Below are positions 1-41,993 of a stretch of 41,993 nucleotides of DNA, one piece after another. Positions within the stretch are counted from its first letter, which is position 1, and every line of letters starts with the position of its first letter. This DNA is from Nitrospira sp. GTDB lineage: Bacteria; Nitrospirota; Nitrospiria; Nitrospirales; Nitrospiraceae. The translations under genes and the position numbers were made by a program. The notes below the pieces were generated by a model, which was given only the letters and a program-made list of their open reading frames with translations, made no database searches and was not told where the DNA came from. The stretch lies in NCBI GenBank assembly GCA_021323395.1, contig JAJONL010000010.1, positions 1 through 41,993 of the forward strand. The letters are read 5' to 3'.

Positions 1-434
1 AGAGACTTGCTCTCAGGGTCACTTAAATATAGTGTGCGTATTTTTGCTGGAGATTCTTTTGGCACCAACTCCAGTTGCTGAACAAGCTCATCTATGTTCG
101 GATTGCCCGCTTTACTGAGCGTGTCTTGGATCTCTTTAAATAGTTTCCTCGCCTGATCATTGACTTTGAGGTCTGTCTGCTCTGTGAACGATACAGTCTC
201 GAACCCGGATAGCAAGAAGGCTTCAATCCCCTTATATGTTTGAGGGTTTGGTTCGCGTGGGATCCCTAAGGTCTCGCTGGCATAACGTGTAATATTATGA
301 GCCTGGATAATTGATTGGCTGGCACAAAAGAGACCAACGATTGCCAACAGGGGCGATAGATAATTCCCATACGCAACGAGAATATTTATCATCCGAGGTC
401 TAAGTAGCGCCCATGCCCACCAAAATAGCCTCAT
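1..434 (-). CDS. Partial membrane-anchored protein, runs off the left edge
   Basis: This minus-strand frame stays open from an ATG at 434 to the window edge, giving at least 144 residues. The first 14 residues are rich in Trp, Leu and Arg (MRLFWWAWALLRPR). A hydrophobic segment follows at about residues 19-38, and then a soluble, charged part. A GAGGGG motif lies 6 nt before the ATG and supports this start. The gene overlaps the end of the patatin remnant by 35 bases, so it could be translationally coupled to it or could once have been the downstream part of the same locus. I do not recognise the family. The missing C-terminus prevents a functional call. Confidence 0.55.
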   Translation of the reverse strand, partial: MRLFWWAWALLRPRMINILVAYGNYLSPLLAIVGLFCASQSIIQAHNITRYASETLGIPREPNPQTYKGIEAFLLSGFETVSFTEQTDLKVNDQARKLFKEIQDTLSKAGNPNIDELVQQLELVPKESPAKIRTLYLSDPESKS

Positions 435-762
435 TGCATCCCCTCGCGTTGAGCTTCTCTCGCCCTATCGCGGTGACCGGCCAGGTTTTTATATCACCTA
501 CCATGTTAGCAATCAGCTCGCAACCTGGATTGTTTCGGAGGCAGGTTGCGCAGAGAAGAATGGATGTGGCCATGATTATTTTTCGCCCCAGAGTTTGGCC
601 TCTGATATCTTCTTGCGCGAATGCAATCAATTCTTTTGTGGAGCTTAGGAAGGACGCTTCATCGCCTGTGTAGCGTGGCCAGTTTCGGCAAAGGTGGGTT
701 GCAAGTATGCTTCCCCCTGACACCGAAGAAATAAGTACTTGTTGGCTCCTAAGCGACGGCAA
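400..762 (-). pseudogene. Patatin-like lipase remnant lacking its N-terminus
   Basis: The frame begins with SSVSGGS, which matches the nucleophile elbow G/S-x-S-G-G of patatin-type phospholipases; Ser15 or its neighbour would be the catalytic serine. A patatin domain needs a preceding DGGG oxyanion segment and a following DGG/A motif with the catalytic Asp. Neither is present. Homology-like sequence begins only at about base 740, where a different gene ends, and the frame stops about 100 residues later. I read this as the 3' piece of a lipase gene left by a deletion. Expression as a functional enzyme is unlikely. Apart from the serine motif the assignment is weak. Confidence 0.5.
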
Positions 763-1079
763 TGTGTAAAGTAGTAACGTTCGACCTGGGGCGCAGTCCG
801 TGAAAGCTTAAATACTCGATAACGCTCAGCCGAGTTAATATCCGGCACCTTAGTTGGAATGTCCCAGAAATTGCTTCCTTGCGGGCCCTCGAGCACGACA
901 CCCCACTTAAAGATCCTGTTCCGATCGGCAAGATCGAAGGAGATTGATGCAGTGAAGGTGGGGAATCCGTCTTCTCCGACTACTTCCTGCAGGGGAGTTT
1001 CGGTCCGGTTATCAGAGTGATGCCCACTGACGTCCCAACTGCCGCATAAGCGAGCATTCCGAAACATTCGGCGCTTCAA
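645..1079 (-). pseudogene. 5' remnant of a glucan-branching / GH13-type gene
   Basis: Residues 1-114 resemble, from memory of the family, the N-terminal beta-sandwich of long 1,4-alpha-glucan-branching-type proteins. The recognisable stretches are RNARLCGSWD at 7-16, ETPLQEVVGEDG at 27-38, KWGVVLEGPQGSNFW at 58-72 and CRRLGANK at 107-114. Such proteins continue for hundreds of residues into a catalytic barrel. Here the similarity stops at about base 738 and the frame runs on through the DNA of the patatin remnant in a different register for about 30 residues of nonsense. No catalytic residues are present. It is a truncated gene whose original start is probably preserved. Confidence 0.5.
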
Positions 1080-1277
1080 GCCTGTGAGGAACCAAATTCA
1101 ACGTCGTGTTTGGCAACGGAGTCTCCTTCATTGGTTGCAGATAAGGCCGCGCATAATGACAAACCGTTTGCAGATGAGGTGTCGGGATCACAGACATTCT
1201 TTCAATGAAAATTTAAGGTCTTTCTACCCAGGAAGGTCGCGAATTTTGTGCACCTATGGCTAAGCGACATTTAGCCA

Positions 1278-3806
1278 TCACGGGCCAACGGCTTTTGGTG
1301 ACGCCTCTGGAGCGGTACGCGAGGCGGGGAGCAATCGCTCCACACTGACCTGCGCAGACCCAATGTTATTCGAGTAAAAGAACTCTCTCCATGGTGGGAC
1401 CAGCACCGCATCATTGACATACAGGAACAGTTCGCCATCCGACCGCGCGATGATCTCCGTCTCGAACGTCTCATCGGCCGCACCGTTATTGGGAGGGGGC
1501 GCATCAGGACAGGCTTTCTCCCACCACTTCAACGGCCGACTAAGTGGCCTGCAATAGAAGGCCACTGATGGCTTACCATCCAATGGGTATTCATCGGTGC
1601 CTGTGTCACCAATCCGGGCGATGGGCTTGAACCACGGCTGGGTCAGATACCGGCGTAGCGGCGTCCCAAGGCTCATAGGGAGTGAGACATTGCCGGGATG
1701 CACACCATTCGGACCTGCCGGAATGCCGTTGTCGGCCCAGCCTCCTGCAGCTGGGATGACCATACGCAGTCGATAGGTACTGCCTTTCGCGAGCAAAAGG
1801 CCGGTCGAAGAGCAGAGATCACTTGTGCTGAAGGGCCCCGCTTGTTCACTCGTCAGCACAGGCCGAGGATGCTCGCCTCTACTACGGCATATGCCTCCTG
1901 TCGAATTAGCGACTTCAAAGACGACTTTGTTGATGAGGGCCCCCACGAGATAGTTTGCCCCGACTAGAAATACACCCGGCAATATGACCTGACTTAGACA
2001 CTGAAACGCTCTCTGATATGTGGGGCGGGTGCGCAGCCACTCAATACAGCGGTTGAGCCTTCCCAAAGGCTCAGGCGGCAAGAACAGTGTCGCGGCGCGA
2101 GGCCGGGTGGCGGGGAGGCTGTACCATAAGGGACGCATCGCATCCCGGATGCGACTCTCTAAGCGGCCGCCGCGCCAGAGCCCTAGTCCTATCAGGGTGG
2201 CGACGGCCAGGAATTTGCCGGGGTGAGACGCAAAGGTGTCAGTCCACGTCGCAGTGAATCCTGGCAGGAACCCAGCAACAGCAGCAATCGCGTCGGACAG
2301 GAAGCACCAATTGGACGTGCACGCACCCTTCGGCAAGGGCGTCCAGATAAGCGGCGTCAGCGCTAGGAATAAGGAGAGAAAGAGAGTGAGAAAATACACA
2401 ACCCGGCGGCGCCACACCCAGTTCCAGACATGTTCCTGTCGAGCGCCGAAGTGTTGGCTAACATCTGTCTCTAAATAGTCATCTCCTGACATAATGGAAC
2501 CATCGATGCGGACGACGGCGAAGTCCGTCGGCAAGACGATGGGGGCATAGCTATCCAGGCCGACCTGAATTCGCCGGAAAACGCTTTCATGAACTTTCGT
2601 CCGGGGGATTACGACGCCCGGTCTATGCGTCAACTTTTCAATCCGCCGAGGGTTATATCGGTAGTACCCGCCCAAGCCATGGCGGGAATTATGAATGGGA
2701 CCGTTTTCGTCGCTGAGCGCTCGGTAATCCTCCCAAATGTTGGGTTGAAAGCGTAGGCCCTTATCCACAGTTCCGGCTTTGTCCTTGTTTGCTTCCATCA
2801 TGATCCAGTCGAGGGAGACGTGGGCGAGCGTGTCGTCGGGATAGCCGCCTCCGACGTTGGCATGTACGCCCGCAAACCACACTTGACTGATGCGTTCCTG
2901 GTCGACATGAGTGGTGGTGCGATTTCCGAGCAGTTCATGCTCTTCATTCCACAGTCGGGGATGAAAGGTGTTCCGTTCGTCATCCAGTGACAGCGCGTGC
3001 CGGGCTCGATTCACTCGCCAGTGAAGATTCAAATCGCGCATGGTGATCGGGAAAATGACTCGATCAATCGCGCGGGTGAATTCATCCACCGGCAATCCGT
3101 AGGCATCCACGGTATCCCACACCCCAATGAACTCGATCTGGATGGGTTCCTGGGAGCTGGGACTTCCGATCTTCGGGACATCGCGATAGAGGCGTCGCCT
3201 GAGAAGACGGTCCTTGAGCTCTGTCCATTTGATGCGAAATTGGTGTACCCACCCGAGAAGTGTCAGCCTAGGGTCCCCTGCCCGAAAGGCGCGATAGGCC
3301 GAAGCCACATGGCGTGCCAGGTCGGCCTCATTACCGTTGTAGGGGACCAGCCCCTGGTCCATTACCAGCGCCACAAGGACACGAATGGTAAACGCCCCGC
3401 GGCTGAAACCGAATGCGTAGATTTTGTCGCCGGGTCGGTACGTCCGACAGAGGAAGGTATACAGATCCCGTACGTTGCGTGCGAGCCCAAGCCCCATCGC
3501 CCCACCCAATAGTGCGAGAGGCTTCCAGGAGGAGCTGCCGACGCCGTCGTCATAAAAGGCAAACTGCCGCGGTTCTTTTGGATCTTGAGGGTCAGCTAGA
3601 TCGACGGCCTGATAGACGCGCCAGACGTTTGTCCTGACGAGCTTGGCTGGGCTGTTCCCCGTCCCGTCTGAAAAGAGCACTAAATTTCTAGGCGCCGTGT
3701 CAGGCTGAGGAACTTCTGGTCTGTCTCTGCTCGCGTATTTCTTTAAAAGAATGGCAGCAGCCTCGCGTATCACCCTCATTGTGATCTGGGTTAGTAAGTG
3801 GCGCAT
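1278..3806 (-). CDS. DUF2235 alpha/beta-hydrolase with membrane segments (Tle1-like lipase)
   Basis: An 842-residue protein. The DUF2235 hydrolase domain covers about residues 38-450. It has the starting motif LVLFSDGTGNS (43-53) and the nucleophile elbow GFSRGA (133-138, Ser135). DUF2235 includes type VI secretion phospholipases of the Tle1 group and many uncharacterised lipases. Several hydrophobic stretches follow between about 470 and 650, then a C-terminal soluble domain of about 190 residues that I do not recognise. The membrane part suggests an inner-membrane enzyme and not a freely secreted effector. It is last in a minus-strand run with the cysteine-rich and 82-residue genes (gap of 57 bases). 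No VgrG, PAAR or obvious immunity gene is visible. Hydrolase family confident, substrate unknown. Confidence 0.88.
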   Translation of the reverse strand: MRHLLTQITMRVIREAAAILLKKYASRDRPEVPQPDTAPRNLVLFSDGTGNSPAKLVRTNVWRVYQAVDLADPQDPKEPRQFAFYDDGVGSSSWKPLALLGGAMGLGLARNVRDLYTFLCRTYRPGDKIYAFGFSRGAFTIRVLVALVMDQGLVPYNGNEADLARHVASAYRAFRAGDPRLTLLGWVHQFRIKWTELKDRLLRRRLYRDVPKIGSPSSQEPIQIEFIGVWDTVDAYGLPVDEFTRAIDRVIFPITMRDLNLHWRVNRARHALSLDDERNTFHPRLWNEEHELLGNRTTTHVDQERISQVWFAGVHANVGGGYPDDTLAHVSLDWIMMEANKDKAGTVDKGLRFQPNIWEDYRALSDENGPIHNSRHGLGGYYRYNPRRIEKLTHRPGVVIPRTKVHESVFRRIQVGLDSYAPIVLPTDFAVVRIDGSIMSGDDYLETDVSQHFGARQEHVWNWVWRRRVVYFLTLFLSLFLALTPLIWTPLPKGACTSNWCFLSDAIAAVAGFLPGFTATWTDTFASHPGKFLAVATLIGLGLWRGGRLESRIRDAMRPLWYSLPATRPRAATLFLPPEPLGRLNRCIEWLRTRPTYQRAFQCLSQVILPGVFLVGANYLVGALINKVVFEVANSTGGICRSRGEHPRPVLTSEQAGPFSTSDLCSSTGLLLAKGSTYRLRMVIPAAGGWADNGIPAGPNGVHPGNVSLPMSLGTPLRRYLTQPWFKPIARIGDTGTDEYPLDGKPSVAFYCRPLSRPLKWWEKACPDAPPPNNGAADETFETEIIARSDGELFLYVNDAVLVPPWREFFYSNNIGSAQVSVERLLPASRTAPEASPKAVGP

Positions 3807-3863
3807 AGATGGACATCCCTGTAACTGCAGCGGACGGTTTGAGGAGATAGGTGCCTTGCATCG

Positions 3864-4334
3864 TCAAGAGAAGGAGGTGGACCCGGTGTGGCTGGGCGTT
3901 AAACCCCTTGGGGGCGTGGCGGCGTGGTTCAGGGCGTCTGCACGCTTGGGAATCATGGTAATCACCTGTGGGCAGCGACGGCATGCGGGTGCGCCTTCCT
4001 CGGCGTACCATCGACATCCATGTCGAATTTGGCAGGGAGGCAGCACATCCACCACCTCCGGTAAGTACTGAACAATGCGATTGGCAAGCGAGCAACGTCC
4101 TTCCTCGAAATGGGCACACCGACTCGGTTCGCATTGTGCGGCGAACCTGAATACCTGTGTCGGGTGAAGCTCCTTCAATTGGTTGGTCAGACTAGGATCG
4201 ATTTCGGCCCCTGGCCCCAGATACGCAATCTCCGGTGCCTCAGGAGTTCCGCCGACTACTCCCATGACCCGAGCCTCATTCATATCGGGTTGGGCGCTGG
4301 GACAGAGCAGATCATTCCGCAATGGGGACATCAT
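3864..4334 (-). CDS. Seven-cysteine conserved protein of unknown function
   Basis: A 156-residue protein with all metal-binding-type cysteines in the middle: C68, C73, C81, C101, C107, C118 and C121 (C11 lies apart). The spacing C-x4-C-x7-C followed by C-x5-C-x10-C-x2-C, with the segment LPPCQIRHGCRWY, suggests a bound Fe-S cluster or zinc, possibly sensitive to redox state. I recall similar cysteine blocks in uncharacterised cyanobacterial and Nitrospira proteins, with no established role. There is no signal peptide, so it should be cytoplasmic. It starts 6 bases after the 82-residue gene and precedes the DUF2235 hydrolase, so co-transcription is likely. The last 30 residues look disordered. 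Function unknown. Confidence 0.75.
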   Translation of the reverse strand: MMSPLRNDLLCPSAQPDMNEARVMGVVGGTPEAPEIAYLGPGAEIDPSLTNQLKELHPTQVFRFAAQCEPSRCAHFEEGRCSLANRIVQYLPEVVDVLPPCQIRHGCRWYAEEGAPACRRCPQVITMIPKRADALNHAATPPRGLTPSHTGSTSFS

Positions 4335-4340
4335 GATGGT

Positions 4341-4589
4341 TCATCCTGTAATGAGTTTGGGTGTTCGGTTTCGCTCAATGAAGCCTACAAGGATGTCTCC
4401 TCTAATTTTTGTGACGACTGGATCGACGGTCAGTCCTGAAACTTTCACGCTACGCGTGACATCTTCTGCAAACTTGTAGGCAAGATTCATGTCGTTTGCG
4501 TCCCTTAGACGTCGTCCAATAATCTCCCAACGATCGAGGAACGTTTCCTTGTCGACAGCGAGATCTGGCAATCGCTGACGCAGAGACAA
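4341..4589 (-). CDS. Small conserved-looking protein, first gene of the DUF2235 operon
   Basis: An 82-residue cytoplasmic protein, acidic and helical in look, with the C-terminal segment GFIERNRTPKLITG. I do not recognise it. The only usable in-frame start is a TTG at 4589 without a good ribosome site. A strong GGAGGAATT followed by ATG lies just upstream (ATG at 4611), but that ATG is in another frame and leads to a stop after about 50 codons. Either translation begins at TTG, or a one-base shift near 4590 separates the true start from the body. It lies 6 bases ahead of the cysteine-rich gene, so it probably belongs to the same unit and could be its partner or a regulator. Confidence 0.6.
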   Translation of the reverse strand: MSLRQRLPDLAVDKETFLDRWEIIGRRLRDANDMNLAYKFAEDVTRSVKVSGLTVDPVVTKIRGDILVGFIERNRTPKLITG

Positions 4590-4611
4590 CCGCGGCTCTT
4601 TTCGGTGGCAT

Positions 4612-6337
4612 AATTCCTCCCTGTGATCGTTGAGTTCTTAAGTAGTGGAGTCCAGCATCCGTGTGCAGTTTTTGTCGCTACTTAAGGAAGCAACATACGT
4701 GCCTGGCAAACGTGGCTTGTCTTCTTGATAAGTCGGGCCGCTGAACAACGCACCGCTGTATCTGAATAGATCCACGCTGAATCGGATTCGATACACCCTC
4801 ATGCTTATAGAACGAGGCATTCGTTGAGTCTTCGCCCGATTCTAGCAAAATGTTCGCACCCTACGTTTATCCGACGGTCCGTCTTTCTAAGGGCCAGTCA
4901 ATAGGTTAAAACCAATACCAATGTCGATTCCAGGCCGTGCGGGAATGAAAGATTTCCTTTCTATTGCTCCTGATCTTGCTCAACTATGTGTATTGGTAAG
5001 CAATGTCGAGCCAAGCTTGCGGATAGGTGACTAGATCTAACAGCGCCAAACAAATGGTTTAGTCTGTTTGTATGTAGATACTGACGTCCTCCCATGAAAC
5101 TGGCCCAGCGAAAACTTGAAACTGTGTACCCTGACAGCCCTCCAGGGAAGGAGCGGATCATGAATAAAAGTTAGTTTTCAGATGCACAGATCGTCCGGAG
5201 GTGCGGCAGGTGGAGGCGGGGGTGCCGGATACCCAAAGTATCGCGCGCGCTGTGGATCAGCGAAGAGAGCAATATGGCGAGATGGCGATCATGCAGATCG
5301 TGCGGCTGGGGCAGTTGGAGAGGGTAAACCGAGGCTCAAGCAGAATTCTGAGACAGCCGTAGCGCCACTTCAACTCCGCATTCTCCCGAATCTGTGCCGG
5401 CAATGCATACCGTCGGGATGTCCGATGCTAGACAGCAGCGTATCGAGATCGGAGGAAAGTATAAGCGCTCTCCTCGCTTACTGAATCGAAAGCGAACCGC
5501 GCCCACTGAGCGGCAACTCGCTTCGCCTGGCGCGCTACGAGTTTTTCGATGAACGCCCTCTGTGCTGCGCAGAGGATCACCGATACAGTGAAGAATCATT
5601 TCAGGATACAGCTGATTTTCATTGAGGCCATGGGGTCGCTGCCGAATCAAGCCTGTTAGCAAGGCGGAGGCTGCATCGATACTCGATCATGAAATCCCAC
5701 GGCCAAATGATTAACCAGCGTTAGAGGGTGAGGTCAGTTTGTCTGAGCTGCGCCTCAGGGGAACTCGAATGGTAGGACAAAATAAAGCGAGTTGTGGGTG
5801 CCCTCCACCACTTTGATTGATAACGTTCACTGCAGTTCCTAGATGTCGAATGTCCCTGGGCCATGAACCGGTCACCGCATTTCCCGCCTTCTTGTTTTTC
5901 CACCCTACGTAATGGCTTCACAGGTAAGGTGCCCAGTCGGAAATTTCTTGTTGCGTCGGTGCCCCTCATTCGGCCAACTCAGACCGCTTCGCGCGGATCA
6001 TCCGCATCCGACAAGAAGAATTAAGTTTTGACGATAGATCGCTATTCGTCGAGGCACTGGCATCTTATACGAGGTAACGAAGGGCTTTCAGGTGTTCGAA
6101 GAGACCACTCAACGCCCATTGGATCACCGCAATGACGGATTTTTCCGTATGTATGATGGAAGTTCTTTTTGGGTTTGACGCGACAACCGAAGAGGCAATC
6201 CGTAATTAAGGTGGACGCTGTTTCCGCTTGTCCTTCGCTCGACAATAAAACTTATGCGCACAAAGCAGGGATAAGCGGGGAAGCGAATGACGACATTCCC
6301 CACTTACCCCACTTAGCCCATTCCGTTATCGAAATAG
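4612..6337. other. Gene-poor stretch of 1.7 kb
   Basis: I find no frame here with convincing protein character, except possibly the short one at 5222-5362 listed separately. Frames on both strands are short, rich in Ser, Arg and Cys, and lack ribosome sites. The base composition looks more AT-rich and mixed than the core genes to the right. No tRNA, transposase motif or long inverted repeat was recognised. It is best read as decayed accessory DNA plus the upstream region of the DUF2235 operon. Confidence 0.6.
5222..5362 (+). CDS. Possible 46-residue gene or gene remnant
   Basis: A GTG at 5222, preceded directly by a GGAGGCGGGG run, opens a frame with natural-looking composition (for example AVDQRREQYGEMAIMQIVRLG) that ends at 5362. 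The in-frame sequence is also open for about 15 codons upstream without a better start. It looks like the tail of a helical protein, not random DNA. I cannot name a family, and it could be a remnant of a larger deleted gene. Confidence 0.22.
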   Translation: MPDTQSIARAVDQRREQYGEMAIMQIVRLGQLERVNRGSSRILRQP

Positions 6338-7312
6338 TTACACGCCGGCGTGGGCCGGTCTCAGACTTGGTCGTCCTTCAATTTCCATCCTGAGTTCCTG
6401 GCAAATGCCCAATGCACCGCCACCGAGGGTGGCACCCAGAGAGAGCATCGCCAACACAAACATCCACCAGGCGACAGACGCAAGGTTCTTAATAGTCGTA
6501 TTGGCCACGTCCACTGACTGCTCTTTCACTTCCTGGGCTTTTCCCTTCAATGGTTCGATCATACCAATGGAGGATTGCACCACCTCCTGCGCCTGCGTCT
6601 TGGACATCCCGAACTTATTCACCATGACATTGATCGCGGCTTCCTTATCCAGCGCGGTCAGCTTCTCTTTCAGTTCAGCGAGTCCTGAGTCGGTCACCTG
6701 ACTGATGGACTGGCCGCCTTGCGCCTTATCCGTGACCTTTCCCGCATCTTTTTTCATTTCGCCGGGCTGTAACTCTGGTTTCTGAGTCGCTTGCAAAATG
6801 GATTCGATCTGTTTTTTCAATCCCTCTCCAGAGACGTTGGTGTTCGGGGTTGTTTTATCCACCACCTTCGAGACGGTGGTGCTGATCCCTTGCCCGGCCG
6901 CTTGACCGATCGATTGAAGGCCCGACCCAAATGCGCTGAATAACCCGCCGATCATCGTGGCCATGGCAGTCGTCGTCAGCCAGGTAAAGACCAGCCACGT
7001 CACACCCCATACGACCGCCGCGTGGTACATTCCGTCCGAACGCAGAGACGCCCCGGAGAGGCGGGAGGTCACATAGCCTCCAGTGAAAGCCGAGATCAAC
7101 ATCGACAGCCCCGTCCAGATCCCGGTACCGAGAGGAATTCCCTGCGTCGGTTGAGATTCATGCAAGTTTATTGACCAGGCGCCGATGGCCAGTCCCAACA
7201 GGGTCAGGACCATTTGTACCGAGACGCCGACGACGAATCCGGCAAACACGGCGCTCCACCGAATGCGCGACTCGCCGACGTTCCATTCACCTACCGTCCG
7301 TGTGATTTCCAT
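6338..7312 (-). CDS. Membrane protein with a central coiled, charged domain
   Basis: A 324-residue protein starting at the ATG at 7312, chosen over the ATG at 7333 because AAGGAGC lies 9 nt before it. Three hydrophobic segments (about residues 19-43, 61-84 and 93-125) carry Gly-rich small-residue patterns like those of the YrzE/TIGR04086 or PhnA-like annotated membrane proteins. They are followed by a long polar region (about 145-265) with heptad-like Ala/Lys/Gln composition and one final hydrophobic segment (about 275-305). The polar domain therefore sits between membrane segments. No catalytic motif is visible. The gene stands alone between two gene-poor regions. Function unknown; an envelope or stress role is only a guess. 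Confidence 0.85.
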   Translation of the reverse strand: MEITRTVGEWNVGESRIRWSAVFAGFVVGVSVQMVLTLLGLAIGAWSINLHESQPTQGIPLGTGIWTGLSMLISAFTGGYVTSRLSGASLRSDGMYHAAVVWGVTWLVFTWLTTTAMATMIGGLFSAFGSGLQSIGQAAGQGISTTVSKVVDKTTPNTNVSGEGLKKQIESILQATQKPELQPGEMKKDAGKVTDKAQGGQSISQVTDSGLAELKEKLTALDKEAAINVMVNKFGMSKTQAQEVVQSSIGMIEPLKGKAQEVKEQSVDVANTTIKNLASVAWWMFVLAMLSLGATLGGGALGICQELRMEIEGRPSLRPAHAGV

Positions 7313-8578
7313 ATTTAATTGCTCCTTGCGCATTAGATTTTGACCAATCTTATTTTCAGGGTGGAAGAACGAGCGACTTTGTGACGATCTACCAAATGAT
7401 CAGTCAACTGTGCCTTTATCCGTATATTTTCTTAACATAACGAGGGGCCATGCGTTATTGAACTGGGCAAACCCCGAGTTGTGCCCAGCAAAGTATGGCT
7501 GCGAGGTCCAAACTTTGATGAGTCGACTCAATTCATTCGGCAGCTGCTCACAGTCCATTTCAGCATTCAGCGCGGGAAGGCCTGATCGAATTGGAAATGT
7601 TACGCAACAGCACATTTAAGAATTGCTCACTGTGAGGCTCCTTTCGAATTCCGAGGATTTACGATGTCACTATACAAGTTCGGACGATCGGTCCCGTTGC
7701 GAGGATGTGTATTATTCGCCTCAAAAAATCCATTCGTCATCAATGACAGAGGACTTTGGTCCTAGTTTGGAGAAGGTTCCGATAATGCCGATATGACCAA
7801 GCTTCGGATAAGTACGACATCGAGGCCTCTGGACTCGAGGATTCAGGACCTGCTTGATGAGAGCAGGGTTCGTGAGGGCGAACGGCTTGCCTCTTCAATA
7901 CCATCAGGGTGATTGAGAGGTTCTAGTTCGTGGAGTGGTAGACGACATGACGATGATCCATCGAGAGGGAATTCGTTTTGGAATCGAACGGAAGGTTGGA
8001 AGGGCACTGGGGAGGCAATGGATTGAAGGTTCGGTATTTTCTGAAAATGAAATTCCAAGGTTGTTTGAGCGATTCTGGAAGGATCCCAAATCGCTCAAGA
8101 CGGTACGCAGTCAGATTAGGGCCTCGGCCGTACATGAGTGAAGGGCGGCGTCGATGCATGCAAGGGGAAGATCCGCAGCCAGAGAGGAGAAAGCAGGAAC
8201 GGAACTTTATTTAGTAATTCCCGAGCAACGGCATCCCGAGTCGATGACATAAATTCATTGAGAACCTTTGCTTGAAAGAGAACAGGTTTAATCGTCTTCG
8301 GACATCTGCCGAACTGTCTTTGCTTACGAGAAGAAAGCAAAAGTCACGAAGATTCCCATGTGCTCAGTCGCACGCCTCTTCGCTTCTCCTCTGTCGATGT
8401 CCTCGGTACCGGTCCGCCATAGACCTTATTTGTCGCTCTTCCAATCTCCTGTGGAACTGCGCATACAAGCAAGGCGAGCATGTTACCGTCTGTGATTAGA
8501 CAGCGCTCGGTACCATAACGATTGTCGCGGCAGTAATAGTTACTCGCCGCCTGTTGGCTCCCGGTCGAAATTGCGTGA
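7313..8578. other. Gene-poor stretch of about 1.3 kb
   Basis: No convincing gene, RNA or repeat was recognised. The longest candidate is a plus-strand frame at 7935-8141 with a GTG start, reading like a short charged protein, but it has no ribosome site and no recognisable family. The part next to 7312 should contain the promoter of the membrane protein gene; on the minus strand TTGACT occurs about 100 bases upstream of its start, with no good -10. Confidence 0.55.
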
Positions 8579-8965
8579 CTATCGCATGTCACTCAAATTT
8601 CTTTCAGGTTTGGGCAATTCGACGGACTGTGGTGTCTCACTCAACTTGATCACGGCCTCCGCGTCCCCGTTGGACATCAATTGTGCCGCAATACTGTCAC
8701 CGACCTTCACCCGCGAGTCGATTTTCGTGTCGGACTTCACCCGTATGTGCGTCTGCTGCCCATTGGGAAACTGTATCCAGTAGGATTCTTCAATCTTGAC
8801 AACTTCGCCCGTCACATTGCGACAGGGTGTAGCGGTGGTGCACTTATCCGAGGGTGGAAACGTGGCTTGTGGAGGAGGAGTCGTCGTTTGCTCCTGACCG
8901 AGAGCGACTGCTGAAATGCAAAACAGGCCGCCTAACATCAATCCTAAACAGATTTCCTTTTTCAT
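8579..8965 (-). CDS. Small exported protein with a beta-barrel-like C-terminal domain
   Basis: A 128-residue protein. Translation should start at the ATG at 8965, which follows GGAGGGAATT directly; the frame is open for 28 more codons upstream, but without a ribosome site. The N-terminus MKKEICLGLMLGGLFCISAVALGQ is split here as a short basic start, a hydrophobic core and a cleavage site near ALG-Q, a classical Sec signal peptide. After a Pro/Thr-rich linker with two cysteines (about 44 and 50), residues 53-110 alternate as short beta strands, resembling DUF5666-like or OB/SH3-like small periplasmic domains. It stands alone. Role unknown. Confidence 0.82.
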   Translation of the reverse strand: MKKEICLGLMLGGLFCISAVALGQEQTTTPPPQATFPPSDKCTTATPCRNVTGEVVKIEESYWIQFPNGQQTHIRVKSDTKIDSRVKVGDSIAAQLMSNGDAEAVIKLSETPQSVELPKPERNLSDMR

Positions 8966-9439
8966 AATTCCCTCCAGTGTTTTTAATGTGGCTCGTCCCC
9001 ACCGTGGGTAAGAATTGGAGAGACACGAGTTTGCTTCCCTCCTTTTCATTCCGTTTCAGTTGGACACAGACTTTCAACGGGCCGCAATTGATAAACACAA
9101 TTCAACACGATTTGTCATCGGTGCGATACTAGGGATACCACTCATGGAGATCTCACGTCTCTTGGTCACTACCCCCTTTAAACACTCACGAGACGGGGAG
9201 GCTCATTGCTCCAATCCTCGACAGCCTCTTTGAGGACCGAGGCGCAGAGGTCCGGCATGATTTCCGATGAATGCTGTCGTCTCGTTCAAGAAGGTATTCC
9301 GACGTCTGAATGGCGGCTCATCCTACCATCCGCCATCTGTTTGAATATGGTGTTAGCGGCGAGCGCTCGTTGTGGAGGAGCCAGGAGATTCTGCTGGCGA
9401 AGTGCGATATGACGAGTCTGATCGATGCGCAGGCAGATG
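8966..9439. other. Intergenic stretch of about 470 bases
   Basis: It separates the small exported protein from the end of the phosphorelay operon. No gene with a ribosome site and protein-like composition is visible on either strand. The first 100 bases should carry the promoter of the gene at 8579-8965. I recognise no strong hairpin followed by a T run after the Hpt gene. Confidence 0.5.
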
Positions 9440-9769
9440 CTAACGCTTGTAGACGACAGTGACTTGGGCGAGGAACATGCGAAGGTCTTCCTGCTGATGC
9501 CGCAACCCGAGCAGGTCTTTCGCCAATGCCGCTTCCTCGAGGTGGTGGCCGATGGTACTGATCCGGTCGAATCCATATCCGCCGCCGTCGCCTTTCATGC
9601 GATGGCCCAGCAGACGAATAGTGTTCAAGTCTCCCTGCTCAAGGCAGGCCTCAATCGTCGTGAGGTCTCGCTGTCGATTGGCGAGAAACCCCGGCACAAT
9701 CGCTTCCAGGTCGGGATCAATCTGGACGACAATTTTCTCTCCGTCTGCATCAGGGCGCGCCTGCGTCAT
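9440..9769 (-). CDS. Hpt histidine phosphotransfer protein
   Basis: A 109-residue single-domain Hpt protein. The phospho-acceptor motif is [13 protein letters not shown] at about residues 55-67, with His56 as the expected phosphorylated residue and the downstream glycine-rich turn of the four-helix Hpt fold. Its start overlaps the stop of the hybrid kinase by four bases (ATGA), so the two are translationally coupled. In hybrid-kinase relays the Hpt protein carries phosphate between receiver domains. The natural partners here are the two receivers of the kinase just upstream and the stand-alone receivers of the two response regulators in the same run. Cytoplasmic. Confident at family level. 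Confidence 0.93.
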
Positions 9770-11532
9770 TGAGGGCCCGTCCTTTCGAAGGCTGCCAGCA
9801 ATTCAAGGAGCGTGATCCTTTTGAGAGGCTTGGTCATGTGGGCGTTGCATCCGGCCTCGAAAATTCTCGTGGCCTCTTCCTTGAGCGCCAATGCAGTCAG
9901 GGCTACGATTTGCACTGCGGGCAGGTCCTGCTCTCGTTCCCATTTACGGATGGTTCTCGTGGCGGTCAAACCGTCCATGACCGGCATCTGCATATCCATG
10001 AGAATCAGGTCATAGTGTCCGTTCTGAAACTTCGCGACTCCGATCTGGCCGTTATCCGCCAAGTCTAATCGATGGGGGGTGTCCTTGAGATAAGATTTGA
10101 TGAGGACTTGATTGTCCGGCGAGTCCTCCACCAGGAGAATCCGCAAGGGCTTGCATGAGAGCGCCGCCGGTGATTGCGACGGGTGTGAGGTAGACAGGAA
10201 CGCGTTCCGGCTCCGTCCCAGAGCGATGCTGATGGTCTGTTGGAGATCCGAGCGCCGGATCGGCTTGACCAGATATCCGCCCAAGCCGAGGTCGTAAGTC
10301 TTGGCGATGTCGTCGGCCCATCGATCGGACGCCAGCATGATGATCGTAAGGTCGCTGAGCTGATGATTAGCACGAACGCGCTCGATCACCTCGAATCCGT
10401 CCATCCCTGGCATTCGACAATCCAGCAGCACGAGACCAAAAGGATTGTTTGAGTTCAGCGATTCCTGCAGGAGGTCCATCGCCTGCTCCCCGCTGTCGGC
10501 TTCCTCCACGAGAGCGCCCCATCCAAAGAGTGTTTCGCGCAGGATTAGCCGATTGGTCGGGTAATCATCCACCACCAAGCAGCGCAAGCCTGTCAGATTC
10601 AGCACGACGGCTGCTTTCGGGGTCGAGGGGGTCGTCTGGATGCCGAGCCGGACGACGCAATGAAAGGTGCTGCCTTCCGCGAGTGTGCTTTCGACCCAGA
10701 TCCGACCCCCCATGAGTTTAGCCAGTTGCTGAGAAATCGAGAGTCCCAAACCCGTGCCGCCGTACTGGCGAGCGATCGTGCTATGAGCCTGAGTGAATGT
10801 GTCGAAAATACTGTTCAATTTGTCCGGGGGCACCCCGATCCCCGTATCAGTAATCGAGAACCGAATCATGCCCGCCTCTTGTCGATCGAGGTCGTTGGTC
10901 ACCGTCATGACCACCGAGCCTTTCTCCGTGAATTTGATCGCATTGCCGAGTAAATTCAGGAGGATTTGGTACAACCGATTCGGATCTCCGGTCACGTGAC
11001 AGGGAACATCGGGAGACAGGTGCGAGACCAGCTCAAGGCCTTTTTCATTGGCACGAAGCGCCAGCATTTCACTCGCTTTATCGATCAGTTCCGAGAGATC
11101 AAAGTCGATGGTATCAAGGTCCAACCGTCCGGATTCTACCTTGGAGAGGTCGAGAATATCGTTGATGAGGCTCAATAAACTCGCGCCCGCTCGGCGAAAG
11201 ATGCGCAGGTATTTCCGTTGCTCGGATGTGAGTGTCGTTTCCCACAGAAGATCGGCCATGCCGATGATGGCGTTCATCGGAGTCCTGATCTCATGACTCA
11301 TGCTGGCTAGAAATTCACTTTTGGCGCGATTGGCGACATCCGCGGCATCCTTGGCCGCCTGCAGTTCCTGGACGCGTCGTTGTAACTCGTTCGAGACTCG
11401 CTCAAGGGCGCGTTCGGCGCGTCGCCGCGCGGTCTGTTCCCGTTGCAAGGCCGTCGGCGGACGAGCAGGAGTACGGGAGGCACGTTTGATGGCTGCAGTC
11501 ACTCGCGGTATGGGGGCTGTGCGCTTCGCCAT
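9766..11532 (-). CDS. Hybrid histidine kinase with two receiver domains
   Basis: A 588-residue protein. Order: a basic N-terminal tail, a coiled coil (about 28-70), the HisKA domain with [10 protein letters not shown] (His80 is the phospho-acceptor), the HATPase_c domain (about 185-300, with a GTGLGL box), a first receiver (about 315-435, [10 protein letters not shown]) and a second receiver (about 453-575, [10 protein letters not shown]). No transmembrane segment or PAS/GAF sensor is present, so it must be cytoplasmic and receive its signal through the coiled coil or a partner. The four-base overlap with the Hpt gene and the preceding response regulators suggest one phosphorelay. The first receiver keeps its acidic pocket (VVDDY) and its Lys. 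Confidence 0.94.
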
Positions 11533-11619
11533 GTCCTGTCCAGTTGCCTCCCGCCCGAAAGACAGTCCTGCCGCAAGGGGTGTGGGAGTGCGGAGCGGAT
11601 TTCCGCGGGCGGAAGGACA

Positions 11620-12624
11620 CTAGTCCTTATGAATGTGATGCACGAGCGACAATACTCCAGCCTGTTTGGCGCGGTTGCGCCCTTCCTGCTTCGCCTGATA
11701 CAGGGCTTGGTCGGCAGCCCGAATGAGGTCGGTGGGGGACGCGACGCGGTTGGGCACCGTGCTCGCGAAGCCGAGGCTGATTGTGATGGGATCTCCGCTG
11801 GGCTGTTTGATTTCCGCTTCGCAAACTTTTCGTCTGAGTGTATCTGCAACCTGCGCCGCACCCTCCACCGTCGTTCCCGGCAGCACGATGACGAATTCGT
11901 CGCCTCCATATCGCGCGACTAAGTCGCCGGGACGATTCACATGGCTCGAAATAAGTTGTGCGACCTGGCGGAGGCACTCATCGCCGGCCTGATGCCCATG
12001 GCTGTCGTTGTAGGTTTTGAAAAAATCGATATCGAGCATGATCAGCGACAGGGGGGTCGATTCGCGGGCGGCCCGCCGCCATTCCTGGTCGAGGAAATCG
12101 TCGAACTGCCGCCGATTGGTAATCCCGGTCAACCCGTCGAGACAGGAGAGACGCAGCAACATTTGATTGGCTTCTTGCAGCTGGCGCATGACCTCCAGGA
12201 GCTCCTGCTCGCGCGCGCGGCGCCGCTCGATTTCATGCACGAGGCGCAAGACGCACCGGACGCGTGTCAGGAGCTCGATCTTGCTGAGAGGTTTCGCGAC
12301 ATAGTCGATCGCGCCCGCGGCAAAGGCGAGTTGCAGATCCACCGGATCTGTTTTGACGGTAGCCATGATGATGGGAATGTCACGATATCGTTCGACGGCT
12401 TTAATTTGCCGGCAGGCTTCGATGCCGCTGGTGGACGGCATGACGATATCCATCAGGATCAGGTCGACCCGGCCGGCCAGCTGCTTCCCGCCGTCGAGTC
12501 CCAGCAGCCGAAAGGCGGCCGCGGCGGATTCGGCGACGAAGGTCTCTTCGTACCCGGCATTCGCGAGAATGGATTGCATCAACAGGCGATCGTCCGCGGA
12601 GTCGTCGACGATCAAGATACCCAT
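11620..12624 (-). CDS. Response regulator with diguanylate cyclase (GGDEF) output
   Basis: A 334-residue protein. Receiver at residues 1-122, with the acidic pair at 7-8, phospho-acceptor Asp59 and Lys111. A helical linker covers about 123-160. A GGDEF domain (about 162-325) has an intact active site, GGDEF at 240-244, and a complete inhibitory-site motif RPGD at 231-234 placed five residues ahead. It should make cyclic di-GMP from two GTP, with product inhibition, when the receiver is phosphorylated: the PleD/WspR type of logic. It lies between a stand-alone response regulator and the hybrid kinase, all on the minus strand with short gaps, so the phosphorelay probably ends in a c-di-GMP output. 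Confidence 0.94.
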
Positions 12625-12669
12625 GGCAACATGTCTCCCTGGAAGTGTGTCGTGAGGGGATGCTAGCAG

Positions 12670-13317
12670 CTAGTCTGCGTAAACACCAGGGTAAAGCTTT
12701 TTGATGCAAGGGGTGCAGAGCCCATGGCTGAATTCAGCTTCAGAATGCTGTTGGAGATATTCCTCCAATTGTTGCCAGAAGCCTTGGTCGTTCCGAATTT
12801 TCTTGCAGGAGGCGCAGATCGGCACGAGGCCTTTGAGAACTTTTACTTCGCGCAAGGCCTGTTGCAGTTCGTCGTTGCTGCGACGCAGCTCTCGCTCGCG
12901 GGCTTTGCGGCAATCCATCTCCTTCTTCAGCATGAGTGCGGAATTCACCCTCGCCAGGAGTTCCACGCTGTTGACCGGTTTGGTGATAAAGTCCATGGCG
13001 CCTGCCGAAAAGGCCGCTTGGAGATTATCCAGATCCGTTTTTGCGGTGACCACGATGACAGGAATATCCCGCAGCATATCCAGGCTCTTGATATGCCGTG
13101 TGGCGACGACTCCGTCTGTACCGGGCATGAGGAAGTCCATCAGGATGAGGTCAATGGAAGGGGAACAATGTAATGACGAGGAGTGTGCGAGGCCAAGCGC
13201 GTCGTATGCGGCGGAGGCCGAATCCGCAACGACCAGCTCGTGATAGCCGGCTTTATTCAAAATAGTGCGAAGCAGCAACTGCTGGTCCGGCGAATCGTCC
13301 ACTATTAAAATGCTCAT
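12670..13317 (-). CDS. Response regulator with C-terminal Cys/His tail motif
   Basis: A 215-residue protein. Receiver at 1-125 with the acidic pair at 7-8, Asp61 as acceptor and the Lys-Pro pair near 113. A coiled linker follows (about 126-160) and then a tail with C-x2-C-K-K-I-R, a Trp and Glu rich helix, and HGLCTPC. I know this tail as a recurrent C-terminal module on receivers, PAS and GAF proteins in Nitrospira and deltaproteobacteria. Its Cys-x2-Cys / His / Cys-x2-Cys layout suggests zinc binding, but no function is established. The start is supported by GAGGTCGG upstream. It is the first gene of the phosphorelay run, 45 bases ahead of the cyclase gene. Confidence 0.9.
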   Translation of the reverse strand: MSILIVDDSPDQQLLLRTILNKAGYHELVVADSASAAYDALGLAHSSSLHCSPSIDLILMDFLMPGTDGVVATRHIKSLDMLRDIPVIVVTAKTDLDNLQAAFSAGAMDFITKPVNSVELLARVNSALMLKKEMDCRKARERELRRSNDELQQALREVKVLKGLVPICASCKKIRNDQGFWQQLEEYLQQHSEAEFSHGLCTPCIKKLYPGVYAD

Positions 13318-13474
13318 GTACCGACCTCATTGGATGGTTCGCCTGCGAGACGCTAAGAAACGCGCCGACGGAGAGAATAAGCTCAACAGACTGCAGACCG
13401 AGGTTCGCAACCTGCAGCTCGGCAAGATCCATATCGGCAGGAGGGAGAGAGGGGTTGAGTGAGCAGACGGAGAG

Positions 13475-13924
13475 TTATCGCTGGAGCGCGGCTTTCACCA
13501 AATCGCTGACCAGTTTGCCATCGACGGATTGACCGGCCAGCTTGGCCATCACCGCTTTCATGACCTGCCCCATGTCATTGAGCGATGACGCGCCGGATTC
13601 CTTGATCACGGTTTCGACGGTTTGGGCCACTTCGCCGGGAGAAAGCGCCGTAGGGAGATAGCCCTGGATGATAGCGATTTCCAGTCGTTCCTTCGTGGCC
13701 AGGTCTTGCCGATTACCTTTTTCGAACTGCTCAGCGGCTTCTTTTCGCTGCTTGATCAGCGTCGTCATGATACGGCTCATGCCGGCATCATCGAGATCTT
13801 GTTTCAGTTCGACTTCTTTGTACTGCACCGCGGCTTTGATCATGCGGATGACGTCCATGCGTAGTTGATCCCGGGACTTCATCGCTGACTTCAAATCCTC
13901 GCTCAACCGATCGTGCAGAGACAT
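13475..13924 (-). CDS. yqeY: GatB/YqeY domain protein
   Basis: A 149-residue protein matching the full length of the YqeY family (about 147-150). It shares its fold with the tail domain of the GatB subunit of the tRNA-dependent amidotransferase. Typical features are the N-terminal helix with LKSAMKSRD, the middle EERxEIxxIxxYLP-type segment (here ERLEIAIIQGYLPTALS, about 92-108) and the C-terminal MGQVMKAVMAKL helix followed by VDGKLVSDLVK. AAGGAATT precedes the ATG. The family is widespread and often sits near rpsU, dnaG and rpoD; here it is not in that context. A role in tRNA-linked amidation is inferred from the fold only. Confidence 0.93.
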   Translation of the reverse strand: MSLHDRLSEDLKSAMKSRDQLRMDVIRMIKAAVQYKEVELKQDLDDAGMSRIMTTLIKQRKEAAEQFEKGNRQDLATKERLEIAIIQGYLPTALSPGEVAQTVETVIKESGASSLNDMGQVMKAVMAKLAGQSVDGKLVSDLVKAALQR

Positions 13925-14136
13925 GGAATTCCTTTCGGGTACGGACGTCGAGATCAGGCAGGATAACTTCTTTGCCGAAAGCAGTCAACGTGGGAGCCAC
14001 TGGATGGTCTCATCGCGAAAGCGGAACGCGAGCGACAGCGCATTTGACGATTTCATGTTGAGCGCCCGTGAAGACTGTCCGATAATGCAGCCTCTGCCAC
14101 GGGTCTATGACGTGATGGCAACGGAAGGGGGACGGC

Positions 14137-14346
14137 ATGGATGACAGGCGCGGAAAGCTGAGAGCAGGGATTCGGTTCGGAGGGCTTGTCTGTAGCATTG
14201 CGATACTGCCACTGGTCGGGGGCTGCGCGGGCGAACAGTCAAAACCGATGGCACAGCCGTCGACGGAGCAGGTGAAGGGCCATGCGGATCGGGCCTTTGA
14301 TAACCTCCAGCAGGAAGAACGGGATCGCAAACCGCCGGGTATGTAA
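14137..14346 (+). CDS. Small lipoprotein
   Basis: A 69-residue protein with a basic start, a hydrophobic stretch (about 14-28) and the lipobox LVGG-C at 26-30, so Cys30 should be lipidated after signal peptidase II cleavage. The mature part is only about 40 residues, charged and Gln/Glu rich, with no recognisable domain. It is convergent with the MFS transporter gene, and its stop lies 34 bases from that gene's stop. Small lipoproteins of this kind are common in the group; function unknown. Confidence 0.7.
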   Translation: MDDRRGKLRAGIRFGGLVCSIAILPLVGGCAGEQSKPMAQPSTEQVKGHADRAFDNLQQEERDRKPPGM

Positions 14347-14361
14347 ACGGCTTTGTCTCGG

Positions 14362-14389
14362 CCCCGCTGTTCTCTTCGGTCAAGCGGGG
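14362..14389. terminator. Possible bidirectional hairpin terminator
   Basis: CCCCGCT at 14362-14368 is complementary to AGCGGGG at 14383-14389, with a 14-base loop, between the convergent stops at 14346 and 14380. No T run follows on either strand, so it would be a weak or factor-assisted terminator. It overlaps the last codons of the transporter gene. Confidence 0.35.
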
Positions 14390-15789
14390 TGTCTCCAGGG
14401 CCAGAGGGCCGCGAGTGGTTTGACCAATGGGAGTTCCCATACCAATTTCCGACGCGGGGGTGGGCTGAGGCGTCGCGGTTCGCCGAAGGTTCCCAGGAGA
14501 CTTATGGCAATCAGCAAGCGCAGGGCACCGGAGAGACAGAAAACGAAAGGCAGGTTGGATGCCGGTATCAGTTCCCACAGTCCGAATGAGAGGTGATTGG
14601 GGATGATCGTGGCAAGCCAACTGCCGGTCAGAGCCCCGATTCCCCAGCCGATCGCATTCATCGCATTGGCGAGCGCCACGCCGCGCGTGCGCTCGTCGGG
14701 CTGGAGTGAATCAAAGACATAGTTCTGCAACCCGAGCGAGAGTCCCGCCCAAATGACACCGCCCCCGAAGTTCCAAATCAATAGAAACACATACTGATCG
14801 CTCAGCAGGTATCCCATCGGCAGCAGCGGGACGGCCAAGCCGGTGACCTTCAAGAGAGTTTTATTGCCGTATCGATCCCCCAGTTGTCCCCAGGCTGTCA
14901 GGGTAAGAAACTGTGCTGCGATGCTGCTGGCCATCCAACCGGCATATTGCAAATAGGTCCAATGCAGATCCCGCAACAGATAGACCACGAAAAACGGTCC
15001 CGAAATAAGAACCGCAAAGTGCATTAAGCCGGAAAACAAGAGGAAGTAGCGAAAATCGGCAGTGGCGCATTCGATGAGAAAATGGCGGAAGCCCTGGGGA
15101 GGCTCGACCTGGAGGGCTGGCAGCCATGTTGAAACCTTAGTCTGGTAATGTATGGCCCCCACTCGAGCTGCGGCGGCCCCTAAGAAAATCACCATAAACC
15201 CGACCCAATTGAGATCCCATTTCTGGCCGATCGTCAGAACCACCCCCGCCACTCCCAAGGCAATAAAACTCGTCAAGGCAGTGACCCTGGCTCGGTGGGC
15301 AAAGTAGGCGCCTCGACCGCTCATGTCCACGAGCTCAACTAGCAGACTGTTCCATACCGGCGTCGTGGCCTGCCCAAAGGCGAAATACAACATTGCGCAG
15401 CCGATTAATAGCCAGGGACCATGCTCAGGCAGGAGTAAGGGCAGGATGAGGAGAGGGAGCCAACAGAGAGCCTGTCCCCAGCCTCCGGCTAGGATGAGGC
15501 GGCCAGGCATGCGAAAATACTGGAGCAGCTTCACCGAGGACAGCTGAGCCACCATGCCGACCAGCTGAGGGAGGGCGGAGAGAATGCCGATATGGAAAGG
15601 CGAAGCATGCAATAAGACGGCAAAGGCCGAGAAATAATTTTCTCCGCCGCCCTGCGCCGCCGCTTGAAAGGTGGCGTCCCTGACTCCGTATTGCCGGCTT
15701 ATTGCTCTGGTCTCGTGATCGTCAGACGTTTCAGGATCGCGGGGGGGCTCTGATGTTGTTAATTGTGGGTCGACAGGGAGCTGACTCAT
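14380..15789 (-). CDS. Major facilitator superfamily transporter
   Basis: A 469-residue inner-membrane protein, starting MSQLPVDPQ at 15789. After a polar N-terminal tail of about 55 residues, about twelve hydrophobic segments follow. The loop between segments 2 and 3 is short, and a conserved-looking motif in the second half reads WGQLGDRYGNK (the MFS motif A pattern G-x-L/a-D-R-x-G-x-K). The frame is open to an ATG at 15855, but that lies directly behind an extended -10 element and cannot be translated from it, which favours 15789. Substrate unknown; the many aromatic residues do not identify it. It is divergently transcribed from the exported-protein gene at 15985. Confidence 0.9.
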   Translation of the reverse strand: MSQLPVDPQLTTSEPPRDPETSDDHETRAISRQYGVRDATFQAAAQGGGENYFSAFAVLLHASPFHIGILSALPQLVGMVAQLSSVKLLQYFRMPGRLILAGGWGQALCWLPLLILPLLLPEHGPWLLIGCAMLYFAFGQATTPVWNSLLVELVDMSGRGAYFAHRARVTALTSFIALGVAGVVLTIGQKWDLNWVGFMVIFLGAAAARVGAIHYQTKVSTWLPALQVEPPQGFRHFLIECATADFRYFLLFSGLMHFAVLISGPFFVVYLLRDLHWTYLQYAGWMASSIAAQFLTLTAWGQLGDRYGNKTLLKVTGLAVPLLPMGYLLSDQYVFLLIWNFGGGVIWAGLSLGLQNYVFDSLQPDERTRGVALANAMNAIGWGIGALTGSWLATIIPNHLSFGLWELIPASNLPFVFCLSGALRLLIAISLLGTFGEPRRLSPPPRRKLVWELPLVKPLAALWPWRHPA

Positions 15790-15858
15790 GAAGTTTTGCA
15801 GGATGTCGAAGCTGAAGGAGACATGGACGTCCGGGCCAGTAGCTTGGAGATCCATAGG

Positions 15859-15867
15859 ATTATACCA
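15859..15867 (-). promoter_or_regulatory. Extended -10 promoter element of the MFS gene
   Basis: On the minus strand this reads TGG-TATAAT, a perfect -10 hexamer with the TGn extension. No good -35 is visible at 16-18 bases, which extended -10 promoters can tolerate. Transcription would begin near 15852, about 60 bases before the chosen ATG at 15789. Confidence 0.5.
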
Positions 15868-15910
15868 GAGCCTGGACGAATGTTCGTTGCAAGGTTGTGG
15901 CGGAGGCCGG

Positions 15911-15942
15911 TTGACCCCTTCGCTAACAGTGAGTACGATAAT
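15911..15942 (+). promoter_or_regulatory. Sigma-70-type promoter of the exported-protein gene
   Basis: TTGACC at 15911-15916 is followed after 17 bases by TACGAT (15934-15939) and after 20 bases by GATAAT (15937-15942). Either could act as the -10. The site faces away from the MFS promoter and places transcription start near 15950, ahead of the GTG start at 15985. Confidence 0.4.
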
Positions 15943-15984
15943 TGTATGGATTTGAATCTACCGTGGGAAAGAACGAGGATACCC

Positions 15985-16641
15985 GTGGGCGGCGGCTGTA
16001 GCCGAGCGGCCTTTCGGCTGATAACAGCGCTTCTTGTGACGGCTGACTTGGGATTCTCGTACATCATGGTCGAGGGTCGTGATCTGATGGTGCCGAAGGA
16101 GCAGGCTACCACGGAATATGAGCCGACCGAGTCGCCGTCGCTGGATGTGCAACGCAAGGGCATTCCGCAGTCGCTCTTTACCTGGATCAAGATGGCACGT
16201 GGATATGATGTGGAGTGGGATACCTTTGGACGAAAGGGCTGGTACACGCAAGACCCTCGCTTGAAACCGATCGATCCCGACACAACTGTCTTTGCGCCTG
16301 ACACATCGGCGGTGTATATCGTCTTCGAGGTGGCCCCCCTCGAAGATCCTGCTCAGTTTGCCGCACAGGTTTTTCCTCTGTCCGCGGAAGGGAAGGCGGC
16401 TGAGACAGCCATCGTGCACGACAGTCTGGAAGTTCCAGGCCACGAACGTTATGGTTTCCTGGAGTTAAAGAAACCATCCGATCAATGGCCATCGGGCAAG
16501 TACCTGGTCAAGATCTATATCACCTCGTTGGGCCAGCAGCCTTTTCATGCCGTGAATCAAGTCGGTACCATGCATTTTGCCGTCACCGACCGTTCCCCTT
16601 CCGGCGTGACCCCATCGTTGCCTAATTCCTCGATACGTTGA
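15985..16641 (+). CDS. Exported or membrane-anchored protein with a beta-rich domain
   Basis: A 218-residue protein read from a GTG at 15985 with ACGAGGAT 5 nt before it. An ATG at 15946 and longer versions are in frame, but they lie inside or before the apparent promoter. One hydrophobic segment (about residues 9-28) is probably an uncleaved anchor or a signal peptide. The rest looks like an all-beta periplasmic domain with alternating hydrophobic strands in the second half (about 95-205), ending in a Ser/Pro tail. No known motif. It is transcribed divergently from the MFS gene and followed by a small cytoplasmic protein gene. Function unknown. Confidence 0.78.
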   Translation: MGGGCSRAAFRLITALLVTADLGFSYIMVEGRDLMVPKEQATTEYEPTESPSLDVQRKGIPQSLFTWIKMARGYDVEWDTFGRKGWYTQDPRLKPIDPDTTVFAPDTSAVYIVFEVAPLEDPAQFAAQVFPLSAEGKAAETAIVHDSLEVPGHERYGFLELKKPSDQWPSGKYLVKIYITSLGQQPFHAVNQVGTMHFAVTDRSPSGVTPSLPNSSIR

Positions 16642-16672
16642 AAACTCCCATCTGCTTGGTCTAACGTGCGTT

Positions 16673-16705
16673 CACCGTCTCCTTCGGCCGAAGGTGAAGA
16701 CGGTG
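16673..16705 (+). terminator. Strong hairpin between two genes
   Basis: CACCGTCT (16673-16680) pairs with AGACGGTG (16698-16705), and the 14 bases from 16681 form the perfect palindrome CCTTCGGCCGAAGG, separated from the outer stem by a three-base bulge. It lies between the stop at 16641 and the ATG at 16732. There is no T run, so it may be an attenuator, a processing site or a weak terminator. Confidence 0.45.
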
Positions 16706-16731
16706 AGCCCAGTTTACCCAGGAGCAGGCGC

Positions 16732-17007
16732 ATGAAGGAAACCGATGCGGAGAAGTTAACCCTGTTATACGAGCGTTTTCGCGATGTCTGCTTGGTCGAA
16801 AAGGAGGTCTGGACGGAAATCTATATGCCGCGGATCTTCAAGGACGGCACCGCCGTGCGGACCAATATCCAAGATCGATATGATGTGGTGATCGATGATC
16901 AGGCGGTGGAAGAGGCTCTAGAGGCCAACATCCCTCTTGGACAGGCCGCGTTGGGTGCGGCCATCCAAGAGTATCGAGCGCACATCAGTTTTGTGAAGAA
17001 AGTCTAG
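16732..17007 (+). CDS. Small cytoplasmic protein of unknown family
   Basis: A 91-residue acidic protein. The ATG at 16732 is preceded by AGGAGC at a normal distance; the frame extends upstream through a hairpin, which argues against longer starts. The sequence has two helical parts around a central segment (FKDGTAVRTNIQDRYDVVIDD) and no cysteines, signal peptide or membrane segment. It is convergent with the peroxidase gene, only 5 bases between stops. I do not recognise the family. Confidence 0.75.
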   Translation: MKETDAEKLTLLYERFRDVCLVEKEVWTEIYMPRIFKDGTAVRTNIQDRYDVVIDDQAVEEALEANIPLGQAALGAAIQEYRAHISFVKKV

Positions 17008-17012
17008 ACGCA

Positions 17013-17633
17013 TCAGTGTTTGGCGAGGAACCGTTCCACGTCCTTCACGACCTCAGCGGCCAGCGGTTTGGTTCGATGGTGATAACGAGCCACGACATTG
17101 CCGGAACGGTCGACTAAATACTTCTGAAAGTTCCATTCGACTTCACCGGGAAACGGGCTCTGTTCCGTGAGGTATTGGTAGAGGGGATGTTTATCGCCCC
17201 CTTTCACGCTGATCTTGCTGAACAGGGGAAACCCGACACTGTACTTGGTCAGACAAAAGCCCTTGATCTCCTCGTTCGTTCCGGGCTCCTGCTGGCCGAA
17301 GTTGTTGGCAGGGAAGGCGAGGATCTCGAAGCCCTGGTCTTTGTAGGTTTCGTATATGGTTTCGAGGTCCGTATACTGAGGCGTATTGCCGCAGAAGCTG
17401 GCCGTGTTGACCAGCATGATCACCTTCCCCTTGAACTGGCTCAGCGAAACCGGTTTCCCGTCGATATCGTTCAGTGTGAAATCGTAGACGGTCGAAGTCT
17501 TGGCAGCCATATGCAGCGCTCCTTGTTCTGCCGCACCGACCTGTCCAAATCCCACGAAGGCGCCGAGTCCGAAACCCATAAGAAGCCCGACGACGAGCAC
17601 GTTCCAGGAGCAGGATGGTCGAGTGAGCGGCAT
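17013..17633 (-). CDS. Exported glutathione peroxidase-family thiol peroxidase
   Basis: A 206-residue protein. A hydrophobic N-terminal segment (about 11-34) is a signal peptide or anchor, so the enzyme should work outside the cytoplasm. The GPx fold follows with all expected residues: peroxidatic Cys81 in NTASFCGNT, Gln114 in NNFGQQEPG, and Trp166-Asn167 in VEWNFQKY. Cys126 (GFCLTKY) sits where the resolving cysteine of two-Cys, thioredoxin-dependent GPx enzymes lies. It would reduce hydrogen or lipid peroxides with thiol donors. AAGGAGA precedes the ATG. It follows htpX by 15 bases, so the two form an envelope-stress unit. Confidence 0.94.
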   Translation of the reverse strand: MPLTRPSCSWNVLVVGLLMGFGLGAFVGFGQVGAAEQGALHMAAKTSTVYDFTLNDIDGKPVSLSQFKGKVIMLVNTASFCGNTPQYTDLETIYETYKDQGFEILAFPANNFGQQEPGTNEEIKGFCLTKYSVGFPLFSKISVKGGDKHPLYQYLTEQSPFPGEVEWNFQKYLVDRSGNVVARYHHRTKPLAAEVVKDVERFLAKH

Positions 17634-17648
17634 GTGAGGTCTCCTTCG

Positions 17649-18566
17649 TTAGAGGCGTTGCAATGCTGCGACACGTTCCTCGATTGGAGGATGAGTCGCC
17701 AGCAAGTGCATAAAGGCGGATGTGTTGCCGGAAATTTTCATCGTCGCGAGAGCGTCGTTGGTCGAATATTCGAACTGCGTCCGATTCACCCATCGGTCGA
17801 TCCCTTGCAGGGCGTTGATCATCGAATCTTTCCCGTACACTTTTGCCGAGAAAGCGTCCGCGGCAAATTCACGTCGGCGGGAGTGCCAGCTGACCACCAG
17901 CATGGCCAAGACCGATAACACGACCTGCAAAAAGATATACACCACGAAGCCCAGTATGGGATTTCCGCTCTGGGCCTCTTCTCGATCCCCCCCTTGAGGC
18001 TGCGCGACCAGTTGATAGATGAAGTTGCTGATGTAATGCACGAAGGTGTTCATCAAACCGGCGAGCACTGTCGTGGAGAACATGTCTCCGTTGAAGACAT
18101 GGCCCATCTCGTGGGCAAGCACCGACTTCACTTCGTTCTCCCGCAAATTGGCCAGCAGGCCGGTCGAGACGGCCACCATGGCATTATTTTTGGTGGGCCC
18201 TGTCGCGAAGGCATTGGGGTCCGCCGACTCGTAGACCCATACTTCCGGCATCGTGATGTGGAGCCGTTGAGCGATTTCCTGAACGGACCCATAAATGACC
18301 TGTTCGGCCTGGGTGCGCGGCTGTGTGATCTGCGTGCAGTTCAGCATGGCGCGGGCCATCTGTTTAGAGAAGAGCAAGCTGATGAAGGCGCCGCCGAAGC
18401 CGATCACGAGCGACCATACCAGCAACTCTTGGCTGAAGGCTCCGCGGACGTCGATGCCGAAGGCCGGCAACACCACATTGATCAAGACCCTGACGGTGAT
18501 CGACAAAGTGAGGTAGATGAGCACGTTCGCAATGAGCAGCAGCCCGATACCCTTCAACGACTTCAT
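17649..18566 (-). CDS. htpX: Membrane zinc metalloprotease HtpX
   Basis: A 305-residue M48-family protease of usual HtpX length. Two N-terminal membrane segments (about 8-30 and 48-66) and two more after the active site (about 160-180 and 205-225). The zinc site is HEMGH at 152-156, with a downstream Glu in RRREFAADAF (about 236) as third ligand. HtpX degrades damaged inner-membrane proteins together with FtsH. A textbook AAGGAGGATATAC precedes the ATG. On the minus strand a TATAAT hexamer (18642-18637) lies about 70 bases upstream and is a candidate -10. Co-transcribed with the glutathione peroxidase gene. Confidence 0.95.
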   Translation of the reverse strand: MKSLKGIGLLLIANVLIYLTLSITVRVLINVVLPAFGIDVRGAFSQELLVWSLVIGFGGAFISLLFSKQMARAMLNCTQITQPRTQAEQVIYGSVQEIAQRLHITMPEVWVYESADPNAFATGPTKNNAMVAVSTGLLANLRENEVKSVLAHEMGHVFNGDMFSTTVLAGLMNTFVHYISNFIYQLVAQPQGGDREEAQSGNPILGFVVYIFLQVVLSVLAMLVVSWHSRRREFAADAFSAKVYGKDSMINALQGIDRWVNRTQFEYSTNDALATMKISGNTSAFMHLLATHPPIEERVAALQRL

Positions 18567-18770
18567 GTATATCCTCCTTGGACGCCCGTTCTCCCCACTC
18601 CTTCATGACTACGGAGGGGATCGGGCCTTGGATGTCATTATACCGAATACGATCTTCACGTGCTGTCGGGGTGCACGCACGCGCTCGATGGCGGATGATA
18701 TGGCAGATAATACCATGTTGCCGGTCAGTCAAGGCGGTCATCACAGGTTCCGACGGACGAAGCGGGTCCT

Positions 18771-19031
18771 TAGCAGGATGCGGAAAAAGTCCGCCAGCAG
18801 CGTTCTCGCATCGTTCAGTGGCTCACCGTACGGCCACGGGGCAAGAGCCTGTCTTGGCAGGCTCGGGGTGGGCGGTAAGAATGAACGATTCGCCGCTACG
18901 ACACTGGGCGCTCTCGTGACGCTCATTCTTCTTTGCGTCGCGGACCTCGCTGCGGCCTTGCCTGGGACAGGGCGCGTCTTTGACGCACCGGGGTCGGGCG
19001 AGTAAGAAGGTCGCCTTTTTGCGCATCCTGC
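18771..19031. repeat. MITE-like element with terminal inverted repeats
   Basis: The left end TAGCAGGATGCGGAAAAAG (18771-18789) and the right end CTTTTTGCGCATCCTGC (19015-19031) are inverted copies over about 17-22 bases with few mismatches. Inside, AAGAATGAACG and CGCTCATTCTT form a further inverted repeat. The unit is about 260 bases, non-coding, and lies in the gap between htpX and the cupredoxin gene. From memory, sequences with these GCAGGATGC / GCATCCTGC ends next to AAAAAGTCCGCCAGC are dispersed in many copies in Nitrospira genomes. Only one copy is in this window. Confidence 0.65.
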
Positions 19032-19186
19032 ACGCTGTTCTAATACCAGCATGCCACCTGAGCTGATCGCGACGTGTTGTGCAAAAATCGAGTTTTCCGT
19101 AGCCTATTAGAGACCAGCCTCCATGCGGCTGTATAGGGCCTCGAGGGCCGGTTGACCCGCTCTTCACCCATCTGCTAGAAAGCTGC

Positions 19187-19630
19187 ATGGGCACGGCCGC
19201 CTTACACATTCGGGCCAGCTTGCTCGTCGTGTTCATGACGACAAGCCTTTTTCCTGCGTTTGGGAGAGGGGGGGAGCAGGCGCCGCAAGTCCCGCCGCTG
19301 TTGGTACCGGTCGATCAAGTGGACGGCATGCAACGCGCCACCATTATTCTTGATAGCTATTCCTACACACCGAATCATCTCATCGTTCAAGCCGGCAAAC
19401 CGGTCGAGCTGATTTTGACCAGTATCACCACCATCACGCCGCACAACTTCCTTTTGAAAAACGAAGCTGCGGGAATGTCGATCGAGCGGGATGTAAGTTC
19501 CGGGCGGACGGTCACTGTTCAATTTACGCCCATGAAGCCTGGCATCTCTACCTTCTATTGCGACAAAAAGCTTCTGTTCTTCCCGAGCCATCAGGAGAAG
19601 GGCATGGAAGGCACACTCGAAGTCAGATAA
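19187..19630 (+). CDS. Periplasmic cupredoxin (type 1 copper protein)
   Basis: A 147-residue protein with an N-terminal hydrophobic segment (about 8-25) as signal peptide. The cupredoxin domain (about 50-147) carries a complete set of type 1 copper ligands in the expected order: His86 (TPHNF), Cys125 (FYCDK), His135 (PSHQ) and Met140 (KGMEG). It should carry single electrons in the periplasm or bind copper. The ribosome site is weak. Its TAA stop is followed in the same reading frame by the squalene/phytoene synthase without a normal start codon between them, an unusual arrangement discussed in the findings. Confidence 0.9.
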   Translation: MGTAALHIRASLLVVFMTTSLFPAFGRGGEQAPQVPPLLVPVDQVDGMQRATIILDSYSYTPNHLIVQAGKPVELILTSITTITPHNFLLKNEAAGMSIERDVSSGRTVTVQFTPMKPGISTFYCDKKLLFFPSHQEKGMEGTLEVR

Positions 19631-19642
19631 GAAGGTTGCCCC

Positions 19643-20683
19643 ACGTCTATCGACTCGGCAAGACACGAACTTCTTCACGACATCCTCAAGCAGGTTTCCC
19701 GGTCTTTTTATCTGACCCTCAACGTGCTGCCTGTGAATGTACGTGATCAGATGGGTGTGGCCTATCTCTTCGCTCGGGCCGCCGACACCATCGCCGACAC
19801 CGATCTGATCGGCCGTGAGGAGCGGCTCCGATATCTCAATCAATTTCGAGCCCAGTTCGCCACTGCCGGTGTGCAGCGGAAGGATGTGCAGGCGATCCAA
19901 GCCGCATTAGTCTCCCATCAGACGGATTCTGCCGAACGGGTACTGCTGCAACGGCTCGATGAATGTCTGTCCATCTACGATGAATTTGACCCAGGGGATC
20001 AAGAGCGAATCCGATGGCTGATGGGAGTCTTGCCGGACGGCATGGCCATGGATCTCACGCGATTTCCCGGCGAGTCAGTCGAGGACCTGACGGCCCTTCG
20101 GACGTTCGACGAATTGGACCGATACACTTATTATGTCGCCGGTTGCGTCGGAGAATTCTGGACCAGAATGGTCTGTGCCCATCGCCCTGCAATGGTCGCG
20201 TGGGATGTCAGACAGATGTCGGCCATCGGAGTGCGATTCGGCAAGGGTTTGCAGCTGACCAATATCCTGAAGGACATCGCCAGGGATCTTCACCATGGCC
20301 GCTGTTATGTGCCGGAATCGCTGCTCCGAGAAACTGGACTCACTCCGAAGGACTTACTGCATCGACAGAACCTGCCGAAATTCAGGCCGGTCTTGAACCG
20401 GCTGATCAAACTTGCCATGGAACACCTCGATCAGGGCTGGATGTATACAATGGCGCTCCCACGTTTCGAAATTCGTCAACGCTTGGCCTGCATGTGGCCG
20501 ATTTTGCTGGCCGGGGAGACGCTGAAGCGCGTGGCGGCCGCTCCCGATCTTCTGGATCCCTCGGTCAATGTCAAAGCGCCCCGCTCTGTCGTCTATCGCG
20601 TGCTGGCGTTGACCACCTTTACTGGGGCCTGCGGCTATGTCGGTACTGCCTATTGGGGGAGACTGCGGAAGCAAATCGTCTAG
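19643..20683 (+). CDS. Squalene/phytoene synthase family protein
   Basis: The body is a head-to-head prenyl synthase. The first Asp-rich motif is DTIAD (in ARAADTIADTD), the second is NILKDIARD, and the segment RYTYYVAGCVGEF is typical. These enzymes condense two farnesyl or geranylgeranyl diphosphates, here probably toward squalene and hopanoids. The conserved N-terminal SRSFYLTLNVLP lies upstream of the first conventional start (GTG at 19724) and is in frame back to the cupredoxin stop. I place the start at an ACG (19643), 7 nt after AAGAAGG (19629-19635); ATC at 19649, stop-codon readthrough, or a one-base error in CCCC (19639-19642) are alternatives. From ACG the protein has 346 residues. 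Downstream neighbours are unrelated. Confidence 0.85.
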   Translation, partial: TSIDSARHELLHDILKQVSRSFYLTLNVLPVNVRDQMGVAYLFARAADTIADTDLIGREERLRYLNQFRAQFATAGVQRKDVQAIQAALVSHQTDSAERVLLQRLDECLSIYDEFDPGDQERIRWLMGVLPDGMAMDLTRFPGESVEDLTALRTFDELDRYTYYVAGCVGEFWTRMVCAHRPAMVAWDVRQMSAIGVRFGKGLQLTNILKDIARDLHHGRCYVPESLLRETGLTPKDLLHRQNLPKFRPVLNRLIKLAMEHLDQGWMYTMALPRFEIRQRLACMWPILLAGETLKRVAAAPDLLDPSVNVKAPRSVVYRVLALTTFTGACGYVGTAYWGRLRKQIV

Positions 20684-21113
20684 CCTAATCGTACGCTTCT
20701 TTCCTCGTCCTACTTTTCACTGTAGGGTGGAACAGAGAGTGGGGTTCTGTTGGAAGCGCCAAAAAGTTAACTTGGTTTTGTAGGGCAAGAATGCGGAGAC
20801 TGAGAGGGTGCTTTCTTTTCTCTTTGTCTCTCTCCAGGGCTGGGCCGGCTGGTTCCCCACTGAGCGCGTCCAACGAGGGCCTCCTTTTTATTCTTCTTCC
20901 GGTCGCGGATGGAACGGATGCGCGACGAGGCAGCACCATAGCGCCAAAAGAATGTCCAGGGGCATGATAAGGAAAGCAGGCGACGACATGCTGCTGAAGG
21001 GCAGCGTCTCATAGGAGCCTGCGTGGAAGGAGAAGAAAACTCAGCCAGCTGTTTAGATGCAATGCGTTATGGTGTCGCCGAGGCTGTGCGCCGTTCGTCA
21101 ACCGCGACTCCCT
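20684..21113. other. Intergenic stretch of 430 bases between convergent genes
   Basis: It lies between the synthase (plus) and the ferredoxin-like gene (minus). Apart from the short minus-strand frame at 20888-20989, listed separately, I see no gene, RNA or clear terminator. No T-run hairpin is recognisable after the synthase stop. Confidence 0.5.
20888..20989 (-). CDS. Possible 33-residue membrane peptide or C-terminal remnant
   Basis: From an ATG at 20989 the frame encodes a hydrophobic peptide (FLIMPLDILLALWCCLVAHPF) ending in PRPEEE. The frame stays open for about 16 more codons upstream with natural-looking sequence but no start codon. The pattern resembles the C-terminal segment of small YceK/YidQ-like lipoproteins, so it may be a gene tail whose front was lost. 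There is no ribosome site. Confidence 0.25.
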   Translation of the reverse strand: MSSPAFLIMPLDILLALWCCLVAHPFHPRPEEE

Positions 21114-21416
21114 CTACTTCTTCTGCGGCTCCAGCAGTTTCTCTCCCTTTCTAAAGACCGCATAGATCGCTTGCGACGGGCAGGCGTCCAGACATAGCCG
21201 GCAGCTTTCGAGGCAACGGGACGGATCAAACTTGTAGGGCGGCGTCGAAAGCCATGCGCTGGTCGGGCAGATGGGGACGCAAATGGCTTGATGGGTGCAT
21301 CGATCGGGATGGCGGACGAGGTGATCGCGAATGACCAGCATGGGCTTGACTCCTTCGAAGAGACCCTGCGAGAAGATCTCGAACATGTTTTTTTGAGGCA
21401 GACTGCTCACTTCCAC
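21114..21416 (-). CDS. Ferredoxin-like 4Fe-4S protein
   Basis: A 100-residue cytoplasmic protein. The C-terminal half has a complete four-Cys set, C68-x3-C72-x2-C75-x3-C79-P, and an N-terminal set with only three obvious cysteines, C40-x5-C46-x3-C50-P. This looks like a dicluster ferredoxin in which the first cluster is altered (3Fe-4S, a different fourth ligand such as His42, or lost). It should pass electrons between redox partners. Its ATG overlaps the end of the preceding 137-residue gene by ten bases, so the two are coupled. It is the last of four minus-strand genes encoding mainly small Cys-containing proteins. Confidence 0.85.
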   Translation of the reverse strand: MEVSSLPQKNMFEIFSQGLFEGVKPMLVIRDHLVRHPDRCTHQAICVPICPTSAWLSTPPYKFDPSRCLESCRLCLDACPSQAIYAVFRKGEKLLEPQKK

Positions 21417-21820
21417 TCCTTGACCAGCTCTTTGAGCCGATCCTTCAGTTCCGGGATCTGCTCCATATTGTTACGGATGGCCCCGAGAATATTTTCAAGA
21501 CGCGCCGTTCGTTGGGCGTCGTTATCTTTCTTCACCAGCTGATCATACACGGCGTAGGCCTCGCGATGGTTCGGTTCGAGATGACGGCGACTCGCTTGCA
21601 GGGCTTCGCCCAGTTGGTACGGCTCGGCGGTCAGCGCTGGCGCGACGATCAATGAGCCGTCTGTAAAGACGACGGCTGCCGCCCCGATTTTGCTCTTCAG
21701 CGGCGTCACCGCTTCGACCGTTTTCCCCACGAGTTCTTCCCAGTCGTGCAGGAAACCCGGAAACGCTTTGAGATAGGCCACTTTTTCCATATTGGCCTTC
21801 CATTTATCATCGGCTGGCAT
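21407..21820 (-). CDS. Conserved-looking 137-residue protein in a redox operon
   Basis: A cytoplasmic protein without cysteines. The central part (about 43-60) has alternating small hydrophobic residues (KIGAAAVVFTDGSLIVAP) as in an alpha/beta core, and the C-terminal half (about 70-137) is helical and strongly charged. I do not recognise it. It lies 34 bases after the 2Fe-2S protein gene and overlaps the ferredoxin-like gene, so it probably works with them, for instance as a partner or assembly protein. GCGAGG upstream of the ATG supports the start. Confidence 0.75.
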   Translation of the reverse strand: MPADDKWKANMEKVAYLKAFPGFLHDWEELVGKTVEAVTPLKSKIGAAAVVFTDGSLIVAPALTAEPYQLGEALQASRRHLEPNHREAYAVYDQLVKKDNDAQRTARLENILGAIRNNMEQIPELKDRLKELVKEWK

Positions 21821-21854
21821 AGGGCCTCGCGAGATGGAACGGGTTGAGCCGGAA

Positions 21855-22205
21855 TCAAGCTTTCAGTGGAGAGAGGAGCGGGCGCGAGGGCTGATCGGGC
21901 ATGAGGAGTCGTTCGACAAGCTCCCCCTTCACAATGTGACGCTCCATGATTTCTTTCACATCGGCTTCGGAGGCCACGCGGTACCACACTCCTTCCGGGT
22001 ACACGACGACGCTGGGTCCTTGGGCGCAATAGTCCAGACAGCCGGCTTTGTTCGCGCGGACGATGCCTTTGAGGTTGAGTCGCTTGGCCTCCTGCTTGAA
22101 GCAGGCATGCAGCGCTTCGGAACCGAGCTTGGAGCAGCTGCCTCGCGGGTCGTCGGGCTCCCGCTTATTCGTACAAACGAAAATATGTCGCTGGTAGCCG
22201 GTCAT
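21855..22205 (-). CDS. Thioredoxin-fold 2Fe-2S ferredoxin
   Basis: A 116-residue protein of the thioredoxin-like 2Fe-2S family (as in Aquifex Fd4 and NuoE-type C-terminal domains). Cluster ligands are C11 (FVCTN), C24 (RGSCS), C56 and C60 (AGCLDYCAQGP), in the usual spacing C-x12-C-x31-C-x3-C. The following VVVYPEGVWY strand is typical. It carries one electron at low potential in the cytoplasm. It sits in the middle of a four-gene minus-strand unit with a second Cys-rich protein before it and a 4Fe-4S ferredoxin-like protein after it. The last 20 residues are a Pro-rich tail beyond the fold. Confidence 0.92.
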   Translation of the reverse strand: MTGYQRHIFVCTNKREPDDPRGSCSKLGSEALHACFKQEAKRLNLKGIVRANKAGCLDYCAQGPSVVVYPEGVWYRVASEADVKEIMERHIVKGELVERLLMPDQPSRPLLSPLKA

Positions 22206-22241
22206 GTGTGTAATTCCACCATTGTCCTGCGGGAGGCCAGA

Positions 22242-22610
22242 TCACGCCCGAGCATGAAAACGATCGATCAATTGCTTGACGTCCCCGACATTGAGAAGCG
22301 GCGAGCCGGTGGCCTGCGCGCCGGCGATGGCAGCAATTTCCTGGAGGCGCAATTGAGCGCGCTGTTTCGCTTCCGGCTCCGAAAGGGCCGAGGCCTGCCC
22401 ATTGGCGAGTTTGTCGAACTCGGCGTGGATATCGCGAAAGTCGCGCTGCAGGTGCTTCATCATCGAGCAGGGGTCGCAATACCACTTCGGGCTTTGGTCG
22501 GAGGCGGGCGAAAGACGATCATAGGCGCGCCCGAAGAAATCCTTGCCCAGCGAAAGCTTCATCAAGGGAGTGCCTGTGGCGTGGCAGGCATTGCAAGATC
22601 CGGCATCCAT
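22242..22610 (-). CDS. Small protein with two C-x2-C pairs, probable metal site
   Basis: A 122-residue protein. I start it at the ATG at 22610, preceded by GAGGAGCACC, and not at the codon at 22631. Two Cys pairs, C6-x2-C9 and C45-x2-C48, would form a four-Cys zinc or iron site. The first reads CNACH, which mimics a c-type haem motif, but there is no signal peptide and a haem attachment is not expected. The rest (about 50-122) is helical. It is the first gene of the four-gene redox unit, with 36 bases to the 2Fe-2S protein gene. Family unknown. Confidence 0.78.
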   Translation of the reverse strand: MDAGSCNACHATGTPLMKLSLGKDFFGRAYDRLSPASDQSPKWYCDPCSMMKHLQRDFRDIHAEFDKLANGQASALSEPEAKQRAQLRLQEIAAIAGAQATGSPLLNVGDVKQLIDRFHARA

Positions 22611-22729
22611 ACGCGAGGTGCTCCTCTCCAACGGACGTGATCGATAGAACGCGGATCTTACCGCACCGGTCTTGACCGTAGCAAGGTGGTCACGTCGCTC
22701 CGACGCTCGGGAGATCGAGGCGTTCCATG

Positions 22730-22735
22730 TATAAT
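22730..22735 (+). promoter_or_regulatory. -10 element upstream of ald
   Basis: A perfect TATAAT lies 34 bases ahead of the ATG at 22769. No good -35 hexamer is seen at 16-18 bases. Its place argues that the in-frame ATG at 22727 is not the start. Confidence 0.4.
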
Positions 22736-22768
22736 GAGGGAGACGAAGCAGAGCGCGAGGAGGCGGTT

Positions 22769-23872
22769 ATGCTCATCGGCATTCCAAAGGAAATCAAGGA
22801 TCATGAGCGGCGCGTGAGTGTGACCCCGGACGGCGTTCACCTCCTCCGCGAATCCAGGCATCAGGTGCTGGTTGAACCGTCGGCAGGGCAGGGCAGTGGG
22901 TTTTCAGACGAAGCCTATCATCAGGCCGGTGCGCAGTTGGCTCGTTCGAAGGAAGACTTGTTCCGGCAGGCGGAATTGATTGTGAAGGTCAAGGAGCCGC
23001 AATTGTCTGAATGCGCGCTTTTTCGGCCTGGCCAGTCGCTCTTTACGTACTTACATCTGGCATCGCTGCCGGATCTGACCAAGGCGCTGGTCGCCGCGCA
23101 GATCACCGCCATCGCCTACGAAACCGTCGAAGCCAAAGACCACAGCTTGCCGATCTTGCGACCGATGAGCGAAATCGCCGGTCGGCTGGCGGTTCAAATC
23201 GGAGCCCACCATCTGGAGCAGGTAGGGGGAGGGCGCGGCCTGTTGCTGGCCGGTGTTCCCGGCGTGCCACCGGGGCATGTGGTCGTGCTGGGTGCGGGGG
23301 TCGTAGGGACGTCGGCCGTCAGGATTGCCGTTGGGATGGGAGCGCGGGTGACGGTCATCAACCTGGATCTGGAGCGTCTGCGGGCTCTCGACGATGTGTA
23401 TGGCGGACGTATTTCCACCTGCGCCGCGACGGAATCGGCGATCGAACGCGCCATCGTCGAGGCCGATCTGGTGATCGGCGCGGTGTTGGTCCCCGGGGCT
23501 CGCGCGCCGAAGGTCATTTCGCGCAGCATGGTATCTAAAATGCGAAAGGGCTCCGTGATTGTGGATGTCGCGGTGGACCAAGGCGGATGCAGTGAAACGA
23601 CGAGGCCCACAACGCATTCAGACCCGGTGTATCTGGTGGACGGCGTCCTTCACTACTGCGTGACCAATATGCCCGGCATTGTGCCCCATACTTCAACGCT
23701 GGCCTTGACGAACGCCACCCTGCCTTACATTCTTCGTCTCGCATCGGATGGGGTGGAGCGATCCATCCAGTCGGACCCCGGCTTCGCCAAAGGGGTGAAC
23801 GTGATGAACGGCGCAGTCACGTGCCAAGCTGTGGCCGAAGCACATGGCTTGCGTTTTACACCCCTCTTGTAA
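22769..23872 (+). CDS. ald: Alanine dehydrogenase
   Basis: A 367-residue protein, close to the usual 370. It converts L-alanine, NAD+ and water to pyruvate, ammonium and NADH, or the reverse. Visible family features: the N-terminal [20 protein letters not shown], given here as start and first strand; the catalytic Lys in KVKEP; His in YLHLA; the nucleotide-binding [10 protein letters not shown] in the Rossmann domain; and [11 protein letters not shown] with the C-terminal substrate loop. GAGGAGG lies 6 nt before the ATG. It is a single gene, with tRNA-Pro directly downstream. In an ammonium-oxidising or nitrite-oxidising lifestyle it could assimilate ammonium, but that is inference. Confidence 0.96.
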
Positions 23873-23906
23873 GACAATTCGAAACTCGTATTCGGTTCTG
23901 CCCGGT

Positions 23907-23983
<77 letters not shown>

Positions 23984-24360
23984 CAACCGCACTTCGTTCG
24001 AAGGCGCGGCATCCTCGATTCCTTCCAGAATTCAACCGGGCACTCGAGCAACCGCAGCATAGTGCGCAGCTTCATAGACAGTCCACGTTCGCGATGCGTG
24101 TCACATCAATCCACGCATGCGGGATCTCCATTCGCATGACTATGGAGGGCAGGCGCAGGCCTGCGCCATGCGGCTGATGTGTAGATGGCCGGACGCGCTT
24201 ATGCTCGGCTCCCAATCGTCCGATATACCAGGTACAAACACGGCGATGATGCCGCATAAACTTGTAAATCGCGTGACGACATATGGGAGCTGTGAGAGTA
24301 TCCTGTCCTGAGCGCCGCATGCTGCGGATCCAGTGGTGTGACGGGTGCGAGGTTGGGAAG
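23984..24360. other. Intergenic stretch of about 380 bases
   Basis: It lies between tRNA-Pro and the acylphosphatase gene. I see no tRNA, gene or repeat in it. A minus-strand frame that covers it and the acylphosphatase gene is a shadow of that gene. It should contain the promoter of the acylphosphatase / sigma factor / apt operon, but no strong match to the consensus was recognised. Confidence 0.5.
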
Positions 24361-24648
24361 ATGACCAATACTGGCGCACAGATGCGCGCAAAAATTTTGG
24401 TGAGCGGACATGTGCAGGGTGTCGGGTATCGCGCGTTCGCCTGTCGCATGGCCGTCTCGCGCGGGCTGACCGGCGGTGTGGAGAATCTCGACAGCGGGCA
24501 GGTGGCCCTGGATGTCGAAGGCTCCAAAGAGGCGCTTGAGGATTTAATGGTGGATCTCAAAAAAGGGCCGGTGGGTGCGCGTGTGTCGCACGTTCAGGTG
24601 GAGTGGAGCGGCGCGACGGGCCGCCATCATGATTTCAGAATCTGGTAG
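24361..24648 (+). CDS. acyP: Acylphosphatase
   Basis: A 95-residue protein of the usual acylphosphatase size. It hydrolyses acyl phosphates such as carbamoyl or acetyl phosphate. The signature VSGHVQGVGYR (catalytic Arg) lies near residues 13-23, followed by the second motif GGVENLDSGQV, where the Asn is the second catalytic residue. The ATG at 24361 has GAGG and GGGAAG upstream; a second in-frame ATG at 24382 is possible and would trim seven residues. It is the first gene of a plus-strand unit, 12 bases before the sigma factor gene. Confidence 0.93.
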   Translation: MTNTGAQMRAKILVSGHVQGVGYRAFACRMAVSRGLTGGVENLDSGQVALDVEGSKEALEDLMVDLKKGPVGARVSHVQVEWSGATGRHHDFRIW

Positions 24649-24660
24649 CAGGTAACACTT

Positions 24661-25659
24661 ATGGCTCGACGCGCAACAGTTCGCCACGGTGCCGAGATGA
24701 GTCCTCCCGCTTCGGTTCGCCGGCCTCGCGCCGTGCGCGGCGAAGAGGACGACGAGGCGGATCCGCCGGAAGGCTCTGAGGCAGAAGGCCCCGGAGCAGA
24801 GAGCCGCCCTGCAGAATCGGGACGGGCTGAGGGACTCGACACGATCAAGAGTTATTTGCGCGAGGTGCGGAAGTCGACGCTCCTGAATTTTAAACAAGAG
24901 CAGTCGCTCGGCAAGCGGGTGATGGCCGGCGACGAAGCCGCTCGCCAAGAAATGATCGAGGCGAACCTCCGCCTGGTCATCAGCATCGGGAAACGCTACA
25001 TGAACCGGGGATTTCCCTTCGCCGATATCGTCGAAGAAGGCAATCTCGGCCTGATCAAGGCGGTCGAGAAGTTTAATTACAAGCGTGGCTTCCGATTCAG
25101 TACCTATGCCTCCTGGTGGATACGTCAATTCATCGAGCGCGCCATCATCAATCAGGGCAAACTGGTTCGATTGCCGGTCCATGTGGTGGAGCGCCTGAAT
25201 CGCTACCTGGGCAAGGTCGAGCAGTTGGTCCATGAGCTGGGGCGGGAGCCTCGAACGGAAGAAGTCGCCGCCAAGCTAAAAACCAGCGAGGCAGAGGTCG
25301 ATGATCTGAAACAATTGGTCCGTACCACGTGCTCTCTCGATAGCCCGATCAGCGACCGGCAAGACACGTTTCTGCGGGATGTGATTGAAGACCCTCTCTG
25401 CCTCACGCCGGCCGAGACGACCGAAGGGGTCATGCGCCGAGCAGAGCTCATGGCGTGGGTCAAAGAGTTGCCCGAAAAAGAGCGCACCGTGATTCTGGCG
25501 CGGTTTGGACTTGACGGCGCGGAGTCGCGGACGTTAGAAGAGATCGGCCGCGAGATGGGGCTGACTCGCGAGCGCGTCCGTCAAATCGAAACGGCCGCAC
25601 TCGTCCGGCTCCGTGGAATCATCGAACGCAAAACCATGAAGCGGGCGGATCTCCTATGA
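24661..25659 (+). CDS. Sigma-70-family RNA polymerase sigma factor (RpoD/RpoS-like)
   Basis: A 332-residue protein lacking region 1.1. The first 58 residues are a charged, probably disordered tail rich in Glu, Pro and Arg. Region 1.2 ([10 protein letters not shown]) begins at about 60. Region 2 follows with [31 protein letters not shown] and [17 protein letters not shown]. Region 3 lies at about 165-230, and region 4 ends with [20 protein letters not shown], the -35-recognition helix. The length and missing 1.1 suggest a group 2 factor similar to RpoS, not the housekeeping RpoD. It lies between acylphosphatase and apt, separated by 12 and 24 bases, so it is probably co-expressed with them. 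Target promoters unknown. Confidence 0.94.
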
Positions 25660-25683
25660 GAACGTCCCGGTCCACTGTTTTCC

Positions 25684-26199
25684 ATGAATTACAAAGCCCT
25701 CATTCGAGAAGTCCCCGACTTTCCTAAGCCCGGCATTCTTTTCTACGACATCACAACCCTCCTCAAAGACGCTGAAGCGTTCCGTGCGATTGCCGATGAA
25801 CTCGAGGCGCGTTATCAAGGACAAGGTATTGCGAAGGTCATCGGGATCGAATCGCGAGGGTTCATCATGGGCGGGACCTTGGCGGCTCGTCTCGGCGCCG
25901 GGTTCGTGCCTGTGCGCAAGCCCGGGAAACTCCCGGCTGACATTTTCGAGGTGAAATATAACCTTGAATACGGGTCCAGCGCGCTTGCAATTCATCGGGA
26001 TGCGGTGGCCATAGGGGAACGAGTGCTTATAGTGGACGATCTCCTGGCCACTGGCGGAACGGCGGCGGCAACGGTCCATCTGATCCGCCAACTCGGCGGC
26101 GAAATCGCAGGATTGGATTTCATGATCGAGTTAAAAGGCTTGAACGGACGGGCCAGGCTCACCGGCTACGACGTGCATTCGATGATCGTCTATCCCTAG
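25684..26199 (+). CDS. apt: Adenine phosphoribosyltransferase
   Basis: A 171-residue protein of normal Apt length. It salvages adenine with PRPP to AMP and pyrophosphate. Seen: the N-terminal IREVPDFPKPGILFYDITTLL, given here as 19 residues plus, which is strongly conserved; the middle GIESRGFIMG with the base-binding Arg; the loop KPGKLP; and the PRPP loop VLIVDDLLATGGTAAA. Cytoplasmic. It is the last gene of the acylphosphatase / sigma factor unit, 24 bases after the sigma stop. Confidence 0.96.
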   Translation: MNYKALIREVPDFPKPGILFYDITTLLKDAEAFRAIADELEARYQGQGIAKVIGIESRGFIMGGTLAARLGAGFVPVRKPGKLPADIFEVKYNLEYGSSALAIHRDAVAIGERVLIVDDLLATGGTAAATVHLIRQLGGEIAGLDFMIELKGLNGRARLTGYDVHSMIVYP

Positions 26200-26227
26200 G
26201 TCCCCAAGATCTAGGGGAGCGAAGGAC

Positions 26228-26256
26228 TTGTCAAACGATCTGTAGCGTGATATACC
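26228..26256 (+). promoter_or_regulatory. Sigma-70-type promoter upstream of the DksA-like gene
   Basis: TTGTCA (26228-26233), a spacer of exactly 17 bases, then TATACC (26251-26256), with a TGA just before it that supplies an extended -10. The downstream ATG is at 26305. This is the best housekeeping promoter match in the window. Confidence 0.55.
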
Positions 26257-26304
26257 AGCCGAACTTTTTCGCCTTGCACTCATCACGAAAGGGCATGAGA
26301 CTCT

Positions 26305-26880
26305 ATGGCGACGAAAGTCCATGCGAAGAAAAAAACACCAACGACGAAAGTAAAAGCCATCGCTGCTGAGAAGCCCGTGAAAAAAGAGCGACCGGCGCCC
26401 GTTACCCCTATGACTCAAAAAGATGAAGACAGTGTCGCTGCGCGTGTCGTGGCGGCGCTCACCCTCAAGGAAACACCCAAAGAACGAGAAGAGCGCCAGC
26501 ACCGGCGGGAAGTGTTGCAGCGGATGCTCCTCGGTAAGCGCCAGGAAATCATGCGGGAGATCGAGGGAAACCTCGGGCAGTCCCTGACCGAAGACCAACA
26601 GCGACGGCTGGAATCCGCCCGTGACGTCGGAGACCAAGCTCTCATGGATCTGGATCGCGAACTGGGCATCTCCTTGATGGAGATGCGAAACCGGAAGCGT
26701 CAAGCGATCGATGAGGCCTTGACGCGGTTGAGTGAGGGGACCTATGGCATTTGCGCAGAATGCGGCATCGAGGTGAGTGAAAAGCGTCTGGAAGCGGTGC
26801 CGTTTGCCAAGTTGTGCGTTCAGTGCCAGTCTCGACAGGAACTCCTCGAAAAGATCGAGAAGGAAGAGGATCGCGACTAG
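26305..26880 (+). CDS. DksA/TraR-family zinc-finger protein with a long basic N-terminus
   Basis: A 191-residue protein. Residues 1-50 are Lys/Ala/Pro-rich and probably disordered. The coiled-coil part follows (about 60-140). The C-terminal four-Cys zinc finger is CAECG...CVQC (about 150-174), with EAVPFAKLC typical of DksA/TraR. DksA proteins bind in the secondary channel of RNA polymerase and change promoter response together with ppGpp. Acidic residues at the coiled-coil tip are present (RDVGDQALMDLD) as in DksA-like proteins. It could instead be a general-stress DksA homologue. It has its own promoter and sits next to a sigma factor operon. Confidence 0.92.
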   Translation: MATKVHAKKKTPTTKVKAIAAEKPVKKERPAPVTPMTQKDEDSVAARVVAALTLKETPKEREERQHRREVLQRMLLGKRQEIMREIEGNLGQSLTEDQQRRLESARDVGDQALMDLDRELGISLMEMRNRKRQAIDEALTRLSEGTYGICAECGIEVSEKRLEAVPFAKLCVQCQSRQELLEKIEKEEDRD

Positions 26881-26997
26881 TTTTCCCGGACTGGCCGCGT
26901 CCATTTTCCATTGACGGGCTGTTTAGGGCACCCGGGGTTTCATGCCGGTGACCCTCTCGCCGGTACCGGTGCTCTGCTCAAATCCTTTTCCCTAGCC

Positions 26998-27696
26998 ATG
27001 ACTCAGATCGTCCCGAAGGCAGTTGTATTGCTGAGTGGAGGATTGGATTCCACCGTGACGGCAGCCATAGCCCAGCGGGACGGATTCCGTATCCATTGTG
27101 TCACCGTCGCCTACGGGCAGCGTCATGCGGTTGAAGTTGAGCAGGCACGGGCCGTCGCCCACGCGTTGGGCGCGGCGGGCCACGTGGTGGTGGAGGTGGA
27201 TCTGAGAGCGTTTGGGGGATCGGCTCTTACCGCTGACGTGGAGGTCCCCAAGAACCGCACGCAAGATGAACGGTCAGCGGCTATTCCCGTTACCTACGTT
27301 CCCGCGCGGAACACCGTTTTGTTATCGCTGGCCCTGGCTTATGCCGAGACACTGGAGGCACAGGCGATCTATTTTGGAGCCAATGTTCTCGACTACTCCG
27401 GATATCCCGACTGTCGGCCTGAGTTTATCCATGCGTTTGAGACCGTCGCGCGCCTAGGGACCAAGATGGGGGTCGAGGGCCGGGCGGTCGAAGTGCGGGC
27501 GCCCCTGCTGATGCAGTCAAAGGCCGACATTGTGAGATATGGTCGAGAACTTCGGGTGCCGTTCGAACTCACGCACAGTTGTTATGACCCAGGTGACGGA
27601 GGCATGGCTTGCGGCCGCTGCGACAGTTGCCGCATTCGGCGGGAAGGTTTCCGGCAGGCGGGTGTTGTAGATCCGGTCTCCTATGCGATACCTTAA
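26998..27696 (+). CDS. queC: 7-cyano-7-deazaguanine synthase
   Basis: A 232-residue protein of typical QueC length, starting at the ATG at 26998; longer in-frame starts lack family similarity. It makes preQ0 from 7-carboxy-7-deazaguanine with ATP and ammonia in queuosine synthesis. The ATP-pyrophosphatase loop SGGLDST is near residues 13-19, YVPARN and YFGAN motifs follow, and the C-terminal zinc site has the Cys in LTHSCYDP and ACGRCDSCRIR. No other queuosine gene and no preQ1 riboswitch is seen next to it. The downstream gene is unrelated. Confidence 0.96.
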   Translation: MTQIVPKAVVLLSGGLDSTVTAAIAQRDGFRIHCVTVAYGQRHAVEVEQARAVAHALGAAGHVVVEVDLRAFGGSALTADVEVPKNRTQDERSAAIPVTYVPARNTVLLSLALAYAETLEAQAIYFGANVLDYSGYPDCRPEFIHAFETVARLGTKMGVEGRAVEVRAPLLMQSKADIVRYGRELRVPFELTHSCYDPGDGGMACGRCDSCRIRREGFRQAGVVDPVSYAIP

Positions 27697-27812
27697 TCAG
27701 AGACGGGCAACGGCGAATCAGCGAAGAGAAAGCTTCCCATTCAAGGGGAATGTGGCTCCTTACCGTCTTGGGTTCAGGGTGCCGTCGTGTAATCGTCTGG
27801 AGAATGCTGCTT

Positions 27813-27989
27813 ATGACACCCGAAGAATTCTTTATGTACCTCATTATCGGCTTGGTGATCACTGCGCCGATCGTAGCACGGCTCTACCGGCGGGTGACGC
27901 TGAATCGGACCACGCGGATGTTGCGCGAACAATTGAATCAATCTCAGGCAACCCGGCCTACGGCACATCCGTCGGAACCTCCACGATGA
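27813..27989 (+). CDS. Small single-span membrane protein
   Basis: A 58-residue protein. The ATG at 27813 has GGAGAA at a normal distance; an ATG at 27804 is too close to that site. A hydrophobic segment (about 6-24) is followed by a basic, polar tail, so the C-terminus should face the cytoplasm. Its TGA overlaps the ATG of the cytochrome c gene (ATGA), so the two are translationally coupled. It might be an assembly or anchoring partner, but no family is recognised. Confidence 0.7.
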   Translation: MTPEEFFMYLIIGLVITAPIVARLYRRVTLNRTTRMLREQLNQSQATRPTAHPSEPPR

Positions 27990-28408
27990 GGCACAGCATG
28001 GAGAATCGTGGAGAGAAAAATGCCTGGCGGCGCGGTGCAGGGCTGGGCCTGCTGCTGGCGATGCTCGCAGCCTGCGAGTCCGGGGCCACGAATCCGGAGG
28101 CGGGCAAATCTGCTTCCAGTGCTACCCCGACAGAATTTCAGGCGGGAGAGGCGAAGTTTACCGCCAACTGCGCCGCCTGTCATGGATCTCGAGGAGTGGG
28201 GACGAAGCAGGGTCCTCCGCTGGCGCATAAGATCTACGAACCTAATCATCACGCCGATGTCGCCTTTCAACGAGCCGCTGAAAATGGCGTCCGCGCGCAC
28301 CACTGGGAATTCGGCAATATGCCGAAGATCGAGGGGGTGACCGCGGCGGATGTCGACCAGATCATTCGATATGTCCGCTGGCTGCAACGCGAGGCGGGGA
28401 TTTACTAG
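27986..28408 (+). CDS. Cytochrome c lipoprotein
   Basis: A 140-residue protein. A basic start and hydrophobic stretch end in the lipobox LAA-C (about residue 27), so it should be lipid-anchored outside the cytoplasm. The class I cytochrome c domain has the haem motif CAACH at about 58-62 and a probable axial Met in FGNMPKIEG (about 109). The C-terminal helix reads VDQIIRYVRWLQ, as is usual. It carries electrons in the periplasm, possibly to a terminal oxidase or from a dehydrogenase. The four-base overlap with the small membrane protein gene points to a joint role. Confidence 0.92.
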   Translation: MRHSMENRGEKNAWRRGAGLGLLLAMLAACESGATNPEAGKSASSATPTEFQAGEAKFTANCAACHGSRGVGTKQGPPLAHKIYEPNHHADVAFQRAAENGVRAHHWEFGNMPKIEGVTAADVDQIIRYVRWLQREAGIY

Positions 28409-28478
28409 CCGCGCCTCCCGGCTCTTCTGCGGTGCGTCTCCTTTCCGCTGGCTGGCATGCCTATTCCAGTCACCTCGT

Positions 28479-28508
28479 TTGACAACCTGCCCACGCGGTT
28501 CGTAAGGT
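28479..28508 (+). promoter_or_regulatory. Candidate promoter of the SPFH lipoprotein gene
   Basis: A perfect TTGACA (28479-28484) is followed after 18 bases by TAAGGT (28503-28508), a weak -10. The downstream start is the ATG at 28599, about 85 bases further on. Confidence 0.4.
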
Positions 28509-28598
28509 ACTTGCATGGCCTCACGAGGCCGTCAGACAGCACAGGACGCCCGCGCGGCGCCACTCGTGGGTCCCGACCTACCTGGGAGGAGGAAACCT

Positions 28599-29435
28599 AT
28601 GCGACAGAGAATCTGGTCCAAGGTGACGATCGTAGGGGCCGTGGGAGCATTGCTGCTCACCGCGGGGTGTGTGGCGATCGAGGCAGGCCACGAAGGTGTC
28701 ATGGTCGAACAACCGTTTTTCTTCGGGCATGGCGGAGTCGATCCTGTGCCGTCGAAGACCGGTCGGGTGTGGGTGGCGCCGACGACGAAGGTGGTGGAAG
28801 TCGACGTGCGGCCCCTGCAGTATTCAGAACATTTCGACATTATCTCGGCAGAAAATGCTCCGGTGTCCTTTGATGCCTTCATGATCGCCCATGTCCTCGA
28901 AGGCCGCTCGCCGGAGGTCATCAGTCGCTTCGGGGCCAACTGGTATCAAAACAACGTGAAGGAAGCGTTCCGTACCTTCGTCAGGGAAGAGGTGCAACGG
29001 TATCCGCTGTTTCAGTTGACGACGGACCCGACGACCAGGACGAAGTTGCAGGATGCGATTGCGCGCGAGGTTCAGAGCAAGCTGATCGATAAACAAAACA
29101 TGCCGATCCGGCTCAATCGCGTCGTAGTCGGGAGTATCCTCCCTCCGAAAGGTGTCGTGGAACAGACGACACAGACCATCGTGCAGGAACAGCGAAAAAT
29201 CACCATGGTCGAGTTTCAGAAGGCGGAAGAGGCGCGGGAGAAAGCCGAAAAGCAGCGCGGAATTGCGGACCGCGCCTACCGGGAATCGTTGGGATTGACC
29301 GCGCCGGAATTCGTGGATCTTCGCCGCATCGAAGTGCAGAAGGAGATCGTCCAGCACTCACCCGCAGCGTTGACGGTCATCATGGGACTCGAACGTTTCG
29401 GCATTAACCTGCCCTCTCCCAGCGCCGATCGATAG
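28599..29435 (+). CDS. SPFH/prohibitin-type lipoprotein
   Basis: A 278-residue protein starting at the ATG at 28599, which follows GGGAGGAGG. The signal peptide ends in the lipobox LLTAG-C (about residue 24). The SPFH (band 7) domain covers about 28-200, with typical segments such as VDVRPLQYSEHFD and ISAENAPVSFDAFM. A coiled region follows (about 195-240; QKAEEAREKAEKQRGIADRAYRES). SPFH proteins form large membrane rings or scaffolds, usually anchored by an N-terminal helix; here the anchor seems to be lipid. Function in the periplasm is unknown. It is a single gene with its own promoter and is convergent with the next gene. Confidence 0.88.
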   Translation: MRQRIWSKVTIVGAVGALLLTAGCVAIEAGHEGVMVEQPFFFGHGGVDPVPSKTGRVWVAPTTKVVEVDVRPLQYSEHFDIISAENAPVSFDAFMIAHVLEGRSPEVISRFGANWYQNNVKEAFRTFVREEVQRYPLFQLTTDPTTRTKLQDAIAREVQSKLIDKQNMPIRLNRVVVGSILPPKGVVEQTTQTIVQEQRKITMVEFQKAEEAREKAEKQRGIADRAYRESLGLTAPEFVDLRRIEVQKEIVQHSPAALTVIMGLERFGINLPSPSADR

Positions 29436-29458
29436 CCCGTGAGAAGAAATGGTGAGAG

Positions 29459-29498
29459 AGTCGGCTGAAGGTCTGCTGGATGGGCGTTTCAGCCGACT
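29459..29498. terminator. Bidirectional hairpin between convergent genes
   Basis: AGTCGGCTGAA (29459-29469) and TTCAGCCGACT (29488-29498) form a perfect 11-bp stem with an 18-base loop, between the stop at 29435 (plus) and the stop at 29497 (minus). There is no long T run, so termination efficiency is uncertain. Confidence 0.5.
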
Positions 29499-30225
29499 AC
29501 TTTACGAGCCAGACACGGTAGGTTTTCGTATTCAGGGGTTTGGCGACCTTCAGGGTTCTGACCTCGCCGGGATACATCACATCATCACCGGTCGCAGTCT
29601 TTCTTGCCGGATGGCTGATGCTCCTCAACAGCGTGCCCTGGTCATCGTAGAAATCCACCATGACATCCGCCGCTTCCCGCAGGGTGCCCTGATAGGCCGT
29701 CCCGAGCCAATCGAGTCGTTTGAGCGCCTGATAGACGATAATCACGGTGCCGTCTGGATCCTCGCGCACGGTGAGGATCCTCAGCGCCCTGTTCTGATCC
29801 AGCCCCGCCTCCGCTCCAGCCGCGGTCTGAGCGAGAAGTACTCGTTCCACTTCATCCGGGCGAAACACTGCCTTCACCTTGCAGTATACGGTGCGGCCCT
29901 TTTCGCTCTGCTGCAAAATCTGCTGCTCGCTGACATGGTTCGAGGCCAACGTATGGATCAGGTTATGAAAGAATTTTGAATCGATCATCGAAGCCGTGCG
30001 CTCGCGCACCGCATGGGTGGTACTGATGGCCTGACGCAACGCCTCCAAGCAGGCAAGTTGTTTGGCTTCCGCAGCGGTCTCGGGCTCGTGATAGGCGTAC
30101 CGGTAATCCCCGATGATTTCAATTGCGGGGCTTTCGGAAAATCCTAGGGGAGGTGCGAGGAACATGAGGGTTTGGGACAAGACAAGCAGGGCGTTGCTTC
30201 CTAAGATGGACCACACACGGGTCAT
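29497..30225 (-). CDS. Exported protein of unknown function
   Basis: A 242-residue protein from the ATG at 30225 (GGTGG upstream; a GTG three codons earlier is possible). A hydrophobic segment at about 8-30 is the signal peptide. The segment GDYRYAYHEPETAAEAKQLA is followed by a helix, a layout seen in LPP20-like or similar stress-linked envelope proteins in which an N-terminal helix is formed by an EAxxxAxxxAL pattern. The C-terminal part (about 150-242) is beta-rich. One Cys pair (about 59 and 117) may form a disulfide. No catalytic motif. It lies convergent to the SPFH gene and divergent from the glucanotransferase operon. Confidence 0.8.
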   Translation of the reverse strand: MTRVWSILGSNALLVLSQTLMFLAPPLGFSESPAIEIIGDYRYAYHEPETAAEAKQLACLEALRQAISTTHAVRERTASMIDSKFFHNLIHTLASNHVSEQQILQQSEKGRTVYCKVKAVFRPDEVERVLLAQTAAGAEAGLDQNRALRILTVREDPDGTVIIVYQALKRLDWLGTAYQGTLREAADVMVDFYDDQGTLLRSISHPARKTATGDDVMYPGEVRTLKVAKPLNTKTYRVWLVK

Positions 30226-30590
30226 AGGGGCCACCTATCCTTCTGTGATGGGCTTCACATCTACCTTTCCTACACTTGGGAGCGCGCCATTCTCTTCTTA
30301 TGCTACCACGCACGACGGGCGGCAGCAATGCGACTCAGTCTCGCGAAGCCGCCAGGCGTTCGGTGATCGCTCCGTTGGTGGAGGGCGGCATCTTTCCGCT
30401 TGATCAGTGACGAGACATAGGAGAACAGCCGCTTCAGGTCGAGCTCTCGGCTTGTTATTCAAGGTCATGGCCGCACTGAAACTCTTGAGTCGGCACCGCA
30501 CTGATCGAGGCGGGATTGCCGCAAGGTTGCGAGAAACCCGTGGACGCCTTGACTTGCCCCCCGTCTTCACTCACACTCTGGCATCACCCT
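30226..30590. other. Divergent intergenic stretch of about 365 bases
   Basis: It should hold promoters for the exported-protein gene (minus) and the malQ operon (plus). No consensus sigma-70 or sigma-54 site (GG-N10-GC) was recognised. The malQ frame is open through the last part (TTG at 30516 and GTG at 30540 are in frame), so part of it may be coding. Confidence 0.45.
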
Positions 30591-32855
30591 ATGTACGACG
30601 GCACCGAGCAAGACCTGCTTCGCCTCCTCGCCTCGCGGGCCGGAATCTCTCCTGAGTATCACGACATCGCCGGCACTTTGCATCTGACCAGCGACGACAC
30701 CACGCGGGCTATCTTATCCGCGATGGGGTTTCGTGTCGATTCACGCGAGTCGCTCGCGCAGGAACTCAGCAGCTGGGATGCGGCTGTTTGGCAACGACCT
30801 TGTGATCCCATTCTCATCGTTCAGCAGGGGTATGATGCGGTTCAATGGTCGCTGCGCCTCCTGCTGGAAAGCCAGGACGAACAAAGCCTGGCGGTGACGT
30901 GGTACCTGTCTGATGAGAAAGGTGTGGTTATTCATCGCGCGGAAGCCGGCCCGGGCCTGGTCCCGCAAGAAGAACGAGATGTGGCGGGGCGCCGTGCGCT
31001 GTGCTTTCAACTGCCTCTGCCCCCAGACCTGCCGCTGGGCTATTATGACCTGTCGGTGGTAGCCAGAAGCAACAAGGGTGACACGAAGGGACTGCTTCGG
31101 GTCGTCGTCGCTCCACCGCACTGTTATGTGCCTGACGCTATGGCCAAGGGCGGACGAGTGTGGGGCCTGGCCGTGCAACTGTACTCGCTGCGATCGCAGA
31201 CCAACTGGGGGGTGGGAGATTTTACGGATTTGGCTCGATTAGTGGAATGGGCGGGGAGGGATTTGGGCGCCGGGATCATCGGCCTGAATCCGTTACATGC
31301 ATTGAAGAACTCACGTCCCCACCATCTCAGTCCCTATTCACCGACCAGTCGGCTCTTCTTGAATGAACTCTACATCGATCTCGAACGCTTGCCTGAGTAT
31401 CGTTCTTCGCCGGACGCGCAGCGGCTGCGCAATAGTCCCGAGTTCCAGAAAGACCTTGAGCGGGTTCGTCAGTCCGACCGTGTGGACTCCGAGTCGGTGG
31501 TGAAGGCGAAACGCACCATGTTGGATTTCGCGTACCGGCAGTTTCTCAAGGAGAATTACACGGGTGCCGAGCCCTCCTTGCAACCGACCAGCGCTCGTGG
31601 GTGGTTGTTGGAACGATTCATTCGAGACGAGGGGGACTCGCTGGAGCGGTTCGCATTGTTTCAAGTTCTGGAAGAAGAGCGGCGTTTGGTCGAACTGGCT
31701 CCCAAGCTGTGGCCCGAATGGCCCGAGCAGTATCGAACTCCTCAGACACTCGCCTTGCGGGAATTTGCGAAACGACATCGCAAGCGGGTCCGGTTTTTTC
31801 AATACATGCAGTGGGTGGCAGCCGATCAACTCAAAGACGCGAAGGCTCGCGCCGCGCAAGTGCACATGGCTGTCGGGCTCTATCCGGATCTGGCGCTGGG
31901 GAGCGATCGTAATGGTGGCGAAGCCTGGATGCTCCAGGATGTCCTGGCATTGGGCGCGGACTGCGGCGCCCCTCCCGATGCCTTCGCTCCCCAAGGCCAG
32001 AACTGGGGCTTCGCGCCCTTTCACCCGCTTCGTCTGAAGGCGACGGGTTATCGATCCTTCGTGGAATTGTTGCGAAAAACACTCCGTCAGGGTGGGGCGG
32101 TTCGCATCGACCATGTCATGATGTTGTTCCGCTTGTTCTGGGTACCCCGCGGGCTGACAGCGGCGGCGGGAGCCTATGTGCAGTATCCGGCCGAAGACCT
32201 GCTGAGTCTTCTCGCTCTGGAAAGTACGCGCGCTCAGACCCTCGTGATCGGGGAGGATTTGGGCACCGTACCTGATTACGTGCGGGAGCAACTCGCGCGG
32301 TACAAGATTCTGTCTTACCGCGTGTTCTATTTCGAGAGAAACTGGAATGATGGGTCCTTCAATCCTCCCTCTGCCTATCCTGAGCAATCTCTGGCCGTCG
32401 TCACCACGCACGATCTGCCCACGCTTTCCGGCTACTGGACCGGGGAGGATATCCGCCTCCGCGCGAGCCTCGGCATGTATCCGAGCGAAGAGTCACGTCA
32501 ACAGGCTTGTGAAGAGCGGGCGCGGGACAAGAGACATATGCTTGCGGCGCTTGAGCGGGCGGGGCTGTGGCCCGCGGGTCTTAGCGATCACCTCGACCAG
32601 GTACCGGAAATGACACCGGAGCTGTGCCGTGCGATTCATGTGTACCTCGCGACTTCCCCGGCCTGGATTGTGATGGCCAACCTTGACGATGTGATCGGCG
32701 AAGTGACACAAATGAACCTTCCTGGCACACTTGACGCGTATCCGAACTGGTCTCGAAAGTTATCCCTGTCGCTGGAGGAGCTTCAACGGGATGAACGTGC
32801 GCAATGGCTCGCCGCGGCGGTGCGATCTCTTCGTTCTCCTGCCGGCACTTCATAG
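30591..32855 (+). CDS. malQ: 4-alpha-glucanotransferase (amylomaltase)
   Basis: A 754-residue GH77 enzyme that moves glucan chains between malto-oligosaccharides, in the cytoplasm. The N-terminal 180 residues contain the extra beta-sandwich domains of the long E. coli-type enzyme (694 residues). The barrel has the expected catalytic segments: VRIDHVMMLFR with the nucleophile Asp, GEDLGTVP with the acid/base Glu, and TTHDLPTLSGYW with the third Asp. The start is uncertain: ATG at 30591 is used, but GTG at 30540 is in frame and neither has a good ribosome site. It is followed after 30 bases by a kinase gene, so it heads a three-gene unit and points to glycogen turnover. Confidence 0.93.
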   Translation: MYDGTEQDLLRLLASRAGISPEYHDIAGTLHLTSDDTTRAILSAMGFRVDSRESLAQELSSWDAAVWQRPCDPILIVQQGYDAVQWSLRLLLESQDEQSLAVTWYLSDEKGVVIHRAEAGPGLVPQEERDVAGRRALCFQLPLPPDLPLGYYDLSVVARSNKGDTKGLLRVVVAPPHCYVPDAMAKGGRVWGLAVQLYSLRSQTNWGVGDFTDLARLVEWAGRDLGAGIIGLNPLHALKNSRPHHLSPYSPTSRLFLNELYIDLERLPEYRSSPDAQRLRNSPEFQKDLERVRQSDRVDSESVVKAKRTMLDFAYRQFLKENYTGAEPSLQPTSARGWLLERFIRDEGDSLERFALFQVLEEERRLVELAPKLWPEWPEQYRTPQTLALREFAKRHRKRVRFFQYMQWVAADQLKDAKARAAQVHMAVGLYPDLALGSDRNGGEAWMLQDVLALGADCGAPPDAFAPQGQNWGFAPFHPLRLKATGYRSFVELLRKTLRQGGAVRIDHVMMLFRLFWVPRGLTAAAGAYVQYPAEDLLSLLALESTRAQTLVIGEDLGTVPDYVREQLARYKILSYRVFYFERNWNDGSFNPPSAYPEQSLAVVTTHDLPTLSGYWTGEDIRLRASLGMYPSEESRQQACEERARDKRHMLAALERAGLWPAGLSDHLDQVPEMTPELCRAIHVYLATSPAWIVMANLDDVIGEVTQMNLPGTLDAYPNWSRKLSLSLEELQRDERAQWLAAAVRSLRSPAGTS

Positions 32856-32885
32856 CCTGTGGATCCCGCGCGGCTCGGAATCCCG

Positions 32886-34037
32886 ATGAAGAGCCGGAAT
32901 CACGTCGTCCTCGCCGTCGCCGCGTGCTTGTTCCTTCTCATCGTGGCGATGGAATGGATGTTCCCCCTGAATGTGGTGGGTGCATTCGGATTCGTGCTGC
33001 CGATCTTGCTGGTGGCCACCCTTCGCAGTCGTCGTCTCATGCTTATCACGCTGGCGTTGTGTATTCTCGTCACGTTTGTCGGACTCCTCCAGCCGGGCAA
33101 GAAGCGGGAACGCTTCACCGCCGTCGTCTTCAATCGCACCATGGTGGTCTGCGTGCTGGCGGGCGTGGCTTACATCGGCGTCACATGGGAAGAACGCAAA
33201 GCGAGAGAGGAGGCGGCTCAGGCCGCTCTGGCGACACAAAGTGAACATTTGCTCCGTGCGAATACGCAGTTGGTGGAGATCAAGGATACATTGGCCCGGT
33301 CAGAACGGTTGGCGGCGCTAGGGCAACTGGTGGCCTCGGTGGCGCATGAAGTGGGCACGCCGCTGCATTCGATTGCCTGGCATGTGGAAGCCTTGGCGGA
33401 AGAGCCCGGGGTGACCGCCGAGATGCGGAAACGAATCGGCATCATCGATGAACAGTTGAATCGAGTGGTGCGCATCATTCAAGATCTTCTGTCGTCGACC
33501 CGGCAACGCAAGCCGGAGCCCACATGGTACCCTGCTGAGGGATTGGTCGAACCGGTCGTGGCCTTGCTCGAACCTGCCTACCATGCCAAGGGCGTCACGC
33601 TTCGGGCTATGGTGACGCAATCGGTGCTGGTCTGGGCGGATCCCGAAAAGATCCATCAGGTGTTGGTCAATCTGTTGACCAATGCCTTGGCTGCGACGAA
33701 TACGGGCGGGCATGCGACAGTCGAGGTGTCGACCCGCGCCGCTTCGACAGAAGAACGAGAGCGTGCATCAAGCACGGGCCGAGTAGACCTGGACACCATG
33801 GTTATCCTGGCAGTCACCGATTCCGGCTGTGGAATGCCGCGTGAAGATTTGGAGCGGGCGTTTCAGCCATTTTTTACGACGAAGGCGATCGGGAAGGGAA
33901 CCGGCTTGGGATTGTTTCTGAGCCGCGAAGCCGTCGTGGCGCACGGCGGTCAGTTGATCTTGGAAAGCGCCGTCGGGGTAGGAACCACGGTAACGGTGGT
34001 CCTTCCAGGATTGCGGTCTGATCCAGCCTCTGTTTAG
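32886..34037 (+). CDS. Membrane-bound sensor histidine kinase
   Basis: A 383-residue protein. Three membrane segments lie in the first 100 residues (about 8-24, 28-46, 50-69, with a possible fourth at 86-100), with almost no periplasmic loop, so the signal is probably read within the membrane. A coiled linker follows (about 100-138), then HisKA with SVAHEVGTPL (His154), and HATPase_c (about 250-380) with an N box VNLLTNAL and a G box GTGLGLFLS. It should phosphorylate the NtrC-type regulator encoded 12 bases downstream. The ATG at 32886 is preceded by GGAA; a GTG at 32859 is in frame. Linked to malQ by a 30-base gap. Confidence 0.93.
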   Translation: MKSRNHVVLAVAACLFLLIVAMEWMFPLNVVGAFGFVLPILLVATLRSRRLMLITLALCILVTFVGLLQPGKKRERFTAVVFNRTMVVCVLAGVAYIGVTWEERKAREEAAQAALATQSEHLLRANTQLVEIKDTLARSERLAALGQLVASVAHEVGTPLHSIAWHVEALAEEPGVTAEMRKRIGIIDEQLNRVVRIIQDLLSSTRQRKPEPTWYPAEGLVEPVVALLEPAYHAKGVTLRAMVTQSVLVWADPEKIHQVLVNLLTNALAATNTGGHATVEVSTRAASTEERERASSTGRVDLDTMVILAVTDSGCGMPREDLERAFQPFFTTKAIGKGTGLGLFLSREAVVAHGGQLILESAVGVGTTVTVVLPGLRSDPASV

Positions 34038-34049
34038 GAGAGCCAACGC

Positions 34050-35444
34050 ATGAGCCAGCCCAAACTGTTCGTGGTCGATGATGACGATGCCGCGCGTGCG
34101 CTGTTGGCCGAGGCGTTGCTGAAAGAAGGTTACGAAGTCGAAGCCTTCTCCAGCGGTCACGCCGCGGTCGAGCGTGGCAAGCAAGTCAACGTTGATGTCG
34201 TCCTCACGGACATTCGCATGGAACAAGGCGACGGCTTTCTCGTATTGAAGGAGTTCAAACGATTCAGTCCGGATACGTCCATCGTCTTGTTGACGGCGTT
34301 CGGCTCCTTAGAGGGCGCCATCGAGGCCATCAAGCAAGGCGCCTATGACTACCTCGCCAAGCCGTTCAAGAAAGAAGACATTCGCCTGGTGGTGCAACGG
34401 AGCTTGGAGCACTGCCGGCTGGTTCGCGAGAATGCTCGATTCCGAGACGACGCACGCTCGCGCGAACCCTGGTCGCAGTTGGTAGGGAGCAGCCCGGCCA
34501 TGTTGGAGGTCTACAAGCTGGTGGCCCGCGTGTCCGACGGGCGAAGCACCGTGCTCATCGAAGGAGAGAGTGGGACCGGGAAGGAATTGATCGCGCGGGC
34601 GGTGCACCTCAACAGCCCCCGTCGGGATAAGCCCTTTATTCCTGTCAACTGCGGCGCCTTGCCTGATCATCTGATGGAATCGGAAATGTTTGGGTATGAA
34701 AAGGGCGCTTTTACTGGGGCAGTGGGTGCGAAAGCCGGCCTGTTCGAAGCCGCTCACGGGGGGACGTTGTTCCTCGACGAGATCGGCGATCTCGGCCAGA
34801 CGCTCCAGGTAAAGCTACTGCGGGTGATGCAGGAACAGGAGGTACGACGTGTCGGAAGTACCTCTTCGGCGAAGGTCGATGTGCGCATCATTGCCGCGAC
34901 CAATCGGGATCTGGCCACGCTGGTGAAAGAGGGAAAGTTTCGCGATGATCTCTACTATCGACTCAACGTGGTGCGCATTGCCCTGCCGTCGTTGGCTCAG
35001 CGACAGGAGGACATTCCGATGCTCGCCCATCACTTTCTGCAAAAATATGCCAGACAATCGCTGCACGTGCGAGGCTTCTTGCCTGACACCATGGGGCTGC
35101 TGAAGCGCTATCACTGGCCGGGAAACGTGCGGGAGTTGGAGAATGCCGTCGAACGGGCGGTCTCCTTAAGCCATGGCCCGCTGCTGCTGCCCGAAGATCT
35201 GCCGGAGCCGATCAGGGCGGAACCGGAATCGGCCGAGCCCAGCAAAGGGTCGGCTGGCGGCAGAGACGACAACCCGCTTTTAACGCTGGACGAAGTGGAG
35301 AAGCGGCATCTGGCCCTGGTGTTGAAGGAGACGCGGGGCAACAAGGTCAAGGCGGCAAAAATACTTGGGATCGACCGACGCACCTTGTATCGGATGGCGG
35401 AACGATTTGGGTTGGATTTTGGGGATGAGGCCGAAGAGAAGTAA
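34050..35444 (+). CDS. NtrC-family sigma-54-dependent response regulator
   Basis: A 464-residue protein. Receiver 1-120 with acidic residues at 10-13, acceptor Asp54 and Lys104. The AAA+ domain (about 145-375) has the Walker A GESGTGKE at 172-179, the sigma-54 contact loop GAFTGA at 219-224, Walker B GGTLFLDE at 238-245 and an Arg-finger region. The C-terminal Fis-type HTH (about 418-455) is [20 protein letters not shown]. It activates sigma-54 promoters when phosphorylated, most likely by the kinase just upstream (12-base gap). Target genes are not visible here; I saw no clear sigma-54 promoter in the window. Confidence 0.95.
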
Positions 35445-35452
35445 GCGGCTCG

Positions 35453-35899
35453 TTACAGCACTCGAAGCGCATTCTTGATGCGGCGAATTTCATTCGCGGC
35501 ACTTTGCGGCAGGGGTGTCTCGGCATCTTCCCAGGAGTCAAAGACCCCATCCTTCGCACGATGAAACACTTGGAGGCGTAAGCGCGTCGAGTTCTCGTCT
35601 TGCGGCACCACTCGAGCCTCCACCCGGCTCTTACCCACGCCAAACCTCCACCGTAGGAGCCCGTCCCATGGACTTCTGATCTCCTGCCGCATGCCGGTCC
35701 TCAGATTGCCATCGACTTCTTCATCGACTCTGTAGCCCCCTTGCCTCAGGACGTCCGTCACTGCGATTTTGACCTTCTCGGAAGGAACCCGGAGCATCAC
35801 TTCCATGACGTCTAATTCCTGAAGAGGAGGCCCTGCGGCACATCCACCCAGGGCTGACATCACCAACAGCAGTAATGCGCTGGCGGCGCCGGCTCTCAT
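35453..35899 (-). CDS. Lipoprotein of unknown function
   Basis: A 148-residue protein with a signal peptide ending in the lipobox ALGG-C (about residue 20). The mature part (about 30-148) has an alpha/beta look with the motif VPSEKVKIAVTDVLRQGGY, resembling BamC-like or YbaY-like small lipoprotein domains in general layout, but no family is firmly recognised. Its ATG overlaps the end of the AsnC-type gene by four bases (ATGA), so translation is coupled. It is convergent with the NtrC-type regulator gene (8 bases between stops). Confidence 0.8.
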   Translation of the reverse strand: MRAGAASALLLLVMSALGGCAAGPPLQELDVMEVMLRVPSEKVKIAVTDVLRQGGYRVDEEVDGNLRTGMRQEIRSPWDGLLRWRFGVGKSRVEARVVPQDENSTRLRLQVFHRAKDGVFDSWEDAETPLPQSAANEIRRIKNALRVL

Positions 35900-36150
35900 T
35901 TCGGTTTTCCTTCTTGAAGGCGATAGACCATGTGCGTGTCCGTCTGGTCCACACCGGGGATTTCATGAATTTTGACGAGCACCAGCTGAGTCAATGCGTC
36001 TTGATGCGGGATTTCAACGATGGTGAAAATATCCGGCTTGCCCCAACAGGGGTCGATTTGTTTGATCTCCTTGATCGTCGTCAAGGCCTTTACGACATCC
36101 GCCGTTTGACCGGGGTGGACATTGATCAACACATAGGCTTTGTCCGGCAT
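35896..36150 (-). CDS. Stand-alone AsnC/Lrp ligand-binding domain protein
   Basis: An 84-residue protein equal to one RAM (AsnC/Lrp C-terminal) domain, without the DNA-binding half. The pattern KAYVLINVHPGQTADVVKAL and the second half LVLVKIHEIPGVDQTDTH is typical. Stand-alone RAM proteins bind amino acids or other small ligands and form dimers or octamers, and can modify the activity of full-length Lrp proteins. The ATG at 36150 has GGGAGA upstream; the longer in-frame version lacks family similarity. It is coupled to the downstream lipoprotein by a four-base overlap, an unusual pairing for a cytoplasmic sensor. Confidence 0.88.
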   Translation of the reverse strand: MPDKAYVLINVHPGQTADVVKALTTIKEIKQIDPCWGKPDIFTIVEIPHQDALTQLVLVKIHEIPGVDQTDTHMVYRLQEGKPK

Positions 36151-36275
36151 GCAGGGGATCTCCCGTGATGTGCGCGAGGATGGCGGCGTTGCCCCCCGGC
36201 GATTCGAACCTAGCGGATTGCTTCGGATGAAGTCAACCAACCTTCCCTGTTGGATGCGCGCAGCGCTGTCGTGTC

Positions 36276-37871
36276 TTATTTGGGGGCAACGATAACCTCA
36301 ACCATGTGGGTGTCACTCACGGTGGTGAGATCTGCCTCCAAACCGCGAGGGTTTCCGACTCGACCATCGGGGTCGTAGATAAAGCATAAGAGGGTGTTCC
36401 CATTCGGCCTCCGAGCGTAGCGAGCGACGTCCGACTTGACCTGTTCGGCCAAGTCCTTTGTCGCGAGTCCTGACCGAGTCTGCTTGACGATGACGATAGT
36501 CCTGTCCCAATCAAGAAGATAACTGGTGCGGCAAGCGCCATTCGTATAATCCGGAATCCACTCTTCCGTTCCCACTTCATCGAATTGTAGGCGCAGGAGC
36601 GCATAAAACAGGTCCTGCAGATCATATTCGTCGGTGAGCTCCAGGGTCGGACGGTATTCCTTCCGCAGCCGGAGTTGTCGGGCCACCAAGTGGAATCGTG
36701 TGCAGACTCGACGGAGGATCTCGAGGGTGCTGTTCTCTGGTTGCCCGCTCGCTGCGGTTGTTTTCCTGGGGGAGGAAAGCGCCGAAGGAGCTTCAGAAGA
36801 TTCCCTCGTCGGTGTCATCGGCTCGGTCGGCTTTGGGGCCGGTGAAGAAGGCGGCTGAGCGGGCCACACTTCGCTTGGGGCATGTGGAACGACAGTACAT
36901 GGGGTGTCGGGTGGCGATGGGACAGCCATACCGCCGGAGCGTTCGATCGCCGTCGCGGGAGTGAGAGGGCTGGGAGCAGACGGTAAGGCTTGGAGTGAAT
37001 CCGGAGCGTCTGGTGATAGAGCCGGTTCCGACTGTGATACCGGCGTATCCGCAGATGGGCGCCTCGTCTCCGACACGGGAGGAATGGGTCCCTGCGAAAT
37101 TATTGATGGGGTCGATGCGGAGGGGAGACTCGTTGCGGCCATGCCCGGACGTGATTCCAATGGACTCGTCGCGTTAATAGCGCATGTTGGGATTGGAGGG
37201 GCAGGAGCTGGGGGACATTGAGCTGATGTGCTTAGGACGGGCGTCGTTTTTTCAGTCGCGATTGCCGAGGGAACGTTCTCCGTTGCGCCAAGTGCCGGAG
37301 ATGATGATGGATCAGGCTCGTGGGTGTTTTCTGTTCTGCGGACCGATTCGACCGAAGCCGTGGGAGTAAGAACAGGTGAAGAGTCTACGTAGAGTGCGGG
37401 GGGCATGGCATCGGTGACAAGCGCGGGCTCATTCGGCCTTTGGGGTGAGGGAAGGTGACCGGAAGGTGTGTTGACAGGGATTGAGGTCAGCGCCGGCGGG
37501 TCCTTGGGGGGTGTCGGGGGAGCGGGTGCCGGCGATGTGAGCCCCGAAAGGTCTGTTTTCTGCCTTTCCAGGGAGGCGATCAGTTGTTTGAGAAGGGTCG
37601 TGCTCTGGATGGATTCAGCACGTGTTCCTACGCGGAGCTTGTGAGTTTTATGGGCCTGATACTCCGGTGATTTTTCACCGAAGACGCGGCGGATGGTTTC
37701 ACGAAGGGAGAGTTCGGTTCTGGCGCGCCCCGCTTCACGATAGGGAAATCCATCCCGGCTGAGGTCGTCGATTTGCATGGTGAGTTCCCGCAATTTCGCG
37801 ATGCCGTGGCTGAGTTCTTCTGCAGCGCTTAGTTTTGCCTTGCGTGGCTCACTGGCTTTAGCTCGTGCCAT
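36276..37871 (-). CDS. Proline-rich protein with a degenerate PD-(D/E)XK-like C-terminal domain
   Basis: A 531-residue protein. N-terminal helical domain 1-110 with basic residues; a linker of about 270 residues (about 112-385) made largely of Pro, Ser, Thr and Ala; then a C-terminal domain (about 385-531) that resembles, from memory, the DpnII/MboI-type PD-(D/E)XK nuclease domain found at the ends of NTPase and defence proteins (RPTLELTDEYDLQDLFYALL, then the core, then FIYDPDGRVGNPRGLE). In that family the core reads SRMDFLL...VEVKKTR; here it reads CRTSYLL...VIVKQTR, so the catalytic Asp and Glu seem replaced by Ser and Ile while Lys remains. It is probably a binding or scaffold version. 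No partner genes seen. Confidence 0.8.
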   Translation of the reverse strand: MARAKASEPRKAKLSAAEELSHGIAKLRELTMQIDDLSRDGFPYREAGRARTELSLRETIRRVFGEKSPEYQAHKTHKLRVGTRAESIQSTTLLKQLIASLERQKTDLSGLTSPAPAPPTPPKDPPALTSIPVNTPSGHLPSPQRPNEPALVTDAMPPALYVDSSPVLTPTASVESVRRTENTHEPDPSSSPALGATENVPSAIATEKTTPVLSTSAQCPPAPAPPIPTCAINATSPLESRPGMAATSLPSASTPSIISQGPIPPVSETRRPSADTPVSQSEPALSPDAPDSLQALPSAPSPLTPATAIERSGGMAVPSPPDTPCTVVPHAPSEVWPAQPPSSPAPKPTEPMTPTRESSEAPSALSSPRKTTAASGQPENSTLEILRRVCTRFHLVARQLRLRKEYRPTLELTDEYDLQDLFYALLRLQFDEVGTEEWIPDYTNGACRTSYLLDWDRTIVIVKQTRSGLATKDLAEQVKSDVARYARRPNGNTLLCFIYDPDGRVGNPRGLEADLTTVSDTHMVEVIVAPK

Positions 37872-37971
37872 ATATCCTCCGCCCCCTGCTGAAACCTGCG
37901 TTCATACCTCATGCTGTGAAGTCCAAGATGTTTTCGATGCCTCAGCCCCGGCGACGAGGCCGCGACCGACT

Positions 37972-38466
37972 TCAATCAAACCACTCGATCTCACTGTTTC
38001 CCGAAGGCGCTGATTTCTTGGGATCCGCCGAGGCAGGTGGACCAGCCAGAACCTGTCCCACCAGTGCGAGCAAGGCTTCCGTGGTAAAAGGCTTCCGAAG
38101 AAACGGCAATCCATCCCGAATCAATCCCCGGCTGAGCAAATCGGCGCCGGCGCTGCCGGACATGAGGATCACCCGGATGGCTCGTTTTTCTTCGAGGAGA
38201 CGTTCAATCATTTCGAGGCCATTGACGCGAGGATAAGGGTTGCTGTCCACCGACAGTTGAAATCCAGGAGGAGGCAGGAAAATATCGGCAATCACTAGAT
38301 TCACTGGGTGAGGGTGCTCGGCATGGATGCGCAAGGCCTCGGAACTTCCCGGCGCTGTAAGGACCGTATAACCCGCCTCCTCCAGGGGTTTCGCGCTCAG
38401 CAGCAAGGTCGACGGATCGTCATCTACAATCAAAATGATCGAAGGCTCTCTTGCGTTCGTGGCCAT
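37972..38466 (-). CDS. Single-domain response regulator with an insertion beside the active Asp
   Basis: A 164-residue protein, starting at the ATG at 38466, preceded by GAGGAGAG. The receiver has IVDDDPSTL at the start and the acceptor in VIADIFLPP, but the segment between that Asp and the NGLEM helix is about 14 residues longer than usual (DIFLPPPGFQLSVDSNP then PRVNG). The Thr/Ser and Lys (LRKPF) are in place. A short polar tail follows; there is no output domain. It may act by protein contact or as a phosphate sink. The nearest kinase candidates are those elsewhere in this window. 37 bases upstream lies the gene of an exported protein. Confidence 0.88.
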   Translation of the reverse strand: MATNAREPSIILIVDDDPSTLLLSAKPLEEAGYTVLTAPGSSEALRIHAEHPHPVNLVIADIFLPPPGFQLSVDSNPYPRVNGLEMIERLLEEKRAIRVILMSGSAGADLLSRGLIRDGLPFLRKPFTTEALLALVGQVLAGPPASADPKKSAPSGNSEIEWFD

Positions 38467-38503
38467 GGTCGACTCTCCTCTGGGGTCTCCGCACTCCACT
38501 GTA

Positions 38504-39352
38504 TTAGAACGGGCGGCGTTGGTCTTTCAGGCGCTCGTATTCGCGTTGTTCGCAACTGTTCTGTTTCGGTCGCAGGGATTCCGGAACCTCCGCAAAACGC
38601 AACATGCAATAGCGCTGTGCCTGCCGGCGCCGATCGACATCCTGTTGTTGTTCCAACTGCCGAAGGCGGGCGGTGAGGTCGATCGCTGGAAGTTCTTTGC
38701 CCACGGGATGGTCCTGCCGAAGCGCGGGGGACGTATCGTCACTGGAACGTGGATGGGGTCCGTTCAGTCGCCAATGGGTCAGCACATCGTCCTGGTTAAA
38801 GATGATGGTCAGGCCGAACTGAGAATATTCCCAGGTCAGTTCACCTCTGTCCGGGTGTGCCCAGATCGAACGAGGCAGGCCATAACGATTCCACACTTCG
38901 TCCCGCAACATCCCGACCCGCGGGGTCAGATTTCGGATCGCCGTGATCTGCGCCAGGATCGGGGAAATATCCGTCGGCCGGCTTGGAACAGGATGTTTCG
39001 TGAGGGATTCCAGCGAGGCTCGGGGGGCGCGCAAGAGTCGCCATACGGTAACCAATCCAGGCGGACAGTCCGGGGGATGGGGATCTTCGAATATCATTTG
39101 GGTATCCAATGGAAAGCCATCGACTTCTTGGGCACGGGTGAAATTCTTGACCTCCTGCACTGCGGCCATATAAGCGCGTTGACGGCCCTCTTCCACGTTC
39201 GGAGCGCACGAGGACCGGCCTGTAAAGAAGACATCGTCGCCAAAGTGAAATAGCGCTTGTTCAGTCCAGAAGGGACGGTTCTCTGCGGCCTCGGACATCG
39301 AAGTCGCGAACAGGCTGAGGCTAAAAAGTGTGGTCAGGATGGAAATGGCCAT
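38504..39352 (-). CDS. Exported protein of unknown function
   Basis: A 282-residue protein with a cleavable signal peptide (about 1-22, ending SEA-AE). The segment WTEQALFHFGDDVFFTGRSSCAPNVEEGRQRAYMAA is reported here in parts: WTEQALFHFGDD, then GRSSCAPNVEEGR, then a helix with YMAAVQEV. This resembles the N-terminal motif of envelope-stress, LPP20-like proteins. A middle part with Pro, and a beta region (about 150-205) containing WNRYGLPRSIW and LTWEYSQFGLTIIF, look like a SmpA/OmlA-type fold. The C-terminal 70 residues form a charged helix with two Cys. It follows the 229-residue lipoprotein gene on the same strand, with a gap of 167 bases. Function unknown. Confidence 0.8.
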   Translation of the reverse strand: MAISILTTLFSLSLFATSMSEAAENRPFWTEQALFHFGDDVFFTGRSSCAPNVEEGRQRAYMAAVQEVKNFTRAQEVDGFPLDTQMIFEDPHPPDCPPGLVTVWRLLRAPRASLESLTKHPVPSRPTDISPILAQITAIRNLTPRVGMLRDEVWNRYGLPRSIWAHPDRGELTWEYSQFGLTIIFNQDDVLTHWRLNGPHPRSSDDTSPALRQDHPVGKELPAIDLTARLRQLEQQQDVDRRRQAQRYCMLRFAEVPESLRPKQNSCEQREYERLKDQRRPF

Positions 39353-39519
39353 ACGCCTGCCCGTCGATCAACCGTGCATAACGGCACTCTGCAGTATAAC
39401 GCGTAGGTCGGTAAAATCGACCAAAGAGCACTTTTGTGCGCCATTCCAGATTGGGCGTAACCGAGAAAGCACTCGGGGCAGAGCGCGTCCCTTGGCGTCT
39501 GTGACAGGCAAAGGAACGG

Positions 39520-40209
39520 TCAGTAGTTCGCCGAGGGACTTGAGCCCGGACTGCCGGAGGGAGGGGAGGAGGCTTGGGGCTTGGGGAGGCTCACTTCACT
39601 CGTCATGAGCCCGGAGCCTGGAGGGCAGATATTCTCAGGCGCGCTGGCCCCGGGATTGCGCATGCCCCAGGCCGTGGCAAGAGCATGGCACGTGAGGAGG
39701 CTGATGCCTTCTTCGATGTTGCTGAATCGCTCGGTGGACTGGGCCTTGCCGCTCCATTCAATTTCACCCGTATTTACATCGACCGCTCTCAGTGCGACTG
39801 TGGCGGAGTAGACTCTCTGGCTGCGAGGAAATCCGGCACTCCAATCCAACGCTTCCCACGATCCCACTTCGGCATTGCTGAACACCACGAGCCGTGCTCC
39901 CACTAGTTTAGCCATCCGCAGCACGTCAGTTTCCAGGTACTGATATCCCGACAGGCTCACCTTTTGGTCCGCGGCGGCTTGGAGCACTTTTGTCTGATCG
40001 ACGACGAGAATGCCCTTTTTGAGCAGCCACGTGCTGGCGCTTTGGATGGTGTCGCCGCGTCCTCCCCACACCACGGCCCTGGTGTAAGGCGATGGGAGTT
40101 TCGAATGGAAACCATCCGTCGTGGGTGTCTCCACGAACGCGTATCCTCTGCAACCGGCGGTTGTCAGCAGGAGCGCGCAGAGCATCAGAGGCAGATTCAC
40201 CGTTTTCAT
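39520..40209 (-). CDS. CsgG-like lipoprotein
   Basis: A 229-residue protein with a signal peptide ending in the lipobox LTTAG-C (about residue 20). The mature part (about 45-190) reads like a CsgG/TolB-N type alpha/beta domain: VVWGGRGDTIQSASTWLLKKG followed by VLQAAADQ and, later, LVGARLVVFSNAEV and VALRAVDVNTGEIEWSGK. The last motif, a strand with DVNTGEI, is typical of such domains. CsgG-like proteins of the outer membrane bind partners or form pores, but a single small lipoprotein of this type has no assigned role. The C-terminal 30 residues are Ser/Pro-rich and disordered. Confidence 0.82.
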   Translation of the reverse strand: MKTVNLPLMLCALLLTTAGCRGYAFVETPTTDGFHSKLPSPYTRAVVWGGRGDTIQSASTWLLKKGILVVDQTKVLQAAADQKVSLSGYQYLETDVLRMAKLVGARLVVFSNAEVGSWEALDWSAGFPRSQRVYSATVALRAVDVNTGEIEWSGKAQSTERFSNIEEGISLLTCHALATAWGMRNPGASAPENICPPGSGLMTSEVSLPKPQASSPPSGSPGSSPSANY

Positions 40210-40403
40210 GGATCTCTTAGCGATGGCTTAGTGAGACTCGTCACCCGAACCAGTTTCATGACTGACTAGCAGGACAATGAGATGGGTGGTGTTCGCTGCC
40301 GTGTGCCAGTATACAGGAACGATTCTACACAGGTTGGCCGAATTCGTCGAGACGATTGGAGAAGCCGAATAGGGGGCGCCGGCTTTCGTCATCCCCAGCG
40401 CGC

Positions 40404-40421
40404 CACGTGTTATCACGTGTT
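40404..40421. promoter_or_regulatory. Tandem CACGTG palindromes, one helical turn apart
   Basis: CACGTGTT is repeated with its starts exactly ten bases apart (40404 and 40414), so two palindromic CACGTG sites fall on the same face of the helix. This is a common layout for binding of a dimeric regulator. It lies about 195 bases upstream of the lipoprotein gene that starts at 40209. No regulator is known from the sequence. Confidence 0.35.
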
Positions 40422-40435
40422 GGTACGTTGCACTG

Positions 40436-40480
40436 CCACTGCGGCAGGATCGGAGGCGGCCTCCGATCCTGCCGCAGTGG
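40436..40480. repeat. Perfect 22-bp inverted repeat
   Basis: The 22 bases from 40436, beginning CCACTGCGGCAGG, are exactly complementary to the 22 bases from 40459, with a single G between the arms. There is no T run after it on either strand. It lies 78 bases downstream of the 43-residue peptide gene and may be its terminator, a protein-binding site, or a repeat element. Only one copy is present in the window. Confidence 0.8.
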
Positions 40481-40557
40481 TGTCTGGAAGTGAGAGGAAG
40501 AAGCGGTAAGAGTGCCCGGCGAAAGGCGATTCTACTTACAGTGCAGGAGTGCGTGAT

Positions 40558-40689
40558 TCACAGGATTTCGACCTGCGGGAAGGTGCTCTGATCAGCCGTC
40601 TGTTGTGGCCGGTCCGCCATGACCATTAGCTGAATAGCGATAAACGGGACCAACGCATAGCCGATCAGGATCAACGGAAACTCAATCAT
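40558..40689 (-). CDS. 43-residue single-span membrane peptide
   Basis: A short protein with a hydrophobic segment (about 4-24; IEFPLILIGYALVPFIAIQL) and a polar, Gln-rich tail, so probably an inner-membrane peptide with a short cytoplasmic or periplasmic end. The ATG at 40689 has AAGGAG 8 nt before it, a very good ribosome site. That site is part of two alternative inverted repeats (see 40692-40787). Longer in-frame versions read through this region and lack protein character. Small membrane peptides of this kind often act as subunits or regulators of larger complexes. No partner gene is adjacent. Confidence 0.65.
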   Translation of the reverse strand: MIEFPLILIGYALVPFIAIQLMVMADRPQQTADQSTFPQVEIL

Positions 40690-40691
40690 GG

Positions 40692-40787
40692 CAGGCACTC
40701 CTTTGTTATATGGAGTGCTGCATTGCAATCCCGAGACCACAATTCCGGTTGCTCTAACGTATTGAATAGAATAGGAAGGAGTGCCTG
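40692..40787 (-). promoter_or_regulatory. Ribosome-site-masking inverted repeats
   Basis: On the transcript of the 43-residue gene, AAGGAGTGCCTG (40703-40692) contains the ribosome site. It is perfectly complementary over 12 bases to CAGGCACTCCTT (40787-40776), about 70 bases upstream. A shorter partner, GCACTCC (40718-40712), sits in between and can pair with the same GGAGTGC over 7 bases with a 10-base loop. The two pairings exclude each other, and both would mask the ribosome site. Confidence 0.5.
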
Positions 40788-40940
40788 ACTGGCTACAAGG
40801 CACGGGGAATGACAGGGAGGAGATGGAGAAACTTGTGCAATCAGAACACTTTGCGCTGAGCCAAAGGGCCTAAGGGTGGCCGGGTCGGCGCCACACCCAA
40901 AAGGATATTCTTGCGAAACCCTGGTTTGAAGCCGCCTTCT

Positions 40941-41645
40941 TTAATCAGTGCTGTTTCCTTGGTCACAGTATAACCCGGGGCTCACACGACCCGCATTCCA
41001 CTTCCAGTACGTACAAAAATCGGTGTGATGTGATTCATTGAAGATGTCGCGATAACATACCCGGCCATGGAAATACACGGCGGCTTTTCCGTCTTTGATG
41101 GCCTCGACCTCACTGGCGGTGAAGGGCGCCTCCCTCACGGTTTCAGGACGGGAAACTTTTCCGACGAACCATTTACTCGCGTTTGGAGTGGTGCGGGCAT
41201 GGCTACATTCATCATTGACAAGCTTTTTAGCCAGCGGGTATTCGGCCACGGTCACATGCGCACTCGACCCATTGTCGTAAGCGGGGGTACGCCCGATATT
41301 GTGAAAGCTGTCATGGACGCGCGGCATGAGGCCTTCTTCGATTCTCGTCATTCCTTTAGCTCTCACGTCGATATAGGCTCGCAATTGTAATTTGGCTTCT
41401 TCTTGAGCAATATAATTTTGCCAACCGGGAAAGCCGGCCGCGACGGCGGCAACGATCGCCCCAACAATGCCTACCCAAAAAATCGCGAGCTTAAGCCTAA
41501 ATCGATTGTCTTCTTTTCCACGGGGCGACTGCGAGGGGGAATTCGGCGTCAGGTACGCCTCGCCCGTTCCCTGAGCCGGACCGAGGCCGGGGTCAGGTGG
41601 TGGACTGCTTTGGCCGGTCGCATTGTCGGGCTCTTTGTCGTCCAT
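40941..41645 (-). CDS. Single-span membrane protein with a periplasmic domain
   Basis: A 234-residue protein. A polar, Pro/Ser-rich N-terminal tail (1-48) is followed by one hydrophobic segment (about 52-72; AIFWVGIVGAIVAAVAAGF) and then a soluble domain (about 75-234) with four or five Cys that may form disulfides. The Arg/Lys-rich run before the membrane segment suggests that the N-terminus faces the cytoplasm. The domain layout (YIDVRAKGMTRIEEG, then an extended beta part and YFHGRVCYRDIF) is one I have seen in many uncharacterised bacterial proteins. No enzyme motif. It stands alone. Confidence 0.82.
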   Translation of the reverse strand: MDDKEPDNATGQSSPPPDPGLGPAQGTGEAYLTPNSPSQSPRGKEDNRFRLKLAIFWVGIVGAIVAAVAAGFPGWQNYIAQEEAKLQLRAYIDVRAKGMTRIEEGLMPRVHDSFHNIGRTPAYDNGSSAHVTVAEYPLAKKLVNDECSHARTTPNASKWFVGKVSRPETVREAPFTASEVEAIKDGKAAVYFHGRVCYRDIFNESHHTDFCTYWKWNAGRVSPGLYCDQGNSTD

Positions 41646-41993
41646 GGTCCGCCCTCTGGATACGTTGCTCGAAAATCTTTGTCAACTCTTAGGCTGAGCG
41701 TTCGCCTCAATATATATAGGCGGGTGGAGTTTCAACAAGCACTGGGGGTAGCCTCGGCCCTTCCCAGGCGTCACCCTATGGCATTACAGGCTGATGGGAG
41801 AAAGGTGTTTCGAAGTCAGGTTTCCTTGGTGTGAACCCGTTCACGATTGCTCCGACCCGTCTTCGAGCCGGAACTTATCCCAAGGGTCATGAGGAACTCG
41901 AAATGTTCGGGACAATCTGCGATCCGGTGAGTGCCAGAAGTTTCAGACCATTCTCATGCAGTTGGCCCTTGGCATGTTGAGGAAATTGTAAAT
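41646..41993. other. Right-end stretch of about 350 bases
   Basis: No convincing gene or RNA is seen. On the minus strand, TTGAAA and an AT-rich TATATATATT lie about 60-90 bases upstream of the gene starting at 41645 and could be parts of its promoter, but the spacing between them (11-15 bases) is short. Confidence 0.4.

Follow-up and report, generated by a model that had tools for sequence, protein, structure and literature searches.

A PD-(D/E)XK nuclease domain apparently inactivated throughout the Nitrospira family and probably retained as a tethered binding module

The window, by which we mean the whole 41,993-nucleotide stretch of Nitrospira DNA analysed here, carries a gene that is single-copy in its 3.5-Mb genome and encodes the protein P0001, whose domains, active-site positions and neighbouring genes are given in Table 1. 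Residues 385–531 score 165.5 bits on the Pfam profile PF18742 (REase_DpnII-MboI), for which the cut-off is 27, and the match spans profile positions 2–150 of 150. This is the only Pfam domain in the protein; PF09509 was not found there, no Pfam model scored above its cut-off on residues 1–124, and an NCBIfam search with P0001 returned nothing. The 270 residues of the linker include 62 prolines (23%), 40 serines, 34 alanines and 29 threonines, and in 81 orthologs its length ranges from 46 to 307 residues, with a median of 217 and a proline content of 25%. A basal ortholog (L079:6731–6916, minus strand) has a second, partial match to the N-terminal domain within the linker, at residues 190–251.

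Table 1. Features of the P0001 gene and its conserved neighbours, in window coordinates
Feature	Position	Strand	Basis or remark
Whole gene P0001, 531 aa	36276..37871	(-)	One open frame, 531 codons
N-terminal helical domain, residues 1–110, with conserved basic tail MARxK..	37542..37871	(-)	AlphaFold2, profile A4, dN/dS
Pro/Ala/Ser/Thr-rich linker, residues 111–380	36732..37541	(-)	Composition, dN/dS
C-terminal PD-(D/E)XK-fold domain, PF18742-derived, residues 381–531	36279..36731	(-)	Pfam, AlphaFold2, structural neighbours, dN/dS
Ser450, position of the catalytic Asp	36522..36524	(-)	Alignment with relatives
Ile461, position of the catalytic Glu of ExK	36489..36491	(-)	Alignment with relatives
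Lys463, position of the catalytic Lys, retained	36483..36485	(-)	Alignment with relatives
Sigma-54 response regulator, convergent, conserved neighbour	34050..35444	(+)	Near the gene in at least 48/56 loci, 15 genera
Small lipoprotein-like neighbour, no Pfam match	35453..35899	(-)	At least 40/56 loci, 12 genera
Downstream gene, Lrp/AsnC ligand-binding domain	35896..36240	(-)	PF01037, 39 bits; at least 31/56 loci, 8 genera

The C-terminal domain was modelled with AlphaFold2 from the last 154 residues of P0001 and 19 relatives, giving a pLDDT of 89.2 and a pTM of 0.85. The model consists of helices 5–28 and 38–52, strands 57–61, 71–76 and 81–87, helix 94–109, strand 116–122, helix 131–138 and strand 146–152, and contains the PD-(D/E)XK core of a helix, a three-strand meander, a helix and a strand. 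Type II restriction enzymes head the list of structural matches produced by VIA-align: BglII (Z 7.7, rmsd 4.4, 124 aligned), BstYI (Z 7.3, rmsd 4.5, 128 aligned) and BamHI (Z 6.1, rmsd 5.0, 127 aligned). CinB (7et0_C) is fifth in the list (Z 6.8, rmsd 3.7, 120 aligned), and further rows contain McrBC, Can2, OkrAI and EndoMS. Since all of these matches have Z below 8 and Foldseek returned no match to the model at E ≤ 0.001, the PD-(D/E)XK assignment is carried by the Pfam match, with the predicted structure in support. A sequence search of solved structures revealed no real relative of P0001, only a chance hit (0.43). The N-terminal domain is predicted to form four helices, at residues 16–37, 45–64, 69–74 and 84–108 (pLDDT 83.2); its structural neighbours are assorted helical bundles (top Z 10.4, rmsd 3.3, 97 aligned), which may reflect a common arrangement only and from which we claim nothing. 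The architecture put forward in the original prediction, a nuclease-like domain of the DpnII/MboI type joined to a helical N-terminal domain by a 270-residue proline-rich linker, is thus borne out, its nuclease-like part both by the profile match and by the PD-(D/E)XK-like fold of the model.

It had also been predicted that the catalytic Asp and Glu read Ser and Ile and that only the Lys is kept. Alignment with relatives places exactly these residues, Ser450, Ile461 and Lys463, at the catalytic positions: intact relatives mostly read R-[IVLM]-D-F ... (I/V)-E-x-K, where P0001 reads CRTSYLL ... IVIVK. We compared 98 distinct PF18742-related domains, identical rows having been collapsed. The D-E-K triad is intact in 0 of the 85 that come from the window's family and in all 13 of the remainder, which comprise seven outgroup loci (L046–L052), three domains (L123–L125) that are more divergent and come from other families in the phylum, and extra copies in three genomes (G018, G083 and G105). 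It is likewise intact in 12 of 12 relatives on viral contigs (11 distinct). Asp occupies its catalytic position in 9/85 orthologs and Glu in 2/85, against 16/16 in each case for intact relatives having the column, a count that excludes the viral rows L199, L200, L201 and L205; the two acids occur together in none of the 85, while the Lys is present in 79. At the Asp position, family members have turned to S, T, A, G, M, R, V or Y. Because close relatives read Ser or Thr and Val at these positions and no ortholog is intact, the S450/I461 state is, on the evidence of the alignment, no sequencing error. Taking alignment and model together, we consider the C-terminal domain of P0001 very probably catalytically dead.

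Activity could nevertheless persist if the metal site were rearranged so that the Glu came from the following helix. In Cfr10I, NgoMIV and EcoRII, this residue sits 13 or 14 positions past the Lys, in the helix that follows the ExK strand. Helix αB of P0001 indeed carries an acid at K+13 (E476, with D/E in 78/85 orthologs), and the acids at positions 414 and 417 are invariant. However, on a helical wheel whose hydrophobic face is set by residues 474, 478, 482 and 485, E476 appears to face the solvent, while K+14 would lie on the flank of the inward face, opposite E476, and is Gln in 81/85 orthologs. D414 and D417 are just as invariant in the intact relatives and are therefore no replacements, and no compensating acid was seen on the neighbouring strand for the changed Asp position. 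The geometry of such a site is read from a predicted model. Alignment and model offer one candidate, E476, for restoring the metal site from another acidic column, and it is not convincing. With E476 apparently directed outwards and the acids at 414 and 417 shared with intact rows, we hold the domain to be inactive and regard a rearranged, working site as very improbable. Neither of the outcomes named beforehand as counting against the original prediction, another Asp and Glu in the metal site or the lack of a PD-(D/E)XK match, was found.

The history of the active site was followed on a maximum-likelihood tree, for which the three catalytic columns were masked and the four viral rows named above and the divergent intact rows L123, L124, L125 and L129 were omitted. 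A single branch (bootstrap 97, SH-aLRT 86), present in 98% of 200 bootstrap trees, separates the 85 family rows from the others; resolution among the basal branches is poor. Parsimony on this tree gives one change for the triad state as a whole, and 3, 3 and 5 changes at the Asp, Glu and Lys positions, respectively. Basal genera differ in state, reading D-V-K, D-I-K, D-Q-K, D-S-R, D-T-R, D-V-I, Y-E-K (L071) and G-E-R (L072). As nine rows have Asp without Glu and two have Glu without Asp, a single inactivating substitution is insufficient unless residues were regained. We read this pattern as suggesting that the family ancestor could already do without catalysis, which then disappeared more than once, although by parsimony one basal loss of Glu with two regains fits the change count equally well. 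Inactivation appears in the alignment to be family-wide and to have come about by different losses in different lineages. These features, together with the core-gene status described below, lie beyond what the original prediction could see in the sequence.

Active-site residues that vary between lineages might also be expected of a decaying pseudogene, and a few broken frames do occur: L081 and L128 have the domain in another frame, and the match in G022 contains two inner stops. Yet the frames are open in nearly all of the listed genomes, and invariant residues are found in 85/85 rows. Pairwise comparisons within the window's genus put the median dN/dS of the dead nuclease domain at 0.076 (83 pairs), that of the N-terminal domain at 0.091 (205 pairs) and that of the linker at 0.513 (106 pairs), values that were taken only from pairs with dS between 0.05 and 1.5 (83, 205 and 106 of at most 276) and that are to be read with dS near saturation and the pairs non-independent. 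The contrast between 0.076 in the dead domain and 0.51 in the linker indicates that the former is under strong purifying selection and not decaying, and refutes the pseudogene for the window's genus; we give this explanation practically no credence. The linker, which varies in length and evolves fast, seems to behave as a spacer would.

Of the 147 family genomes, 129 (about 90%) contain a match to P0001, a figure that includes a genome with the N-terminal domain only (G019, at least one such) and a marginal case (G006); among the 109 good ones, 99 do. A phylum-wide draw of 295 genomes contained 79 family members by row count; PF18742 (E ≤ 1e-10) was detected in 76 of the 295, made up of 72 from the family and 4 from outside it, and the N-terminal profile A4 in 73, all of them in the window's family. 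Searches of plasmids with the N-terminal domain and of phages with P0001 gave no match, and a profile search for the N-terminal domain in four distant genomes found none, which shows little.

Gene neighbourhoods were compared at 56 loci whose flanks differ in length, so that the counts given here and in Table 1 are lower bounds. In addition to the tabulated neighbours, a homologue of the glucanotransferase MalQ lies near the gene in at least 49/56 loci (15 genera) and a histidine kinase homologue in at least 41/56 (12 genera). Judged by its gene content and distribution, the locus is a vertically kept core chromosomal block and not a mobile or defence island. The AsnC-domain gene seems to be simply a conserved neighbour, and joint action with P0001 is no part of our claim. 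Promoter- and terminator-like sites were no commoner than in shuffled sequences, and operon structure is therefore not argued from them. The two upstream genes on the minus strand of the window (38504–39352 and 39520–40209), which have no Pfam match, keep this position in 10 and 11 of the 56 loci, all of them from the window's genus or from one further genus. In eight genera (L053–L091 and L126–L142), the gene sits downstream of a transporter-like block, which we take to resemble GldG/DUF4340-type ABC transporter blocks and which is absent beside it in the window.

The origin of the protein can be approached through its N-terminal domain. In G019, its fusion partner is PF09509 Hypoth_Ymh (119.1 bits) instead of PF18742, and a second fusion of this kind occurs in G079. 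The genes concerned (L173:6077–7063, minus strand, and L178:1060–1875, plus strand) encode the N-terminal domain followed by a HEPN-type Ymh domain with an RNPRxH motif, and their products are likely to be toxin-type effectors with an undescribed helical module. Profile comparison relates the N-terminal domain of P0001 to the N-termini of the two Ymh proteins with 99.5% probability, and these in turn to the N-termini of intact PF18742 proteins (L073, L074 and L195–L197) with 93.8% probability and a score of 45.9, the highest of 40 column shuffles reaching 19.7. Compared directly, P0001 and the intact PF18742 proteins resemble each other only weakly at their N-termini (16.8%, score 24.0, highest shuffle 15.7), so that the link runs through the Ymh proteins. 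The N-terminus of L046 gave no match to the N-terminal domain (0.2–0.5% probability), and a scan of viral contigs with the L073 N-terminus found no relative. Since the N-terminal domain is common to the Ymh proteins and, remotely, to intact PF18742 proteins, we think it likely that P0001 descends from a defence-type effector, in which a helical module joined to an effector domain would be the ancestral plan.

The Ymh effectors (L173/L177 and L178) differ from P0001 in that their C-terminus is a HEPN RNase-type domain with an R-x4-H motif, and the G019 gene (L173 tested) lies outside the conserved block. Those parts of PMC3710099 that bear on the question describe Ymh as a HEPN family with a conserved catalytic motif, report its fusion to AbiJ-NTD modules and recognise a helical module common to DpnII/MboI, HEPN and other REase proteins. 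By that description the DpnII/MboI-NTD and AbiJ-NTD modules have similar partners to the domain seen here, at whose residues no Pfam model exceeds its cut-off. Chromosomes, plasmids and viral contigs all carry PF18742 nucleases, either stand-alone or joined to N-terminal domains. A second PF18742 protein, with D-E-K intact, is encoded by two genomes of the window's genus (L073:5741–6595, plus strand, in G018 and L074 in G083); the G018 copy has a phage integrase gene and a weak match to nucleoside 2-deoxyribosyltransferase close by, the dead core copy being elsewhere in the genome. Twelve IMG/VR contigs (L195–L206) encode intact PF18742 proteins, several with the L073-type N-terminal module, which suggests that effectors of this kind are spread with the DNA of viruses or prophages. 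A relationship to the Argonaute-associated helical-REase was considered and rejected: the best score to PADLOC Aga_Helical-REase, 63.3 bits, falls on profile positions 230–373 of 378, that is, on the nuclease domain alone. No PIWI/Argonaute hit was obtained among the ten neighbouring frames from 29452 to 41645.

The occurrence of the N-terminal domain in two Ymh/HEPN proteins from its own bacterial family raises the idea that P0001 is a regulatory decoy or guard, pairing through the helical domain with active effectors that also possess it and either holding them inactive or sensing their trigger, and intact PF18742 copies that might serve as partners are present in G018, G083 and G105. The distribution of the genes argues otherwise. 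P0001 is in nearly all genomes, yet Ymh domains occur in 19/147, only two of the Ymh proteins found carry the N-terminal domain, the window's genome holds no PF18742 gene but the dead one, and the locus is a core block and not a defence island. We consider this explanation unlikely.

The residues most conserved in the dead clade include R392, H394, R401, R403, R407, W438, Y442, T465, G468, Q477, D481, F497, Y499, D500, R504, E512, P530 and K531. Several of them vary in the intact relatives, for which the frequencies are slightly low in that the rows L199, L200, L201 and L205 lack the active-site columns; this suggests that a surface has been kept for something new. Binding without cutting is the simplest role for which fold, surface and tether would all be needed while the metal would not, and by analogy the balance tips slightly towards a binding or tethering function. 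Overall, P0001 is, in our judgement, probably a domesticated pseudonuclease that serves as a binding module on a tether. Its ancestor would have been a two-domain defence-type effector of helical N-terminal domain and nuclease; a second, non-catalytic role would have become fixed in the family ancestor, whereupon catalysis could be dispensed with and disappeared by more than one route. In the present protein, the helical domain would make one contact, forming an oligomer or engaging a partner, the extended proline-rich linker would provide a tether under low constraint, and the dead nuclease domain would hold a ligand, nucleic acid or protein, by its conserved surface without cutting.

The C-terminal domain contains 21 K/R and 23 D/E, for a net charge of −2, and with no net positive charge DNA binding is not favoured on this ground; that the ligand is nucleic acid rather than protein seems to us doubtful. 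Of the original proposal of a DNA- or protein-binding scaffold derived from a nuclease, the nuclease ancestry stands, whereas the scaffold role is conjectural and its DNA-binding form is not favoured by the charge. We also entertain, though more in speculation than in expectation, a bolder history, in which this nitrite-oxidiser family acquired a phage-defence-type effector at its root and its nuclease was repeatedly switched off with the fold retained, to leave a near-universal, flexible two-headed tether whose dead nuclease head recognises a cellular nucleic acid or complex. On that history, a defence toxin would have been turned into a housekeeping binding factor.

P0001 resembles the PF18742 REase_DpnII-MboI nucleases in sequence family, fold, the invariant DE.D.QD-type helix motif and the Lys, but differs from the active members in the loss of both acidic ligands, the long proline-rich linker, the core locus and vertical descent in one family. 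Its C-terminal domain, as alignment and model indicate, is descended from PF18742 PD-(D/E)XK nucleases with both acidic metal ligands lost, and P0001 would be classed as a catalytically dead PF18742 derivative, a member by descent that stands outside the active nucleases. The Rpb5 jaw and Eme1 are cases of a nuclease-like fold serving binding within a complex. Rpb5-type and Mus81-Eme1 chains are present in the structural lists of P0001, where the likeness is one of fold and we claim no sequence relation.

Pseudonucleases and inactive PD-(D/E)XK domains are already known, as far as the relevant portions of PMC8097288 and PMC12687446 describe them. Fungal Ssd1/Dis3L2 appears to work in a like manner, the nuclease fold being kept and catalysis repeatedly lost within one lineage, with a second, binding function retained, and the account given in part of PMC8097288 proposes that the nuclease-independent function of Ssd1 came first and that active-site mutations arose at least four times. 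Those proteins have an RNase II fold, are eukaryotic and, in the same source, have RNA binding shown experimentally, in all of which they are unlike P0001, and we claim no homology. Wolbachia CidB/CinB, in the sections of PMC12687446 concerned, have PD-(D/E)XK domains without catalytic residues, as in P0001, but belong to a different family of toxin-like proteins, and the match is structural only. A literature search found no paper naming PF18742 or P0001.

A nuclease inactivated across a family, through the loss of different residues and with its fold under strong selection, would provide a clean natural case of the passage from cutting to binding. P0001 is in any event an unnamed core protein of nitrifying bacteria (Nitrospira) that is worth targeting. 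'Restriction endonuclease' annotations based on PF18742 in Nitrospira-family genomes should not be taken to denote active defence. In a separate matter of annotation, PF18742 genes on plasmids of Enterobacter, Klebsiella and Pantoea (H12 and H14–H16) are labelled 'malate dehydrogenase', apparently in error.
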